NCBI RefSeq assembly: GCF_000620045.1
Contig: NZ_JHVH01000009.1
Span: forward strand, 62,001 to 126,000
Source: Halomonas halodenitrificans DSM 735
GTDB lineage: Bacteria > Pseudomonadota > Gammaproteobacteria > Pseudomonadales > Halomonadaceae
Direction of reading: 5' to 3'
Length of the DNA stretch: 64,000 nt
Shown here piece by piece: positions 1 to 64,000 of this stretch. Position 1 is the stretch's first letter. Each line of letters starts with the position of its first letter. Below the pieces are notes generated by a model, which did no database searches, was not told the origin of the DNA, and worked only from the letters and a program-made list of their open reading frames with translations. A program made the position numbers and the translations under genes.

Positions 1-1
1 T

Positions 2-178
2 GACGAGTATGCGAGCCCGGGGCGCGTACGCCAGAACCTCGTGCGTCTGCCCGCCTGGCTGGAGCGCCTGGCCCACGGCCTGAGCGAGCGTTTCGACCTG
101 GAGGACAAGTTGATCGGACGAGTTCACGCCCGCCATGCGCCGGATGCCGCCCGGGCGGAGGCGGTCTCCCGCCCGTAG
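2..178 (+). CDS. 3' end of an unrecognised protein (truncated by window edge)
   Basis: An open frame enters from the left edge and stops at TAG 176-178, giving the last 58 residues of a protein. The tail is rich in Arg, Leu and Glu, with an amphipathic helix-like stretch (LPAWLERLAHGL) and a charged end. I do not recognise the family and no catalytic motif is visible. Codon use is the high-GC style of the neighbours. The stop codon lies inside a palindrome-like sequence starting GTAGGAGCG, so the gene ends in an intergenic repeat. The RND operon converges on it from the right. Confidence 0.5.
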   Translation, partial: DEYASPGRVRQNLVRLPAWLERLAHGLSERFDLEDKLIGRVHARHAPDAARAEAVSRP

Positions 179-197
179 GAGCGTGATTTTAGCCCGC
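174..197 (+). repeat. REP-like GTAGGAGCG palindrome (degenerate copy)
   Basis: The sequence starting GTAGGAGCGTGATTTTAGC resembles the copy inside the ProQ-domain gene at 14659-14684 (GTAGGAGCGCGATTTATCGC). A third fragment follows lgt at 12590. It overlaps the stop codon of the first gene. The REP label is inferred from similarity to Pseudomonas-type GTAGGAGCG repeats. Confidence 0.4.
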
Positions 198-206
198 AGG
201 GGACTG

Positions 207-314
207 CCCGGGGACAGTCCCCTTAACCCCCGGGGACAGTCCCCCAACCCCCGGGGACAGTCCCCTTAACCCCCGGGGACAGTTCCCTTAACCCCCGGGG
301 ACAGTTCCCTTTGC
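207..314 (+). repeat. Tandem array of five GGGGACAGTCCCC palindromes
   Basis: Five head-to-tail copies of a 21-22 base unit, approximately CCCCGGGGACAGTCCCCTTA plus A/C, occupy the space between the first gene and the RND operon. Each unit holds the near-palindrome GGGGACAGTCCCC. Copies 4 and 5 share a C-to-T change (AGTTCCC), so they probably arose from each other. Single or paired relatives occur at 5857-5936, 9837-9849, 11663-11743 and about 12611. There are no unique spacers, so this is not CRISPR. Confidence 0.85.
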
Positions 315-330
315 TACGAGCGCCGGTTGA

Positions 331-3300
331 TCATGCTTTCTTCCGGTGCTCGAAGCGTCCGCCGAGCACCAGCATGCAGGGCGTCAGCAGCAGCGTCAGG
401 CCGGTGGCGAAGGTCAGTCCGCCGGCGATGGCGCTGGAGAGCTGGGTCCACCACTGGGTGGAGGGGGCGCCGATGCCCAGGCTGGGGCCAAGCAGGTCGA
501 CGTTGATCCCCATCACCATGGGGAGTAGGCCCAGCACCGTGGTCACCGCCGTCAGCAGCACCGGCCGCAGGCGCAGGCTGCCCGCCTCCAGGGCGGCATC
601 GAACGGCGCCAGGCCCTCGCCGCGCAGCTGATTGTAGGTGTCGATCAGCACGATATTGTTGTTCACCACGATCCCCGCCAGGGCGATGATGCCCATCCCC
701 ACCATCACGATGCCGAAGGGCTGGGCGTTGGCCAAGAGCCCCAGCAGCACGCCCGCGGTGGAGAAGATGATCGCCGAGAGCACCAGCCCCGCCTGGTAGA
801 AGCTGTTGAACTGGGTCACCAGGATCAATGCCATCAGCCCGATGGCAACCATGAAGGCCCCGCCCAGGAAGCGGCTGGCCTCCTGCTGGTCTTCCTGTTC
901 GCCGGCCACATTCACCTGTACCCCCTCCGGGGGCTCGCCGGCGGCCTCGAGCAGGGCGTTCAGGCGCTCATCGGCGCTGGCGTCGGCGGCCACATCGGCC
1001 TCCAGGGTGATGGCACGGCGCCCGTCGATGCGATGCAGGGTGCCGACCTTGGGGGCCGGTTCCACCGACACGAAATGCGATAGGGGCACCTGGCCGCGAG
1101 AGGTGTTCAGGCTTAGTCGGCCCAGCTGGTCGAGGGTACGGTCGCCTTTTGGCAGGCGGATGCGGATATCGACTTCGTCATCGACCCCCTCGGGGCGATA
1201 GCTGGCCACCTGGACGCCGGTGGTCAGCAGCTGTACCGCGCTGCCCACGCTGGATACATCGGTGCCGAAGCGAGCCGCGGCCTCGCGGTCGACGATGACC
1301 CGCCACTCCACCCCGGGCAGGCTGCGATTGTCCTCGATATCGCGAAAGCCCCCCAGGTCGTTCATTAACTCGCGCAGGCGGTCCACCGCCTGGTTCGCCA
1401 GTTCCGGCCGCTGTCCGCCGATCTCCAGCACGATGGGCTTGCCTTCGCCGGGCCCCATCTGCTGTTTGCGAAACTCCAGCACCAGGCCGGGCAGGTCGGC
1501 GGTTCGCTCGCGCATCTCGTCGAAGACCTCGGCCAGCGGACGCCGCCGGTGCCAGTCGATCATCTGGAACTGCAGCAAGCCGATGACGTCGGCGCCGAGC
1601 TGTTCATTCGGGGTGGCGAAGGAACGCGCATAAAAGGTCTCGACCTCGCTCATGTCGCTCAGGCGAGCCTCCACTCGCCGCACCATGGCGTCCTTCTCCT
1701 CGACGGAGAAGTCACCGCGGGTACGCACCAGGACCTGGGCGGAGTCGGGCTCCACGCTGGGGAAGAACTCGACGCCGTGGTTCAGGCGCGCATAGGCGGT
1801 GTAGACCAGCGCCATCAGCAGCACCGTGAACAGCAGGGTCAGCGCCGGGTGGGCGAGCAGCCGCGACAGGGCGTGGCGATAGAGGCGTCCGCCGGCGGTG
1901 GCGCCGACCGGTGCCGAGCCTTGAGACGCCGCCCGCGCGCCGAACACACCGCCCAGGGTCGGCAGAAATACCAGGGCCATGGCCAGGGACGCGAGGAGAC
2001 ACAGGATCACCGTGGCGGGCAGATATTTCATGAACTCGCCGACCATGCCGGGCCAGAACAGCAGCGGCACGAATACCGCCAGGGTCGTGGCGGTGGAGGC
2101 GATCACCGGCCAGCCCATGCGGTTTGCCGCCTCCCGCCAGGCCTCCCGAGGCGCCATGCCCTGGCGCAGGTAACGGTCGGCCAGTTCGCTGACCACGATG
2201 GCGCCGTCGACCAGCATGCCGGCGACCAGGATCAGCGCGAACAGCACCACGATGTTGAGGGTGTAGCCCACCGCCCAGATCATCAGGATGCCGCTCAGGA
2301 AGGCGCCGGGGATCGTCAGCCCCACCAAGAGGGCGCTACGGGCGCCCATGGCGGCCAGGATCACGATCAGCACCAGCACCACCGCGGTGACCACATTGTT
2401 GAGCAGCTCCGAGAGCATGTCCTCGACGAACTCGGACTGGTCGGTGATGGTGGTGATCTCCAGGCCCTCGGGGATCAGGTTCCCGGCCTGTTCGAACAGC
2501 GCCTGTACCTGCTCCACGGTGGCGATGATATTGGCACCGGCGCGCTTCGAGATCTCCAGTACCAGGGCCGGCTGGCCGTCGATGCGCGCGTAGCCATCGG
2601 GGTCCTTGAAGGTCGGCCGGATGATGGCCACATCGCCGAAGGTGACGACGCGGTCGCCGTCCACCTTCACCGGCATGGCCATCACATCCTCGAGGGTCTC
2701 GATCACCCCGGGCACCTTGATGCCGAGCCGGCCGGCGCCGGTATCCAGGCTGCCGGCGGCCACCAGGCGGTTGTTGCGGCTGACCAGGTTGAACAGCGTG
2801 GAAAAGTCGATGCCGTAACTCTCCAGCACCAGCGGGTCGACCACGATCTCCAAAAGCTCTTCGCGGTCGCCGCCGATATCCACTTCCAGCACCTCGGCGA
2901 TGCCCTCGATCTCTTCCTGAATCCGCCGGGCGATGGCCACCCGCTGGCTCTCGTCAACGGCGCCCGACAGGCCGATGGAGAGTACCGGGAACTCGCTGAC
3001 GTTGACCTCCACGACCCGGGGCTCCTCGGCTTCGGAGGGCAGCTCCACCTTGGCGATATCGACCTTCTCGCGCACGTCGGAGAGCGCCTGGTCGGCATCG
3101 AAGCCGGCATCGAACTCCAGGGTGATCGAGGCGTGGCCCTCGCTGGATTGTGCGGTCGTCTTGCGCAGCCCCTCGATGCTGCGCAGCTCCTGCTCCATGG
3201 GGCGCACCAGCAGCCGCTCGCCGTCCTCCGGGCTGACCCCCTCCAGGGCCATGGCCACGTAGATCATGGGGATGGCGACGTCGGGGTTGGCCTCCTTGGG

Positions 3301-3399
3301 GATCGCCTGCCAGGCGGCCAGGCCCGCCAGCAGCAGGGCGGTCAGCAGCATCAGGGTCGTGCGGGCGCGGGCTTGAGCGGCCGCGATCAGCTGGCGCAT
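331..3399 (-). CDS. RND efflux transporter permease (AcrB/MMPL-like)
   Basis: A 1022-residue inner-membrane proton-driven efflux pump of the hydrophobe/amphiphile RND type. The N-terminal helix (residues about 12-30) is followed by a large periplasmic loop. A cluster of membrane helices at about 330-500 contains the G-x-x-VDGAIVV segment with the conserved acidic residue of helix 4. A second loop and a second helix cluster (about 850-1010) follow, which is the usual duplicated RND layout and length. It lies one base downstream of the stop of its adaptor gene, so the two are co-transcribed. No outer-membrane channel gene is next to it; a TolC-type partner elsewhere is assumed. Substrate cannot be read from the sequence. 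Confidence 0.93.
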   Translation of the reverse strand: MRQLIAAAQARARTTLMLLTALLLAGLAAWQAIPKEANPDVAIPMIYVAMALEGVSPEDGERLLVRPMEQELRSIEGLRKTTAQSSEGHASITLEFDAGFDADQALSDVREKVDIAKVELPSEAEEPRVVEVNVSEFPVLSIGLSGAVDESQRVAIARRIQEEIEGIAEVLEVDIGGDREELLEIVVDPLVLESYGIDFSTLFNLVSRNNRLVAAGSLDTGAGRLGIKVPGVIETLEDVMAMPVKVDGDRVVTFGDVAIIRPTFKDPDGYARIDGQPALVLEISKRAGANIIATVEQVQALFEQAGNLIPEGLEITTITDQSEFVEDMLSELLNNVVTAVVLVLIVILAAMGARSALLVGLTIPGAFLSGILMIWAVGYTLNIVVLFALILVAGMLVDGAIVVSELADRYLRQGMAPREAWREAANRMGWPVIASTATTLAVFVPLLFWPGMVGEFMKYLPATVILCLLASLAMALVFLPTLGGVFGARAASQGSAPVGATAGGRLYRHALSRLLAHPALTLLFTVLLMALVYTAYARLNHGVEFFPSVEPDSAQVLVRTRGDFSVEEKDAMVRRVEARLSDMSEVETFYARSFATPNEQLGADVIGLLQFQMIDWHRRRPLAEVFDEMRERTADLPGLVLEFRKQQMGPGEGKPIVLEIGGQRPELANQAVDRLRELMNDLGGFRDIEDNRSLPGVEWRVIVDREAAARFGTDVSSVGSAVQLLTTGVQVASYRPEGVDDEVDIRIRLPKGDRTLDQLGRLSLNTSRGQVPLSHFVSVEPAPKVGTLHRIDGRRAITLEADVAADASADERLNALLEAAGEPPEGVQVNVAGEQEDQQEASRFLGGAFMVAIGLMALILVTQFNSFYQAGLVLSAIIFSTAGVLLGLLANAQPFGIVMVGMGIIALAGIVVNNNIVLIDTYNQLRGEGLAPFDAALEAGSLRLRPVLLTAVTTVLGLLPMVMGINVDLLGPSLGIGAPSTQWWTQLSSAIAGGLTFATGLTLLLTPCMLVLGGRFEHRKKA

Positions 3400-3400
3400 C

Positions 3401-4546
3401 TCAGCGGGCCCCCACGTCGTTGGCGGTGTCGGTGTTCGCGGTGTCGTCCGCCGCGACCGGGATAACGCGCTGGCCGATCTCCACCATGCCGGCGCCGAGG
3501 GTGATCAGGCGCAGCGGGTCGGGTAGCCCGGCCACCCGGGCGCTCTCGAGGTCGGCATCCACCAGCGTGACCGGGGTCTGTACGACCCGGTCATCGGCGT
3601 CGAGATGCTTGACGGCCAGCTCCCCGTCGGGATTGAGCGCCAGCAGGGCAGGCGAGAGGCGGTGCACGCGGCGTTCGGGCAGGGTGATCGCCAGGGTGGC
3701 GCTGGCGCCGGCCAGGCGGCGGCCCTCGGGGTTGTCGGCGCTGACCTCGACGCGGAAGCTGCGCGTCGCCTCATCGGCGCGGCGGGCCACCAGGCTGACC
3801 CGGCCATTCAGCCGCGAGCCGTCCAGCAGCCGCAGCTCGGCGGGCTGGCCCACCTCGAGGGCGAGGGCATCCTGCTGTGGGGCCCAGGCCTGGGCCGTGA
3901 GCCGCGAGTCGTCGACCAGTCGCCCCCAGGTCTCGCCCGGCTGCAGCAGCTCGCCGATCTCCACGTCGAGCCGGTCCAGGGTGCCGGGGAAGGGGGCGGT
4001 GAGGCGGGTGTCATCGCGCTGGCGCCGCAGGGCGGCCAGTTCCGCCACGGCCCGGCTGACGTTGGCCTGGCGACGCAGGTATTCGGTCCGGGAGATCAGC
4101 TCACGCTGACGCAGGGAGTCGGCCCCCGACAGTTCGGCGCGGGCCAGGGCCAGGTCGTCCTCGGCCTGGGACAGGCGTGCGGGGAGCTCCTCCTGGGCCT
4201 GCTCCAGGAGAGGTACCCCCGCCTCGACCCGGCTGCCTTCCGCCACCGGCAGTGTCGCCACGCGGCCGGCCTGGCGGGCACGCAGTTCCAGGGCGCGGCG
4301 TGCCGCCAGCTCGCCCTGCAGCACCAGGGTAGGGGCGTGGGTCTCGGCATCGCGCGAGGCCACCTCTACTCGAGGCGCCTCGGCGTCGGCCTCGGCGGCG
4401 GGCTGCGTCTCCGGCGGAGCATCGCGAAAGCCCTGGATATCGCCCAGCAGCAGCCAGGCGAGCAGGATGATGACCAGCCCGATGGCAAGCAGGGCGGGGA
4501 GTGGCGGAAGACGATGTCGAGGCATGCGGTGTCCATCAGCGGGCAT
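3401..4546 (-). CDS. RND efflux periplasmic adaptor (membrane fusion protein)
   Basis: A 381-residue HlyD/AcrA-type adaptor that links the RND pump to an outer-membrane channel. One N-terminal membrane anchor (residues about 15-35) is followed by a Pro/Glu/Ala-rich linker, a split lipoyl-like segment around an alpha-helical hairpin (residues about 75-185), and beta-barrel and membrane-proximal domains. An alternative ATG at 4525 would remove seven residues; neither start has a strong ribosome site. It is the first gene of the two-gene efflux operon. No local regulator is present. Confidence 0.9.
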   Translation of the reverse strand: MPADGHRMPRHRLPPLPALLAIGLVIILLAWLLLGDIQGFRDAPPETQPAAEADAEAPRVEVASRDAETHAPTLVLQGELAARRALELRARQAGRVATLPVAEGSRVEAGVPLLEQAQEELPARLSQAEDDLALARAELSGADSLRQRELISRTEYLRRQANVSRAVAELAALRRQRDDTRLTAPFPGTLDRLDVEIGELLQPGETWGRLVDDSRLTAQAWAPQQDALALEVGQPAELRLLDGSRLNGRVSLVARRADEATRSFRVEVSADNPEGRRLAGASATLAITLPERRVHRLSPALLALNPDGELAVKHLDADDRVVQTPVTLVDADLESARVAGLPDPLRLITLGAGMVEIGQRVIPVAADDTANTDTANDVGAR

Positions 4547-4641
4547 GAGAGCGCCAGCATACTATTCTCGCCGAAGGTTCTCATACACGCGTTTGTCGCA
4601 CTCGCCCCTCACAAGCGCAGCGGCGCTAACCTTAGGTTGCA

Positions 4642-4670
4642 TTGAGTTTTGTGCACTGCAGGCATAACAT
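4642..4670 (+). promoter_or_regulatory. Putative promoter of mdh
   Basis: TTGAGT (4642-4647) and TAACAT (4665-4670) are spaced by 17 bases, about 95 bases ahead of the mdh start. Each hexamer matches four of six consensus positions. This is a consensus-based guess only. Confidence 0.35.
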
Positions 4671-4764
4671 CTTGGCGGTCTGTTTTCAGGCCAGTGCGGG
4701 CCCGGTGCCCGCCCGGCTCATCCTCACGGCGACAACCCGCGCGTTGACAATCCAAGGAGCCACC

Positions 4765-5739
4765 ATGAAAGACCCCGTTCGCATTGCCATTACCGGCGCC
4801 GCCGGCCAGATCAGCTACTCCCTGGCCTTCCGTATCGCCTCCGGCGACATGCTGGGCAAGGACCAGCCGGTCATCCTGCAGCTGCTCGAGATCACTCCGG
4901 CCATGGACGCGCTGAACGGCGTGGTCATGGAGCTCAACGACTGTGCCTTCCCGCTGGTGCAGGATATCGTCGCGACCGACGACGCCAATGTCGCCTTCAA
5001 GGACGCCGACTTCGCCCTGTTGGTGGGGGCTCGCCCGCGCGGTCCGGGCATGGAGCGCAAGGACCTGCTGGAAGCCAACGCGGCGATCTTCTCCGTACAG
5101 GGCAAGGCGCTGAACGACAACGCCAGCCGTGATGTCAGGGTCCTGGTGGTGGGCAACCCGGCCAACACCAACGCCCTGATCGCCTCCTGCAACGCGCCGG
5201 ACCTGAATCCGGGCCAGTTCACCGCGATGATGCGTCTGGATCACAACCGTGCCAAGACACAGCTGGCGCAGAAGGTCGACAAGCATGTGACCGACGTGGA
5301 ATCGATGATCGTCTGGGGCAACCACAGCGCGACTCAGTACCCCGATATCGCCCACTGCAAGGTGGATGGCAAACCCGCCACCGAGCTGGTCGATCAGGAG
5401 TGGTACGAGGGAACCTTCATTCCCACCGTGCAGCAGCGCGGCGCGGCGATCATCAAGGCGCGTGGCGCCTCCTCCGCGGCTTCTGCGGCCTCCGCGGCCA
5501 TCGACCACATGCGTGACTGGGCGCTGGGCAGCGACGGCATCGTCAGCATGGGCATTCCCTCCGACGGCAGCTACGGCGTTGAGCCGGGCATCATCTACTC
5601 CTACCCGGTGACCTGCCAGGGCGGCAAGTACGAGATCGTCCAGGGCCTGGACGTCAGCGACTTCAGCCGCGAGCGGATGAACGCCACCGAGCAGGAGCTG
5701 CGCGAAGAGCGCGCCGCCGTGGAACATCTGCTGGGCTAA
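4765..5739 (+). CDS. mdh: Malate dehydrogenase
   Basis: Predicted 324-residue NAD-dependent malate dehydrogenase that interconverts malate and oxaloacetate in the TCA cycle. The dinucleotide-binding fold opens at the N-terminus with [10 protein letters not shown]. The substrate-binding arginines lie in [12 protein letters not shown], and the catalytic histidine is in the [13 protein letters not shown] segment. These are hallmarks of the cytosolic-type MDH family. The frame is open upstream to 4642, but the start chosen has AAGGAG eight bases before ATG and matches the family N-terminus. It stands alone, between the efflux operon (divergent) and a terminator. Confidence 0.95.
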
Positions 5740-5776
5740 CCTCGAGCTGTACGCCTTACGCTTTATGCGGTAAGTG

Positions 5777-5810
5777 AAAACCCCGCCAGGTCATGCCTGA
5801 GCGGGGTTTT
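5777..5810 (+). terminator. Rho-independent terminator after mdh
   Basis: AAAACCCCGC (5777-5786) pairs with GCGGGGTTTT (5801-5810) around a 14-base loop. The flanking A and T runs mean it could act on both strands, ending mdh and the minus-strand HAD gene. Confidence 0.85.
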
Positions 5811-5856
5811 GTATTGCGCTCGGGAACAGCCCCTCTGGCGTCGTTTCCCTACCGTC

Positions 5857-5936
5857 AGGGACAGTCCCCGGCTGAGCCATCAGGTCGGTATTCATGCACC
5901 TTGTCGGCATCGTTAACCCCGCCGGGGACTGTCCCT
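5857..5936. repeat. Inverted pair of GGGGACAGTCCCC-family palindromes
   Basis: The 16 bases at 5857-5872 are the exact reverse complement of 5921-5936, separated by 48 unique bases. Each arm contains GGGACAGTCCCC or its complement. The unit resembles a paired REP (BIME-like) element and fills the gap between mdh and the HAD gene. No transposase gene accompanies it. Confidence 0.75.
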
Positions 5937-5963
5937 TTTACCGTCGAAGGTCCCATCGCCGGA

Positions 5964-6620
5964 TCAGTCCCGCAGGCTCATGATTCGCCAGCCGCGCGAC
6001 TTGGCGGCTTCGCGCAGGGTGGGGTCGGGGTCGACGGCCACCGGGTAGTCGATGATTTCCAGCAGCGGCAGGTCGTTGTGGGAGTCGCTGTAGAACCAGG
6101 CGTCGTCCAGGGTCTGCTCCTTGTCGGCCAGCCACTCTTCCAGGCGCGTGATCTTGCCCTCGCGATAGCTGGGGGTGCCGCTCACCCTGCCAGTGTATCG
6201 CCCCTCGATGACCTCGGGCTCCACGGCGATCAGGTCGTCGACGCCCAGGCGTTCGGCGATGGGCCCGGTGATAAAGCGGTTGGTGGCGGTGATGATCAGC
6301 AGGGTATCGCCGCGAGCGCGATGGCGTGCCAGCAGTTCTTCCCCTCTGGGCAGGATGTGCGGCTCGATCTTGCTGGCCATGAACTGCTGGTGCCAGGCGG
6401 CGAGCTGCTCGGGGGCGTGCTCGGCCAAGGGCTTGAGCGCCACTTCGAGAAACGCCTGCATATCCAGAGTGCCGGCCTCGTAGTCGGCCATGAAGCGGTC
6501 GTTGGCCTCGCGGTAGGCGACGGGGTCGACGGCGCCCTGCTCGAGCAGAAACTCGCCCCAGGCATGGTCGCTGTCGATCGCCAGCAGGGTGTTGTCCAGG
6601 TCGAAGATGGCCAGGCTCAC
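5964..6620 (-). CDS. HAD-IB family phosphatase (SerB-like hydrolase)
   Basis: Predicted 218-residue cytoplasmic HAD-superfamily phosphatase. Motif I is FDLDNTLL near the N-terminus, motif II is the ITATN segment, and motif III/IV is the YSDSHNDLPLLE acidic cluster. The cap insertion fits subfamily IB, which includes phosphoserine- and histidinol-phosphatase-like enzymes; the true substrate is unknown. The frame is open upstream to 6692, but GTG at 6620 has GGAGA seven bases before it and places motif I where the family has it. It is divergent from rppH, as in Pseudomonas. Confidence 0.85.
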   Translation of the reverse strand: MSLAIFDLDNTLLAIDSDHAWGEFLLEQGAVDPVAYREANDRFMADYEAGTLDMQAFLEVALKPLAEHAPEQLAAWHQQFMASKIEPHILPRGEELLARHRARGDTLLIITATNRFITGPIAERLGVDDLIAVEPEVIEGRYTGRVSGTPSYREGKITRLEEWLADKEQTLDDAWFYSDSHNDLPLLEIIDYPVAVDPDPTLREAAKSRGWRIMSLRD

Positions 6621-6773
6621 TGAGACTCTCCAGGGTTGCAGACGGGTGGGTGAAAGGCCCGCGATTATGGCAGAAGCCGTATTCTCCTGCATCTTGTGGC
6701 GGAAGGCGTATTGATGCGCTTCACGGCCTTGTGGAAGAATGGCTGCAATACTGGTTTTAACAAGGTGAAGTCC

Positions 6774-7265
6774 GTGATCGACGCTGACGGCTTTCGCCCC
6801 AATGTTGGCATCATCATTGCCAACGATCAGGGGCAGCTGCTTTGGGCGCGTCGGGTAGGGCAGAATGCTTGGCAGTTTCCCCAGGGAGGCATCAAGGCTG
6901 ACGAGACACCCAAACAGGCGCTATTTCGAGAGCTCCATGAGGAGATCGGCCTGACGGCCGAAGACGTCGAGATCCTTGCTTGCACCCGGGGTTGGCTGCG
7001 CTATCGCCTGCCGCGACGCATGATACGCACGCACTCCTGGCCGGTATGCATCGGCCAGAAACAGAAGTGGTTCCTGCTTCGGATCCGCTGTCAGGAGTAT
7101 CGGATATGCATGGATCTTTCCGAGAAGCCGGAGTTCGACGGCTGGCGCTGGGTCAGCTACTGGCATCCGCTGGCACAGGTGGTGTCCTTCAAGCGTGAGG
7201 TCTATCGCCGTGCCCTGAAGGAACTTTCGCCACGCGCTCAGCGTCTGGCATTGGGCCACGGCTAG
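6774..7265 (+). CDS. rppH: RNA pyrophosphohydrolase RppH
   Basis: Predicted 163-residue Nudix hydrolase that removes pyrophosphate from the 5' end of triphosphorylated mRNA and starts its decay. The Nudix box (G-x5-E-x7-REL-x-EE-x-GL) runs from GGIKADE to EEIGL. The N-terminus [15 protein letters not shown] matches the family start, so GTG at 6774 is preferred over upstream in-frame codons; AAGGTGA lies before it. It sits directly upstream of ptsP, an arrangement shared with many gammaproteobacteria. The stop codon is in a small direct repeat (GGCTAGGCGC at about 7260 and 7278). Confidence 0.93.
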
Positions 7266-7361
7266 GCGCTGGCTTATGGCTAGGCGCCAGGAACGCGGGA
7301 GCCACTCATGATGGCAATGATGTAACCACAACGTTTAACGACAACAGGATACCCGCTCGAC

Positions 7362-9620
7362 ATGCTCGAGGTCTTGCGCCGCATCATCCAGGAAGTCAAC
7401 GGGGCCCGCAGTCTGGATGCGGCGCTCTCCACCATGGTGCGGCGCATTCGCAAGGCGATGAAGACCGATGTCTGCTCCTTCTACATGTTCGATGAGGAGG
7501 TGGATCGCCTGGTGCTGATGGAAACCATCGGCCTGCGTAGCCAGGCGGTGGGGCGGGTGAGCCTGCCGGTCGGCGAGGGCCTGGTGGGCCTGGTGGCGAA
7601 GCGCGAGGAGCCGCTCAACCTGGAAGATGCCCAGGCCCACTCGCATTTTCGCTACTTTGCCTCTACCGGTGAGGAGCGCTATTCCAGCTTTCTCGGCGTG
7701 CCCATCATCCATCAGCGCCGCATGCTCGGCGTGCTGGTGGTGCAGCAGGCCGAGAATCGCCGCTACGGTGAAGAAGACGAGGCCTTCCTGGTGACCATGG
7801 CCGCCCAGCTGGGCGGCGTGCTGGCCCACTCGCTGGTGACCGGCAACCTGACCCGACCGGGGCGGCAGAGGCAAGTGCAATTCAAGGGGGTCGCCGCCTC
7901 GCCGGGCATGGCCATCGGCGAGGCGGTCGTGATCGCCGCGCCCGCCGATCTCAACAGCGTGCCCGACCTGATCCCCACCGACGTTGAATACGAGATTGCC
8001 CGCCTCAAGGAGGCGATCAGCCGCGTGCGCGAGGAGATTCGTGCCGCCGGCGCCCGCCTGGCCAGCCGTATTTCGGCCCAGGAGCTGGCGCTGTTCGAGG
8101 TCTATCAGCAGATGCTCAGCGAGGCGGCGCTCTCCCAGGAAGTGGAGAAGCGCATCCGCGAAGGGCAGTGGGCGCCGGGCGCCCTGGCCGACGTGGTCAA
8201 GCGCCATGTGCAGTACCTGGAGCGGGTCGATGACGACTACCTGCGCGAGCGCTCGGCCGATGTGCGCGACCTGGGGCGCCGAGTGCTGTCCCACCTGCAG
8301 GAAGAGACCCCCCAGAAACCCCGTGTCTATCCCGAGCGCACGATTCTGGTGGGTGACGAGCTGAGCGCGGCGCTGCTGGGCGAGGTCCCGCGTGACAAGC
8401 TGGTGGGCCTGGTCTCGGTGCGGGGTTCCAGCACCTCTCACGTGGCGATCCTGGCCCGCGCCATGGGCATCCCCACGGCGCTGGGCATGGTCGACCTGCC
8501 GCTGCCGAGGCTCTCGGGGTCACCGCTGATTCTCGACGGTCATCGTGGGCGGCTGTTCATGCGGCCCAGCCCGGAGCTGCTGACCCACTATGAGGGCCTG
8601 ATCGCCGAGGAAGAGGCGCTGGCCAAGGTGCTCGAGCACGAGCAGCATCTGCCCAGCCGTACCCCGGACGGCTACACCATGCCGCTGATGGTCAATACCG
8701 GCCTGGCGGTGGATGCGGTCGCCTCGCTCAAGCCGCGTATCAGCGGGGTAGGGCTCTATCGCACCGAAGTGCCCTTCATGATCACCGAGCGCTTTCCCGG
8801 TGAGCAGGAGCAGACTCGCCTCTACCGTAACCAGCTCGAGAGCTTCTCGCCGCTACCGGTGGTCATGCGGACCCTGGACATCGGTGGCGACAAGGACCTG
8901 CCCTACTTTCCCATCGAGGAGGCCAACCCCTTCCTCGGCTGGCGTGGCATGCGCGTCACCCTCGACCATCCCGAGGTGCTGATGGTCCAGCTGCGCGCTA
9001 TGTTGCGGGCCTCCCAGGGGCTCGACAACCTGCAGGTGCTGCTGCCCATGATCACCAATGTCGACGAGGTCGACGCCGCCCTGCGCCTGCTCGAGCGTGC
9101 CATCGTCGAGCTGAGCGAGGAGGGGGTCGTCGTATCCAGGCCCAGGGTGGGGGTGATGATCGAGGTGCCGGCAACGCTCTACCAGCTCGATGCCCTGGCC
9201 AGGCGTGTCGACTTCTTCTCGGTGGGCAGCAATGACCTGACCCAATACCTGCTGGCGGTGGATCGCAACAACCCGCGGGTCGCGGACCTCTATGATGCCT
9301 GCCACCCCGCGGTGCTCTCCGCCATGGCTCATCTGGCGGGGGAGGCGCGTCGGCTCGAGATACCCATCTCGGTGTGTGGCGAACTGGCCGGTGATCCGGC
9401 CGGCGCGCTGTTGTTGATGGGCATGGGCTTCGGTTCGCTCTCGATGAACGCCCCCAGCCTGCCGCGGGTACGCGCCGCCATTCGGCGCGTGTCACTCAAG
9501 GCGGCCCAGGACCTGGTCGACCAGACGCTCTATCTCGACACCCCCGGAGACGTGCGCCGGCACCTGAACCGGCGGCTGGGCGAGTGGGAGCTCGCCCATC
9601 TCTTGCCCCCCAGCGACTGA
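7362..9620 (+). CDS. ptsP: PTS-Ntr phosphoenolpyruvate-protein phosphotransferase
   Basis: Predicted 752-residue EI-Ntr, the first enzyme of the nitrogen-related phosphotransferase chain (EI-Ntr to NPr to EIIA-Ntr). An N-terminal GAF domain (residues about 1-160) is followed by the HPr-binding and phosphohistidine domain, with the phosphorylated His360 in GSSTSHVAILAR. The C-terminal PEP-binding barrel (about 430-730) contains the GLYRTEVPFM segment and the catalytic-loop-like VCGELAGDP. Length and order match the family. The GAF domain is thought to sense glutamine or 2-oxoglutarate. It follows rppH by 96 bases and may be co-transcribed. Confidence 0.95.
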   Translation: MLEVLRRIIQEVNGARSLDAALSTMVRRIRKAMKTDVCSFYMFDEEVDRLVLMETIGLRSQAVGRVSLPVGEGLVGLVAKREEPLNLEDAQAHSHFRYFASTGEERYSSFLGVPIIHQRRMLGVLVVQQAENRRYGEEDEAFLVTMAAQLGGVLAHSLVTGNLTRPGRQRQVQFKGVAASPGMAIGEAVVIAAPADLNSVPDLIPTDVEYEIARLKEAISRVREEIRAAGARLASRISAQELALFEVYQQMLSEAALSQEVEKRIREGQWAPGALADVVKRHVQYLERVDDDYLRERSADVRDLGRRVLSHLQEETPQKPRVYPERTILVGDELSAALLGEVPRDKLVGLVSVRGSSTSHVAILARAMGIPTALGMVDLPLPRLSGSPLILDGHRGRLFMRPSPELLTHYEGLIAEEEALAKVLEHEQHLPSRTPDGYTMPLMVNTGLAVDAVASLKPRISGVGLYRTEVPFMITERFPGEQEQTRLYRNQLESFSPLPVVMRTLDIGGDKDLPYFPIEEANPFLGWRGMRVTLDHPEVLMVQLRAMLRASQGLDNLQVLLPMITNVDEVDAALRLLERAIVELSEEGVVVSRPRVGVMIEVPATLYQLDALARRVDFFSVGSNDLTQYLLAVDRNNPRVADLYDACHPAVLSAMAHLAGEARRLEIPISVCGELAGDPAGALLLMGMGFGSLSMNAPSLPRVRAAIRRVSLKAAQDLVDQTLYLDTPGDVRRHLNRRLGEWELAHLLPPSD

Positions 9621-9634
9621 CCCGGGCTTCGCCC

Positions 9635-9653
9635 GCCCCGGCTGAGCCGGGGC
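9635..9653 (+). terminator. Possible terminator hairpin after ptsP
   Basis: GCCCCGGCT (9635-9643) is complementary to AGCCGGGGC (9645-9653), just after the ptsP stop. There is no T-run, so it may be a stabilising hairpin or a repeat rather than an intrinsic terminator. Confidence 0.35.
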
Positions 9654-9716
9654 TATAAGCCTTACGCTGTAAGTGATACGAAAACCCCTTGTCGGGAGTT
9701 TCGGTGGCGATACCCT

Positions 9717-9823
<107 letters not shown>

Positions 9824-9836
9824 TGCCCCCTCCACC

Positions 9837-9849
9837 GGGGACTGTCCCC
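9837..9849. repeat. GGGGACTGTCCCC palindrome
   Basis: A single copy of the palindrome family seen in the array at 207-314, just before the stop of the NRDE gene. It lies between the heptamer array and the convergent gene end. Confidence 0.7.
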
Positions 9850-9856
9850 AGGGGGC

Positions 9857-10624
9857 CTAGGGCTCCACCGTCAACCATGTCTCGCCGTTGGCTGCACCCC
9901 CCGGCCCGAAACGCTTCTCGCCGATCTCGATGCGCCCGCTGGCGTGCCAGCCGACCGAGGTCATGGCCCGGGTGCCGTACTGCTCGCCGATGATAAAGGG
10001 CGAGGAGAGGGCGCGTTCCAGCTCGAGTTCCACACCGGTGTCCGGCAGGCGTGCGTCGTCGGCGGGGTGCGGGTCGGCCATCGCGGCCAGGGCGTCGGCC
10101 GGCCAGCGGCCATGACGCAGGGCGACGCCAAGACCCTGGCGGGCCTCGACCAGCTTCGGCCAGGGCGTATCGAGAGAGGCGTTGGAGAGGCCGTGAAGGC
10201 CGGGCGGCACCTCACGAAGCACCGCTCCTTCGAGACCGCGATGCAGATGCCACAGCCGCTCGCCGTCGCCGGCCAGCAGATTGAAGCCGGCATAGCGCAG
10301 TGCCTCGCCACGCTCCAGACGTGCCAGCCAGCTTTCAAGCTCGGGGTGGGTCAAGGCGTCATGGACCAGGCCGCCGCGGCTGGGAGCGCCTTCGGGCACC
10401 CGCAGGCGCGGCTCGCGGACATTGGTCACCGCGGCGAAGCGTCCCCCGCGGTGCACGGCCAGCCAAGTGCCGCCGGCTTCCAGGTCGCGCCCGCCGAGGA
10501 CCTCGGGGGCGTCGTCCCAGGCGGCCAGCCCGGCGGTGGGGCGAGCGTGAAACTCGTCGCGGTTGGCGACCAGGCGCAGGGGCCAGGCGCTGTGAGGTCG
10601 ATGGTCAAAGGCAATCAGGCACAT
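9857..10624 (-). CDS. NRDE-family (TANGO2-like) protein
   Basis: Predicted 255-residue protein of the transport-and-Golgi-organisation-2 family. The start MCLIAF and the NRDEF motif at about residue 21 define the family, and the following GGRDLEAGGTWLAVH and VTNVREP segments are typical. The N-terminal Cys suggests an Ntn-hydrolase-like fold; eukaryotic members have been linked to haem and lipid metabolism, but the bacterial role is not settled. It is transcribed against ptsP and divergently from the TauE/SafE gene. Confidence 0.85.
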   Translation of the reverse strand: MCLIAFDHRPHSAWPLRLVANRDEFHARPTAGLAAWDDAPEVLGGRDLEAGGTWLAVHRGGRFAAVTNVREPRLRVPEGAPSRGGLVHDALTHPELESWLARLERGEALRYAGFNLLAGDGERLWHLHRGLEGAVLREVPPGLHGLSNASLDTPWPKLVEARQGLGVALRHGRWPADALAAMADPHPADDARLPDTGVELELERALSSPFIIGEQYGTRAMTSVGWHASGRIEIGEKRFGPGGAANGETWLTVEP

Positions 10625-10788
10625 GGGGCCAGCTTAATGGCTCACCGGCGGCCGGGAAAGCCCGCGATGACAGCATTCACGGGCCGGCGTACACTCGGGC
10701 CTCACCTCGTTAACGACCAAGGATGACGAATGCGAGACACGTTAGCCGAGCCGCTAGCCGATGAAGCCGGCCCCCGAGAGCTCCGTAC

Positions 10789-11586
10789 ATGATGACGCTA
10801 TTGCTGGTCTTCGTCGGTTACCTGGCACTGGGAGTCGTCGCGGGAACGCTGGCCGGGCTGTTCGGTGTCGGCGGGGGGCTGATCATCGTGCCGGCCCTGG
10901 TCTTCGCCTTCGGCCTTCAGGACGTGCCCGCGGCGGTCACCATGCACCTGGCGATCGGTACGTCGCTTGCCACCATCGTGGTGACCGGCACTTCCTCGGC
11001 CTGGGGGCACTATCGCCGCGGCAGCATCCATCGGCAGTGGTTTCTGGCCCTGCTGCCCGGGCTGTTGCTGGGGGCCGTGGCCGGTGTCTTCGTCGCCGAT
11101 GGCCTCTCCGCGGGTAGCCTGGGCACCCTGTTCGGGGTGTTCGTGCTGGTGATGGCGGCGCGCATGGCGCTCAGCCGGGGGCCGCGGCCCGGCAGCACGG
11201 CGCCGGGCCGAGCGGTCATGGGTGTTGCGGGCGGGGTGATCGGTGGCGTCTCGGCGCTGTTCGGCATCGGCGGCGGCACCCTGAGCGTGCCCTGGTTGAC
11301 CCGCTGCGGGGCGCCGTTGACCCAGGCGGTGGGTACCTCCGCCGCCTGCGGTGTTCCCATCGCCCTGTTCGGGGCGGCCACCTTCGTGGTGCTGGGGTGG
11401 GGCAACTCGCTGCTGCCTGCCGGCGCCACCGGTTTCGTGATGTGGCCGGCCCTGCTGGGTATCGTGCTGGCCAGCGTGCCTTGCGCGCGCGTCGGCGTCT
11501 GGCTCGCCCACCGCCTGCCGGCCAAGGTGCTGCGCCTGGCCTTCGCTGCCTTGCTGGCCTCGGTGGGGCTTACCTTCATCTTGTAG
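10789..11586 (+). CDS. TauE/SafE family sulfite exporter-like permease
   Basis: Predicted 265-residue inner-membrane protein with about eight hydrophobic helices and two family half-repeats: FGVGGGLIIVPALV near residue 25 and FGIGGGTLSVPWL near residue 160. Members are proposed to export sulfite, sulfoacetate or other sulfur-containing anions; the substrate here is not evident. The gene occupies the same slot, next to lgt, in Pseudomonas. The start is the first of two adjacent ATG codons. Confidence 0.85.
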   Translation: MMTLLLVFVGYLALGVVAGTLAGLFGVGGGLIIVPALVFAFGLQDVPAAVTMHLAIGTSLATIVVTGTSSAWGHYRRGSIHRQWFLALLPGLLLGAVAGVFVADGLSAGSLGTLFGVFVLVMAARMALSRGPRPGSTAPGRAVMGVAGGVIGGVSALFGIGGGTLSVPWLTRCGAPLTQAVGTSAACGVPIALFGAATFVVLGWGNSLLPAGATGFVMWPALLGIVLASVPCARVGVWLAHRLPAKVLRLAFAALLASVGLTFIL

Positions 11587-11662
11587 TTTTAAGCGGTAAG
11601 AAAAAAGCCCTTGCCGCTGGGCTTGGTGTCGATATCCTGGCGTACGGCTTACGGCTCCCTCA

Positions 11663-11743
11663 GGGGACAGGCCCCGGCCAGGCCGCCTCGGCTCGTCCTG
11701 GTGCACCATGCTTACGGTGTTCCTTCCGTCGGGGCCTGTCCCC
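11663..11743. repeat. Inverted pair of GGGGACAGGCCCC palindromes
   Basis: GGGGACAGGCCCC at 11663-11675 is the exact reverse complement of GGGGCCTGTCCCC at 11731-11743. It is a variant of the GGGGACAGTCCCC family, in a 55-base spaced pair between the TauE gene and lgt, with a short TTACGG heptamer fragment (about 11640-11656) beside it. Confidence 0.75.
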
Positions 11744-11800
11744 AGGGGGACGGCATCCAGCTGTCTGCTTCCTCCCAGTCTCCAGCTTTAAAGGATTTCC

Positions 11801-12592
11801 ATGCTTTCGTATCCCGATATCGACCCCGTGGCTATCGCCCTTGGACCCTTCCAGGTGCACTGGTACGGGCTGATGTATGTGGTGGGCTTTATGGCCGCCT
11901 GGTTCCTGGGGCGTCGCCGCGCCGCGCGCATCGGCATGGTCCAGGATGATATCGGCGACCTGATCTTCTATGCCGCTCTGGGTGTGGTACTGGGAGGGCG
12001 CCTGGGCTATGCGCTCTTTTACGGCCTCGGCCAATGGTCGGCGGATCCGCTGTGGATCCTGCGGGTATGGGATGGAGGCATGAGTTTCCACGGCGGCCTG
12101 CTCGGCGTGCTGGTCGCCGCCTGGTGGTTCGCCAGGAAGAAGCAGCTGGCCTTCTTCACCCTCACCGATTTCGTGGCCCCGCTGGTGCCTATTGGCCTGG
12201 GCGCCGGGCGCATCGGCAACTTTATCAATCGCGAGCTGCCGGGGGCCGTCACCGAGATGCCCTGGGGCATGCCGTTCCCCGGTCTGGGCCCTGAGCCGCG
12301 CCACCCTTCATCACTCTATGAGGCGGCCCTCGAAGGGGCGGTGCTGTTCGTCGTGCTGTGGTGGGTCACCGCCACGCCACGCCGTCGTGGCGTGGCCTCG
12401 GGACTCTTCCTGGTGCTCTATGGGGCCTTCCGTTTCCTGGTGGAGTTCTACCGCCTGCCGGATGCCCATATCGGCTACCTGGCCTTCGGCTGGTTCACCA
12501 TGGGCATGCTGCTGACCCTGCCGATGATCGCCGCGGGCCTGGCCCTGCTCGCCTGGTCGCGTCGCCAGCCGGTGGATGCAACGCGAACGTAG
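11801..12592 (+). CDS. lgt: Prolipoprotein diacylglyceryl transferase
   Basis: Predicted 263-residue inner-membrane enzyme that transfers diacylglycerol from phosphatidylglycerol to the lipobox cysteine of prelipoproteins. Seven hydrophobic segments are visible. Key motifs are HWYGLMY near residue 24, FHGGLLG near residue 100 and [11 protein letters not shown] near residue 140 with the essential arginine. Length is normal. Its position upstream of thyA and folA is conserved in Pseudomonas-type genomes. Confidence 0.95.
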
Positions 12593-12645
12593 GAGCGCGC
12601 TGGCCCCCTAAGGGGACAGTCCTCAGCCATGTAAGGGGGCTGCCC
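12590..12645 (+). repeat. Degenerate palindromes after lgt
   Basis: The lgt stop runs into GTAGGAGCGCGCT, like the copy at 174, followed by AGGGGACAGTCCTC (about 12611), a worn member of the GGGGACAGTCCCC family. A G-rich/C-rich pair (AGGGGGCTGCCCC) closes the block. Confidence 0.5.
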
Positions 12646-12680
12646 CGAATAAGCGCGAAGGCTCGCTTCAGTCAGTATCG

Positions 12681-12715
12681 CTGGACGTGTAGAATCCTTG
12701 CTTCTACACGTCCAG
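12681..12715 (+). promoter_or_regulatory. Strong stem-loop just upstream of thyA
   Basis: CTGGACGTGTAGAA (12681-12694) and TTCTACACGTCCAG (12702-12715) form a perfect 14-pair stem with a 7-base loop, ending 14 bases before the thyA GTG. There is no T-run after it, so it is not a classic terminator. It could control thyA translation, protect the mRNA end, or be an operator dyad. Confidence 0.6.
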
Positions 12716-12729
12716 CTCAGAAGAATGCC

Positions 12730-13566
12730 GTGACCGACGATACTCAGCCCGCCCTCGAACAGCCCGCTCTCGAGCAGCCCTACCTCGACCTGATGCGCCA
12801 GGTGCTCGACCATGGTGTGGAGCGTGACGACCGCACCGGGGTGGGTACCCGCTCGATCTTCGGCCATCAGATGCGCTTCGACCTGGCCCGCGGCTTTCCG
12901 CTGCTGACCACCAAGAAGCTGCACACCCGCTCGATCTTCCACGAGCTGCTGTGGTTCCTCGCCGGCGATACCAATATCGGCTATCTCAAGGAGCATGGGG
13001 TGCGCATCTGGGACGCGTGGGCCGACGAAAACGGCGACCTGGGGCCCATCTACGGGTATCAGTGGCGCAGCTGGCCCGACCCGCGGGGGGGCCATGTCGA
13101 TCAGATCGCCGGCCTGCTCGAGCAGCTACGGGTGAATCCGCGCTCGCGGCGCCTGATCGTCTCCGCCTGGAACCCGGCCCAGGTCGATGAGATGCAGTTG
13201 CCGCCCTGTCACTGCCTGTTCCAGTTCTACGTGGCCGAGGGACGGCTTTCCTGCCAGCTCTATCAGCGCAGCGCCGATATCTTCCTGGGGGTGCCCTTCA
13301 ATATCGCCAGCTACGCCCTGCTGACCCAGATGATCGCCCAGGTGGCGGGCCTGGCGCCCGGGGAGTTTATCCACACCCTGGGTGATGCCCACCTATATCT
13401 CAATCATCTGGAGCAGGCCGAGGAGCAGCTGGCGCGCACGCCGCGCCCGGCACCCCGGCTGGTGCTCGACCCCGGCGTCGACGACCTCTTCGATTTCCGT
13501 ATGGAGCATATCGCCATCGAGGATTACGACCCCCACCCGCATATCAAGGCGGAGGTTGCCGTATGA
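12730..13566 (+). CDS. thyA: Thymidylate synthase
   Basis: Predicted 278-residue enzyme that makes dTMP from dUMP using methylene-tetrahydrofolate. The nucleophile Cys160 is in [10 protein letters not shown], the folate and dUMP contacts lie in the [20 protein letters not shown] region (in two parts), and the C-terminal [10 protein letters not shown] is typical. GTG at 12730 adds about 14 residues relative to E. coli, including a small tandem duplication ([10 protein letters not shown]); no closer start codon exists. It overlaps folA by four bases, so methylene-folate use and dihydrofolate recycling are translationally coupled. Confidence 0.95.
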
Positions 13567-14087
13567 GTGATGACACCCTCGTGCCCATTGCCATGATCGC
13601 CGCCATGGATCGCAACCGCGTGATCGGCATCGATAACCGCATGCCCTGGCATATCCCCGAGGATCTCAAGTACTTCAAGCGCATGACCCTGGGCAAGCCA
13701 CTGGTGATGGGGCGCAAGACCTTCGACTCCATCGGCCGGCCGCTGCCTGGGCGATTGAATATCGTGGTCACCCGCGACAAGGGCTTCTCTCACGATGGTA
13801 TCCGCGTCTGTCATGATATCGCCGCGGCGCTGACCCTGGCCGACCAGCAGGCTATCATCGAGGGGGTGGAAGAGATCATGGTGATGGGCGGCGCGGAGGT
13901 CTACGCCCAGTTATTGCCTCTGGCCAGCCGCCTCTACCTGACTGAAGTGGATACCGAGGTGGCGGGCGATGCCCGCTTCCCCGAGCTCGACCCCGCCGAG
14001 TGGGTGGAGGTTTCGCGGGTTCCCGGTAGCCCCGCCGAGGGTCAGCCCGCCTACGACTTCGTCGAGTATCGTCGTCGTGAGGGTTAG
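13563..14087 (+). CDS. folA: Dihydrofolate reductase
   Basis: Predicted 174-residue NADPH-dependent enzyme that regenerates tetrahydrofolate from the dihydrofolate released by thymidylate synthase. The active-site loop [16 protein letters not shown] contains the conserved Trp and the Asp equivalent to Asp27 of E. coli; [15 protein letters not shown] is the cofactor-binding segment, and the MVMGGAEVY motif follows. The ATG overlaps the thyA stop (ATGA). This is the chromosomal trimethoprim target, with no obvious resistance-type deviation. Confidence 0.95.
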
Positions 14088-14189
14088 TGCCGGAAGAGCG
14101 TCGTCACCCGATGACATTTGTCATGGGCGCGCATCTGGCACAGACTTGAAGCACTGCCTGGATCACAGAGCCTGTGGGAGGAGAACGGT

Positions 14190-15305
14190 TTGGCCGAGCA
14201 ACGCGTAGACTCGCTGCTGGACGCCCTGGATGGGCGGACACGATCGCTGCTGGAACGCCTGGCCCATGAGCGCGAGGCGCGCCGCCATGCCGAGAACGTG
14301 CAGGCGGAGTTGGCCCAGCGTCTCGGCGAGCTGGAACGCCGTTTGGCCGAAGCCGAAGCCAACCGCCTGGAGCTGGAGGAAGAGCGCCGAAACCTTAGCG
14401 AAAAGCGTCGTGAGCTAAGCGACAAGTGTCGCGAGATGAACGAGAAATGCCTCGAGCTGCAAGAGGAGTGCCGCGAGCTCGACGAGCAGAACGGCGAACT
14501 CGAGGCTCATAGCCGCCACCTCCAGCAACGCCTGGAAAGCGGTGAGCCCGCCGAGAACGGGTTCCGCCCAGGCCGCCGCTCCCAGGGGCTCTCCGCGCTG
14601 ATCGGCCGGCGTGCCGAGCCTGCCGACTCTCACAGCGATGACTCAGGTCAGCCATCGCGTAGGAGCGCGATTTATCGCGCGATGGACGATACCCCATCGC
14701 CGGTGAGCCGTACCTCGGATACATCCGACTCCTACAAGGGCGCGGCCCCCGAGGCCGAGGCCACCGTATCGCCGGATACATCCGCCGCCTGCCCGACAAC
14801 GACCCCCGCAGCCCCTGCCACGGCTCCGTCTCCCCAGGCACTGCTCGGCCAGTGGTATCAACGCTACCCCACCGCCTTCTTCAAGGGCCATACCCGCCCG
14901 CTGATGGTGGGTATCCACGAGGTGCTGGCCAGCCACGAACCCTGGCCCGAGAAGCTGGTGCGCCGAGCACTGGCCTGCTACGTCAATCTTCCCCGCTATC
15001 TCAAGGCGATGCGCAAGGACGCCGAGCGTATCGATCTCGACGGCCAGCCCGCCGGCAAGGTGGATGCCCAGGCCGCCGATTACGCCCACCGCAAGCTCGA
15101 CCGCCTGCAGAGCGGGAAGCCTGCCAGTCAGGGACGTGGCAAGCCGGCCAGGGCCGCGGGTCAGGAGAAAGGCAAGCCGAAGAAGGGGCAGGGCGGTGGC
15201 ACCCGCCAGGCAGCCCGAAAGCCTGCTCCCGAGCAAGCCGAGCCGGCACCCGCCACCATGGAAGAGAAGCTCTCGGCCCTGATGGCGAAGCATAACGAGC
15301 CATAA
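14190..15305 (+). CDS. Coiled-coil protein with C-terminal ProQ/FinO RNA-binding domain
   Basis: Predicted 371-residue cytoplasmic protein in three parts. Residues about 15-116 form a long charged heptad-type coiled coil. Residues 120-215 are a Ser/Thr/Pro/Ala-rich linker. Residues about 216-306 match a ProQ/FinO domain (LLGQWYQRYPTAFF, LMVGIHEVL, YVNLPRYLKAM). A basic Lys/Gly tail and a short MEEKLSALMAKHNE end follow. The start is set at TTG 14190 because GGGAGGAG lies six bases before it; TTG 14118 is a weaker alternative. The ProQ fold implies binding of structured RNA, with the coiled coil adding self-association; this is inference. The linker at residues about 157-164 is encoded by an REP-like palindrome. 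Confidence 0.75.
   Translation: MAEQRVDSLLDALDGRTRSLLERLAHEREARRHAENVQAELAQRLGELERRLAEAEANRLELEEERRNLSEKRRELSDKCREMNEKCLELQEECRELDEQNGELEAHSRHLQQRLESGEPAENGFRPGRRSQGLSALIGRRAEPADSHSDDSGQPSRRSAIYRAMDDTPSPVSRTSDTSDSYKGAAPEAEATVSPDTSAACPTTTPAAPATAPSPQALLGQWYQRYPTAFFKGHTRPLMVGIHEVLASHEPWPEKLVRRALACYVNLPRYLKAMRKDAERIDLDGQPAGKVDAQAADYAHRKLDRLQSGKPASQGRGKPARAAGQEKGKPKKGQGGGTRQAARKPAPEQAEPAPATMEEKLSALMAKHNEP
14659..14684 (+). repeat. REP-like palindrome inside the ProQ-domain coding region
   Basis: GTAGGAGCGCGATTTATCGC followed by GCGAT matches the intergenic repeat beginning at 174. Here it is in frame and encodes the linker residues RRSAIYRA. Its imperfect inverted repeat centre is GCGCGATTTATCGCGC. 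Insertion into a disordered linker would be tolerated. Confidence 0.6.
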
Positions 15306-15706
15306 GCTGCTGATAAGAAACTGACTTTTAATACCGATCGCTCCACCATGCCGCCGTCGCCGGGTGCTGGTGAGCCCCGGCTTGTGTTCGTCATATTGGC
15401 AGGGCATCATGCTGGAACCGCCGAGAGGCGTGTGTTTGCAATGGCCGACAAAAGTTCCACATCAAAAGAGCGGTACGTAGGAAAACAGTGTTTTTTCTTC
15501 TTGCGTTCCCCCTTGAGCCGGTATAAGGTTGCCCCTGCGAGCATTGGAATATAACTAAGGCTTTGCCGAAGTGAGGCTCGCACCGGCACCCTTCGTGAGA
15601 AGGTCAGCCGAGACGAGCCGGCGCAGACCGGCCAGGCCTGCCGAATCGCCCAAGAGCGGACGGCAACAAACGATCGAAACAGACTGCTAGTCAAAGGAAC
15701 ATCATC
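15306..15706 (+). other. Intergenic region holding the porin promoter and leader
   Basis: This 401-base gap precedes the porin gene and is less GC-rich in its middle part. A possible -10 TATAAC lies at 15550-15555 without a convincing -35 at ideal spacing; the mRNA leader would then be about 150 bases. A small hairpin (CCTTC GTGA GAAGG, about 15590-15603) lies in that leader. No reliable gene is seen; the minus-strand frame 15407-15694 has no family features. Confidence 0.45.
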
Positions 15707-16840
15707 ATGAAAAAGACACTGTTAGCGACTGCTATTGCCGGTGCCATGGTTGCCTCCGGCGCCCAGGCTGCCACCATCTACAATCAGGACGACACCAAGC
15801 TCGACCTGTACGGCAACATCCAGATTGTTTACGCCAACACCAATAACGCTGCTGGCGACAGCGAAGATGAGCTGGCCGATAACGGTTCTACCCTTGGCTT
15901 CTCCGGCGAGCATATGATCAACCGCGGCCTGACCGGCTACTTCAAGGCCGAGTTCGAGCATGATGCCGACGAAGCCAAGACCGCTGGCGGCCTGAACACC
16001 GGCGACCAGGCCTATATGGGTCTGAAGGGCAACTTCGGTGATGTGCGTGTGGGTTCCTGGGATCCGCTGATCGACGACTGGATCCAGGATCCGATCACTA
16101 ATAACGAATACTTCGATGTCTCCGACTCCAGCTACACTCGTAACCTCGATGCTGTCAGCATTGTTGGCATTGAGAATCGTGAAGGTAACAAGCTTGCCTA
16201 TACTTCCCCGTCACTGAGCGGTTTCCAGTTTGCCATCGGTACGCAGTTTGAAGGTGATGCCGAGGGCTTTGAAGATACTGCACTCATCGACGAAGATCGT
16301 GTCAACAAGAAAGCTGACTCGAATGCTTCTGCCTTCGGTGGCGTTAAGTATACCGCTGGAGCCTTCTCCATCGCGGCTGTCTACGACAACCTCGATAATA
16401 ACGATGGCACCTATCAGGCTTTCAATGAAGATGGTGATGTTACTAGTACCAGCGATTTGAAAGCAGGTGATCAGTACGGTATTACCGCCCAGTACACCAT
16501 GAATACCCTGCGTGTTGCCGCCAAGATCGAGCGCTTCGAGTCAGATAACGAGTTCAGCGAAGACGCCAACTTCTATGCCTTGGGTGCCCGCTACGGCTAC
16601 GGCATGGGCGATATCTACGGCGCCTACCAGTACATCGATGTGGGCGGTGATACCTTCCGTGACACATTCGGTGATGTCATTAAAGGCGATGCAGAAACCA
16701 GCGAGACCTATAACGAAGTTGTTATCGGTGCCACCTATAATGTCTCCGATGCCATGTACACCTTTATCGAGGGTGCCTGGTACGATCGTGAGGAAGATGC
16801 AAGCGACGGCGTTGCCGTTGGTGCTGTCTACCTGTTCTAA
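15707..16840 (+). CDS. Acidic Gram-negative general porin
   Basis: Predicted 377-residue outer-membrane beta-barrel porin. A signal peptide (residues 1-21, ending SGAQA before ATIYNQD) is followed by a strand opening with LDLYGNIQIVY and many alternating strands. The protein ends in the aromatic VGAVYLF that the BAM machinery recognises. It is very rich in Asp and Glu, as expected for a salt-adapted species. A strong T-rich terminator follows and the long leader suggests regulated, high-level expression. Specific substrates cannot be read. Confidence 0.9.
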   Translation: MKKTLLATAIAGAMVASGAQAATIYNQDDTKLDLYGNIQIVYANTNNAAGDSEDELADNGSTLGFSGEHMINRGLTGYFKAEFEHDADEAKTAGGLNTGDQAYMGLKGNFGDVRVGSWDPLIDDWIQDPITNNEYFDVSDSSYTRNLDAVSIVGIENREGNKLAYTSPSLSGFQFAIGTQFEGDAEGFEDTALIDEDRVNKKADSNASAFGGVKYTAGAFSIAAVYDNLDNNDGTYQAFNEDGDVTSTSDLKAGDQYGITAQYTMNTLRVAAKIERFESDNEFSEDANFYALGARYGYGMGDIYGAYQYIDVGGDTFRDTFGDVIKGDAETSETYNEVVIGATYNVSDAMYTFIEGAWYDREEDASDGVAVGAVYLF

Positions 16841-16888
16841 TCCACTCGGTCGCAGGGCCTGACCCTGCCCCGATGGGTTTCGACATCG

Positions 16889-16919
16889 AAAGCCGATCCT
16901 CCGGGGTCGGCTTTTTTTA
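16889..16919 (+). terminator. Rho-independent terminator after the porin gene
   Basis: AAAGCCGATCC and GGGGTCGGCTTT form a GC-rich stem (one G-T pair) followed by a run of seven Ts. It lies about 50 bases after the porin stop, so the next gene needs its own promoter or read-through. Confidence 0.9.
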
Positions 16920-16945
16920 TTACCGGCATGACCAAGCGAGGTTCC

Positions 16946-17995
16946 ATGAACAAGCCTATCGTGACCGCCGGCCTGCTAAGCCTGGGGCTCGCCCTGGCGG
17001 GCTCTCAGGCGCTGGCCAGCGAGATGCAGGATCGCTTCCGCGAATCCGGCAAGCAGCTCGACCTGACCGGCTTCCTGCAGGCCGATACCGATGCCCGCAG
17101 CCGCAGCTTCCTCTATGGGGGCGTGCAGGAGCACGACTTCACCGTCAAGGAGAGCGGCACCTACCGTTTCGATAGCCGGGTACCGGCCGGAGAGTCCGCG
17201 GAGTATCGTGTCGAGGCGCTGCTGCTCGACGACCAGGGGCAGGTCATCGCCCGTGCTGAGGGGCTTGGCCAGAATGGCGGCCTGAGCTTCCAGCAGCGCC
17301 TTGAGCCGGGTGACTATGTGCTGCAGGTGCAGGGCAACAAGTTCGGGACCGTGCGGCGCGGCGGCAACAGCTTCTCGGTGAGTGTCTCCGGCCTGGATGT
17401 GGACGAAGACGTTTCGGCCGGCGAGGGGATCGCCTTTACCGGCACCAGCCGCGAGGGAGGCCGCAGCGCCTTTGTGCGCCGCCCGGATGTGGTGGCCGCC
17501 ATCGCCGCGCCGTCGGCTGACAAGGCAGGCGAGGCTTCGCAAGCGGCTCAGCAAAAGACTCGGCCAGCGGCAGCGGGGTCCGCTACGGCAGCAACAGAGG
17601 CAGCCGATAGTCAGGCAGCTACTGCGGCGAGCGGTGCTTCTGTGGCCGCAGAGTCCGAGCCGGCCAAGGGTTTCGAGCGGGTCGTTACCGATGTGAAGAT
17701 TCGTGCCCGCGGCGAGGTGCTGAGCTTCGAGGTGCTGGAGGCGGGCACCGTGGCCATCGCTACCTCCACCTTCCCCGGTAACGAGGGCACCTACCGCATC
17801 GAGGCCGAAGTGGTGGACGAGCAGGGGCGCGTGGTGGCACGCGATGCCGGCGAGGGCTTCGATGGCGACGTCGACCTGCGCACCGAGCTGGAGCCGGGCC
17901 GCTACACCATCCGGGTCAATGGCCAGAAGTTCGGCGGGGCGATGAGCGGCGTCAATAACTACGAGCTCGAGGTGCGCCAGCTGGATCGCCGCTAG
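16946..17995 (+). CDS. Exported protein with two homologous beta domains
   Basis: Predicted 349-residue secreted protein of unknown function. A signal peptide (1-25, ending ALA) precedes two related domains, about 61-152 and 256-346. Both contain the pattern (E)(S/A)GT, a YR(V/I)EA strand, D-(D/E)-QG-(Q/R)-V-(I/V)-AR, then LEPG-(D/R)-Y and (V/G)-G-x-KFG. They are joined by an Ala/Ser/Thr-rich linker of about 70 residues. The domain style resembles pre-peptidase C-terminal or similar beta-sandwich modules, but no catalytic residues are evident. ATG 16946 has GAGG before it; ATG 16928 is an alternative that would put charged residues ahead of the signal. Confidence 0.75.
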   Translation: MNKPIVTAGLLSLGLALAGSQALASEMQDRFRESGKQLDLTGFLQADTDARSRSFLYGGVQEHDFTVKESGTYRFDSRVPAGESAEYRVEALLLDDQGQVIARAEGLGQNGGLSFQQRLEPGDYVLQVQGNKFGTVRRGGNSFSVSVSGLDVDEDVSAGEGIAFTGTSREGGRSAFVRRPDVVAAIAAPSADKAGEASQAAQQKTRPAAAGSATAATEAADSQAATAASGASVAAESEPAKGFERVVTDVKIRARGEVLSFEVLEAGTVAIATSTFPGNEGTYRIEAEVVDEQGRVVARDAGEGFDGDVDLRTELEPGRYTIRVNGQKFGGAMSGVNNYELEVRQLDRR

Positions 17996-18041
17996 GGCTC
18001 GACTGTTAACCCGCCTGTCCCATCGACTCACCGGGACCACC

Positions 18042-18071
18042 AAAAAAGCCCCGGCCAGTCGGCCGGGGCTT
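18042..18071 (-). terminator. Terminator of the DcaP-like porin gene
   Basis: AAGCCCCGGCC (18046-18056) pairs with GGCCGGGGCTT (18061-18071) around a 4-base loop. The A-run on the plus strand is a T-run for the minus strand, so it ends the leftward porin gene; it may also stop the convergent gene. Confidence 0.9.
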
Positions 18072-18089
18072 GAGCCATCATCGGCGCGC

Positions 18090-19259
18090 CTAGAAGCTGT
18101 ACTTGACCATGCCCTGCAGGCGTACCGCGTCGCCGTCGCGGCCATCGACCACTTCGCGGGTATGGTAGGCCGCCTCGATGCCGTAGCTGACGCGCTGGAT
18201 CGGTGACCAGATATAGTTCAGATGCACCGCCTGGAACTGCTCGTTGGCGCCATCACCGGTAGCAAATCCATTGGCATAGGCATCATCCAGGTCTGCCTGG
18301 GAGATACCGTAGCCCAGGTTGATGGCACCCGGGCCGGCGGCCAGGCTCATGCCGACGTTGACGCCCCAGGCCTCGACGGTCTCGATGCTGTTACCATCCC
18401 AGTAGCCCGGCGCCGAGGGGTTGTTCTGCAGGTATTCGCCGATGCCGTCGCCCCAGGTCAGCGCGCCGCGCAGGGTCAGGATGTCGCTTGCCGGGTAGCG
18501 GGCCGCCAGGTTGAGGCCATAGCCGGTGGCGCGATCATCGGCGCCGTTGATCTCCTCGACTTCCAGCTGGCGGACCATGGCGGCGGCGGAGTAGTGCAGG
18601 CCGGCGGTCTTGTTCTGATAGCGCAGTGTCAGGTCGGGCAGGCTGGTCTTGGCGTCGCCATGGACCTTCTTCTTGGCGCTGGGATTGGAGGCCGCTACGC
18701 CATCGGTATAGTCGTCCGGGTCCGGATTCTCCAGGGCGATATGCCAGTTGGCCCAGGAGTAGCGCAGCTGCGCCTTGCGGCCGACCTTGCTCTGGCCCGG
18801 CTGGGGCGCGAGGTCAATGGTCGGGGTCTTGCCCAGCAGGCTGCCGAAGTTGGTCCAGGTCTTGCCGGCGGTGATGCCGTTCCAGCTGCCGACGGCGTGG
18901 CGCAGGCGCAGGTCGCCACCTTCCGGGGCGTTATCGAACCAGTCCACCTCGACCATGGTGGTCAGATTGCTGCCGCCCATGGGGGTGGCGGTCTTGAAGC
19001 CCAGGCGACTCTGGTAGGCGTGCGTATTGAAGTGCCCGTCGCTGCTGGGCTCACCATCGAGCCCAATCTTTGGGCGTGCGGCCAGATTGCCGAGATCGTT
19101 GTCGACGTCGTAGATCATGTCCAGCTTGGCGTAGCCGTAGACGCTGGCGGTGGTATTGCCCACCTCGAAGTCGACGGCATGGGAGGCCGTGGCGATGGCC
19201 AGCGCCAGGGTGCTGCCGGCGAGCAGCGTGACGTGCTTGAGGCGGATGGGAGCTGTCAT
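18090..19259 (-). CDS. DcaP-like trimeric outer-membrane porin
   Basis: Predicted 389-residue outer-membrane protein. The signal peptide (1-28, ending ATASHA) precedes VDFEVGNTTASVYGYAKLDM, then a 16-strand-type barrel pattern ending in MVKYSF. The YGYAKLDMIYD opening and the GSWNGITAGKTWTNFG segment fit the DcaP family, described in Acinetobacter for uptake of dicarboxylates and other anions. Substrate here is unknown. ATG 19259 has AAGAAGGA before it; the frame extends further upstream without a signal sequence. The intergenic region carries an FNR-type box. It lies next to, but is separated by a terminator from, the inositol genes. Confidence 0.82.
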   Translation of the reverse strand: MTAPIRLKHVTLLAGSTLALAIATASHAVDFEVGNTTASVYGYAKLDMIYDVDNDLGNLAARPKIGLDGEPSSDGHFNTHAYQSRLGFKTATPMGGSNLTTMVEVDWFDNAPEGGDLRLRHAVGSWNGITAGKTWTNFGSLLGKTPTIDLAPQPGQSKVGRKAQLRYSWANWHIALENPDPDDYTDGVAASNPSAKKKVHGDAKTSLPDLTLRYQNKTAGLHYSAAAMVRQLEVEEINGADDRATGYGLNLAARYPASDILTLRGALTWGDGIGEYLQNNPSAPGYWDGNSIETVEAWGVNVGMSLAAGPGAINLGYGISQADLDDAYANGFATGDGANEQFQAVHLNYIWSPIQRVSYGIEAAYHTREVVDGRDGDAVRLQGMVKYSF

Positions 19260-19404
19260 TGACTTTTCCTTCTTGCGGGACGCCCGGTGGGCGGAAGTAA
19301 CTCGACGACGCCTGCGGGTTCCCTTGATGATTCCGCTTGCCGCCGATGATTGCCATGCTAACCATCCCGACGAGCCGCGCCCACCGCTGTGGTGCAGAAA
19401 AGTA

Positions 19405-19418
19405 TTGATATGGATCAA
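19405..19418. promoter_or_regulatory. FNR/Anr-type box upstream of the DcaP-like gene
   Basis: TTGAT-ATGG-ATCAA is a perfect match to the FNR/Anr consensus TTGAT-N4-ATCAA. It lies about 150 bases upstream of the porin ATG in an otherwise gene-free stretch. Oxygen-responsive control is inferred; no promoter hexamers are clear enough to say activation or repression. Confidence 0.6.
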
Positions 19419-19435
19419 GCAGTCGAAAGATCCAG

Positions 19436-19451
19436 GAATATGCCAGTATTC
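19436..19451. promoter_or_regulatory. Dyad GAATA-N6-TATTC near the FNR-type box
   Basis: A 5-base inverted repeat with 6-base spacer, 18 bases from the FNR-type box. It loosely resembles the GGAAT/ATTCC arms of the iol operators, but the arm spacing differs, so binding by the same regulator is doubtful. Confidence 0.3.
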
Positions 19452-19542
19452 GGTAGAATTTTTTGCAAAAACAGCTTGTTAAGGGAGGGTTAACGCCATG
19501 ATTGGGATCATGGCAGTGCTATAAAGCATGCCGGGTTAACGC

Positions 19543-19566
19543 AAAAAAACCCGGCCATGGGCCGGG
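19543..19566 (-). terminator. Terminator of the leftward iolB-iolG-regulator operon
   Basis: CCCGGCC (19550-19556) pairs with GGCCGGG (19560-19566) across a 3-base loop. Seven As at 19543-19549 become a T-run on the minus strand. It lies about 50 bases after the iolB stop and isolates the iol genes from the DcaP-like gene. Confidence 0.85.
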
Positions 19567-19613
19567 GCGAAGAGACGTCAGGACGCCATGGGAACTTGCT
19601 CATCATGTGATGT

Positions 19614-20417
19614 TTACTGCTTCACAATCCATTCGTGATCCGGGTCGTTGGTGAACTTCCACACCCTTTTAGGGCCGGCCATCACGTTGAGGTAGTAAAG
19701 CTCGTAGCCGTGGGGGGCCCCCGCCGGATGGTAGCCGCGCGGCACCAGCACGCAGCAGCCATTATCCACCGCCATGGACTCATCCAGGCTGCGGTCATCG
19801 GTGTAGACACGCTGGAAGGCAAAGCCCTGGGAGGGGTTCAGGCGGTGATAGTAGGTCTCCTCGAGCTTCGATTCGTTGGGCAGGTCGTCCACGTCGTGCT
19901 TGTGGGGGGGGTAGCTGGACCAGTTTCCTGGCGGCGTGAATACTTCCACCACCAGCAGGCTATCCGCCGGCTCGGTCTCCGGCAGGATGTCCTGGATATG
20001 GCGAGTATTAGACCCGCTTCCACGGGTATTGCACTTTACCTGGTCGGGGCCGATGAGACGCGGCTCGTAGTTGCCGAAGCCCGGGGCGCTGCATACTGCC
20101 AGTTCCAACTCGGTGGTGGCCTCCACGGCATAGTTCACTCCGTTGGGCAGATAAACGGAGTAGGGCGGCATCTTCTCGAAGATATCCATCCGCTCGCCGA
20201 TGTCCTCCCAGCGGTGCTCGCCGCTGGTGATGGTGGCACGTCCGGAGAGGAGTACCAGACACTGTTCGCGATCCGCGGTGGAGGCTTCGATGCTTTGGCC
20301 CTTGGATAGCCGATGGAGGCGAAAACCGACATGGTCCCAGCCGGCGGACTCGGGGGTGACTTCCAGCACCTTGCCCTGTTCGTCGGGTTGCTGGGGGCGT
20401 ACCAGTAATGAACTCAT
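19614..20417 (-). CDS. iolB: 5-deoxy-glucuronate isomerase IolB
   Basis: Predicted 267-residue cupin-fold enzyme that converts 5-deoxy-D-glucuronate to 2-deoxy-5-keto-D-gluconate in inositol catabolism. The bicupin pattern is visible. Metal-ligand-type histidines occur in YPPHKHDVDDLPNE and the following ETYYHRLNP, and the C-terminal cupin contains PRGYHPAGAPHGYELYYLN. Length matches the family (about 270). It is the last gene of the leftward arm, 18 bases after iolG. Confidence 0.95.
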   Translation of the reverse strand: MSSLLVRPQQPDEQGKVLEVTPESAGWDHVGFRLHRLSKGQSIEASTADREQCLVLLSGRATITSGEHRWEDIGERMDIFEKMPPYSVYLPNGVNYAVEATTELELAVCSAPGFGNYEPRLIGPDQVKCNTRGSGSNTRHIQDILPETEPADSLLVVEVFTPPGNWSSYPPHKHDVDDLPNESKLEETYYHRLNPSQGFAFQRVYTDDRSLDESMAVDNGCCVLVPRGYHPAGAPHGYELYYLNVMAGPKRVWKFTNDPDHEWIVKQ

Positions 20418-20435
20418 GGATCACTCCTTCCGAAA

Positions 20436-21431
20436 TCAGTCGATGGTATCCAGTGTGATGCGATGCCCCTCTTTCAGGGAGCGTAGCGCGGCCTCGGCCA
20501 GTCGTAAGGCCTCGAGGCCGTCGCGAGCACCGGCCAGTGGATCTCGCTGCTGCTTCCAGGCGTCGACGAAGTCACCTATCTCCCGGCGGTAGGCATCCGC
20601 ATACCGTTCCAGGAAGAACCACTTGGGCGTCTCTTCCACCTGGCCGGGCTTGCCGGTGAAGCGCAGCCGAGTCTCGGTCTCGTTCTGCGCCTGTAGCATG
20701 CCGGTGCTGCCGAAAGCCTCGATACGCTGATCATAGCCGTAGCAGGCGCGGCGTGAGTTGTTGATATGACAGAGCCGCCCGCTGGCTGTGACCAGGGTGA
20801 CCATGGCGGTGTCGATATCACCCGCCTCACCGATGGCGGGATCGATCAGGCAGCTGCCCTCGGCATGCACATGCACGATGGGTTCATCGAGGAGCCAGCG
20901 GGCCATGTCGAAGTCGTGGATCATCATGTCGCGGAACAGCCCACCGGAGGCCCCGACATACTCCGCAGGGGGCGGCGCCGGGTCCCGGCTGATGATACTC
21001 AGGGTCTCCAGCGCGCCGATCCGCCCCTCGACAAGCGCACTCTGCAAGGCGGCGAACTGTGGGTCATGGCGTCGGTTGAAGCCAAGGGCGCAGGTCACCG
21101 GGTGTGCCACCAGCACCTGCAGGGCGTCTCGGGTGCGGGCCAGGTCCAGGGCGATGGGCTTCTCGCAGAGCACCGCCTTTCCGGCACGAGCAGCCCGCTC
21201 CAGGTACTCGGCATGAGTGGGCGTGCTGGAGGCGATGAGGATGGCGTCGACCTCGTCATCCTCGAAGATGGCGTCGGGGTCGAGCATCCGGGCGCCATAT
21301 TGACTGGCCAGTGCCTTGGCGGTCGGGGCATGGAAGTCGGCCACGGCGCTCAGGGTGACCTCAGGGTGGGCGTCGATGGCCTGGGCATGCACCTTGCCGA
21401 TGCGCCCGGCGCCGATCAGGGCGATTTCCAT
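20436..21431 (-). CDS. iolG: Inositol 2-dehydrogenase IolG
   Basis: Predicted 331-residue Gfo/Idh/MocA enzyme that oxidises myo-inositol to 2-keto-myo-inositol with NAD, the first step of the pathway. The Rossmann motif is ALIGAGRIGKVHA at the N-terminus, the catalytic-lysine motif is EKPIAL near residue 95, and the active-site helix MMIHDFDMARWLL carries the conserved His/Asp. ATG 21431 has AGAGGA before it and matches the family start; the longer frame upstream overlaps the regulator gene. Confidence 0.92.
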   Translation of the reverse strand: MEIALIGAGRIGKVHAQAIDAHPEVTLSAVADFHAPTAKALASQYGARMLDPDAIFEDDEVDAILIASSTPTHAEYLERAARAGKAVLCEKPIALDLARTRDALQVLVAHPVTCALGFNRRHDPQFAALQSALVEGRIGALETLSIISRDPAPPPAEYVGASGGLFRDMMIHDFDMARWLLDEPIVHVHAEGSCLIDPAIGEAGDIDTAMVTLVTASGRLCHINNSRRACYGYDQRIEAFGSTGMLQAQNETETRLRFTGKPGQVEETPKWFFLERYADAYRREIGDFVDAWKQQRDPLAGARDGLEALRLAEAALRSLKEGHRITLDTID

Positions 21432-21474
21432 AGGGTGTCCTCTTGTGGTCAGTGCGTTGGCATTGTGGTTAGCG

Positions 21475-22338
21475 TCAGGCGCGTTTTGCGTTGCCATTGG
21501 TTGACTTGCGGTCGCGTGCCTTGTCCTGGCGCACGCCCAGAGCGATGGCGAGGGTCTGGGTCAGGCAGAGTGAGGCGGTCATGCCGCGGAAGCTCTTGAC
21601 CTCGGCCTCGTGGACCACCAGGGCCACATTGGCCAGGTGTGCCAGGGGACTCAGATTGGAATCGGTGATCACGATCAGTGGAATGCCCCGTTCGTGTGCC
21701 GCGCTCGCCACCTCGCGGGATTCCTCGGCATAGGGTGAGAAGCTCACTACCAGCAGGGCATCCTCGGCATCGATGACACGCACCTGCTCGCCATACATGC
21801 CGCCTAGACCATTAACCAGAAAGGTGCGCTTGTCGATGTGGTGCAGTGCGTAGGTCATGTAGCTGGCCACCACGAAGCTGCGGCGAGCCCCCATCACGTG
21901 GACGGCGCGAGCCCGCTCAAAGATGTCCAGAGCCAGTTCCAGGCTGCGAGGGTCGGTGCGCCCCGGTAACTGCTCCAATACCTCACGATTGGCGTTGGCA
22001 AACTCCCACAGTAACTGAGTGCTGTCGGGTGTCTCGCCGGTGGCCGAACGCACAGCCTGGATGCGTTCCGTGTAATTGGGCAGCTCGTCTACCAGCCGCG
22101 AACGGAACAGCTGCTGCATCTCCGAGAAGCCGGTGTAGCCGAAGTGATTAGCGAAGCGGATGAGCGTCGATGGCGTCACATCGGCCTGCGCGGCGAGCTT
22201 AGCTACCGTCGCGAATGCCACCTCCTGAGGGTTGTCCAGCAGGAAGCGCGCCGTCTGCTGCAGCCGTCGGCTCAATGACGGGTATTCGGCCGTGAGGCGT
22301 GCCTCCAATTGACTGTAGTCCTGCGGTATCTCGCTCAT
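21475..22338 (-). CDS. iolR: RpiR-family transcriptional regulator of inositol genes
   Basis: Predicted 287-residue MurR/RpiR-type regulator. An N-terminal helix-turn-helix domain (about 1-80; VAKLAAQADVTPSTLIRFA) precedes a sugar-isomerase SIS domain (about 125-265) expected to bind a pathway sugar or phosphate. Position at the head of the iolG-iolB arm and beside two GGAA-N6-TTCC type dyads supports a role like proteobacterial IolR; the ligand is inferred to be an inositol intermediate. ATG 22338 has AAGGAAAA before it. The symbol is assigned by context. Confidence 0.82.
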   Translation of the reverse strand: MSEIPQDYSQLEARLTAEYPSLSRRLQQTARFLLDNPQEVAFATVAKLAAQADVTPSTLIRFANHFGYTGFSEMQQLFRSRLVDELPNYTERIQAVRSATGETPDSTQLLWEFANANREVLEQLPGRTDPRSLELALDIFERARAVHVMGARRSFVVASYMTYALHHIDKRTFLVNGLGGMYGEQVRVIDAEDALLVVSFSPYAEESREVASAAHERGIPLIVITDSNLSPLAHLANVALVVHEAEVKSFRGMTASLCLTQTLAIALGVRQDKARDRKSTNGNAKRA

Positions 22339-22411
22339 CGGTTTTCCTTCTTTGCCATCGCCTGAGTACGGCACGGCAGTGATCGTGATGATGGAGGTAG
22401 CTTAGATGATA

Positions 22412-22427
22412 TGGAATAAAAATTCTA
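22412..22427. promoter_or_regulatory. Probable IolR operator 1
   Basis: TGGAAT-AAAA-ATTCTA is a near-perfect dyad (one mismatch) of the GGAA-N6-TTCC type reported for RpiR-type IolR in rhizobia. It lies 75 bases upstream of the regulator start, downstream of a possible minus-strand -10 TATACT (22443-22438), which suggests autorepression. Confidence 0.7.
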
Positions 22428-22454
22428 ATAATACCAAAGTATAGAACGCATAAT

Positions 22455-22484
22455 TTGCAAATGCAGCGAAATGGAATCTATATT
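22455..22484 (+). promoter_or_regulatory. Putative promoter of the rightward iol operon
   Basis: TTGCAA (22455-22460) and TATATT (22479-22484) are separated by 18 bases. The -10 falls inside operator 2, which is the layout of a repressible promoter. Confidence 0.5.
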
Positions 22485-22487
22485 CCA
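22472..22487. promoter_or_regulatory. Probable IolR operator 2
   Basis: TGGAAT-CTAT-ATTCCA is a perfect 6-base inverted repeat, containing GGAA-N6-TTCC. Its centre is exactly 60 bases from that of operator 1, close to six helical turns, so two regulator dimers could sit on roughly the same face. It overlaps the predicted -10 of the transporter operon. Confidence 0.75.
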
Positions 22488-22541
22488 ATACGTCAGGATC
22501 GGATGTGTATACCCACAACGACAATCACGAGGATTCCTCCC

Positions 22542-23480
22542 ATGACACGCCTCTCCCAATGGCTACTCGCCTCTACGTCCGCAATAGCCCTCATGGCCGG
22601 TACGGCTCAGGCGCAGGATGATAACCGCTTCGTCGTGGTCACTCATGGCGTTCCGTCAGACCCCTTCTGGTCCGTGGTCAAGAACGGCGCGGAAGCTGCA
22701 GCCGACGTGGTCGGAGCAACCGTCGAGTATCGCGCGCCGTCCACGTTCGACATGGCCAAGATGCAGCAGCTAGTGGATGCGGCGGTGGCCTCGAACCCCG
22801 ATGGCCTGATCGTCTCGTTTACCGACGAAGACGCCCTCGGCGGGGTTGTCCAGCGGGCCACCAACAACGGTATTCCAGTCATCACCATCAACTCCGGTGG
22901 GGAAGTGGCAAGAAAGTACGGGGCCCGACTCCATATCGGTCAAAGCGAATATGAGGCAGGTAAGCAGGCCGCCGAACACATGCAGGAGTTGGGCGTTGAG
23001 AAAGGTCTCTGCGTCAACCATGAGCAGGGCAACCAGGGGCTCGATCAGCGCTGCGACGGCTTCCTCGAGGGGTTTGACGGCAACGCTGAGCAACTGGCGA
23101 CCACCTACGATCCGACTTCGATCCGTAATGCCATCGTTGCCTACCTCAACGAGAATAGCGATGTGCGCGGCATTCTGACTCTCGGGGCGTTGGCCGCCGA
23201 ACCCATGATTCAGGCCATGCGAGAGCAGGGCGCGACCGACATGTTCACGCTCGGTACCTTCGACCTCTCACCCGGCATCCTGGAAAGCCTGGAACAGGGC
23301 GGTCTGGATTTTGCCATCGACCAACAGCAGTACCTCCAGGGCTACCTGCCGGTCATGTTCCTCGATCAATACGTAAAGAACGGCTTGTTGCCAGCAGGCG
23401 ATGTGGCAACCGGTCCAGGATTCGTGACTCAAGAAGATGCCGCCCAGGTCATCGAGCTGAGCGAACAGGGCATCCGTTGA
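22542..23480 (+). CDS. Sugar ABC transporter substrate-binding protein (probable inositol)
   Basis: Predicted 312-residue periplasmic binding protein of the ribose/inositol (CUT2, Peripla_BP_4) type. The signal peptide (1-24, ending TAQA) is followed by FVVVTHGVPSDPFWSVVKNG, the family opening, and by a hinge-type two-lobe pattern. First gene of the rightward arm, just downstream of the dyads, so inositol is the likely ligand; a related cyclitol is possible. ATG 22542 follows a purine-rich ACGAGGA at proper distance. Export and repression by IolR are inferred from context. Confidence 0.88.
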   Translation: MTRLSQWLLASTSAIALMAGTAQAQDDNRFVVVTHGVPSDPFWSVVKNGAEAAADVVGATVEYRAPSTFDMAKMQQLVDAAVASNPDGLIVSFTDEDALGGVVQRATNNGIPVITINSGGEVARKYGARLHIGQSEYEAGKQAAEHMQELGVEKGLCVNHEQGNQGLDQRCDGFLEGFDGNAEQLATTYDPTSIRNAIVAYLNENSDVRGILTLGALAAEPMIQAMREQGATDMFTLGTFDLSPGILESLEQGGLDFAIDQQQYLQGYLPVMFLDQYVKNGLLPAGDVATGPGFVTQEDAAQVIELSEQGIR

Positions 23481-23533
23481 TACTTGTTTAACCGAATGGG
23501 CCCGGGTTCACCGGGCCAGGGGAGTTGTCCGTC

Positions 23534-24664
23534 ATGAAGTCCAATGAATCCACACAACCTTCCAGTGCGGTAGCGGAACAACAGGATGAGCGCCTCCAGA
23601 AGGTTTCATTCTGGAAGAAGGCCCTGAGTCGCCCCGAACTGGGCGCCCTGGCCGGCACGGTGCTGGTCCTTGCCTTCTTTATCGTCGCCGCCAGTGGCAC
23701 CGGCATGTTCACACCGGCCGGTATCGTCAATTTCCTCGAGGTGGCGGCCCAGCTCGGCATCATCGCCACCGCGGCTGCGCTCTTGATGATCGGCGGCGAG
23801 TTCGACCTGTCCATCGGCTCGATGATTGGCTTGGCCGGCATCCTGATCTCCATTCCCGCCGTGCAGTATGGATGGCCACTGTGGGCCGCCATCCTGCTGG
23901 CCTTCGCCTGCGCGGGCCTGGTGGGCTGGATCAACGGCAACCTGGTCAACAAGACGGGGCTGCCCTCCTTCATCGTGACCCTGGGCTTCCTGTTTATCCT
24001 GCGCGGCCTGGCAATCGGTATCAGCCGCCTGTTGACCGGGCGCACTCAGATCGGCGGTGTGCATGAGCATATTCCCGGAGATTGGTTCGCGTCCCTTTTC
24101 TCAGGTGAGGTGGCCACCGGACTCTTCGCCTGGATGGCTTCTCAGGGCTGGATCGCCACCAATTTCGCCGATAATCCAGTCGTTACCGGCATACCGGTCT
24201 CCATCGTCTGGTGGCTGGCGCTGACCGCCATCGCGACCTGGGTACTGTTGTGCACCCCCTATGGCAACTGGATCTTCGCCAGCGGTGGTGACAAGAATGC
24301 CGCACGAAACTCTGGCGTGCCGGTGCAACGGGTCAAGATCTCGCTATTCATGTTCACCGCCTTCTCCGCCACTATTTTTGCCTGCCTCCAGGTAATGGAC
24401 ACTGGCTCGGCCGATACCATCCGTGGCCTGCTCAAGGAACTCGAGGCAATCATCGCCGTGGTCATCGGCGGCGCTCTGCTTACCGGGGGCTATGGCTCGG
24501 CGATCGGTGCGGCGCTGGGGGCCCTGATCTTCGGCATGGTGCAGATGGGTATCTTCTACACCGGCGTCAATACCGATTGGTTCCAGGTCTTCCTCGGCAT
24601 GATGCTGCTGGTAGCCGTGCTCTTTAATAATTACATGCGCAAGAAGGCGATGGAGGCCAAGTGA
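23534..24664 (+). CDS. Sugar ABC transporter permease (CUT2 family)
   Basis: Predicted 376-residue inner-membrane permease of the RbsC/YtfT type, with about ten hydrophobic helices. The [17 protein letters not shown] segment near residue 90 and the cytoplasmic coupling region [14 protein letters not shown] near residue 255 are family marks. GGGGAG precedes ATG 23534. Its stop is one base from the ATPase start, so subunits are translated together. It forms the membrane path for the binding protein upstream. Confidence 0.9.
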
Positions 24665-24665
24665 T

Positions 24666-25484
24666 ATGAGCGAACGTACGCCAATGATCGAGATGCGCAA
24701 CGTCAGCAAGCACTTCGGCAGCGTGATCGCCTTGAGCGATATCTCGATGAAAGTGTGCTCCGGCGAAGTCATGTGTCTTCTGGGTGACAACGGCGCCGGC
24801 AAGTCCACGTTGATCAAGACTCTCTCGGGTGTCCATAGTCCGTCGCATGGCGAGATGTACCTGGACGGCAAGGCCGTGCATTTCAAGTCTCCCGCCTACG
24901 CGCTGGATGCAGGTATTGCCACCGTCTTCCAGGATCTGGCGATGATTCCGCTGATGTCCATTACCCGTAACTTCTTCATGGGACGTGAGCCCACGGTGGG
25001 CTGGGGACCCTTGAAGCGCATCGACTGGAAGTACGCCGACCGGATCGCCAAGCAGGAGATGGCCAAGATCGGCATCGACGTACGCGACCCCAGCCAGCCG
25101 GTCGGCACCCTCTCAGGCGGCGAGCGGCAGTGTGTAGCCATCGCCCGCGCAGTCTACTTCGGCGCCAAGGTACTGATCCTGGACGAACCGACCTCGGCGC
25201 TGGGCGTCAAGCAGGCCTCGGTGGTTCTGCGCTACATCGCCAAGGCGCGGGCCGATGGTCTGGCGGTGATCTTTATCACCCACAACGTCCATCACGCCTT
25301 CCCCGTTGCTGATGCTTTCACGCTGTTGGCACGCGGCGGCAGCCTGGGCACCTTCCGGAAGGAAGACATCACTCGTGAAGAGGTACTCAACATGATGGCC
25401 GGCGGCGCCGAGCTCGAGAGCCTGGATGCCGAACTGGCCGAGTTCCAGCGCAGCGACCAACAGAAGAAGAGTCAGGTTGTCTGA
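24666..25484 (+). CDS. Sugar ABC transporter ATP-binding protein (single-NBD, FrcA-like)
   Basis: Predicted 272-residue ATPase. Walker A is GDNGAGKST near residue 41, the signature is LSGGERQ, Walker B is [11 protein letters not shown], and the switch histidine is in FITHNVHH. Most CUT2 importers use a fused double ATPase of about 500 residues; this one has a single nucleotide-binding domain like FrcA and so should dimerise. It completes the probable inositol importer with the two genes upstream. Confidence 0.92.
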
Positions 25485-25526
25485 AAACGATCCGTTGCAT
25501 CCCTAAAGTCTCCTGGAGCCAACCCC

Positions 25527-26657
25527 ATGACCTCCTTCCATTTTGGCCTAATAGGCACCGGCTACATGGGCAAGGCGCATGCCATTGCCCTGCACGCGGC
25601 TCCCCGGGTGTTCAACCTGTCCGCAACACCGGTCTGTGAGCTGCTCGCCGAGGTCGACGAGTCGCTGGCGATCCGCAAGGCTCAGGAACTGGGATTCGCT
25701 CGCGCCACCGGTGATTGGCGAGCGCTGGTAGCCGACCCTCGGGTCAATATAGTGGACATCTGCGCGCCGAACTTCCTGCACAAGGAGATGGCGCTGGCGG
25801 CCATCGCCCAGGGCAAGCATGTGTACCTGGAGAAGCCCATGGCACTGAATGATGCCGACGCCGTCGAGATGGTTGCCGCGGCTGAGCACGCCGGCGTCAA
25901 GACACTGGTCGGCTTCAACTATGTGCGTAACCCAGCCAGCCAGTTGGCTCGGGAGATCATTGCCAACGGCGAGATCGGCGAGGTGATTCACTTTTGTGGC
26001 CGTCACAACGAGGACTACCTGGCTGACCCGACCAAGCCCCACGACTGGCATACCTTTCGTGAAACCGCGGGCGCAGGTGCCCTAGGCGACCTGGGCTCCC
26101 ACATTCTCAACATGGCCGAGTACCTGACCGGACAGTCCATCACCCAGGTCTGCGGCCAGTTCCAGACCGTGATCACGGAGCGCCCACTGGCGGATGGCAG
26201 CGGCATGCACCCGGTCGAGAACGATGATCATGCCCAGGCACTGCTGCGCTTCGACAGCGGCCTGATCGGCAGTATCGAGACCTCGCGTATCGCCTCTGGG
26301 CGAAAGTTGGGCCTCGCTTACACCGTCACCGGCACCAAGGGCGCCATTACCTTCGACCAGGAGCGCATGAGCGAGCTCAAGCTCTATCAGCAGGAGGGGC
26401 CACACGGCCGGCGTGGGTTTCGAACTCTGCTGATCGGCCCGGAGCACCCGGACTATGCCGACTTCTGCCCGGCCCCGGGGCATGGGCTTGGCTACAACGA
26501 CCAGAAGATCATCGAAATCCGAGATCTGATCGAGGGGTTGGCAGGCCGTCAGCCGCTCTCTCCCGATTTCCGCCAGGCCAGGCGGGTCAATGCCCTGATC
26601 GATGCTATCGAGCGCTCGCACCACGATGGTGGCTGGGTGGCGCTGGATAACGACTAA
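25527..26657 (+). CDS. Gfo/Idh/MocA family oxidoreductase (cyclitol-type)
   Basis: Predicted 376-residue NAD(P)-dependent dehydrogenase. The Rossmann motif GLIGTGYMGKAHA is at the N-terminus; the catalytic EKPMALN motif is near residue 100; and GDLGSHILNMAEYL carries the conserved His. It is distinct from IolG in the other arm. In inositol operons, such paralogues often handle scyllo- or D-chiro-inositol or a keto-inositol, so an entry step for another isomer is inferred, not shown. Confidence 0.85.
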   Translation: MTSFHFGLIGTGYMGKAHAIALHAAPRVFNLSATPVCELLAEVDESLAIRKAQELGFARATGDWRALVADPRVNIVDICAPNFLHKEMALAAIAQGKHVYLEKPMALNDADAVEMVAAAEHAGVKTLVGFNYVRNPASQLAREIIANGEIGEVIHFCGRHNEDYLADPTKPHDWHTFRETAGAGALGDLGSHILNMAEYLTGQSITQVCGQFQTVITERPLADGSGMHPVENDDHAQALLRFDSGLIGSIETSRIASGRKLGLAYTVTGTKGAITFDQERMSELKLYQQEGPHGRRGFRTLLIGPEHPDYADFCPAPGHGLGYNDQKIIEIRDLIEGLAGRQPLSPDFRQARRVNALIDAIERSHHDGGWVALDND

Positions 26658-26676
26658 TCCTTGCGAGGCAATTCTG

Positions 26677-27507
26677 ATGACACAACACACCTCACTCAGC
26701 GGCCAGGTCGCTGTCGTTACCGGATCCACACAGGGGCTCGGCGAGGCGGTCGCACGCCGCCTCTCGGGCTTGGGGCTGGCTGGACTGGTGCTCTGTGGAC
26801 GCAACCGCAACAAGGGCGAGGCACTAGCGGCAGCCTTATCTACTGAGCACTGTCAGGCCGTCTTCGTGGCCGCCGATCTCGGCCGGGTTGCGGACTGCCG
26901 TCACATCATCGCCACTGCCGACGAGCGCTTTGGTCGCTTGGATGTGCTGGTCAACTGTGCCGGCAATACCGAACGCGGCACCTTGCTCGATACTGACGAG
27001 GCCGCTTTCGATCGACTATTCAACGTGAATACCAAGGCTCCCTTCTTCCTGATGCAGGAGGCCGCCAAGCTAATGATTCGCGACGGCACCGAGGGCCGCA
27101 TCGTCAATATCCTCAGCATGTCGGGTCATGGCGGTCAGCCCTTTATAAGCGCCTACTGTGGCAGCAAGGGCGCACTCACAACCCTGACCCGCAACGCCGC
27201 CTTCTCACTGATGCGCAATCGCATTCGCGTCAACGGCCTCAACATCGGCTGGATGAATACCCCCGGTGAGGATCGTATCCAAAAGACCTTCCACGGCGCC
27301 GAGGACAATTGGCTCGAGCAAGCCACCAAGGCACAGCCCATGGGTCGCCTGCTTGAGCCAGGCGAGGTGGCGCGTGGCGTTGAGTTCCTGGTCACCGAGG
27401 CTTCGGGGATGATGACTGGGGCGATCATCGATTTCGATCAGAACGTGCTGGGCTGCTACGAGGATACGCCCCAACCCAAGGCTGCCATGACGCTGCCATC
27501 GGACTGA
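26677..27507 (+). CDS. Short-chain dehydrogenase/reductase (SDR)
   Basis: Predicted 276-residue classical SDR. The cofactor motif TGSTQGLG is near residue 16, the NCAGN segment near residue 95, the catalytic Ser in ILSMSG near residue 148, and YCGSK the Tyr-x3-Lys pair near residue 160. The closing segment MMTGAIIDFDQNVLG is typical of this fold. It follows the Gfo/Idh gene by 19 bases; a role in oxidising an inositol isomer or derivative is inferred from location. Confidence 0.85.
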   Translation: MTQHTSLSGQVAVVTGSTQGLGEAVARRLSGLGLAGLVLCGRNRNKGEALAAALSTEHCQAVFVAADLGRVADCRHIIATADERFGRLDVLVNCAGNTERGTLLDTDEAAFDRLFNVNTKAPFFLMQEAAKLMIRDGTEGRIVNILSMSGHGGQPFISAYCGSKGALTTLTRNAAFSLMRNRIRVNGLNIGWMNTPGEDRIQKTFHGAEDNWLEQATKAQPMGRLLEPGEVARGVEFLVTEASGMMTGAIIDFDQNVLGCYEDTPQPKAAMTLPSD

Positions 27508-27604
27508 CGTTGAGGCTCGCGCGCCTCTAGACGGGCACGACCATGCCCCCCTGAGAAGCACTTCGCCAGTCAGGGTGCTGGTTAACTTTCGGAGTAAGGC
27601 ACTG

Positions 27605-28777
27605 ATGATCATGACCCAACCTGTATCTCCATACTTCACCAAGTCTGAGGCACTGGACGTGGCCGCCTTCGAGGCGCTTTGTGATCGCCAACCCTCTGTC
27701 ACAGACTACCCCATGGCTGCCCGGATCCAGTCACGGGTGCCCCTCTATGTCGCTCGTGACATCCTGGCCGCGAGCCAAGATGCCTCGACTCGTCGCGACC
27801 TGCTTGAGGAATGGCACCGTTGCCTGCTGGAAGGCCCCGGCGTGCTGGTCATTCAGGGCATGTACAGCGACACCCGGACGGTCGATGATGCCAGCGCCTG
27901 TTTTCTCGACATCATCGAAAGGGAAAAGGTCTCGGGGGAGCGCGGCGATCACTTTGCCCCGCCTGGTAGCAATGATCGCATCTGGAACGCCTTCCAGAAG
28001 CATGGTCTAGAAGATCCCAGCGGCTTCGTCGACTACTACGCGAACCCGCTGATGGCGCTGGTCTGCGAGGCATGGCTGGGACCTTTCTATCGAATTACCT
28101 CGCAGGTCAACGTGGTCAACCCCGGCGGCCAGGCGCAGAGCCCGCACCGGGATTACCATCTAGGCTTCCAGCCTGACGACATCGTGTCACGTTTTCCGAT
28201 GTCGATGCAGATGGCTTCTCAGCTGCTGACGCTGCAAGGCGCTATCGCGCACACCGACATGCCGCTGGAGACTGGTCCGACGCAACTATTACCTTATTCC
28301 CAGCGCTATCCCCAAGGCTATTTGGCCTGGCGGGATCCCGAATTCCAAGCAGTGTTTGCCCAGCATCATGTTCAACTGCCGCTGACCAAAGGTGATGGTC
28401 TCTTCTTCAATCCAGCGCTCTTTCATGCTGCGGGTGCCAACCGCAGCGGTGATCGGCGCATGGCCAACTTGCTGCAGGTCTCCTCGGCATTCGGTCAGTG
28501 CATGGAAGCCGTCGATCTCCATGTGCTGGTGACCCATTGCTATCCGGCCTTGCAGGCACGTTACACGCAGGAGGGCTTGTCACCATCTCTTCAGGCCTGC
28601 ATTGCTGCCATTGCCGAAGGCTACGCTTTCCCGGCCAATCTCGATCGCACCCCACCGCGTGATGGCATGGCTCCGGAAACGCCGCAACAGCTGCTTGAGC
28701 GCGCGCTTGCCGAGGGGTGGTCCTCCTCGCAGCTACAGGAAGGCATGCAGCAACAGCATCAGTCGCGTCAGCCCTGA
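27605..28777 (+). CDS. PhyH-type Fe(II)/2-oxoglutarate dioxygenase in the iol operon
   Basis: Predicted 390-residue member of the phytanoyl-CoA dioxygenase-like family. The iron ligands His and Asp are in SPHRDYHLG (about residue 180), and a distal His is in NPALFHAAGANRS with a following Arg that could hold 2-oxoglutarate. No inositol step of the standard pathway needs such an enzyme. An oxidative demethylation or hydroxylation of a modified cyclitol is a possible role, but this is inference. A 97-base gap separates it from the SDR gene. ATG 27605 is preferred for its GGAGTAAGG; ATG 27611 is possible. Confidence 0.75.
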   Translation: MIMTQPVSPYFTKSEALDVAAFEALCDRQPSVTDYPMAARIQSRVPLYVARDILAASQDASTRRDLLEEWHRCLLEGPGVLVIQGMYSDTRTVDDASACFLDIIEREKVSGERGDHFAPPGSNDRIWNAFQKHGLEDPSGFVDYYANPLMALVCEAWLGPFYRITSQVNVVNPGGQAQSPHRDYHLGFQPDDIVSRFPMSMQMASQLLTLQGAIAHTDMPLETGPTQLLPYSQRYPQGYLAWRDPEFQAVFAQHHVQLPLTKGDGLFFNPALFHAAGANRSGDRRMANLLQVSSAFGQCMEAVDLHVLVTHCYPALQARYTQEGLSPSLQACIAAIAEGYAFPANLDRTPPRDGMAPETPQQLLERALAEGWSSSQLQEGMQQQHQSRQP

Positions 28778-28823
28778 TTGCTTCCGACACCTAGGTCAAC
28801 AACAAGCGACGTGGAGAATCATC

Positions 28824-30770
28824 ATGTTTAACCCTTCTAAGGATCCGCAGTCACTGGATCTGATCTGCCTCGGCCGCGTCGCCGTCGACCTCTATGCAGA
28901 GCAGGTCGGCAGTCGCCTCGAGGACGTCACCAGTTTCGCCAAGTACCTGGGCGGCAGCTCCGGCAACGTGGCTTATGGCACCTCGCGGCTGGGGCTCAGG
29001 TCCTCGATGCTCTCCCGGGTGGGCGAGGAACAGATGGGCAATTTCGTGCGCGAAGAGCTCGAGCGCGTGGGCGTCGATACCACGGCCCTGCAGACCGACC
29101 CCGAGCGCCATACCGGCCTGGTGCTGCTGGCGCTGAAAGATCGCGACTCCTTTCCGCTGCTCTTTTATCGCCGCGACTGTGCCGACATGGCCATCGACGC
29201 GGATACCATCGATCCAGCCTTTATCGGCCGCGCGCGGGCGCTGGCCATCACCGGCACCCACCTCTCCACCGAAACGACGCGCCGCGCCTGTCGCAAGGCG
29301 CTGGATGCCGCTGCCGAACATGGCGTCAAGCGGGTGCTGGATATCGACTACCGCCCGGTGCTATGGGGCCTGACCGCACCGGGCGATGGCGAGACCCGCT
29401 TCATCGCCGATGAGACCGTCACTACTGGTCTGCAGTCGTGGCTGTCCAACTTCGACCTGATCGTGGGTACCGAGGAAGAGTTCCATATTGCCGGCGGAAG
29501 CACCGATACCCTCGAATCGTTGCGTGCGGTGCGCCGAGTCAGCGAGGCCACCCTGGTATGCAAGCTGGGCCCGCTGGGCTGCGTGGTCTTCGAGGGCGAG
29601 ATCCCCGCGCGGATCGAGGATGGCATCCTGGTCAAGGGAGTCAAGGTCGAGGTGCTCAACGTGCTGGGCGCTGGCGACGCCTTCATGAGTGGCCTGCTGA
29701 GGGGATGGTTGCGAGGCGAGAGTTGGGAAACCAGTGCTTCCTACGCCAATGCGTGTGGGGCGCTGGTGGTTTCACGCCACGGCTGCGCCCCGGCCATGCC
29801 TACCGAGGAGGAACTGTTCGACTACCTGGCTCGCCGCGATACGGTGACGCGACCCGACAGGGACGACCACCTGAATCACCTGCATCGCGTCACCACCCGC
29901 AGCCCCGCCTCATGGACCGAGGTGTGCGGGCTGGCCTTCGACCACCGAAGCCAGGTGGCCGACATGGCGCGTGAGGAGCATGCGGATCCCGCTCGGCTGC
30001 CGACTCTCAAGCGCCTGCTGGTTCAGGCGGCCGAGGAAGGGGCACACCGCGGTGGGCTACAGGCGCCGGCGATCCTGGTGGATGACGTGCTCGGCGAGGA
30101 TGCCCTCAACGAGGCTTCCGGGCGCGGTTGGTGGATCGGTCGTCCGGTGGAGTTGCCCGGTTCGCGGCCACTGCGCTTCCAGCATGGTGACGACCTGGGC
30201 AGTTGCCTGCGACATTGGCCCGGCGAGCACATCATCAAGTGTCTGGTGTTCTACCACCCGGACGATGCCCTCGCATTACGCTTGGAACAGGAGGCGCGAA
30301 TCCGCCAACTCTATCAGGCGGCCTGTGCCAGTGGGTTGGAGCTGCTGGTGGAGGTGATTCCGCCGGCTGGCATGGCGGTGGATGACGCCACCCTGGCGCG
30401 AAGCCTGCAGCGGCTCTACAACCTGGGTATTCGTCCCGACTGGTGGAAACTGCCAGCCCTATCCGACGCCGCCTGGCGGGCCGTGGGCCGGATCCTCGAC
30501 GCCGAGGACCCGCATTGCCGTGGCGTGGTGCTGCTAGGCCTCGATGCGCCCATGGAAGAGATGAAACGCGGTTTCGCTCCGGCTGCCCGTCAGTCGCACT
30601 GCAAGGGATTTACCGTGGGCCGAACCCTGTTCGCCGCGGCTAGCCGCGAGTGGTTGGCGGGCCGCATCGACGATGCGGCGTTGGTGGCTCGTGTAGCCGA
30701 TAACTATGCCGAATTGATCCAGGAGTGGCGGCGGCTGCGCAGTGCCACACCCCAAGGGGAGGAATCCTGA
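28824..30770 (+). CDS. iolC: 5-dehydro-2-deoxygluconokinase fused to DUF2090 aldolase domain
   Basis: Predicted 648-residue bifunctional enzyme. Residues about 1-335 are a PfkB-type sugar kinase (GGSSGNVAYGTSRLG near 40; catalytic NVLGAGDAFMSG near 285) that phosphorylates 2-deoxy-5-keto-gluconate. Residues about 360-648 are the DUF2090 domain, regarded as the aldolase that splits the product into dihydroxyacetone phosphate and malonate semialdehyde. This explains the absence of a separate iolJ. ATG 28824 has GGAG before it. The stop is one base before iolD. Confidence 0.93.
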   Translation: MFNPSKDPQSLDLICLGRVAVDLYAEQVGSRLEDVTSFAKYLGGSSGNVAYGTSRLGLRSSMLSRVGEEQMGNFVREELERVGVDTTALQTDPERHTGLVLLALKDRDSFPLLFYRRDCADMAIDADTIDPAFIGRARALAITGTHLSTETTRRACRKALDAAAEHGVKRVLDIDYRPVLWGLTAPGDGETRFIADETVTTGLQSWLSNFDLIVGTEEEFHIAGGSTDTLESLRAVRRVSEATLVCKLGPLGCVVFEGEIPARIEDGILVKGVKVEVLNVLGAGDAFMSGLLRGWLRGESWETSASYANACGALVVSRHGCAPAMPTEEELFDYLARRDTVTRPDRDDHLNHLHRVTTRSPASWTEVCGLAFDHRSQVADMAREEHADPARLPTLKRLLVQAAEEGAHRGGLQAPAILVDDVLGEDALNEASGRGWWIGRPVELPGSRPLRFQHGDDLGSCLRHWPGEHIIKCLVFYHPDDALALRLEQEARIRQLYQAACASGLELLVEVIPPAGMAVDDATLARSLQRLYNLGIRPDWWKLPALSDAAWRAVGRILDAEDPHCRGVVLLGLDAPMEEMKRGFAPAARQSHCKGFTVGRTLFAAASREWLAGRIDDAALVARVADNYAELIQEWRRLRSATPQGEES

Positions 30771-30771
30771 C

Positions 30772-32619
30772 ATGAGCACCATTCGTCTGACCATGGCCCA
30801 GGCCCTGATCAAGTACCTGGCTGCCCAGCGTATAGAGTTCGAGGGTCGTGAGGTGTCGCTGTTTGAAGGTGTCTTCGCTATCTTCGGTCACGGCAACGTG
30901 GCCGGCCTGGGAGAGGCTCTCTATCACGCTCAAGAGGAGCTGCCTACACTGCGCGCCCACAACGAGCAGAGCATGGCCCATGCCGCCATTGCCTTCGCCA
31001 AGGCCAACGGGCGGCGTCGCCTGATGGCGGCCACTAGCTCCACCGGTCCCGGGGCCACCAACATGGTTACCGCGGCGGGTCTGGCTCATGCCAACCGCCT
31101 GCCGATCCTGCTGTTGCCGGGGGACACCTTTGCCACACGCGAGCCCGACCCGGTGCTGCAACAGGTGGAACATTTCGGCGACCCGGCTGTTACCGTCAAC
31201 GACTGCTTCCGGCCGGTGTCACGTTACTTCGACCGCATTACCCGGCCTGAGCAACTGCTGACCAGCCTGCCTCAGGCCATCGCCACCTTGCTCGATCCCG
31301 AGCATTGTGGTCCGGCGACTCTGGCACTGCCCCAGGACGTTCAGACCTTCGCTCACGATTACCCCGAGAGCTTCTTTGTGCCCCGGGTGCATCGCATCCG
31401 GCGTCCCCAGCCGGATCCTCGTGAGCTGGAGGCGGCCATCGCTGCCCTGGCCCGCGCCGAGCGCCCGCTGATCATCGCCGGTGGCGGGGTGCACTACGCC
31501 GATGCCTGCGAGCGCTTGAGCGAGTTCGCCCGGTCGCATGGTGTGCCGGTGGCCGAGACCCAGGCTGGCAAGGGGGCCCTGCCCGACGCCCACCCCTGGG
31601 CGGTGGGGGCCATCGGCGTCACCGGCAGTGCCGCCGCCAACCACCTGGCCGAGGAGGCGGATCTGATCCTGGCGGTGGGCACCCGCCTTCAGGACTTCAC
31701 CACTGGTTCGCGGGCACTCTTCGAGCGTGACGACCTGACTCTGGTGGCCTTGAACGTGGGGCGCTTCGACAGTCAGAAACATCATGCCCTGGCGTTGACC
31801 GGCGATGCCCTCGATGGCCTGGCGGCGCTGGACGCCGGCCTGTCCGAGTGGCGGGCCGCCGATGCCTGGCAGGAGAGGGCCGGTGGCCTCAAGCGCGACT
31901 GGGCCGAAGTGGTGGAGCGCGTGACTGCCGATGCGGGACGCAACCTGCCCACCGATGCCCAGGTGATCGGTGCGGTCAACCGCCAGGCCGGTGAAGACGG
32001 CGTCGTGGTATGCGCCGCTGGTGGCCTGCCTGGTGAGCTGCACAAGTTGTGGCAGTGCGCCGGCCCCGGTAGCTATCACGTGGAGTACGGCTACTCCTGC
32101 ATGGGCTACGAGATTGCCGGCGGACTGGGCGTCAAGATGGCCCGCCCCGAGCGCGAGGTGTTCGTGATGGTCGGCGACGGTTCCTACCTGATGCACAACT
32201 CCGAGCTTGCCACCTCGGTGATGTTGGGCCACAAACTGGTCGTGGTGGTACTCGATAACCGTGGCTTCGGCTGCATCCACCGCCTGCAGCAGGTTACTGG
32301 CGGGGCCGGCTTCAACAACCTGCTCGCCGACTGCCGCACGGTGCCGGAGGGTGCTCCGAAGATCGATTTCGCCGCCCACGCCGGTGCCCTGGGCTGCCAG
32401 GCCGAGTCGGTCAGCGGCATCGAGGCCCTCGAAGCAGCGCTCACACGCGCTCGCCAGGCCAGCACGACCTATGTCATCGCCCTGGATACCGACCCTCTGC
32501 CCAGTACCGCCGAGGGCGGTGCCTGGTGGGAGGTGGCAGTGCCTGAGATTTCCCGGCGCGAACAGGTCAACGTGGCTTACGCGGGGTACCGCAAGGCCAA
32601 GCAACGTCAGCATCGCTGA
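30772..32619 (+). CDS. iolD: 3D-(3,5/4)-trihydroxycyclohexane-1,2-dione hydrolase IolD
   Basis: Predicted 615-residue thiamine-diphosphate enzyme that opens the ring to give 5-deoxy-glucuronate. The N-terminal pyrimidine-binding domain has the catalytic-Glu segment (RAHNEQSMAHAAIAFAK) near residue 65. The C-terminal diphosphate site shows the GDGSYLMHNSEL metal motif near residue 468. AGGGGAGGAAT precedes the ATG, one base after iolC. It acts downstream of IolE and upstream of IolB. Confidence 0.95.
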   Translation: MSTIRLTMAQALIKYLAAQRIEFEGREVSLFEGVFAIFGHGNVAGLGEALYHAQEELPTLRAHNEQSMAHAAIAFAKANGRRRLMAATSSTGPGATNMVTAAGLAHANRLPILLLPGDTFATREPDPVLQQVEHFGDPAVTVNDCFRPVSRYFDRITRPEQLLTSLPQAIATLLDPEHCGPATLALPQDVQTFAHDYPESFFVPRVHRIRRPQPDPRELEAAIAALARAERPLIIAGGGVHYADACERLSEFARSHGVPVAETQAGKGALPDAHPWAVGAIGVTGSAAANHLAEEADLILAVGTRLQDFTTGSRALFERDDLTLVALNVGRFDSQKHHALALTGDALDGLAALDAGLSEWRAADAWQERAGGLKRDWAEVVERVTADAGRNLPTDAQVIGAVNRQAGEDGVVVCAAGGLPGELHKLWQCAGPGSYHVEYGYSCMGYEIAGGLGVKMARPEREVFVMVGDGSYLMHNSELATSVMLGHKLVVVVLDNRGFGCIHRLQQVTGGAGFNNLLADCRTVPEGAPKIDFAAHAGALGCQAESVSGIEALEAALTRARQASTTYVIALDTDPLPSTAEGGAWWEVAVPEISRREQVNVAYAGYRKAKQRQHR

Positions 32620-32678
32620 TTTTCAGTACACGAATAGCGAGGAAGGAGTGGCCATGCTCACCTCGCAAGGAGTATTCC

Positions 32679-33581
32679 ATGTCTACCGTACGCCTGGGGA
32701 TCAACCCGCTGACCTGGACCAACGACGACATGCCGTCGCTGGGTGGTGATACCCCGTTGGATGTGTGTCTCTCTGAGGGCAAGCAGGCCGGCTTCTCCGG
32801 CTTCGAGCTGGGCAACAAGTTTCCCCGCACCCCCGAGGTGCTGGGGCCGATCCTCGACAAGCACGGGCTCTCGCTGGTTTCCGGCTGGTACAGCGGCGGG
32901 CTCTTGACCCGCAGCGCCGAGGAAGAAATCGAGGCGCTCAAGCCGCACCTGCATCTGCTCAAGTCGCTGGGCGCCACGGCGATGGTGTTCTGCGAGGTGA
33001 CACACTGTATCCATGGACAGCGTGAGACACCGCTGTCCCACTCGCCCCGGATGAGCGAGGAGGAGTGGAAGACGCTGATTCCGCGCCTTAACCAGGTAGC
33101 CGACTACTGCCTGGATCAGGGCGTGCAGATTGCCTATCACCATCACCTGGGCACGGTGATCGAGACGCCCGAGGAGATCGAGCGTCTGATGGCCGAGACC
33201 AAGTCCTCCGTCGGCCTGCTGTTGGACTCGGGCCACCTGGTGGGCGCCGGAGGTGACCCGGTCGCTGTCCAGCAGCGCTACGCCGAGCGGATCATCCACG
33301 TGCACTGCAAGGACATCCGCAAGGAAGTGCTCGTTGATGTTCGTAACCGTGACCTCAGCTTCCTGGATGGTGTATTGAACGGCATGTTCACCGTGCCGGG
33401 CGACGGTCACATCGACTACGCCCCCCTGTTCAAGGGGCTGCGAGAGAGCGGCTACGGGGGCTGGATGGTAGTCGAGGCCGAGCAGGACCCCGAGGTGGCC
33501 CGTCCGCTGAGCTATGCGCGTCTGGGCTATCGAAACTTGAGCTCATTGGCCGAACAAGCCGGCTTCGACATTACCAACTGA
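32679..33581 (+). CDS. iolE: Myo-inosose-2 dehydratase IolE
   Basis: Predicted 300-residue sugar-isomerase-like TIM-barrel enzyme that dehydrates 2-keto-myo-inositol to the trihydroxycyclohexane-dione. It opens LGINPLTWTNDDMPSLGG, the IolE-type start; metal-ligand-type residues appear in YHHHLGTVIE, LLDSGHLVGAGGD and VHCKDIR. AAGGAG lies before the ATG. Length is typical. Confidence 0.94.
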   Translation: MSTVRLGINPLTWTNDDMPSLGGDTPLDVCLSEGKQAGFSGFELGNKFPRTPEVLGPILDKHGLSLVSGWYSGGLLTRSAEEEIEALKPHLHLLKSLGATAMVFCEVTHCIHGQRETPLSHSPRMSEEEWKTLIPRLNQVADYCLDQGVQIAYHHHLGTVIETPEEIERLMAETKSSVGLLLDSGHLVGAGGDPVAVQQRYAERIIHVHCKDIRKEVLVDVRNRDLSFLDGVLNGMFTVPGDGHIDYAPLFKGLRESGYGGWMVVEAEQDPEVARPLSYARLGYRNLSSLAEQAGFDITN

Positions 33582-33617
33582 TACTTTCCTGACACTGAAA
33601 CTAGAGGGTTTGAATTC

Positions 33618-35120
33618 ATGAATCAGATTCATCACTTCCTGAATGGCCGCATCGTCCCGGGCCAGAGCGGCCGCACCGCACCCGTCTATGACCCGTCCAC
33701 CGGCGAGCAGAGCGCCAAAGTGGCGCTGGCTTCCGTCGATGAGACCCGCGAGGCCGTCCGCATCGCCGATGACGCCTTCGCCGGCTGGTCGAAGATGACG
33801 CCGGTGCGCCGTGCACGCATCCTGTTCAACTTCAAGGCGCTTGTCGAAGAACATATCGACGAGCTGGCACGACTGATCTCCGCAGAGCACGGTAAGGTCT
33901 TCTCCGACGCCAAGGGCGAGGTAACCCGTGGCATGGAGGTGGTGGAGTTCGCCTGTGGTATCCCGCACCTGCAGAAGGGCGAGCACTCCATGAATGTCGG
34001 CACCGGGGTGGACAGCTACTCGATGATGCAGCCGCTGGGTGTCTGTGCCGGCATCTCGCCGTTCAACTTCCCGGCCATGGTGCCGATGTGGATGTTCCCC
34101 ATTGCCTTGGCCTGCGGCAACACTTTCATCATGAAACCGTCCGAGAAGGACCCGTCCACGCCGCTGCGCCTGGCCGAGCTGCTTAAGGAAGCCGGCCTGC
34201 CCGACGGCGTCTTCAATGTGATCAATGGCGACAAGGAGTCGGTGGACGTGCTGCTCACCGACGAGCGGGTCGAGGCGGCCAGCTTCGTCGGCTCTACCCC
34301 CATTGCCGAGTACATTTACGCCACCAGTTCGGCTCACGGCAAGCGCGTCCAGGCGCTGGGCGGGGCCAAGAATCATATGGTGATCATGCCGGATGCCGAC
34401 CTGGACCAGGCCGTCGACGCGTTGATGGGGGCCGCCTACGGCAGTGCCGGCGAGCGTTGCATGGCTATTTCCGTCGCCGTGCCGGTAGGCGAGGATACCG
34501 CCCAGCGCCTGCGCGACAAGTTGGTAGCCGAGCTCGACAAGCTGACCATCGGTCCCGGAGTGGTGAAGGGACCGGACAATGACATGGGCCCGCTGGTCAC
34601 TCGCGAGCACCTGGAGAAGGTCAAGGGCTATATTCAGACCGGCGTGGACGAGGGTGCCGAGCTGGTCGTCGACGGACGCAACACCGCCATCGAGAATGCC
34701 GGAGAGGGCTTCTTCCTGGGTGGCTCGCTATTCGATCACGTCACGCCAGGGATGCGTATCCACAGTGAGGAGATATTCGGGCCTGTGCTGGCCATCGCGC
34801 GTGCCGACAGCTTCGATGAGGCCGTCGCCATGATCAACGATCACGAATTTGGCAACGGCACCGCCATCTTCACCCGCGACGGCGATGCCGCTCGCCAGTA
34901 CTGTGAGCAGATACAGGTCGGCATGGTCGGCGTCAACGTGCCGATTCCGGTGCCCATGGCGTTTCACAGCTTCGGTGGCTGGAAGCGTTCACTGTTTGGT
35001 CCACTGCACATGCATGGACCAGATGGCGTGCGTTTCAATACCCGCATGAAGACCATTACCCAGCGCTGGCCTAGCGGCATCCGGGGGGAAACCAACCACT
35101 TCACCATGCCGACGCACTGA
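33618..35120 (+). CDS. mmsA: Malonate/methylmalonate-semialdehyde dehydrogenase (acylating)
   Basis: Predicted 500-residue CoA-acylating aldehyde dehydrogenase that converts malonate semialdehyde to acetyl-CoA and CO2 with NAD; it may also serve valine or thymine breakdown. The catalytic Cys281 is in AGERCMAISVAV, and the NAD-binding segment FVGSTPIAEYIY and the CoA-type FNFPAMVPMWMF are present. It is the last gene of the iol operon. An IS remnant begins 34 bases after its stop and no clear terminator remains. Confidence 0.93.
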   Translation: MNQIHHFLNGRIVPGQSGRTAPVYDPSTGEQSAKVALASVDETREAVRIADDAFAGWSKMTPVRRARILFNFKALVEEHIDELARLISAEHGKVFSDAKGEVTRGMEVVEFACGIPHLQKGEHSMNVGTGVDSYSMMQPLGVCAGISPFNFPAMVPMWMFPIALACGNTFIMKPSEKDPSTPLRLAELLKEAGLPDGVFNVINGDKESVDVLLTDERVEAASFVGSTPIAEYIYATSSAHGKRVQALGGAKNHMVIMPDADLDQAVDALMGAAYGSAGERCMAISVAVPVGEDTAQRLRDKLVAELDKLTIGPGVVKGPDNDMGPLVTREHLEKVKGYIQTGVDEGAELVVDGRNTAIENAGEGFFLGGSLFDHVTPGMRIHSEEIFGPVLAIARADSFDEAVAMINDHEFGNGTAIFTRDGDAARQYCEQIQVGMVGVNVPIPVPMAFHSFGGWKRSLFGPLHMHGPDGVRFNTRMKTITQRWPSGIRGETNHFTMPTH

Positions 35121-35153
35121 GCAAAAAACGACAACACCCCGGTATCGTGAAAA

Positions 35154-35366
35154 TGAACTGCACCCCGAAAATTGGACACCTATTCCAACCTTCGGGGTGT
35201 TTCTATGGGCAATAGATACGACCATTGGTTCAAGCTGCTGGTGGCAAAGGAGTGTTTTCACGATGGCACCAGCTTAAGAGAAGTAGCCCGCCAGCATGGC
35301 CTAGACCACTCCTTGGTACGGACATCACGCGATTCAAGAGGATCACTCGCCATGGGTGAAACCTAA
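35154..35366 (+). mobile_element. 5' remnant of an IS3-family (IS150-like) element
   Basis: TGAACTGCACCCCGAAAATT plus GGACACC has the look of an IS150-type left terminal repeat. A reading frame for OrfA starts 51 bases later, the usual distance, but the element breaks off within about 200 bases. No right end, OrfB or target duplication is seen. It is a scar directly downstream of mmsA. Confidence 0.65.
35205..35366 (+). pseudogene. Truncated IS3-family OrfA (HTH part only)
   Basis: The 53-residue product opens MGNRYDHWFKLLVAKECF and has the helix-turn-helix segment SLREVARQHGLDHSLVR that is common in IS3/IS150 OrfA proteins. After that the sequence no longer follows the family (TSRDSRGSL...), so the break is at about 35320. 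Non-functional as a transposase. Confidence 0.65.
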
Positions 35367-35462
35367 ACTCGTGAGATCGACCTCTACAATTATTATAAAT
35401 TACTGATATTAATGGTAATATAGCGAATATCGCCAATCACCCAAACAGAGCCATACCCAACA

Positions 35463-35948
35463 ATTGTCACCTGGTCCACGACACTGCTGTCACTGGTCGA
35501 GGCACCGATCGCCGCCGAGACGACACACGTCTACCTGGACATCGACACCTTCGGCATGGACAGCAATGAGCAATTCCACAGCGAGATCAAGGCCGACCTC
35601 GACCTGGAGCGGTTGTCGTCGGGCAAGTTCGCCACCAACGATTTGATCCTGCATCTCGCCCAGCTTCGCCGTCGAGCAGGATATCGGACGCAGAACGGTG
35701 TTGAACACCCTGCGAAGCCGCCTGTGCTATCCCCGAGGAACGCCATGCTGATCGCCTGTCGGGCCAAGGCACCACGCAGAGGGCTGACGGTTATCCGCAG
35801 CCAGCATCACCATGTGCGATGGATGGCAATTAAAGGTGTGCCGAAAGGCATGGAACGAGATGCTTGCGCGGTCACTGCGCGGGTGTTGAGTCACGCTGAG
35901 GATTCAGCTCGAGCAGGGGTAGTGCTACCGAAACGAGGGGGTGGATGA
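35463..35948 (+). pseudogene. Degenerate 3' part of an IS1380-family transposase
   Basis: The translation contains EQFHSEIKADLDLERL, followed at once by SSGKFATNDLILHL. This is a hallmark of the C-terminal half of IS1380-family transposases (EQFHSE-x-K-x-D-x-DLERLPSGKFATN). A preceding VTWSTTLLSLVEAP also fits. After about 35670 the similarity decays and the frame is lost. No N-terminal half or ends are present. Confidence rests on recalled family motifs only. Confidence 0.55.
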
Positions 35949-36012
35949 GGGAGAGAAAGCAGAATGGGAGAGAAGTTGCGGGCAATATGTGAGGGTAACT
36001 TGTTGAAATGAT

Positions 36013-36089
36013 TGGCGCCCCCATCAGGATTCGAACCTGAGACCTTCCCCTTAGGAGGGGGACGCTCTATCCAGCTGAGCTATGGGGGC
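36013..36089 (-). tRNA. tRNA-Arg (anticodon CCU)
   Basis: The minus strand folds as a full cloverleaf. The acceptor stem is GCCCCCA/TGGGGGC, the D-arm GCTC/GAGC, and the anticodon loop CTCCTAA gives CCU, reading AGG. The T-arm has TTCGAAT, and the terminal CCA is encoded (36015-36013). Plus-strand readings across it produce the familiar false ORF SGFEPETF. Confidence 0.95.
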
Positions 36090-36223
36090 AACACGCGGCG
36101 CATTATAGAGAAATGCGCCGCGGAGGGAAACCGTGGCACCGGCATCGGCGTGTTTGCCGGGAAGAATATGAGCGAGGGGTGGCTTGCGGGTAGAATGCCG
36201 GCATCTTCGATCAAGGTAGCCCG

Positions 36224-37090
36224 ATGACCGACCCTTCGTCTCCACTCTCCGCCCATGGCGATCGCCACTTCGACGACCTGGCCGACAAGTTCGCCGCCAG
36301 CCTCTACGGCGGCATACGCGGCGAGCTGCGCCTGGCGCTGCTCGACCGCCTGCTGCCCGAGATGCTCGACCTTCGCGGCCAGCCGCTGCTCGACGTGGGG
36401 GGCGGACTGGGTCAGCTGGCCGCCTGGTTCGCCGAGCGGGGCCATCCGGTCACCCTGGCCGAGCCCTCCGGCGAGATGCTCGAGCGGGCCCGCGAGGTGC
36501 TCCTGGAAATATCAGCAGGGCGAGAGGTGAGCCTCCTCTCGGCCCCGCTGCAGGCCCTTCCCGAACAGGCCCCTGGGCCCTGGTCGCTGATTGCCTGCCA
36601 TGCGGTGCTGGAGTGGCTGGGGGATCCGCGGGCGGCGCTGGCCATCCTGGCCGGCCTGCTGGCCCCGGGCGGGCAGCTCTCGTTGATGGTCTTCAACCGC
36701 GATGCTCTGCGCTTTTCCAACGTGGCCAAGGGCAACCTGCAGAAGGCCCTGGATGACCGCCTGGAGGGGAAGGGGCTGGGCAAGCGCCTGACGCCGATCT
36801 CGCCGCTGACCCACGCCCAGATCATGGCCTGGAGCGCCGAACTGGGCCTGGAAGTGCGCGGGGTGGCGGGAGTGCGCGTCTTCCACGATTATCTGCGCAG
36901 CCCGCCCCAGAGCGATGCCGAGCGCGAGCGGCTGTTCGAGCTCGAGTGGCAGTACTGTCGGGTCGACCCCCACTGGCGGCTGGGCCGCTATCTGCTCTAT
37001 ACCCTGGTGCGCCGCGACACCCCTATTTCATCCGTCTCTTCACCCGCCTCTTCTCCAACCTCTTTACAAAACCAGGAGCCCCTGCCATGA
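36224..37090 (+). CDS. cmoM: tRNA 5-carboxymethoxyuridine methyltransferase CmoM
   Basis: Predicted 288-residue class I SAM methyltransferase that methylates cmo5U34 to mcmo5U in certain tRNAs. It aligns by eye with E. coli CmoM (SmtA): FDDLADKFAASLYGGIRGE at the start, LLDVGGGLGQLA as the SAM motif, CHAVLEWLGDPRAAL, and VRVFHDYLR near the end. The partners cmoA and cmoB lie at 44.3-46.0 kb. Its stop overlaps the rsmC start (ATGA). Confidence 0.9.
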   Translation: MTDPSSPLSAHGDRHFDDLADKFAASLYGGIRGELRLALLDRLLPEMLDLRGQPLLDVGGGLGQLAAWFAERGHPVTLAEPSGEMLERAREVLLEISAGREVSLLSAPLQALPEQAPGPWSLIACHAVLEWLGDPRAALAILAGLLAPGGQLSLMVFNRDALRFSNVAKGNLQKALDDRLEGKGLGKRLTPISPLTHAQIMAWSAELGLEVRGVAGVRVFHDYLRSPPQSDAERERLFELEWQYCRVDPHWRLGRYLLYTLVRRDTPISSVSSPASSPTSLQNQEPLP

Positions 37091-38118
37091 ATGTCGAGAC
37101 ACCCCGTGCCGAGCATCCTGTCTGCCAGCTGCTGGAGCGCCAGGATGCCGACTATCGCGGCTGGTGGTGGATAGCGCCGCCCCGGGATGCCTGGCTGGAG
37201 GCGGGGCAGGGCGTGGCGGTCAGTGCCGATCTGACGGTGCGCGAGGCCTGGCGAGGCGCCGGCGGAAAGGCGCACTCGCCGTTTTTCCCCGAGCCTGCGG
37301 GCGCCGAGGCCACCCCGGCCGGGGCGGTACTGTTCTGGCCCAAGAGCCATGCCCTGGGCGAATGGTGGCTGCTGTGGCTATGCGCCACCCTGCCCGAGGG
37401 CACCCCCTTGCGGCTGGTGGGCGAGAACCAGGGGGGCATCAAGCGAGTGCTCAAGGTGCTGGCCGCCCTCGGCCTGGGCTGCCGCAAGCTCGACGGCGCC
37501 CGGCGCTGCTCGCTGTTCGAGACCCGCCTCGGCCGCGTGGGCATCGACTCGGCGGCGGCCTGGACCACCTTCGATGCCGGTCTGGCTGGCGAGCCCTTAA
37601 CCCTCGCCAGCCACCCAGGGGTGTTCGGCCACGGCAAGCTGGATGATGGCACCCGGCTGCTGCTGGAGGCCCTGCCCGGCACCCTGCCGTTCGAGGGCCG
37701 CGAGCTGCTGGATATGGGCTGCGGCGACGGTATTCTTGCCGCCCGGCTGGCGCGCCAGGGGGCCCGGGTCAGTGCGGTGGATGTCAACGCCTTCGCGGTG
37801 GAGGCAACCCGGCGTAGCCTGGCGGCCAACGGGCTGGCCGGCGAGGTGTTGGAAAGCGATGTCTACTCGGCGCTGGCGGGGCGTCGGTTCGACGCCATCA
37901 TCAGCAACCCGCCTTTCCATCAGGAGCGCGCCATCGATTACGGCCCCGCGGCCCGGCTGATCGGCGAGGCCCCGGATCATCTGCGGCCCGGTGGGGCGCT
38001 GATCATCGTAGCCAATGCCTTTTTGCCCTATCCGGATCGGCTCGAGCGCGCCTTCGGTCGCTTCGAGATTCTCGCCGACGACCGCCGCTACCGGGTCTAT
38101 CGCGCCATCAAGCGCTGA
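37087..38118 (+). CDS. rsmC: 16S rRNA m2G1207 methyltransferase RsmC
   Basis: Predicted 343-residue enzyme with the RsmC two-domain layout: a degenerate N-terminal methyltransferase domain and an active C-terminal domain. The SAM motif LLDMGCGDGILAARLA is near residue 210 and the catalytic NPPFHQ near residue 276. AGGAG precedes the ATG, which overlaps the cmoM stop by four bases. Confidence 0.92.
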   Translation: MNVETPRAEHPVCQLLERQDADYRGWWWIAPPRDAWLEAGQGVAVSADLTVREAWRGAGGKAHSPFFPEPAGAEATPAGAVLFWPKSHALGEWWLLWLCATLPEGTPLRLVGENQGGIKRVLKVLAALGLGCRKLDGARRCSLFETRLGRVGIDSAAAWTTFDAGLAGEPLTLASHPGVFGHGKLDDGTRLLLEALPGTLPFEGRELLDMGCGDGILAARLARQGARVSAVDVNAFAVEATRRSLAANGLAGEVLESDVYSALAGRRFDAIISNPPFHQERAIDYGPAARLIGEAPDHLRPGGALIIVANAFLPYPDRLERAFGRFEILADDRRYRVYRAIKR

Positions 38119-38373
38119 TCAGGCGACGTGATCGTGATGCTGCGTGATGTCGCCTCGGCCGGCGAGCAGCCCGGCGATGGAGATGTCCTCATCGAGGGCA
38201 TCCCAGTGAAGTCCCTTGCCTGAGTAGCTGATGCGACAGGCGTCGCGTTCGTCGGGAGTGGCGTGCAGCAGGCGTGGAAACCAGGCTAGTGGGATGCCCA
38301 GCGTTCTGCCATCGTTGAGCTCGACCCACATGGTGTAGTCGTCAAAGCTGACGGTCTTGGCGGAAATGCTCAT
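38119..38373 (-). CDS. DUF2442 protein, partner of DUF4160
   Basis: Predicted 84-residue small protein whose central part (VSFDDYTMWVELNDGRTLGIPLAWFPRL in pieces) fits DUF2442. It overlaps the DUF4160 gene upstream by 32 bases in another frame, so translation is coupled. This two-gene arrangement is common in bacteria and often listed as a candidate toxin-antitoxin pair, but which partner is active is not known. Start at ATG 38373; a longer frame exists but lies over the neighbour. Confidence 0.75.
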   Translation of the reverse strand: MSISAKTVSFDDYTMWVELNDGRTLGIPLAWFPRLLHATPDERDACRISYSGKGLHWDALDEDISIAGLLAGRGDITQHHDHVA

Positions 38374-38599
38374 TCCAGGCCTCCTCGATATCACGACGAT
38401 GCTCTTCCACCAGCTGCATAAGCTGTGAGAGCTGCTTCCGATTGTAGCCAGCGCTGCTGGCGATAGCGACCTGCGGTTCCAGCCAGATCTTGGCTTCTCC
38501 ATCTCCGCTTTCTGCATGAACATGGATAGGCTCGAGTGGGTTGCCTTCGTTGGAGTAGAAGAAGAACCTTATACCCTTGTAGCGGAAGATGACCGGCAT
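38342..38599 (-). CDS. DUF4160 protein
   Basis: Predicted 85-residue protein opening MPVIFRYKGIRFFFYSNEG with PIHVHAESGDGEAKIWLEP, the DUF4160 signature (H-x-H followed by a G-x-AK(I/V)WL pattern). It ends in a helix, EEHRRDIEEAWNEHF. Possible toxin-antitoxin partner of the overlapping DUF2442 gene; function untested. It follows greB by 10 bases and may share its transcript. Confidence 0.8.
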   Translation of the reverse strand: MPVIFRYKGIRFFFYSNEGNPLEPIHVHAESGDGEAKIWLEPQVAIASSAGYNRKQLSQLMQLVEEHRRDIEEAWNEHFRQDRQL

Positions 38600-38609
38600 G
38601 GTGGCACTC

Positions 38610-39149
38610 CTATGCCTGTGGGTCGCGGTAGTCGATCTCGGTAATGATATAGGTGGTCTCGCCGCCGGGGGCGGCCACGGTGACTTCCTCGTCCAGGGGC
38701 TTGCCGAGCAGCGCCCTGGCCAGCGGTGAGTCGACGCTGATCCAGTGCCGGTCCGGAGCGATCTCGTCGTGGCCGACGATGCGGATGCGCATCTCCTCGC
38801 CTTGTTCGTCCTCCAGGGTCACGAAGGCGCCGAAGTAGACCTTGCCGGTATCCGCCGGCAGGCGGTCCACCACCGTCAGCTCGTCGAGCCGCTTGGTCAG
38901 GTAGCGGATGCGCGCGATGACGCGGTTGAGCTCCTTCTTGTTATAGGTGTAATCGGCGTTCTCCGAGCGGTCGCCCAGGGCCGCCGCCTCGCCTACCTTG
39001 GTGGAGAGGGCGGGGCGCTTGACCCGTGCGAGATGGTCGAGGATGCCGCGCAGCCGCTCGGCGCCCTCGGCGGTGATCAGGTGGCTCTTGGGCTCCTGGC
39101 GCGGGTCCTTGGCCGGATCGCGCCAGCGGGTCATGTTACGGCCTTTCAT
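38610..39149 (-). CDS. greB: Transcription elongation factor GreB
   Basis: Predicted 179-residue factor that rescues backtracked RNA polymerase by stimulating transcript cleavage. The N-terminal coiled coil carries GDRSENADYTYNKKELNR with the two acidic tip residues, and the C-terminal FKBP-like domain has ISVDSPLARALLGK. The N-terminus is about 20 residues longer than E. coli GreB. Start ATG 39149 has GAGGTG before it; ATG 39134 is possible. Confidence 0.93.
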   Translation of the reverse strand: MKGRNMTRWRDPAKDPRQEPKSHLITAEGAERLRGILDHLARVKRPALSTKVGEAAALGDRSENADYTYNKKELNRVIARIRYLTKRLDELTVVDRLPADTGKVYFGAFVTLEDEQGEEMRIRIVGHDEIAPDRHWISVDSPLARALLGKPLDEEVTVAAPGGETTYIITEIDYRDPQA

Positions 39150-39303
39150 CTTGGCACCTCGTGCTGCTGGGCTTTTACGGTATCTGGCGGGAACATACGC
39201 CAAGCGAGCGGTGTTGGCCAAAACGGATGCGACTGGCGGATCATTCAAACGTTCGTTACATTCGGGGTGGGATCACAATACCAACACCCGAAGGAGAGCC
39301 GAG

Positions 39304-39951
39304 ATGATACGACGTCGACTGCTGACAAGCGCCATGGGGCTGGGCATCAGCCTGGGCCTGAGCGTGCTTCCCCTGGCCGCGGCACAGGCCTGGGAAGCGA
39401 GCGTGGAGGGCATGAAGAACCACTGGGAGCGGGTGGTGACCGAGCAGCCGGAAGGCGAGCGCGGCGCTGGGCTCAAGGCCCTGGCCGGCCAGGCCGAGCG
39501 GCTGGTGGAGGCGCATCCCGATGCGGCGGTGCCGCTGGTATGGCAGGGCATCATCGAGGCCTCCTGGGCGCGCGAGCGCGGTAGCCTCGGCGCGCTCTCC
39601 AGTGCCAAGAGTGCGCGCACCGCCCTGGAGCGGGCGGTGGAGATTGACCCCCGGGGGCACAACGGTTCTGCCTACGTGACCCTGGGCGCTCTCTACGACC
39701 GCGTGCCCGGCGGCCTGATAGGCTTCGGCGACAGCGAGACCGCCGAGCGCATGTTCCAGCAGGCGCTGTCGATTCGTCCCGACGGCATCGACGTCAACTT
39801 CTACTATGCTGCCTTCCTGAAGGAGGAAGATCGCCTGGATGAGGCCCGCGAGCACGCCCGGCGCGCCGTGGACGGACAGGTTCGGCCGGAACGCAAGGCA
39901 TCCGACGAAGCGCTGCGTGGCGAGGCCCGCGAGCTGCTGGTCAGCCTCTAG
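39304..39951 (+). CDS. Exported TPR-like protein
   Basis: Predicted 215-residue periplasmic protein of unknown role. The signal peptide (1-28, ending AAAQA) precedes helical repeats: a segment RTALERAVEIDPRGHNGSAY and another, MFQQALSIRPDGIDVNFYYA (in parts), that have the TPR A/B helix spacing with the conserved Pro. Such proteins usually mediate binding. AAGGAGAG precedes the ATG. Divergent from greB. Confidence 0.75.
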   Translation: MIRRRLLTSAMGLGISLGLSVLPLAAAQAWEASVEGMKNHWERVVTEQPEGERGAGLKALAGQAERLVEAHPDAAVPLVWQGIIEASWARERGSLGALSSAKSARTALERAVEIDPRGHNGSAYVTLGALYDRVPGGLIGFGDSETAERMFQQALSIRPDGIDVNFYYAAFLKEEDRLDEAREHARRAVDGQVRPERKASDEALRGEARELLVSL

Positions 39952-40058
39952 GCTGGGGCTCTCAAACCCTGCGTGCTCGCCCAGGGGTGTGGCGTTCGAG
40001 GTTGGCATCGCCGGTGGTGATCACGATAATGGAGCCTTTCCTGTGACCGGAGAGTGCC

Positions 40059-40697
40059 ATGCGTGACCCATGCGAGACCCCGGACCCGACTGCGGCACCC
40101 TTCACCCGTGATGACGTGGAGCTGCAGGAGCGTCGCTGTCTCTATCAGGGGTTCTTCCGCCTGGAGGCCCTGCATCTGCGTCACCGCCTGTTCGAGGGGG
40201 GCTGGAGCCAGCCCATGGTGCGCGAGGTTCACCAACGCCATGATGCGGTAGGGGTGTTGCTGTATGACCCCGAGCGCGATGCCGTGGTGCTGGTGGAGCA
40301 GTTCCGCGCCGGCGCCCTGGGCGACCCCGAATCCCCCTGGAAATTGGAGGTGGTGGCCGGCCTGGTGGAGTCCGGCGAGAGCGTTGCCGAGGTGGCGCGT
40401 CGTGAAAGCCAGGAAGAGGCGGGCTGCGAGGTGGGCGAGCTGCTCGAGCTGCACACCTATTACCCCAGCCCGGGCGCCTGCAACGAGCGGGTGACGCTGC
40501 TCTGCGGCCTGGTCGACAGCCGTGACATCGGCGGGGTGCATGGCCTGGACGAGGAACACGAGGACATTCGCGTGCATGTGATGTCGTTTGCGCGGGCCTG
40601 GGAACTCCTGCAGGCTGGTCGACTCGATAATGCCATGTGCCTGATTGCCTTCCACTGGCTGGCGGGCGAGCGGGCCTCATTGCGGGCAAGGAGATAG
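40059..40697 (+). CDS. nudF: ADP-ribose pyrophosphatase NudF
   Basis: Predicted 212-residue Nudix hydrolase that splits ADP-ribose to AMP and ribose 5-phosphate. The Nudix box G-x5-E-x7-RE-x2-EEAG reads from GLVESGE to EEAG, with the ADP-ribose-type YPSPGACNE segment about 15 residues later. GGAGAG precedes the ATG. It starts the nudF-DUF1249-cpdA set seen in E. coli and Pseudomonas. Confidence 0.92.
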   Translation: MRDPCETPDPTAAPFTRDDVELQERRCLYQGFFRLEALHLRHRLFEGGWSQPMVREVHQRHDAVGVLLYDPERDAVVLVEQFRAGALGDPESPWKLEVVAGLVESGESVAEVARRESQEEAGCEVGELLELHTYYPSPGACNERVTLLCGLVDSRDIGGVHGLDEEHEDIRVHVMSFARAWELLQAGRLDNAMCLIAFHWLAGERASLRARR

Positions 40698-40698
40698 C

Positions 40699-41148
40699 GT
40701 GTCGACGAGAAACGCCTATGTGACCGACCTGAAGAGCCTGCAGGGCGAATGCAGCGCCAATTATCTGCGACTCGTCCGCCTGATGAGCGAGCTGGAGCCG
40801 GGGGAGACCCGTGAGGTGGAGCTGATCAGCAATGGACGCCGCGTGGGTGAGCTGTGTCTCAAGCTGCAGGAGCGCGCGCCCTATACCAGTATCATCCGGG
40901 TCTCGCAGCGTGGCATTCTCGATGAGTACCTCGAGACTCCCCGCATGCGCGTGCACCTCTATCACGATGTCCGCATGGCCGAGGTCACCGATTTCCAGCG
41001 CCAGCGCCACTTTCACGGCCGCTATCGTTATCCCAACGCCCAGATGCACCAGCCTGACGAGAAGCTGCAGCTCAACCGTTTCCTCGGCGAGTGGCTGGAG
41101 CACGGCCTGGCCCACGGCCACTCCCTCGACCTGCCCGAGCTGCGTTAA
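40699..41148 (+). CDS. DUF1249 family protein (YqiB-like)
   Basis: Predicted 149-residue protein with the family pattern NYLRLVRLM near the start, then VTDFQRQRHFHGRYRYPN and a closing E-x-LN-x-FL-x-EWL. Function is unknown. GTG 40699, one base after the nudF stop, has AAGGAG upstream; an upstream ATG in the same frame lies well inside nudF. Its place between nudF and cpdA is conserved. Confidence 0.88.
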   Translation: MSTRNAYVTDLKSLQGECSANYLRLVRLMSELEPGETREVELISNGRRVGELCLKLQERAPYTSIIRVSQRGILDEYLETPRMRVHLYHDVRMAEVTDFQRQRHFHGRYRYPNAQMHQPDEKLQLNRFLGEWLEHGLAHGHSLDLPELR

Positions 41149-41171
41149 GCGGCTTATCCCCGGAGCCCGCC

Positions 41172-41918
41172 ATGCCCCGCCTGGTTCAGATCAGCGACTG
41201 CCATCTGTATGCCGACCCTGACGCCCGCGGCAGGCGCGGGGTGCCACTACGCCAGTTCGAGGCGGTGGTGGAAGCCGTCAACCGGGAGTGCCCGGACCTG
41301 GTGCTGGTTACCGGGGATATCAGCAACGATGACAGCGCCGCCTCCTATGCCCTGGCCGGGCGCACCCTGGATACCCTCGATGCCCCCTGGGAGTGGCTGC
41401 CCGGCAACCACGATGTACTCGAGCCCATGGCCGCCGTTCGCCCCCTGGCCACCGAGCTGACCCTGGGCGCCTGGCGCCTCCTGCTGCTCGACACTCATGT
41501 GCCCGGCAAGCCCCATGGGGAACTCGGTGATGAGGCCCTGGAGGCGCTGGCCGGGCGCCTCGCCGCCGATGCGTCGCGGCCGGTGTTGATCGCCATGCAC
41601 CATCCACCCCTGGCGGTAGGGTCCACCTGGCTGGATGCCATCGGCCTGCGGCGTGCCGAGGCGTTCTGGCGGACTCTGGCGCCGTATTCCCGGGCTCGGG
41701 CGATACTCTGCGGCCATATCCACCAGGCCTTCGTCGGGCGCCAGGCGCTGGAGGAGGGTGAGGTCAGGGTCTACGGCTGCCCCTCCACCGTCGACCCCTT
41801 CTTGCCGGGCAGTGAAGACTTTGCCGTCGACCCGGTGGCTCGACCCGGGTATCGCGTCGTCGATCTGGATGGCGACGCCTTGACGACGCGGGTAGAGCGG
41901 GTCGATTTCTCTGCTTAA
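41172..41918 (+). CDS. cpdA: 3',5'-cyclic-AMP phosphodiesterase CpdA
   Basis: Predicted 248-residue metallophosphoesterase that hydrolyses cAMP to AMP. The two-metal motifs are in order: ISDCHLY, VTGDIS, GNHD, AMHHPP and GHIHQ. ATG 41172 lies 23 bases after the DUF1249 stop and matches the family start. The neighbours to the left are the usual ones, but yqiA and parE, normally next on the right, are displaced by about 6 kb. Confidence 0.92.
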   Translation: MPRLVQISDCHLYADPDARGRRGVPLRQFEAVVEAVNRECPDLVLVTGDISNDDSAASYALAGRTLDTLDAPWEWLPGNHDVLEPMAAVRPLATELTLGAWRLLLLDTHVPGKPHGELGDEALEALAGRLAADASRPVLIAMHHPPLAVGSTWLDAIGLRRAEAFWRTLAPYSRARAILCGHIHQAFVGRQALEEGEVRVYGCPSTVDPFLPGSEDFAVDPVARPGYRVVDLDGDALTTRVERVDFSA

Positions 41919-42026
41919 GTTATCAACATGCGGCCGAGAGGAGCATTACTCGCGGCTGGGGGCCTGGGTTCGGGTGATCCTGGACGGTAAGGAAAGTCGA
42001 CAAGTTGCAAGGAGCCTCTGCGCCTC

Positions 42027-43157
42027 ATGAAATCCCCCATTGTGCCCGTTCGGCACGTTCTGGACTTTATCAAGCGGCTGGTGCGTACCGTCGCCAGTCC
42101 CATGAAGCGTGACCATGGGCGTGGTGGCGTGATGGTCCAGCCGTATCGAGGATACGGCTCCCGCAAGCAGGTCTTTCTGATGGGCCGCGTGTTCCGTCAG
42201 GCACGCCTCGGCCGGATGATCCCCCGCCACGGCATGCTGCGCGACACCGCCGATGTCGTGCGGCGAATCGCTCGCCGCGGCTACACCGATGCTCAAGTGG
42301 AGATACGCCTCGGCGACAATACCGTCACTGTCACCACGGACAGGGATGGCTATTTCGATGCCCAGCTGCCCATCATCCATCCGCTGCCCGGAGAGAGAGC
42401 CTGGCACCGAGCGGGCCTTGTGGTCACGGCAGGCGGCGAGCCCCCCGTCCAGGCTGGCGTCGATGTCTTCGTGGCCTTGCCCGAGACGGACCTGATGGTG
42501 ATCAGTGATATCGATGACACGGTCATGTTCACCGGGGTCGCCGACAAGCTGCGCATGCTGTATCGACTGTTCGTCGAAAAGCCTCATCGGCGCACCGCCT
42601 TTCCCGGCGCCGCCTCGCTTTATCAGGCGCTGCATCGTGGTGCGGATGGCCAAGCCCAGCGCCCCATCATCTATGTATCACGCGGCCCCTGGGCGATATA
42701 CGAGGTCCTGGAGACCTTCTTCCAGCTCAACCATATTCCCGTGGGACCGATCCTGTTCATGCGCGAGTGGGGCATTTCCCTGCGTCGTCCCTGGCCGCGT
42801 CGCGCCGAGGATCACAAGCGTGAGCTGATTACTCGCATGCTGGCACTGTTCGAGGAGATGCCCTGTATCCTGATCGGCGATAGTGGTCAGCACGACCCCG
42901 AGATCTATACCCAGATCGTCGAAGCCCATCCCGACCGTATCGAGGCAATATATATTCGCCGCGTGGATGACAAGCCGGGCCGCGAACGTGCCATTCAGCG
43001 GCTTCGCGACCAGCTCCGTCATACACGCTGTGAGCTGGTGCTGGCCCCCGACAGCACCCTGATGGCGGAGCATGCGCATGCCAATGGCTATATCTCTTGC
43101 TACGGCGTGGAGGCCGTGCGTCGGGATATCGCCGACAGCGAAGGCGATCCGGCGTGA
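42027..43157 (+). CDS. App1-like (DUF2183) phosphatase
   Basis: Predicted 376-residue protein with the App1/DUF2183 core: MVISDIDDTVMFTG (motif DxDxT/V, about residue 160), YVSRGPWAIYEVLETFF, and LIGDSGQHDPEIY. In yeast, App1 is a Mg-dependent phosphatidate phosphatase; the bacterial substrate is not established. A beta-rich domain precedes it (about 80-150). No signal peptide is obvious. It is the first gene of the 6-kb block placed between cpdA and yqiA. Confidence 0.82.
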   Translation: MKSPIVPVRHVLDFIKRLVRTVASPMKRDHGRGGVMVQPYRGYGSRKQVFLMGRVFRQARLGRMIPRHGMLRDTADVVRRIARRGYTDAQVEIRLGDNTVTVTTDRDGYFDAQLPIIHPLPGERAWHRAGLVVTAGGEPPVQAGVDVFVALPETDLMVISDIDDTVMFTGVADKLRMLYRLFVEKPHRRTAFPGAASLYQALHRGADGQAQRPIIYVSRGPWAIYEVLETFFQLNHIPVGPILFMREWGISLRRPWPRRAEDHKRELITRMLALFEEMPCILIGDSGQHDPEIYTQIVEAHPDRIEAIYIRRVDDKPGRERAIQRLRDQLRHTRCELVLAPDSTLMAEHAHANGYISCYGVEAVRRDIADSEGDPA

Positions 43158-43229
43158 CCGGCCTCCTGATGAAGCGCCCCTCCTGATACCCTGAATGTCT
43201 CTATCGCCAGTTTGCCTCGGGTGCCCGTG

Positions 43230-43904
43230 ATGATTGTCTTGGTGATCGTTCTGCTGTTGGCTATCTTCCTGCTGCCCAATGTCTGGGCCCAGTGGGTGCT
43301 CAAGCGCCATGCGCGCGGTCGAGATGATTACCCCGGCAGCGGAGCAGAGCTGGCCGAACACCTGCTGCGCCGTCTCGGCATCGAAGGCGTACGGGTGGAG
43401 GCGACCGAGCGGGGAGATCACTACGACCCCGAGGCGCGCTGCGTGCGGCTCTCCCCGGAGGTGTACCAGGGGCGCTCGCTGACGGCGGTGACGGTGGCGG
43501 CCCATGAGGTGGGCCATGCCATTCAGCATCATCGGGGATATGCGCCGCTGCTGGCGCGTTCGCGGCTGGTGGCGGTGGCCCAGAAGGCCGAAAAGCTGGG
43601 AGCCCTGCTGATGATGGCCGCTCCCTTCCTGTTCGTGCTGACCCGGCTGCCCGGCGGGCTTGTCATCGTGGTGGCCGCGGCGGTGATCAGCTTCGGCACC
43701 GCCGCACTGGTGCATCTGGTGACCCTGCCGGTGGAATTCGATGCCAGCTTTCAGCGTGCCCTGCCGCTGCTCAAGGAATACATCCCGCCCGGGGACATGG
43801 CCGGGGCCCGCCATGTGCTGACCGCCTGCGCCTTCACCTATGTGGCGGCGTCGCTGTCGAGCATTCTCAATCTGGGGCGCTGGCTGGTCATCCTCAGACG
43901 TTAA
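43230..43904 (+). CDS. Membrane zinc metallopeptidase (YugP-like)
   Basis: Predicted 224-residue membrane protein of the Zn_peptidase_2 family. An N-terminal membrane helix is followed by the zinc-binding VAAHEVGHAIQHH motif near residue 90, then two hydrophobic helices and a conserved LPVEFDASFQRAL segment. Substrate unknown. Upstream in-frame GTG/TTG codons exist; ATG 43230 puts the helix at the very start. No good ribosome site is visible for any choice. Confidence 0.85.
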   Translation: MIVLVIVLLLAIFLLPNVWAQWVLKRHARGRDDYPGSGAELAEHLLRRLGIEGVRVEATERGDHYDPEARCVRLSPEVYQGRSLTAVTVAAHEVGHAIQHHRGYAPLLARSRLVAVAQKAEKLGALLMMAAPFLFVLTRLPGGLVIVVAAAVISFGTAALVHLVTLPVEFDASFQRALPLLKEYIPPGDMAGARHVLTACAFTYVAASLSSILNLGRWLVILRR

Positions 43905-43919
43905 AGGCTGGCCCCGCCA

Positions 43920-44168
43920 TCACTTTCTGATCATGCGGTAGGCGCCGAGCAGGACGATGGCACCGAGGATGGCGGTGATAAAGCTGCCCAGGCTGAAGTC
44001 ACCCATGGAGCCCATGCCGACCATCGAACCCAGCCAGCCGCCTACAAAGGCACCGCCGATACCGATCAGGATGGTGACGATGATGCCACCGGGATCCCTG
44101 CCGGGCATGATCCACTTGGCCAGTACACCGGCGATCAGGCCGAACAGAATCCATGCGAGTATGCCCAT
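43920..44168 (-). CDS. GlsB/YeaQ/YmgE family small membrane protein
   Basis: Predicted 82-residue inner-membrane protein with three hydrophobic stretches. The GRDPGGIIVTILIGIGGAFVG core is diagnostic (residues about 23-45). Often called stress-response or transglycosylase-associated, but its function is not settled. AAGGAGAG precedes the ATG. It stands alone between convergent and tandem neighbours. Confidence 0.9.
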   Translation of the reverse strand: MGILAWILFGLIAGVLAKWIMPGRDPGGIIVTILIGIGGAFVGGWLGSMVGMGSMGDFSLGSFITAILGAIVLLGAYRMIRK

Positions 44169-44262
44169 GTTGCTCTCCTTGCTTGCGGGTAGTGGAGCTT
44201 GCAGTCTGGCATACCTTGTTATCTGATCCCAAGGTCTTCGGGTAGCTTGCTCCCTCCCGGTA

Positions 44263-45255
44263 TTATGTTCCCCGGTTGGCGATGATCACCGCGCGACGCG
44301 GGGCGGGGTAGCCCTCGCGGGTCCGGGTGGGGTCCTCGGGGTCTAGAAAGTCGGCCAGGGATTGAAAGGTCATCCAGTCGGTGGCGCGCTGCTCGTCGGT
44401 GATGGTAACGGCCTCGTCCACCACGCGCACGTTCTCGAAGCCCCAGCGCTCGAGCCAGTGACAGAGGGCGGTGGAGGAGGGCAGGAAGTAGACATTGGGC
44501 ATGGCGGCGTAGCGCTCGCCGGGGAGCAGCACCGTGGTCGCGTCACCCTCGACGACCAGCGTCTCCAGCACCAGCTCGCCACCGGGCCGGAGCGTCTCCT
44601 TGAGCTGCTGCAGGTGTTCCAGCGGGGAAGGGCGGTGATAGAGCACGCCCATGGAGAACACCGTATCGAAGAAGCCGAGACCCGCGGGGACCTCCTCGAT
44701 GCCGACCGGCAGGAAGTGGGTGCGATGTTCATCGGCGTCGCCGACGAAGTGGCGGACTGCCTGGAACTGCCAGAAGAAGCGCGGTGAGGGGTCGATCACC
44801 AGCACGAAGTCGGCCCCCGCGCCGGCCATTCGCCAGCCGTGGTAGCCGCTGCCGCCGCCCACATCAAGGATGCGTCGGCCGGAAAGCGGCGCCAGATGAG
44901 GGGCGACGCGCTGCCATTTCCAGTCGGAGCGCCACTCGGTATCGATATGGATGCCGCCCAACGAGAAGGGGCCCTTGCGCCAGGGTGCGAGCTGTTTCAG
45001 CAGGTTCTCGCACTGGCGGCGACGACTCGCGTCGAGCGCGAGGTCGACGCTGACAGTATCGGCATTCAGCTGCACCCGGCGCTCGTCGGGCAGTGCCGGC
45101 AGCTTGGCCACCGCCTTCTCCCAGGCGGGGAGGTCGCCGAAGCGCTTGCGGTCGAGCCCGGCGGCGAGCTGTTCGGGCAGTTGGGCCAGCCAGGTGTCGA
45201 GGCCCTGGTCGATGAAGGCTCGATAGAGGTCGCGGTGCTCGGCGGCGATCGGCAT
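44263..45255 (-). CDS. cmoB: tRNA U34 carboxymethyltransferase CmoB
   Basis: Predicted 330-residue SAM-fold enzyme that transfers a carboxymethyl group from carboxy-SAM to ho5U34 of tRNA. The SAM-fold motif ILDVGGGSGYHGWRMAGAG is near residue 130, and FDTVFSMGVLYHRPSPLEHL is a family marker. Length matches E. coli CmoB (323). It starts three bases after the cmoA stop; the two form an operon. Confidence 0.94.
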   Translation of the reverse strand: MPIAAEHRDLYRAFIDQGLDTWLAQLPEQLAAGLDRKRFGDLPAWEKAVAKLPALPDERRVQLNADTVSVDLALDASRRRQCENLLKQLAPWRKGPFSLGGIHIDTEWRSDWKWQRVAPHLAPLSGRRILDVGGGSGYHGWRMAGAGADFVLVIDPSPRFFWQFQAVRHFVGDADEHRTHFLPVGIEEVPAGLGFFDTVFSMGVLYHRPSPLEHLQQLKETLRPGGELVLETLVVEGDATTVLLPGERYAAMPNVYFLPSSTALCHWLERWGFENVRVVDEAVTITDEQRATDWMTFQSLADFLDPEDPTRTREGYPAPRRAVIIANRGT

Positions 45256-45258
45256 GGT

Positions 45259-46041
45259 TCAGGCCTCCAGTGGCGTCGGCGTGGCGGCGTCCTTGAAGGC
45301 CTCGTTCTTGAAGGCCACCAGAGAGGCGAAGTTGAGCAGCTGGAACCAGGTATGGGTGCGCGGGAAACCGGCCCGGGCCAGGCGGGCGTGATGCTCGGCC
45401 AGGGTATCGGGTACCAGCACATTCTCCAGCGCCGTGCGCTTCTGGCTGATTTCCAGGTCGCTGTAGCCGTTGGCGCGCTTGAAGTCGTGATAACGCTCGA
45501 CCAGCCAGGCATTCTCCTGCTCGTCCTCGGCGCGAATCTTCTCCGAAAGCACCAGCACGCCGCCGGGTTCCAGGGCGGCAAACAGGCGTGCCACCAGGGC
45601 GTCGCGGTCCTCGGGCGGCAGGAACTGCAGGGTGAAATTGAGCACGATCATGCCCGCCGGCTGATACTCCAGGTGGCGAATATCGCCTTCGAGCACCGTC
45701 ATGGCATGGTCGGGACACTCGGCGGCCAGCGTCTCCCGGGCGCGGGTGGCCATGGCCGGCGAGAGGTCGATGCCGGTGTAGCAGAAGGCATCCGGGGCGA
45801 GCTGGCCGGCCAGGGCCAGGCCGCCGGCGCCCAGCGAGCAGCCCAGGTCATAGACCCGGGCGCCGTGGCGCAGGTGACGCTGGGCAATCAGCCCCAGCAT
45901 GCCGAGTATCTGTCCGTAGCCCGGCACCGAGCGTCGGATCATATCGGGAAAACAGGCGACGACCCGCTCGTCGAAAGAGAAGCGGGCCACCCGGTCGAGG
46001 GGTGTCGAAAAGATCGCGTCACGGTAAGATGCGTTACTCAT
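45259..46041 (-). CDS. cmoA: Carboxy-S-adenosyl-L-methionine synthase CmoA
   Basis: Predicted 260-residue enzyme that makes carboxy-SAM from SAM and prephenate, the donor for CmoB. Marks are [19 protein letters not shown] near the N-terminus and [15 protein letters not shown] as the SAM motif. First gene of cmoA-cmoB and divergent from pgi with an 83-base gap. Confidence 0.94.
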
Positions 46042-46124
46042 GATCGGGCCAGATAGACGGGAACGGCCGCCATTCTACGCGTGCCGCCTCGCCCTCGCAC
46101 CCGCCGCTTTCAAGGAGTAGAAAG

Positions 46125-47783
46125 ATGAACAACGAGAGCGCCGCCTGGCGTGAGCTCGAGGCGCATGCCGAAGAAGTGGGCAAACGCCACCTGCGCGAGC
46201 TGTTTGCCGCGGAACCCGAGCGTCAGCCCGACTTCACCCGCCACGCCGCGGGCCTCACCCTGGACCTCTCCAAGCAACGCTGGTCCGCCGAGACCCTCCG
46301 GCGCCTGCTGGCATTGGCCGAGCAGGCCGAGGTGCCTGGCGCGATCGAGCGCCTGCTGGCCGGTGAGCGAGTCAACATCAGCGAGGATCGTCCGGCACTG
46401 CACACGGCGCTACGCCTGCCTGCCGATGCCTCCCTGGTGGTGGAGGGGGAGGACCTGGTGCCCTCGGTTCATCATACCCTGGCGCGCATGGCTGATATGG
46501 TGGAGCAGTTCCATGCCGGCCAGTGGCGAGGCGCCACGGGCAAGCCGATCCGCGATGTGGTCAATCTGGGGGTCGGTGGCTCGGACCTCGGCCCCCTGAT
46601 GGTGACCCATGCCCTGGCCGACTATCGCCCCAAGGGCGTGCATGCCATCGAGGTTCACTTCGCCTCGACCATGGACGGCTCCCAGCTGGTCGATTACCTG
46701 CGGCGGTTGAACCCCGAGACCACGCTGTTCGTGCTGTCGTCCAAGTCATTTACCACCATCGATACGCTCTCCAATGCCAACACCGCCCGTGACTGGTTGA
46801 TTAGTCGCCTGAGAGACAGTGATGGCGTCGATGGCGAACTGGTCATGCGACAGCACTTTATCGGCGTCTCGGCCAGCGCCGAGAAGATGAGCGAGTGGGG
46901 CATTGCCGAGGCGCACCAGCTGGAGTTCTGGGAGTGGGTGGGCGGGCGCTATTCGCTATGGGGAGCCATCGGCCTGCCCATCGCCCTGGTGACCGGCATG
47001 CCGAACTTCCGGGCGCTGCTGGCCGGCGCTCATGCCATGGACCGCCATTTTCGCGAGGCGCCCCTGGCCGACAACCTGCCGGTGCTGCTGGCCCTGGCGG
47101 GCATCTGGAACGTCAACTTCCTGGATATACGGGCCCACTCCATCCTGCCTTATGACGGACGGCTGGAGTATTTCGCTGCCTACCTCGAGCAGCTGGAGAT
47201 GGAGTCCAACGGCAAGTCGGTGACCCACGATGGCCGCGAGGTGAGCTACGCCACCTGCCCGGTACTGTGGGGCCAACTCGGCCCCAATGCCCAGCATGCC
47301 TTCTACCAGCTGCTTCACCAGGGCACTCAGGCGGTGGAGTGTGACTTCATTGCCCCGCTGCGGCGCTACGATGGCGTCGAGGATGACGCCACCCGAGCCC
47401 ATCTCAAGGGTCAGCATCGCCTGACGCTGGCCAACTGCTTCGCCCAGTCCCGCGTGCTGATGCTGGGGGATGACGCCATCGCCGACGATGGCCCACGCCC
47501 CGGTCACAAGCGCTATCGCGGCAACCAGCCCTCCAGCACCCTGCTGCTCGACGAGCTGACGCCGACCACCCTGGGGGCGCTGATTGCGCTTTATGAGCAC
47601 AAGGTGTTCGTCCAGGCCACGATCTGGGGGATCAACCCCTTCGACCAGTGGGGGGTCGAGCTGGGCAAGAAGATCGCTGGCGAGACCCAGCGTATCCTCG
47701 AGAGTCGCGAGGGGCTCGCGACCATGGATGCCTCCACCCGCGCCTTGATCGAGGCGGCCTGGGCGGCGGAGGCATCCTCGTGA
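46125..47783 (+). CDS. pgi: Glucose-6-phosphate isomerase
   Basis: Predicted 552-residue SIS-domain enzyme that interconverts glucose 6-phosphate and fructose 6-phosphate. The first phosphosugar domain has NLGVGGSDLGPLM near residue 148; VLSSKSFTTIDTLSNA near residue 205; the catalytic Glu lies in EMESNGKS; and the His/Lys region in QHAFYQLLHQGT and NPFDQWGVELGK. A GGAG-type site (AAGGAG) precedes the ATG. Confidence 0.95.
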   Translation: MNNESAAWRELEAHAEEVGKRHLRELFAAEPERQPDFTRHAAGLTLDLSKQRWSAETLRRLLALAEQAEVPGAIERLLAGERVNISEDRPALHTALRLPADASLVVEGEDLVPSVHHTLARMADMVEQFHAGQWRGATGKPIRDVVNLGVGGSDLGPLMVTHALADYRPKGVHAIEVHFASTMDGSQLVDYLRRLNPETTLFVLSSKSFTTIDTLSNANTARDWLISRLRDSDGVDGELVMRQHFIGVSASAEKMSEWGIAEAHQLEFWEWVGGRYSLWGAIGLPIALVTGMPNFRALLAGAHAMDRHFREAPLADNLPVLLALAGIWNVNFLDIRAHSILPYDGRLEYFAAYLEQLEMESNGKSVTHDGREVSYATCPVLWGQLGPNAQHAFYQLLHQGTQAVECDFIAPLRRYDGVEDDATRAHLKGQHRLTLANCFAQSRVLMLGDDAIADDGPRPGHKRYRGNQPSSTLLLDELTPTTLGALIALYEHKVFVQATIWGINPFDQWGVELGKKIAGETQRILESREGLATMDASTRALIEAAWAAEASS

Positions 47784-47811
47784 GGCTGGCTACCCATACA
47801 GGTGTTGCGGT

Positions 47812-48438
47812 ATGCTGAGCGGACCAAATCGGCCGGTACCCGCGACCGGGGTGCTCTATCTGCATGGCTTCAACAGCGGCGCCGCCTCGCCCAAGGGAGT
47901 GGCGATGCGTCGCGCCTGCGAGGCCGTGGGATTGCCCTGTATCACGCCCCAGCTGCCCCATCATCCGTGTGAGGCGCTGACGCTGGCCGAGGCGTGCCTG
48001 GCCGAACTGGGGGAGCGCCCGCTGGTGGCGGGAAGCTCCATGGGCGGCTTTCTTGCCACCTGCCTGGCCGAGCGACTTGAGCTTGCCGGGGTACTGATCA
48101 ACCCGGCGGTGCGCCCGGCGGATCTGGTGGCCGACTGGGTGGGCGAGCACTTCGTCAATGACCATACCGGCGAGCGCTTCACGGTCAGCGAGCAGCATCT
48201 GGCCGAGTTGGAGGCGCTGACGCCCGAGTCGGTGACCCCCGAACGCTACCTGCTGCTGCTGGGCACCGCCGACGAGGTGCTCGCCCCGGCCGATACCTGC
48301 TCGCTCTATCGCGGGGCAAGGATGCTGCTGCACCCCGGGGCCGACCACGCCTTTACGGTACTCGCCCGGCACCTGCCGGCGGTGCTGGCCCACGCTGGCC
48401 ATGCCCTGCCGGCGGACGACCAGGCCAGCCAACACTAA
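47812..48438 (+). CDS. yqiA: YqiA-like alpha/beta-hydrolase esterase
   Basis: Predicted 208-residue esterase of the UPF0227/YqiA family. YLHGFNSGAASPKG opens the fold, the nucleophile Ser is in AGSSMGGFLA near residue 71, the Asp is in GTADEVL and the His in PGADHAF. Substrate is unknown (E. coli YqiA acts on short acyl-CoA and pNP esters). It lies 15 bases upstream of parE, as in many relatives. Confidence 0.88.
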   Translation: MLSGPNRPVPATGVLYLHGFNSGAASPKGVAMRRACEAVGLPCITPQLPHHPCEALTLAEACLAELGERPLVAGSSMGGFLATCLAERLELAGVLINPAVRPADLVADWVGEHFVNDHTGERFTVSEQHLAELEALTPESVTPERYLLLLGTADEVLAPADTCSLYRGARMLLHPGADHAFTVLARHLPAVLAHAGHALPADDQASQH

Positions 48439-50401
<1,963 letters not shown>

Positions 50402-50516
50402 CGCCGGGAGCTTCACGGCTGGGGTCTGACCCCAAAAAAGCGGCCTTGGCGGCAGAGTCAAATCGGGCATCCGCGTTGTACGGCAGTAGTCATGCAATCA
50501 TGAAAGAGGTCACCGA

Positions 50517-52778
50517 ATGACCATGGATATCCAGGTGGCGGAGGGCGACGTCGAACGCCTTTCGCTGCGCGAATACACCGAGAAGGCGTACCTCGACTAC
50601 TCGATGTACGTGATTCTCGACCGGGCGCTGCCGCATATCGGCGACGGCATGAAGCCGGTGCAGCGCCGTATCATCTACGCCATGCGCGAGCTGGCCCTCA
50701 ATGCCAGCGCCAAGTACAAGAAGTCGGCGCGTACCGTCGGCGATGTGCTGGGCAAGTTCCACCCCCACGGCGATAGCGCCTGCTACGAGGCCATGGTGTT
50801 GATGGCCCAGCCGTTCAGCTACCGCTACCCGCTGGTGGATGGCCAGGGCAACTGGGGCAGCCCCGATGATCCCAAGTCCTTCGCGGCCATGCGCTATACC
50901 GAGGCGCGGCTGGCGAAGTTTGCCGAGGTGCTGCTCGCCGAACTGGGCCAGGGCACCGTGGACTGGGCCCCCAACTTCGACGGCACCATGAATGAGCCCG
51001 TGGTGCTGCCGGCCCGGCTGCCGCACGTGCTGCTCAACGGCGGCACCGGCATCGCCGTGGGCATGGCGACGGATATTCCCCCGCACAATGTGAACGAGGT
51101 GGTCGAGGCCACCTGCCACCTGCTGCGCCACCCCGAGGCGACCACCGCGGATCTGATCGAGCACCTGCCGGCACCGGACTTCCCCTCGAAGGCCGAGATC
51201 ATCACGTCGCGTGCCGACCTGCGCAAGGTCTACGAGAGCGGGCGGGGCTCGGTGAAGCTGCGCGCCCGCCATGTGCGGGAGGAGGGCAGCGTGGTGATTA
51301 CCGCGCTACCCTATCAGGTCAGCGGCGCCAAGGTGCTCGAGCAGATCGCCGCCCAGATGCAGGCCAAGAAGCTGCCCATGGTGGCCGACCTGCGTGACGA
51401 ATCGACCCACGAGGAACCGACTCGGCTGGTGATTGAGCCGCGCTCCAATCGTGTCGACATCGAGGCGCTGATGGCGCACCTGTTCGCCACCACCGATCTC
51501 GAGAAGAATATTCGCATCAACATGAACGTGATCGGCCTGGACGGCCGGCCGCGGGTGATGCCGTTGCCCGACATGCTCGGCGAATGGCTGCGCTTCCGGC
51601 GCGCTACGGTGCGCCGACGCCTGGAGCATCGCCTGGGCAAGGTCGAGGACCGCCTGCACCTGCTCGAAGGCCTGCTGATCGCCTACCTCAATATCGATGA
51701 AGTGATCCGCATCATCCGCGAGGAAGACGCCCCCAAGCCTGCGTTGATGGAGGCCTTCGGCCTCAGCGATCGCCAGGCCGAGGCGATCCTGGAGCTACGC
51801 CTGCGCCATCTGGCCAAGCTTGAGGAGATGAAGATCCGCGGCGAGCAGGACGAGCTCGAGGCCGAGCGTGACCATCTGCAGGAGCTGCTGGGCAACGAGG
51901 GCAGACTCACCGACCTGATCGAGGACGAGCTGCGCGATGCCGGCGAGGCCCACGGTGACGAGCGTCGCTCGCCCATTGTCGAGCGCGAGGAGGCTCGAGC
52001 GCTGTCGGAAGTCGAGCTGGTGGGCGCCGACCCGGTCACCGTGGTGCTTTCCGAGAAGGGCTGGGTGCGCAGCGCCAAGGGCCACGAGATCGATCCATCG
52101 GGGCTCTCCTACAAGGCCGGCGACCGCTTCCATCTCGCCGCCCGGGGCAAGACCAACCAGCCGTTGGTGCTGATCGACGAAACCGGCCGCGCCTACACCC
52201 TGCAGGCGCATAATCTGCCCAGCGCAAGAGGCCAGGGCGAGCCGGTCACCAGCCGGGTCAATGTGGTGGCCGGCGCGCATATCGCCGGTGTGATGCTGGC
52301 GCCGCCGGCGACTCGCTATCTGCTCGCCTCCGACGGCGGCTACGGCTTCGTCGCCCGCCTCGAGGAACTGGTGGGCAAGAACAAGTCCGGCAAGTCGGTG
52401 CTGACGGTGCCCAAGGGCTGCAATGTGCTGCCCCCGGTGATGGTGCCCGAGGACGAGGGGGCGCTGGTGGCCGGGGTCTCCAATGAGGGACGTCTGCTGC
52501 TCTTCCCCCTGAGCGAGCTTCCCGAAATGGCCAAGGGCAAGGGCAACAAGATGATCGATATCCCCGGCCCGCGGGCTGCACGGCGCGAGGAGTTCGTCCG
52601 CGACCTGGTGGTATTGCCGGCCGATACCGGCCTGGTGGTGCATGCCGGCAAGCGACATCTGACGCTCAAGGCCAACGATCTGGCCTATTATCTTGGCGAG
52701 CGTGGCCGACGCGGCAGCAAGCTGCCGCGTGGGTTGCAGAAGGTCGACCGACTGGAAAGCTTGAAGCCGGAAGCTTGA
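50517..52778 (+). CDS. parC: DNA topoisomerase IV subunit A
   Basis: Predicted 753-residue DNA-breaking subunit. The quinolone region reads [20 protein letters not shown], with Ser and Glu at the positions of E. coli Ser80 and Glu84, so it is the sensitive-type sequence. The catalytic Tyr is in AMRYTEARL near residue 125. The C-terminal blades (about 500-735) have the degenerate GyrA-box pattern. The last residues (ESLKPEA) are encoded by an AAGCTTGAAG-type repeat. It forms an operon-like pair with parE. Confidence 0.96.
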
Positions 52779-52797
52779 AGTCCCCGGCTTCGCCGGA

Positions 52798-52881
52798 AGC
52801 TGTAAGCCATAAGCTATAAGCTGTAAGTAAACCCATGATAGGCACGTCTTTCTTACAGCTTACGGCTTAAAGCTTACAGCT
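52798..52881. repeat. Long inverted repeat of the TAAGC heptamer family
   Basis: The 30 bases 52798-52827 and 52852-52881 are complementary at 26 positions, with a 24-base loop. Each arm is built of TAAGC(C/T)-type units like the heptamer array at 9718-9823. It lies between parC and serB and would form a strong hairpin that could end or protect transcripts. Confidence 0.75.
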
Positions 52882-52897
52882 CATCAAAGGGGTTAAC

Positions 52898-54127
52898 ATG
52901 ACAAGACGAATCTTGATCCGCGCCACCGGCGTGGCACGGCCGGGTCAGCTGGCCGGACTGGGCAAGGCACTGGCGACAAGCGGCGCGCGGCTGCTGGACA
53001 TCAACCAGAGCGTGACCTTCGGCATGCTGTCGCTGGAGGCCCTGGTGGGCCTGGACCGCGATAGTGACCTCGAGGCCGCACTGGCGGCGGCGGGTGATGA
53101 GCTGGGCCTCGACGTCCAGGCGATTCAGGTCAGCGCCGAGGATTACCAGCGCTGGAGCAGCCAGGCCGGCCGGCCACGGCTGATCCTGACGCTGCTGGCG
53201 CCGCATTTGCCCGCAGGCATCCTGGCCGAGGTGGGCGCGCTGACCGCCGAGCATGGGCTGACGGTGGAGCTGATCCATCGCCTCTCAGGCCGAGAGCCGC
53301 TGGATGGCGGCGCGCCTCGCGACCACGCCAGCATCCAGGGCGCCTGTGTGGAGTGCTGGCTGCGTGGCGACGAGGTCGATCTCGATGCGCTACGCGAGAA
53401 GGCGCTGGAGCTGGGAGCCATGCACGGTGTGGATATCGCTATCCAGGAGGATTCCATCTGGCGCCGCCATCGTCGGCTGGTGTGCTTCGACATGGATTCC
53501 ACGCTTATAAAGGCCGAGGTGATCGACGAGCTGGCGAGGCGCCATGGCGTCTATGACGAGGTCGCCGAGGTCACCGAGCGAGCCATGCGCGGCGAGCTCG
53601 ATTTCCAGCAGAGCTTTCGCGAACGCATGGCCAAGCTCGAGGGGCTCGACGAGGCGGTGCTGGCCGAGATTGCCGAGGCATTGCCGCTGATGGATGGCAT
53701 CGAGCGCCTGATGACCCAGCTCAAGCGCCTGGGCTATCGCACCGCCATCCTTTCCGGCGGCTTCACCTACTTCGCGCGTCACCTCCAGCAGCGCCTCGGC
53801 TTCGATGAGGTCCATGCCAACGAGCTGGTGATCGAGAACGGCAAGGTGACCGGGCAGGTGCGCGAGCCGATCCTCGATGCCGACCGCAAGGCCCTGCTGC
53901 TGGGCGAGATCGCCACCCGCGAGGGGCTGGCCATGGAGCAGACCATCGCCGTAGGCGATGGCGCCAACGATCTCAAGATGCTGGCCGCCGCGGGACTGGG
54001 TATCGCCTATCGCGCCAAGCCGCTGGTGCGCGCCCAGGCTCGTCACTCCATCTCGACGCTGGGCCTCGATGCCGTGCTCTACCTGATCGGCTACCGCCAA
54101 GGCGACCTGGAGGAGGCCGGGTCGTGA
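52898..54127 (+). CDS. serB: Phosphoserine phosphatase SerB
   Basis: Predicted 409-residue enzyme for the last step of serine synthesis. The N-terminal part (about 1-180) has two ACT-like regulatory regions; the HAD core opens with CFDMDSTLIKAEVIDELAR near residue 198, and GGFTYFARHLQQ and GDGANDLKMLAAAGLG follow. Length and layout match the long (Pseudomonas-type) SerB. Its stop overlaps the start of the channel gene by four bases. Confidence 0.94.
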   Translation: MTRRILIRATGVARPGQLAGLGKALATSGARLLDINQSVTFGMLSLEALVGLDRDSDLEAALAAAGDELGLDVQAIQVSAEDYQRWSSQAGRPRLILTLLAPHLPAGILAEVGALTAEHGLTVELIHRLSGREPLDGGAPRDHASIQGACVECWLRGDEVDLDALREKALELGAMHGVDIAIQEDSIWRRHRRLVCFDMDSTLIKAEVIDELARRHGVYDEVAEVTERAMRGELDFQQSFRERMAKLEGLDEAVLAEIAEALPLMDGIERLMTQLKRLGYRTAILSGGFTYFARHLQQRLGFDEVHANELVIENGKVTGQVREPILDADRKALLLGEIATREGLAMEQTIAVGDGANDLKMLAAAGLGIAYRAKPLVRAQARHSISTLGLDAVLYLIGYRQGDLEEAGS

Positions 54128-54948
54128 GCGTAAGCTTCGATACCTGGCGCGACCGTTTCGAGCGACTGCGCGCCAACAAGTTTTTCGAAACCGCGGTCAT
54201 CGGCATCATCATTGTCTCGGCACTGCTGATTGGTGCCAAGACCTATGAGGAGACCAGCCGCTTCGAGCAGTGGCTATTGATGCTGGACGTGGCGGTGACG
54301 GTGTTCTTCCTGGTGGAGATCCTGATCCGCATGGCCGCGGAGCGGCGCCTGCGCGACTTCTTTCGCCGGGGTTGGAACGTCTTCGACTTCCTGATCGTTA
54401 CTGCCAGCCTGGTTCCCCTGGACGACTCGGAGGTGGTGTTGCTGGCTCGCCTGCTGCGCATCTTCCGCGTGCTGCGCCTGGTATCGATGATTCCCGAGCT
54501 GCGCATGCTGATGGCGGCGCTGGTCAAGTCGATTCCGCGCATGGGTTATGTGGCGCTGCTGATGTTCATCATCTTCTACATCTATGCGGCGATCGGTAGC
54601 TTCCTGTTCGCGGATATCGACGACTTCCTGTGGGGTAATATCGCGACCGCCATGCTGACGCTGTTTCGCATCGCTACCTTCGAGGACTGGACCGACGTGA
54701 TGTATGCCACCCAGGAGGTGCACGCCTGGAGCTGGCTCTACTACCTGACGTTTATCTTCCTGACCGCCTTTATCTTCTTGAACATGATGATCGGCATCGT
54801 GCTCGACGTGATGCAGAAGGAGAGTGTGCAGATGGAGATCGAGAGCGGGGAAGGGGAGGCTGCCGAGCTGCATGGCCTGCGTAATGACGTGCGCGAAATG
54901 CGTGATCAGCTTGCACGGATGGAGGCCCTGTTCGAACGCAGGAGTTGA
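54124..54948 (+). CDS. Voltage-gated cation channel (bacterial Nav-type)
   Basis: Predicted 274-residue six-helix channel subunit that would form tetramers. S4 carries arginines at 109, 112, 115 and 118, every third residue. The pore loop has the selectivity-filter motif T185-F-E-D-W-T-D191, the place of TLESWS in NaChBac-type channels; the extra acidic residues resemble those engineered into the calcium-selective CavAb. S6 is LNMMIGIVLDVM and a C-terminal helix (about 245-272) may be the tetramer coiled coil. Start is GTG 54124, overlapping serB. Ion preference is inferred. Confidence 0.88.
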   Translation: MSVSFDTWRDRFERLRANKFFETAVIGIIIVSALLIGAKTYEETSRFEQWLLMLDVAVTVFFLVEILIRMAAERRLRDFFRRGWNVFDFLIVTASLVPLDDSEVVLLARLLRIFRVLRLVSMIPELRMLMAALVKSIPRMGYVALLMFIIFYIYAAIGSFLFADIDDFLWGNIATAMLTLFRIATFEDWTDVMYATQEVHAWSWLYYLTFIFLTAFIFLNMMIGIVLDVMQKESVQMEIESGEGEAAELHGLRNDVREMRDQLARMEALFERRS

Positions 54949-54979
54949 CAAGGCCCTTCAGGCCTGATTCTCTAGAGTC

Positions 54980-55030
54980 ATGAAATTGACCGCGTACGAC
55001 CTCGACCTACGACTACTAGCGCTAGCCTGA
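54980..55030 (+). CDS. leuL: leuA leader peptide (leucine attenuator)
   Basis: A 16-residue ORF, MKLTAYDLDLRLLALA, precedes leuA by 260 bases. Six residues are leucine, and four of these use CUA (codons 10, 12, 13, 15), a rare codon in this GC-rich genome. Such clustering is expected of a peptide that stalls ribosomes when charged leucyl-tRNA is scarce. TTGACA at 54945-54950 could be the -35; a convincing -10 and ribosome site are lacking. It was found by eye as it is too short for standard gene finding. Confidence 0.75.
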   Translation: MKLTAYDLDLRLLALA

Positions 55031-55236
55031 GCGCTGGCGGTGCCGCCTGCATCGCCGAGTCACTGCTCCTCACCCTGGAGCCCCGGTCGTAAAGAGGTCG
55101 TACCATGTCACCCATACCCGTTATCACATCCAGATTCCACTTCCCGGTTGTACCGGTGTCGTCTCCCGATGCCGATACCCGCCGAATCATGATCCTTCGT
55201 GCAGCGCCCCGACCCGCTTTCGGCCGTCGGGGCGCT
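54994..55236 (+). promoter_or_regulatory. leuA attenuator region
   Basis: Bases 54994-55003 (GTACGACCTC, inside the leader peptide) are exactly complementary to 55094-55103. Further down, AGCGCCCCGAC (55203-55213) and GTCGGGGCGCT (55226-55236) form an 11-pair hairpin followed by a short, imperfect T-rich stretch. Ribosome stalling in the leader could disrupt the first pairing and alter folding ahead of the hairpin. The antiterminator partner was not identified. Confidence 0.55.
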
Positions 55237-55291
55237 GTCGTTTCCGAACGCCAGTCCGCCTGACGCCCTGTCCCTTGAGGAGAACGCACCC

Positions 55292-56998
55292 ATGATGCTC
55301 GATAATCCTGCCGCCAAGTATCGTCCCTTCGTCGCCGTGGACCTGCCCGATCGTCAGTGGCCCAGTCGCCGCATCGAGCAGCCACCGATCTGGACCAGTG
55401 TCGATCTGCGCGACGGCAACCAGTCGCTGATCGACCCCATGGACCAGGAGCGCAAGCAGCGCCTCTTCGATCTGCTGGTGAAGGTCGGTTTCAAGGAGAT
55501 CGAGGTGGGCTTTCCTTCCGCCTCCCAGACCGACTACGACTTCGTGCGCTCGCTGATCGAGGGTGATCTGATCCCCGATGATGTCACCATCCAGGTGCTG
55601 ACCCAGGCCCGCGACCACCTGATCGATCGTACCTTCGAGGCACTCGAGGGCGCCAAGAGCGCCATCGTGCACGTCTACAATGCCACCGACCCGATGTTTC
55701 GGCGTGTGGTGTTCGGCGTCGACAAGCCCGAGTGCATCCAGATCGCCGTGGGGGCGACCGCCCGCATTCGCCAGCGCATGGAGGAAGCATCGGAAACCGA
55801 CTGGACCTTCCAATATTCGCCGGAGCTGTTTACCACCACCGAGATGGACTTCGCCAAGGAGATCGTCGAGGCGGTCATGGACACCTTCGGTGCCAGTGCC
55901 GACAAGCGAATGATCGTTAACCTGCCGGCCACGGTCGAGGTGGGGACCCCCAACAACTACGCCGATCAGATCGAGTGGTTCTGCCGTAACATCAAGAATC
56001 GCCAGGCGCTGATCGTCAGCGTGCACCCGCACAATGACCGAGGAACCGGCGTGGCCGCCGCCGAAATGACCCTGATGGCCGGCGCCGACCGCGTGGAAGG
56101 CACCCTGTTCGGCAACGGCGAGCGTACCGGCAACGTGGATATCGTCACCATGGCGATGAACATGTACACCCAGGGGGTGCATCCGGCACTCGACTTCTCC
56201 AATATCACGCCGATCATGCGTGAGGTGGAGTACTGCAATCAGCTGCCGGTTCATCCGCGCCACCCCTATGTGGGCGATCTGGTGTTCACTGCCTTCTCCG
56301 GCTCGCACCAGGATGCCATCAAGAAGGGCATGGTCGAGCGTCGGGCCAACCCTGACGCCGTCTGGGATGTTCCCTACCTGCCCATCGATCCCCTTGATGT
56401 GGGCCGCAGCTACGAGGCGGTGATTCGCGTCAACAGCCAGTCCGGCAAGGGGGGGATCTCCTACCTGCTGGAGCAGGAGCATGGCATCGAGCTGCCGCGC
56501 CGCCTCTCCATCGAGTTCAGTCAGGTCGTGCAGGAGGTGGCCGATCGCACCGGCAAGGAGATCACCTCCGAGATGATCTACCATGCCTTCGCCGATGAGT
56601 ATCTCGAGCAGACCTCTCCCTTCGGTCTGGTCAGCCATCGTCTCTCCTCCGAGCCCGATAGCCCGACGGTCAGCCTGGAGGCGACCATCGAGAAGCACGG
56701 TGAGCGTCGCACCATCAGCGGTCAGGGCAATGGCCCGCTGGCGGCCTTTATCAAGGCCCTGGAAAGCGCCGGCGATGACGTGGAGATCATCGACTATCAC
56801 GAGCATTCACGGGGCCAGGGGTCCGACGCCGAGGCAATTGCCTATGTGGAAGTACGTATCGATGGCGAGGCGGTATTCGGCGTGGGGTCCGACGAGAGTA
56901 TCACGAGCGCCTCGATGAAGGGCGTCATGAGCGCCATCAACCGCAAGCTCTCCACCCAGGCACCGGCGGCCAATGTGACCGCGGCCTCCTTAGCTTGA
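55292..56998 (+). CDS. leuA: 2-isopropylmalate synthase
   Basis: Predicted 568-residue enzyme that condenses acetyl-CoA and 2-oxoisovalerate in the first committed step of leucine synthesis. The TIM barrel (about 30-320) has [15 protein letters not shown], the metal-binding [14 protein letters not shown] and [14 protein letters not shown]. The C-terminal LeuA dimer domain (about 430-560) is the leucine feedback site. This is the longer, type-2 LeuA. TTGAGGAGAA precedes ATG 55292; the frame continues upstream through the leader hairpin but is not coding there. Confidence 0.95.
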
Positions 56999-57031
56999 AG
57001 CCATAAGCTGGAAGCTTGAAGAAACCCCGAT

Positions 57032-57073
57032 AGCCCCAGCCCAATGCCGATTCCTCGGCGTAGGGCTGGGGCT
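57032..57073 (+). terminator. Terminator after leuA
   Basis: AGCCCCAGCCC (57032-57042) pairs with GGGCTGGGGCT (57063-57073), followed by TGTTCTT. It is enclosed by a 13-base inverted repeat TGGAAGCTTGAAG (57009-57021) and its complement (57148-57160). Confidence 0.8.
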
Positions 57074-57184
57074 TGTTCTTCCCGGCCCCAAGCTTGAGCC
57101 CGCAAAACGGGCGTTCTTCCTGTTCCGAAGCAACCGGGAACTTCCAGCTTCAAGCTTCCAGGAGCGAAGCGACGCTCTTCCAGC

Positions 57185-58312
57185 TCAGAGTGGTGTCTTG
57201 CTGTTCTCGCCGGGAATCTCCCGGACCAGGCGGGGCATCAGGAACCCCGGCAGTTGCTCCCTGAGGCCCGCGACCAGTTCGCGGGCCTCGTCGTCTGGCA
57301 CGTCGAAGTGGGCCGCCCCTTTTACCGGGTCGAGGACATGTAGATAGTAGGGCAGTACCCCGGCCTCGAAGAGCCGTTCGGAGAGCTCGGCCAGTGCCTC
57401 GACCGAGTCGTTGACGCCGCGCAGCAGCACGCTCTGATTCAGCAGGGTCACGCCGGCCTGCTTCAGTCGTGTGCAGGCGGCGATAACGGCCTCATCGATC
57501 TCGTTGGCATGGTTGATATGCAGCACCATTACCTTCTGCAGGCGTGTGGCCTCGAGCCAGCCGAGCAGGTGGGCATCGATGCGTTCGGGGATGACCACCG
57601 GCAGGCGGGTGTGGATGCGCACGCGCTTGAGGTGTGGAATGTCCTCCAGGCGTTGGATCAACCAGGCGAGGCGACGGTCGTTGGTGGCCAGGGGGTCGCC
57701 GCCGGAGAGGATCGCCTCGGCAATGCTGGGGTCGTCACGCAGGACGTCGAGGCTGGCTTCCCACTGCGCCGTCGAGGGGGAATTCTCGGCATAGGGGAAG
57801 TGGCGCCTGAAGCAGTAACGGCAGTTTACCGCGCAGGCGGGGCTGGTGATCAGCAGCACGCGGCCGTGGTACTTGTGAATCAACCCCTTGGCCGGCGTGT
57901 GGTCGGCCTCTTCCAGCGGGTCGTCGACATAGCCGGGTGCGGACCGTGCCTCCTCGCCCAGCGGCAGCACCTGGCGCAGCAGGGGGTCGTCAGGATCGCC
58001 GCGGTGCATGCGCGCCAGGAAGGCCTCGGGCACGCGCACCTCGAAGAGCGCGTGCCCTGCCTCGGCGCCGGGGAGCCAGTGTTCGTCCAGGCCCAGGCGT
58101 CGACAGAGTTCACGGGGGTCGCGGATGGCGCCGGCCAGCTGTGCCTGCCAGGCGGGTGGCAGCACGAGTGGCGAGACTTCTTCGCTCGAGGCTGATCCGT
58201 CGACAGGCTCCCCTCTTCGACCTGTCCCCAGCGCCTCTCGTCGTGGACGGTTCTGACTGCTCTCTGTGCCTTCGTCGTGGCGCTGCAAAGGGGCGTGGCT
58301 TCGGGTTATCAT
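57185..58312 (-). CDS. epmB: EF-P beta-lysylation protein EpmB (lysine 2,3-aminomutase)
   Basis: Predicted 375-residue radical-SAM enzyme that converts (S)-alpha-lysine to (R)-beta-lysine for EF-P. The cluster motif is CAVNCRYCFRRHFPYAEN near residue 160, followed by AILSGGDPL and INHANEIDE. The first 45 residues are not found in E. coli EpmB and may be disordered or reflect a later true start. Divergent from its target gene efp, with a 118-base gap. Confidence 0.93.
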   Translation of the reverse strand: MITRSHAPLQRHDEGTESSQNRPRREALGTGRRGEPVDGSASSEEVSPLVLPPAWQAQLAGAIRDPRELCRRLGLDEHWLPGAEAGHALFEVRVPEAFLARMHRGDPDDPLLRQVLPLGEEARSAPGYVDDPLEEADHTPAKGLIHKYHGRVLLITSPACAVNCRYCFRRHFPYAENSPSTAQWEASLDVLRDDPSIAEAILSGGDPLATNDRRLAWLIQRLEDIPHLKRVRIHTRLPVVIPERIDAHLLGWLEATRLQKVMVLHINHANEIDEAVIAACTRLKQAGVTLLNQSVLLRGVNDSVEALAELSERLFEAGVLPYYLHVLDPVKGAAHFDVPDDEARELVAGLREQLPGFLMPRLVREIPGENSKTPL

Positions 58313-58430
58313 GCGCTATACCAGTCAATGCGAACGAGGCGCTGACCGTTCTGGCCTGCCTCGTCGAAAATTGTTTCCCGGCGCGTCGCGGGGTCTCCGG
58401 TGGCGCGCTCGACCATATGGATGAGTGAAG

Positions 58431-58997
58431 ATGGCGAACTATTCTACCAACGAATTCAAGGGCGGTCTGAAGGTGATGCTGGACGGCGATCCGTGCAGTA
58501 TCGTCGAGAATGAGCTCGTCAAGCCGGGCAAGGGCCAGGCCTTCAACCGCGTCAAGCTGCGCAACCTGATGACCGGGCGCGTTCTCGAGCACACCTTCAA
58601 GTCCGGTGACTCCCTGGAAGCCGCCGATGTCATGGAGCTGGAGATGGAGTACCTCTACACCGACGGTGACATGTGGTACTTCATGAAGACCGATGGCTCC
58701 TTCGAGCAGTACGCGGTCGAGAAGCGCGCCCTGGGCGACACCGGCAAGTGGCTCAAGGAGCAGGTGCCCTATACCCTGACCCTGTGGAATGACAATGCCA
58801 TCAGCGTGGCCGCGCCGAACTTCATCGAGCTCGAGGTCACCGAGACCGACCCCGGCCTCAAGGGTGATACCGCCCAGGGCGGCTCCAAGCCGGCGACGCT
58901 CTCCTCCGGCGCCGTGGTACGCGTGCCGCTCTTTATCAACGAGGGCGAGGTGTTGAAGGTGGATACGCGGACCGGCGAGTACGTCTCCCGCGCTTGA
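58431..58997 (+). CDS. efp: Elongation factor P
   Basis: Predicted 188-residue three-domain tRNA mimic that rescues ribosomes stalled on polyproline. The modified loop is KPGKGQAF with Lys34, the site of beta-lysylation. The end, [14 protein letters not shown], is the conserved C-terminal signature. ATG 58431 matches the family start; an in-frame GTG two codons earlier is also possible. The modifying enzymes lie on both sides (epmB, epmA). Confidence 0.96.
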
Positions 58998-59032
58998 GGT
59001 TCGGCCCTTCCTGCGCTCGCTCATATGGCGTT

Positions 59033-59092
59033 GAATCCCGAGACGGCTTGCTCATTTAGCGCTGCTAAACTCCGCCGCCTTACTCGGGATTC
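59033..59092. other. Extended inverted repeat between efp and epmA
   Basis: GAATCCCGAG (59033-59042) is the exact complement of CTCGGGATTC (59083-59092). The 40-base interior contains a second short dyad (TAGCGCTGCTA). It may be a repeat element or part of the efp 3' region. No T-run follows. Confidence 0.5.
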
Positions 59093-59142
59093 GCCTTGTC
59101 TGAGCATCGCTCGGAGAGGGCGTTAGCTAGGTTGTTACCGGC

Positions 59143-59169
59143 AAGGCCACGCTCATTTGGCGTGGCCTT
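59143..59169 (+). terminator. Terminator-like hairpin before epmA
   Basis: AAGGCCACGC (59143-59152) pairs perfectly with GCGTGGCCTT (59160-59169) across a 7-base loop. Only a weak T-rich tail (CGTCATT) follows, just 22 bases before the epmA start, so it may attenuate efp transcription or shape the epmA leader. Confidence 0.6.
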
Positions 59170-59190
59170 CGTCATTGTGGAGGAGATGTG

Positions 59191-60165
59191 ATGGCCGTCG
59201 ACTGGCAGCCCACGGCGACGATCGCCACCCTGCGCCAGCGTGCGCGGTGCTTCGCCCTGGTGCGGGCCTTCTTCGCCGAGCGCGATGTGTGGGAAGTGGA
59301 AACCCCGGTGCTCGGCCATGGTGGCAGCACCGAGGTGCATCTCGCTTCCCTCTCGACCGAGGCAATCACCTCGGCGGGGCGGGAACGGCTGTGGCTGCAG
59401 ACCTCGCCGGAGTTCGCCATGAAGCGCCTGCTGGCCGCCGGCAGCGGGCCGATCTTCCAGCTGGCGCGAAGCTTCCGCGATGGCGAGGTGGGGCGCCGTC
59501 ATAATCTCGAGTTCACCATGCTGGAATGGTACCGCCCGGGCTTCGGCCTCGAGGCGTTGATCGAGGAGACCGCCGCGCTGGTGACCCGGGTGCTGGATCG
59601 TGACCCCGGGCCGCTGCGTCGGCGCCGCTACCGTGAGCTCTTCCGTGAGGCGCTGGGCATCGACCCCTTCACGGAGCCCCTGGAGGCACTGCGCCGGTTG
59701 GCCGGCGAACGGGGCGGGCTCTCGATGGCCGACAGCGATCGCGACGGCTGCCTGGATCTGCTGATGAGCTTCGTCATCGAACCGACGCTGGGACGCGACG
59801 GCCTCGATGCGGTGGTCGATTATCCCGCCAGCCAGGCCGCCCTGGCGCGCCATCATCGTGACCCCGAGGATGGCGCGCGAGTCGCCTCGCGCTTCGAGCT
59901 CTATCTCGATGGGGTGGAGCTGGCCAACGGCTACGATGAGCTTACTGATGCCGTCGAGCAGCGCGTGCGCTTCACCGAGGACAATCTCGCCCGGCGTGAG
60001 CTGGGCCTGCCCGAGGTCGACGTCGACGCCCGCCTGCTGGCGGCCCTGGAGAGCGGCCTGCCCGAAGGCAGCGGTGTGGCCCTGGGTCTCGACCGCCTTA
60101 TCCAGCTGGCGCTGAGCAAGGAGAGTGTCGCCGAGGTAATAGCCTTCGCCACCCCGCGCTGTTAG
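59191..60165 (+). CDS. epmA: EF-P lysine ligase EpmA (GenX/PoxA)
   Basis: Predicted 324-residue lysyl-tRNA-synthetase-like enzyme lacking the anticodon-binding domain; it attaches beta-lysine to Lys34 of EF-P. Class II motifs are visible: motif 2 [20 protein letters not shown] near residue 100 (in part) and motif 3 [16 protein letters not shown] near the end. GGAGGAG lies five bases before ATG 59191; GTG 59188 is less well spaced. Its stop overlaps the psd stop on the other strand. Confidence 0.94.
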
Positions 60166-60998
60166 GGACTGATCAGCGACTCTCCCATCTGCACCTTGGC
60201 GCCAGGCTCGAGCCTCTCGGCGAAGGTGACCGGCTCACTGAGCGCCATCACCACAGTGGAGCCGAGCTTGAAACGGCCCATTTCCTGGCCCTTCTCCAGA
60301 CGCACCGGCGCATCGAAGCGCATGCGCTGTACCCCGCCCCGGGGCAGAGGGGTGATCTGGCCGGCCCACACCGTTTCGATGGCGGCGACGATCATGGCGC
60401 CCACCAGTACCATGGCCATGGGGCCGTGCTCGGTATCGAAGTGGCATACCAGGCGCTCGTTGCGGGCGAAGAGTCCCGGCACATGCTCGGTGGTGGCGGC
60501 ATTGACCGAGAACAGCCGGCCCGGCACGTAGACCATTTCGGTCAGGGTGCCGGCGACGGGCATATGTACCCGGTGATAGTCGCTGGGTGACAGGTAGATG
60601 GTGGCGAAACTGCCGCCGAGATAGCGAGTCGCGGCCTCGGTATCGCCGCCCAGCAGCGCCTCGGCGGAGAAACGATGCCCCTTGGCCTGGAGCAGCTGGC
60701 CCGCCTCGATGGCCCCGAACTGTGACAGGCGACCGTCGGCGGGGCTGACCACACCCGCGCCGATGGGGCGTGCCTCGGCCTTCAGCGCCCGGGTAAAGAA
60801 GTCGTTGAAGGTGGCATAGGCGGTCGGGTCGGGCTCGGCGGCCTCGGCCATGTCCACCCCGAAGCGGCGGATAAAGGCGCGGACCAGGGTGTTCTTGAGG
60901 GCGGGCTGGCGGCACTCGGCCAGGTGCCCCACCAGCCGCGACAGCAGATGGTGGGGCAGGGGGTACTGGATCAAGGCAAATAGCTTGGCTAGGGACAA
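60162..60998 (-). CDS. psd: Phosphatidylserine decarboxylase
   Basis: Predicted 278-residue proenzyme that makes phosphatidylethanolamine at the inner membrane. Self-cleavage at the KLGST motif near residue 248 would yield the pyruvoyl alpha chain. Other marks are [24 protein letters not shown] and [17 protein letters not shown] 60998 with GGAGA nine bases ahead is preferred. The frame stays open to 61100, but that extension is encoded by a palindromic repeat and does not match the family. Confidence 0.92.
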
Positions 60999-61046
60999 GG
61001 CAGGTTGTCTCCGAGGTGAATCGAGTTGGCTGTATCCGAGTCGTCT

Positions 61047-61088
61047 CCTTGGGGTCAGACCCCATACCGCCGGGGTCTGACCCCAAGG
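61047..61088. repeat. Inverted pair of GGGGTCAGACCCC palindromes upstream of psd
   Basis: CCTTGGGGTCAGACCCC (61047-61063) is the exact reverse complement of 61072-61088, with an 8-base loop. Same family as the pair after parE. It lies in the promoter-side region of psd and reads open in the psd frame, inviting a wrong start call. Confidence 0.85.
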
Positions 61089-61153
61089 GGGCTTCCCCAA
61101 GGGGCTTGTTTGCGTACAGCGTATGGCTTACAGCGCCGGGCGCGGCCCGGTTC

Positions 61154-61987
61154 TTACGGCTTTTCGATGGGAGTGTCGTCGCGGTTGCCCCATTCCTTCC
61201 AGGAGCCGGCATAGCCGCGGATCTTCTCGAAGCCCAGCGCCTTGCCTACCAGCCAGGTGAGGCCGCTGCGGTGATGGCTCTGACAGTGGGTGGCCACTTC
61301 CATGTCCGGGGTCAGGCCCAGGGCTTCGAGCTCGGTAATCAGCTCCGCATAGTCGCGCAATCGCAGGCCGTGGTCGGGGTCCATGGCCTGGGTCCACTCC
61401 AGGTTGACGGCCCCGGGAATATGGCCGAGGTGCTTGTTCTGCCCCTTCTCGCCGCGGTATTCCGCAGGCGAGCGGGCGTCCCACACCGCGAAACCCTTCT
61501 CGCCGAGGCGCTCGGCGATCTCGTCGTATTCGATCAGGACCTCGGGGGCGAGGATCTCGGCCTGGTAGTCGCTGGGCGTGGGGCTACGGGCTTCGGTGGA
61601 GACTGGCTGGTTCGACGCACGCCAGGCGTGGATGCCGCCGTTGAGGTAGGAGTAGCGGGTGTGGCCGATAAGCTCCAGGGTCCACAGCAGTCGGCCCGCC
61701 CAGCCGCCACCCTCGTCGTCGTAGGCCACCACGTGGACGTCACGCGTCAGGCCCAGTTCGCTGAACAGCGCCGAGAGCTGCTCGACGCTGGGCTCCTGAC
61801 TCGGGACCTCACCCTCCCCACGCATCAGACGGCCCTTGTCGAGGAAGGTGGCGCCGGGCACATGGCCCTCGGCATGGCTCTCGGCGCGCATGGGCACGTC
61901 GATGATCAGCAATGACGGGTCGTCCAGATGCTCGGCGAGTTGCTCCGGTTCGACGATCAGCGGCAGCAGGTTGGCTTCGGAACTCAT
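61154..61987 (-). CDS. Two-domain sulfurtransferase (RhdA-like rhodanese)
   Basis: Predicted 277-residue cytoplasmic protein with an inactive N-terminal and an active C-terminal rhodanese domain. The catalytic Cys is in THCQSHHRSGL, like the CQTHHR loop of Azotobacter RhdA rather than the MST-type CGSGVT. Likely a thiosulfate:acceptor sulfurtransferase; the in vivo acceptor is not evident. AAAGGAG precedes ATG 61987. The psd-rhdA-rsgA-orn neighbourhood is conserved in Pseudomonas. Confidence 0.9.
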   Translation of the reverse strand: MSSEANLLPLIVEPEQLAEHLDDPSLLIIDVPMRAESHAEGHVPGATFLDKGRLMRGEGEVPSQEPSVEQLSALFSELGLTRDVHVVAYDDEGGGWAGRLLWTLELIGHTRYSYLNGGIHAWRASNQPVSTEARSPTPSDYQAEILAPEVLIEYDEIAERLGEKGFAVWDARSPAEYRGEKGQNKHLGHIPGAVNLEWTQAMDPDHGLRLRDYAELITELEALGLTPDMEVATHCQSHHRSGLTWLVGKALGFEKIRGYAGSWKEWGNRDDTPIEKP

Positions 61988-62013
61988 GGGACTCTCCTTT
62001 GTGACGGGTCCAT

Positions 62014-63048
62014 TCACCTCACTTCCAGCGAATCGAGGATGCGCCGATAGCTGGCGAATCGCTCGGGATGAATCTCTTCGCGCTCCACCGCGGCCAGCAG
62101 GGCACAGCCGGGCTCCAGGCGGTGGCGACAGTCGCGAAAGCGACACTGTCCGATATAGGGGCGGAATTCGACGAATCCCTCGGTGACCTGCTGTTCATCC
62201 AGGTGGCCGAGGCCGAACTCGCGAATGCCCGGGGAATCGATCAGCTCGGCGCCCTCGGCGGCCGGCAGCCGGTAGAGCCGCGCGGTGGTGGTGGTGTGTG
62301 TGCCCTTGCGAGAATCCTTCGACAACGCCCCGATGCGGAGTTCCTCATCGGGCAGCAGGCGGTCGATCAACGACGACTTGCCCACGCCGCTCTGGCCGAC
62401 GAACACCGAGGTTCGACCGGCCAGCCGCGCCAGCAGGGTTGCCAGGCCATCCTCGCAAGAGGTGGACGTGGTGACCACCGGATAGCCCAGCGCCGCATAG
62501 CGCTGCAGCAGTGTCTTCAGTTCGCCGCCGTCATCGGGCAGCAGGTCGACCTTGTTGAGCACCAGCACCGGGGCGATGCCGGTGGCCTCGGCGGCCACCA
62601 GGTAGCGGTCGATCAGGTTGGCGTGGGGCTCGGGCTCCACCGCGAAGACAATCAGGATCTGATCGATATTGGCCGCCACCGGCTTGAGCTGGTGACGGGC
62701 GTCGGGGCGCTCGAGCACGCTTTCACGCTCGCCGCGGGCGACCACCACGCCCTCCACGATATGGCCCTCGGCATCGGTCCTGCCGCGCCAGACGACCCGG
62801 TCGCCGGTGACCAGGCCTTCGAGGTTGGCGCGCAGGTGGCAGCGCACCGACTCACCGTCGACGTCCGAGCGAACGTCCAGGGTGCGGCCGAAGTGGGCCA
62901 TGACCCGACCCGGCTGTTCGGCGCCGTAGTCGCCCGCGGCGAGCAGCACCTCTTCCTGGACGTCGTGGCGGGTGGCGCGCTCGGCGCGCTCGGCCTGGAC
63001 CTTCTCGATACGCCAGCGCTGCTGGCGGCTCAACTTGCGTTTGCTCAT
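62014..63048 (-). CDS. rsgA: Ribosome small subunit-dependent GTPase RsgA
   Basis: Predicted 344-residue circularly permuted GTPase that helps 30S maturation. An OB-fold (about 40-120) is followed by G4 VLNKVDLL, then G1 [11 protein letters not shown] and G3 [10 protein letters not shown] in permuted order. A C-terminal zinc knuckle has C-x5-C-x-H-x5-C style residues in [16 protein letters not shown]. Divergent from orn. Confidence 0.95.
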
Positions 63049-63064
63049 GGGACCCTAATGCTCG

Positions 63065-63084
63065 GTACAATACCGGCATTGTAC
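63065..63084. promoter_or_regulatory. Palindrome with divergent TACAAT boxes between rsgA and orn
   Basis: GTACAAT-ACCGGC-ATTGTAC is a perfect 7-base inverted repeat. Each arm reads TACAAT on one strand, a five-of-six match to the -10 consensus, so it may hold two overlapping, divergent promoters or a shared operator. Matching -35 boxes are not clear. Confidence 0.4.
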
Positions 63085-63144
63085 TCATCCATCATGCCGG
63101 CTGTCGCGACGTTGCGATCCGGCCCCCGCAGGAGAAGGCTAACC

Positions 63145-63750
63145 ATGAGCGTGAAGGCGTCAGCGAAAGGCGACAAGCAGGATCCCCGAAGGCAGCGTCT
63201 GGTCTGGATCGATCTGGAGATGACCGGCCTCGACCCGAACAAGGAGCGGATCATCGAGGTGGCCACCCTGGTGACCGATGCCGAGCTCAATACGATCGCC
63301 GAAGGGCCGGTGATCGCCGTCAAACAGCCCAACAGCCTGCTCGACGCCATGGATGAGTGGTGTACCCGCACCCACGGCGAATCGGGGCTGACCGCGCGAG
63401 TGCAGGCGAGCGATATGGATACCGCCGAGGCCGAGCGGCGCACCCTGGCGTTCCTGCAGGAACACGTCGAGCCCGGTACATCGCCGATGTGCGGCAACAG
63501 CATCCACCAGGACCGCCGCTTCCTGGAGCGGGAAATGCCCGAGCTGCTGGCGTTCTTCCACTACCGCAACCTGGATGTCTCCACCCTCAAGGAGCTGGCC
63601 AAGCGCTGGAATCCCGGTGCCCTGGCGGGCTTCAGGAAGCGCAACGTGCACCTGGCCATGGACGATATCAAGGAGTCCATCGCCGAGCTGAGCCACTATC
63701 GCAATACCTTTTTGCGTCTGCCGGGGCAGCAGGGCGACGAGGAGGAGTAG
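63145..63750 (+). CDS. orn: Oligoribonuclease
   Basis: Predicted 201-residue DEDDh 3'-5' exoribonuclease that degrades short RNAs and pGpG. Motif I is [10 protein letters not shown], motif II is in [14 protein letters not shown], and motif III is [10 protein letters not shown]. An extra 16-residue hydrophilic start precedes the family core. GGAGAAGG precedes ATG 63145; the open frame upstream covers rsgA and is a shadow. Confidence 0.95.
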
Positions 63751-64000
63751 CCGGGCTTCGCCCGGAGCTGGATGACCGCCATTTCGCCCCTGGAAGCGAG
63801 AAGCTTGAAGAAAAAGCTTGATACCAGGGGTGGCGAGTTCATGCTCCCTGATGTGGCCCAGAAAACTGTTACCTTACTCAGCAACCTGTCTGAATACCTC
63901 ATCGGGCATCCTGGCCTTCTGGTAAGGCTTATGTACTCTCGCCTGCGACAAGCACAAAACCTACGTCATGCTGTCGACGTGTGACTCGCTTGCCTTCCAA
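63751..64000 (+). other. Non-coding tail of the window with AAGCTTGA repeats
   Basis: After orn a small GGGCTTCGCCC-type hairpin and two AAGCTTGA units (about 63800-63830) occur, as after parC and leuA. The rest, to the window edge, has lower GC than its surroundings. A 47-codon frame (63841-63984) has no visible ribosome site or recognised family, so I do not call a gene. Confidence 0.5.

Follow-up and report, generated by a model that had tools for sequence, protein, structure and literature searches.

Leucine supply appears to control leuA, in the 64,000-nt stretch of DNA analysed here (the window, in whose positions all coordinates are given), through a two-ORF relay attenuator, a reading that we hold at a probability of about three in four from sequence and modelling. 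It is built on comparative and computed evidence: a conserved core of CUA codons in a first small ORF (ORF1), a fixed spacing between promoter and ATG, an open and leucine-poor second ORF (ORF2), a covarying pairing between the two, and a hairpin inside ORF2. From these we infer the start of transcription, the translation of both ORFs, the response to leucine, termination and antitermination, which would be linked as follows. Transcription would start at or next to the ATG of ORF1, and ribosomes would load on the 5' AUG. In ample leucine, a ribosome would clear the CUA codons and leave ORF1, whose codons 5-8 would then pair (P1) with the Shine-Dalgarno sequence of ORF2. With ORF2 silent, the hairpin at 55202-55237 would fold and transcription would end before leuA. 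If charged tRNA-Leu for CUA runs short, the ribosome would halt at codons 10-13, covering the 5' arm of P1, and ORF2 would be translated; it would be readable even during starvation, as almost no leucine is needed before the hairpin. The ribosome on ORF2 would run across the hairpin sequence and prevent its folding, letting RNA polymerase enter leuA.

A probable leucine leader peptide with a conserved CUA core

54980..55030, + strand: ORF1, leucine leader peptide MKLTAYDLDLRLLALA, 16 codons
55007..55018, + strand: regulatory core CTA CGA CTA CTA, codons 10-13, conserved in relatives
55022..55024, + strand: fourth CTA, codon 15, lineage-specific (7/61)
55292..56998, + strand: leuA, 2-isopropylmalate synthase, the putatively controlled gene (Pfam HMGL-like, IPMS_D2, LeuA_dimer)

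An earlier note on this DNA had proposed that a small ORF between a channel gene and leuA, with CTA at codons 10, 12, 13 and 15, is a leucine leader peptide in which rare CUA codons cluster beyond chance. On rereading, the letters (ATG AAA TTG ACC GCG TAC GAC CTC GAC CTA CGA CTA CTA GCG CTA GCC TGA) match exactly, and Pfam gives Ion_trans upstream and the leuA domains downstream. CTA is indeed rare, accounting for 4 of 239 leucine codons in five window genes and for 10 of 2147 across 61 leuA genes. The binomial chance of at least four CTA among the six leucine codons of ORF1 is ~1.1e-6, uncorrected for how many small ORFs could have been inspected; together with conservation in relatives, this makes chance clustering unlikely. 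It is conservation, beyond the binomial figure, that settles that ORF1 is real.

That conservation emerged from the comparison of Halomonadaceae leuA leaders that the same note had suggested. Loci were chosen by LeuA similarity, the best 80 of 320 relatives plus the window giving a first set of 81, with record titles of Halomonas, Billgrantia, Vreelandella or Halovibrio. The motif CTACGACTA (CTA-CGA-CTA) lies upstream of leuA in 61 of the 81 loci, and in frame within a short ORF in all 60 that have the promoter in hand; L029 was excluded from promoter and leader counts owing to a contig end. A third CTA follows directly in 55/61 loci; at least three CTA are present in 58 of the 60 complete leaders, and four in 18. 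Thus the run of CUA codons is conserved, with one correction: the three-CUA core stands as a shared feature, and the fourth CUA, at codon 15, does not. Within the whole source genome GAYCTACGACTA is found once, at this locus. With the CTA codons kept at the locus, the identification of a leuA leader peptide is supported, and ORF1 is very probably a leucine sensor for leuA. The earlier reading was incomplete, having overlooked the promoter abutting the ATG, the leucine-poor ORF2, the pairing between the ORFs and the terminator-like hairpin.

The core also contains a rare arginine codon, CGA (55010-55012), between its first two CUA codons. This codon is kept in 61/61 leaders and may slow the ribosome or serve RNA structure.

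Spread and loss of the element

In the remaining 20 of the 81 loci, CTACGACTA is absent upstream of leuA and the whole element is missing. There, leuA begins only 10-61 nt 3' of a long upstream ORF, a spacing that leaves no room for it. Judged by eye from its tail, this long ORF is the channel gene, with which leuA is probably cotranscribed in these loci (L012, L018-L020, L022, L026-L028, L031, L034, L038, L045, L061, L068, L069, L071-L073, L077 and L079, titled Vreelandella, Halomonas or Halovibrio). All of them fall on one side of one branch of the LeuA tree (support 93, SH-aLRT only), most simply explained by one loss; the element was thus probably lost once in their ancestry, as far as the tree tells.

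A covariance model of the element, R1, matched 113 of 250 genomes of the family; in a sample of 390 genomes from the order it matched 8, every one of them from that family. Both scans used strict filters by which weak matches are lost. Of 30 loci from a further search, three belonging to the family and one cut by a contig end were set aside, and none of the other 26, all outside the family, has CTACGACTA within 450 nt upstream. A looser promoter-CTACGACTA pattern is found in 121/250 family genomes; some of the extra matches are plainly not leaders, and a reversed control of the pattern also matches in a number of genomes. Forty of the 113 R1 matches made up a second set, comprising 38 of the 40 matches from other genera and 2 of the 73 from the window's own.

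Several loci at the edges of this distribution deserve mention. Three members of genus g20 missed by R1 (G104:C20:62734-62804, G122:C2:92389-92465 and G126:C20:355677-355753) have the promoter-CTACGACTA pattern with a divergent start and look like leaders. L136 (genome G010), from a family member that R1 does not match, comes with a pair of LeuA-like proteins that share 86% and 51% identity with that of the window. In L147 (reverse complement), from another family, an unrelated leucine-rich small ORF, MNSHNTLTLLLTSLLGLL, is a candidate independent leader; it lies upstream, 317 nt from where the leuA match begins.

A promoter that abuts the leader ATG

54945..54950, + strand: TTGACA, with a 17-nt spacer in 60/60 complete first-set loci
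54965..54973, + strand: extended -10 region TG-A-TTCTCT, hexamer conserved

The promoter layout is conserved as TTGACA, 14 nt, TG, one base, the hexamer and then the ATG, the hexamer being TTTTCT in 34 and TTCTCT in 19 of the 60 loci. An in-frame ATG lies 6 or 7 nt past the -10 in 60/60 first-set and 40/40 second-set regions (6 nt in the window), so that promoter and ATG spacing hold in 100/100 regions, 95 of them distinct; in ten regions a second ATG stands directly behind the hexamer. Given the usual spacing between a promoter and its start site, an ATG placed 6-7 nt past the promoter implies that transcription would start at or beside the A of the ORF1 ATG, and the ORF1 mRNA is probably leaderless.

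Both common hexamers lack the usual A at position 2 and may require the TG extension or an activator. A consensus scan returned no promoter here; we dismissed this result because its rule demands A at position 2, so that TTGACA-N17-TTYTCT falls outside it.

A second ORF free of stops and poor in leucine

55105..55263, + strand: ORF2, 52 aa, leucine-poor, spanning the hairpin and ending 26 nt past it
55202..55237, + strand: terminator-like hairpin CAGCGCCCCGAC...GTCGGGGCGCTG, 12 bp, tail TCGTTTCC, inside ORF2

The ATG of ORF2 (55105) is preceded by a GAGG Shine-Dalgarno sequence. Pooling both sets, without five second-set rows that duplicate first-set loci, gave 94 sequences, and in all 94 the ORF2 frame is stop-free up to the hairpin: its 3059 codons include no stop, whereas the other two frames have 84 and 93. 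Leucine takes up 54 of these 3059 codons (1.8%), against 403/3054 (13.2%) and 242/3031 (8.0%). The two sets agree. In the first, the ORF2 frame is stop-free in 61/61 sequences whereas the other frames are interrupted in 41 and 38, and leucine occupies 32/1941 codons against 220/1938 and 145/1923. In the 33 new sequences of the second set, which was retrieved by a model ending two codons into ORF2, stops number 0 against 24 and 38, and leucine 22 of ~1118 codons against 183 and 97. Sequence by sequence, leucine is scarcer in the ORF2 frame than in the average of the other two in 89/94, with 4 ties, and the same comparison on representatives gives 50/54 at 80%, 29/30 at 70% and 10/10 at 65% identity.

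Against a position-specific expectation (61 sequences), leucine in ORF2 stands at 0.20, the lowest of all amino acids, and 24 stops would be expected where 0 are observed. Along the ORF, leucine makes up 1.7% of codons before the hairpin, 4.8% inside it and 4.2% after it, leaving out L115, which has no ORF2 stop in the fetched stretch. L100 and L120 were left out of the ORF2 counts since the script found no Shine-Dalgarno sequence; inspection by eye shows open ORF2 frames of 56 and 72 codons, respectively. Leucine does occur in ORF2 of L120, as it does in L025 and L134. The in-frame loss of both stops and leucine makes ORF2 look translated, and translated under leucine scarcity; that it is translated seems highly probable from this constraint.

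What ORF2 would be translated for is a separate matter. It could be coupled translationally to leuA, or its peptide could be active itself, the hairpin then being no terminator. ORF2 does overlap the leuA start in 18/61 loci, as coupling might have it, but the distance from its stop to leuA varies from -14 to 80 nt; its peptide sequences are widely divergent, and a Pfam search with the window's ORF2 gave no match. We find this explanation barely plausible.

Before the hairpin (55105-55201 and homologues), ORF2 is also rich in valine (11.4%) and isoleucine (6.8%), against means of 5.6% and 3.4% in the other frames, an enrichment that is smaller against position-specific composition (1.42 and 1.21). 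This is possibly a check on the supply of the other branched-chain amino acids, in which case ORF2 might fire only if leucine alone, and not all of them, is short.

Predicted pairing of ORF1 with the start site of ORF2

54994..55003, + strand: P1 5' arm GTACGACCTC, spanning ORF1 from the third position of codon 5 through codon 8; predicted partner of the ORF2 ribosome-binding site
55094..55103, + strand: P1 3' arm GAGGTCGTAC, the Shine-Dalgarno region of ORF2; pairs with ORF1
55036..55056, + strand: P3, local hairpin GGCGGTGC/GCATCGCC between the ORFs; 98.8% of cells paired

In the minimum-energy fold of 54980-55260, GUACGACCUC from ORF1 codons 5-8 pairs with GAGGUCGUAC at the ORF2 Shine-Dalgarno sequence; the fold, hairpin included, has z = -5.8. 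Other clades reach the same pairing with other letters, as in L037, where UUUCGCCACCUC faces GAGGUGUCGAAA with one mismatch. Swapping partners among 59 sequences, a test that is independent of alignment and takes no account of relatedness, gave -19.3 kcal/mol for the ORF1/ORF2 duplex with its own partner against -15.1 with permuted ones; 0 of 10000 permutations were as low, and the own partner beat the swap mean in 58/59 sequences.

An alignment of 58 sequences (A1, without the duplicate L006) points the same way. L080, in which an out-of-frame ATG precedes the leader ATG, was kept out of the P1, alignment and folding sets. P1 cells are paired in 81.8% of cases against 33-42% when one side is slid and 73.6% in shuffles; P1 was proposed from these same sequences, so the slid control somewhat overstates its excess. 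Cells changed on both sides number 68 against 27.8 in shuffles. Counted by pairs, both-side change is not above shuffles (4 against 5.3), nor are further pair types in excess (213/500 shuffles as high), and P1 is frequently unpaired at columns 18-20, 24 and 25. As for the other helices, 4 of the 7 pairs of P3 show changes on both sides, and a third helix, P2, is weakly supported (76.3% paired). On the ORF1 side, P1 falls for the most part within the 24 nt ahead of the CTA core (-24 to -1); four predicted duplexes, those of the window, L002, L066 and L081, run into the core or past it.

To follow the gate, a ribosome was modelled along ORF1 in 92 sequences, on a transcript that stopped 35 nt into ORF2. 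To open the start site of ORF2 takes 18.3 kcal/mol without a ribosome and 16.5 with one at the ORF1 stop codon, but 6.9, 7.3 and 9.6 with the A site on the first, second and third CUA, respectively. With the A site anywhere between the seventh codon ahead of the core and the second CUA, the cost stays at 6.1-7.3 kcal/mol, and the stop state exceeds the CUA state by more than 2 kcal/mol in 92/92 sequences. This profile puts the CUA core at the last positions where a paused ribosome keeps the gate open. Unmasking of the ORF2 Shine-Dalgarno sequence by a stall is thus borne out by computation. When the fold is extended to the hairpin, the stall raises Shine-Dalgarno accessibility modestly, from a median of 0.15 to 0.35; the gain exceeds 0.3 in just 11/92 sequences, and accessibility is above the stop-codon state in 74/92. 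A ribosome on the ORF1 codons before the core opens P1 too, and the specificity of the gate would come only from the leucine dependence of ribosome dwell time.

The hairpin and how it would be overridden

In the relatives listed, ORF2 contains a GC-rich hairpin of closely similar sequence, which in several lower-GC relatives is followed by a clean T run, GTTTTTCGTT. The window's own tail is a poor U tract, and the tract past the hairpin is weak in 60/94 sequences, with only 4-5 T in 12 nt. In all 61 first-set sequences ORF2 ends 11-128 nt past the hairpin; 32 of the 33 new second-set sequences also have their stop past it, the other one being stop-free in the fetched stretch. From the ORF2 ATG to the hairpin there are 86-164 nt (median 100, first set).

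A classical leuL-type attenuator would also have a CUA-rich leader and then a terminator-like hairpin before leuA. A stall on ORF1 would in that case favour an RNA antiterminator, with ORF2 a by-product of sequence constraint. Such a device gives no reason for the frame-specific loss of stops and leucine in ORF2, and no antiterminator was seen in thermodynamic folding of 92 sequences, where mean hairpin pairing merely goes from 0.98 to 0.96 with the stall. Since folding with ORF1 masked leaves the hairpin intact, we rejected an alternative antiterminator as the main mechanism, and we regard the classical scheme as decidedly improbable. With the hairpin intact under the stall, relief must come from elsewhere.

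The simplest source of relief is translation of ORF2 through the hairpin, and from sequence we judge it probable that this is what lifts termination. Translating ribosomes have in fact been measured to repress an intrinsic terminator near a stop codon in E. coli (PMC4824070). The same source adds that a terminator is less likely to be repressed when it lies in the first 100 bp of an ORF, and argues that ribosomes are unlikely to catch RNA polymerase within that distance (PMC4824070). Set against this 100-bp limit, the 100-nt median between ORF2 ATG and hairpin means that a pause or a slow polymerase may be needed.

The same relay could have Rho for its off-step, acting on untranslated ORF2 RNA that is C-rich and G-poor and shielded when ORF2 is translated; the hairpin would then merely mark or strengthen the stop site. 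ORF2 before the hairpin does contain 34.9% C and 23.2% G (61 sequences), the weak U tracts fit, and in E. coli topAI repression of translation leads to Rho termination, relieved by toiL stalls (PMC12121999). Against Rho stands the GC-rich hairpin that the listed sequences have inside ORF2, followed by a clean T run in several relatives of lower GC content, and we think this version unlikely. An off-step at the hairpin itself is the likelier form of the relay.

An Rfam search at E up to 5 gave three matches far below gathering scores, dismissed as chance; one of these weak matches is ROSE_3, on the opposite strand of the hairpin.

What the relay would mean

In textbook amino-acid attenuators a single leader ORF works with two competing hairpins. 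In this element one amino acid, leucine, seems to have been stripped from a second ORF by selection, which leaves a direct evolutionary record of when ORF2 has to be translated. This gives a search signature: in-frame depletion of the sensed amino acid upstream of a terminator could find other relay attenuators without experiments. Beyond that, a gammaproteobacterial family seems to have a conserved leader peptide that is probably leaderless, and Halomonas, a genus used in biotechnology, a candidate leucine switch.

Comparison with known systems

The enteric leuL leader is short, lies before leuA and has clustered leucine codons, rare CUA among them. The present element resembles it in placing a leader ORF with clustered codons for the end product, and then a terminator-like hairpin, before leuA. 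It differs in that a second, leucine-poor ORF spans the hairpin and ORF1 is probably leaderless. The hairpin is conserved, with a clean T run only in some members, and an antiterminator that excludes the terminator under a stall is absent as far as thermodynamic folding tells (92 sequences), so that we do not class the element as a leuL member. Rfam, searched over 54000-56000 at E up to 5, gave no match to a leu leader.

In E. coli pyrBI the terminator lies within the leader ORF, and a ribosome that follows closely keeps transcription from terminating; the sensor is UTP-dependent pausing. Here too an ORF overlaps a terminator-like hairpin, its translation being deduced from frame-specific constraint, but entry to that ORF would be gated by a leucine leader. 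Two leader peptides in series are found in ermA, where erythromycin induces the resistance gene by translational attenuation. The ermB leader peptides are likewise two short ORFs in series, and differ from ours in serving erythromycin-induced translational attenuation of a resistance gene (PMC8274638). The pyrBI leader is mentioned in PMC4824070.

Two further systems share the logic of the gate. In the actinobacterial LEU element a run of leucine codons pairs with the leuA Shine-Dalgarno sequence, with a candidate pseudoknot, and its authors doubt classical attenuation (PMC1262725). The likeness is that the coding RNA of a leucine leader pairs with a Shine-Dalgarno sequence, whereas here it is RNA mostly just before the CUA core that is predicted to pair, and its partner is that of ORF2; a leucine codon run pairing with the Shine-Dalgarno sequence of leuA itself was not found at our locus. 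In toiL/topAI a stall on an upstream ORF reshapes the ribosome-binding site of the next ORF, whose translation decides termination, as we envision here; that system differs in sensing antibiotics, using Rho and having the gene itself as its second ORF (PMC12121999).

The open-licence literature that we searched describes no Halomonas leuA leader and no two-ORF leucine relay. To our knowledge, no described system couples a sensor ORF with another ORF that has lost the amino acid being sensed. We lean towards a class of attenuator in which a leaderless, leucine-rich sensor ORF gates a leucine-purged actuator ORF, and in which the actuator's ribosome, not an antiterminator, admits RNA polymerase. 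The parts have precedents, and the system would be a form of ribosome-mediated attenuation in which what is new is the sensor joined to a purged actuator ORF.
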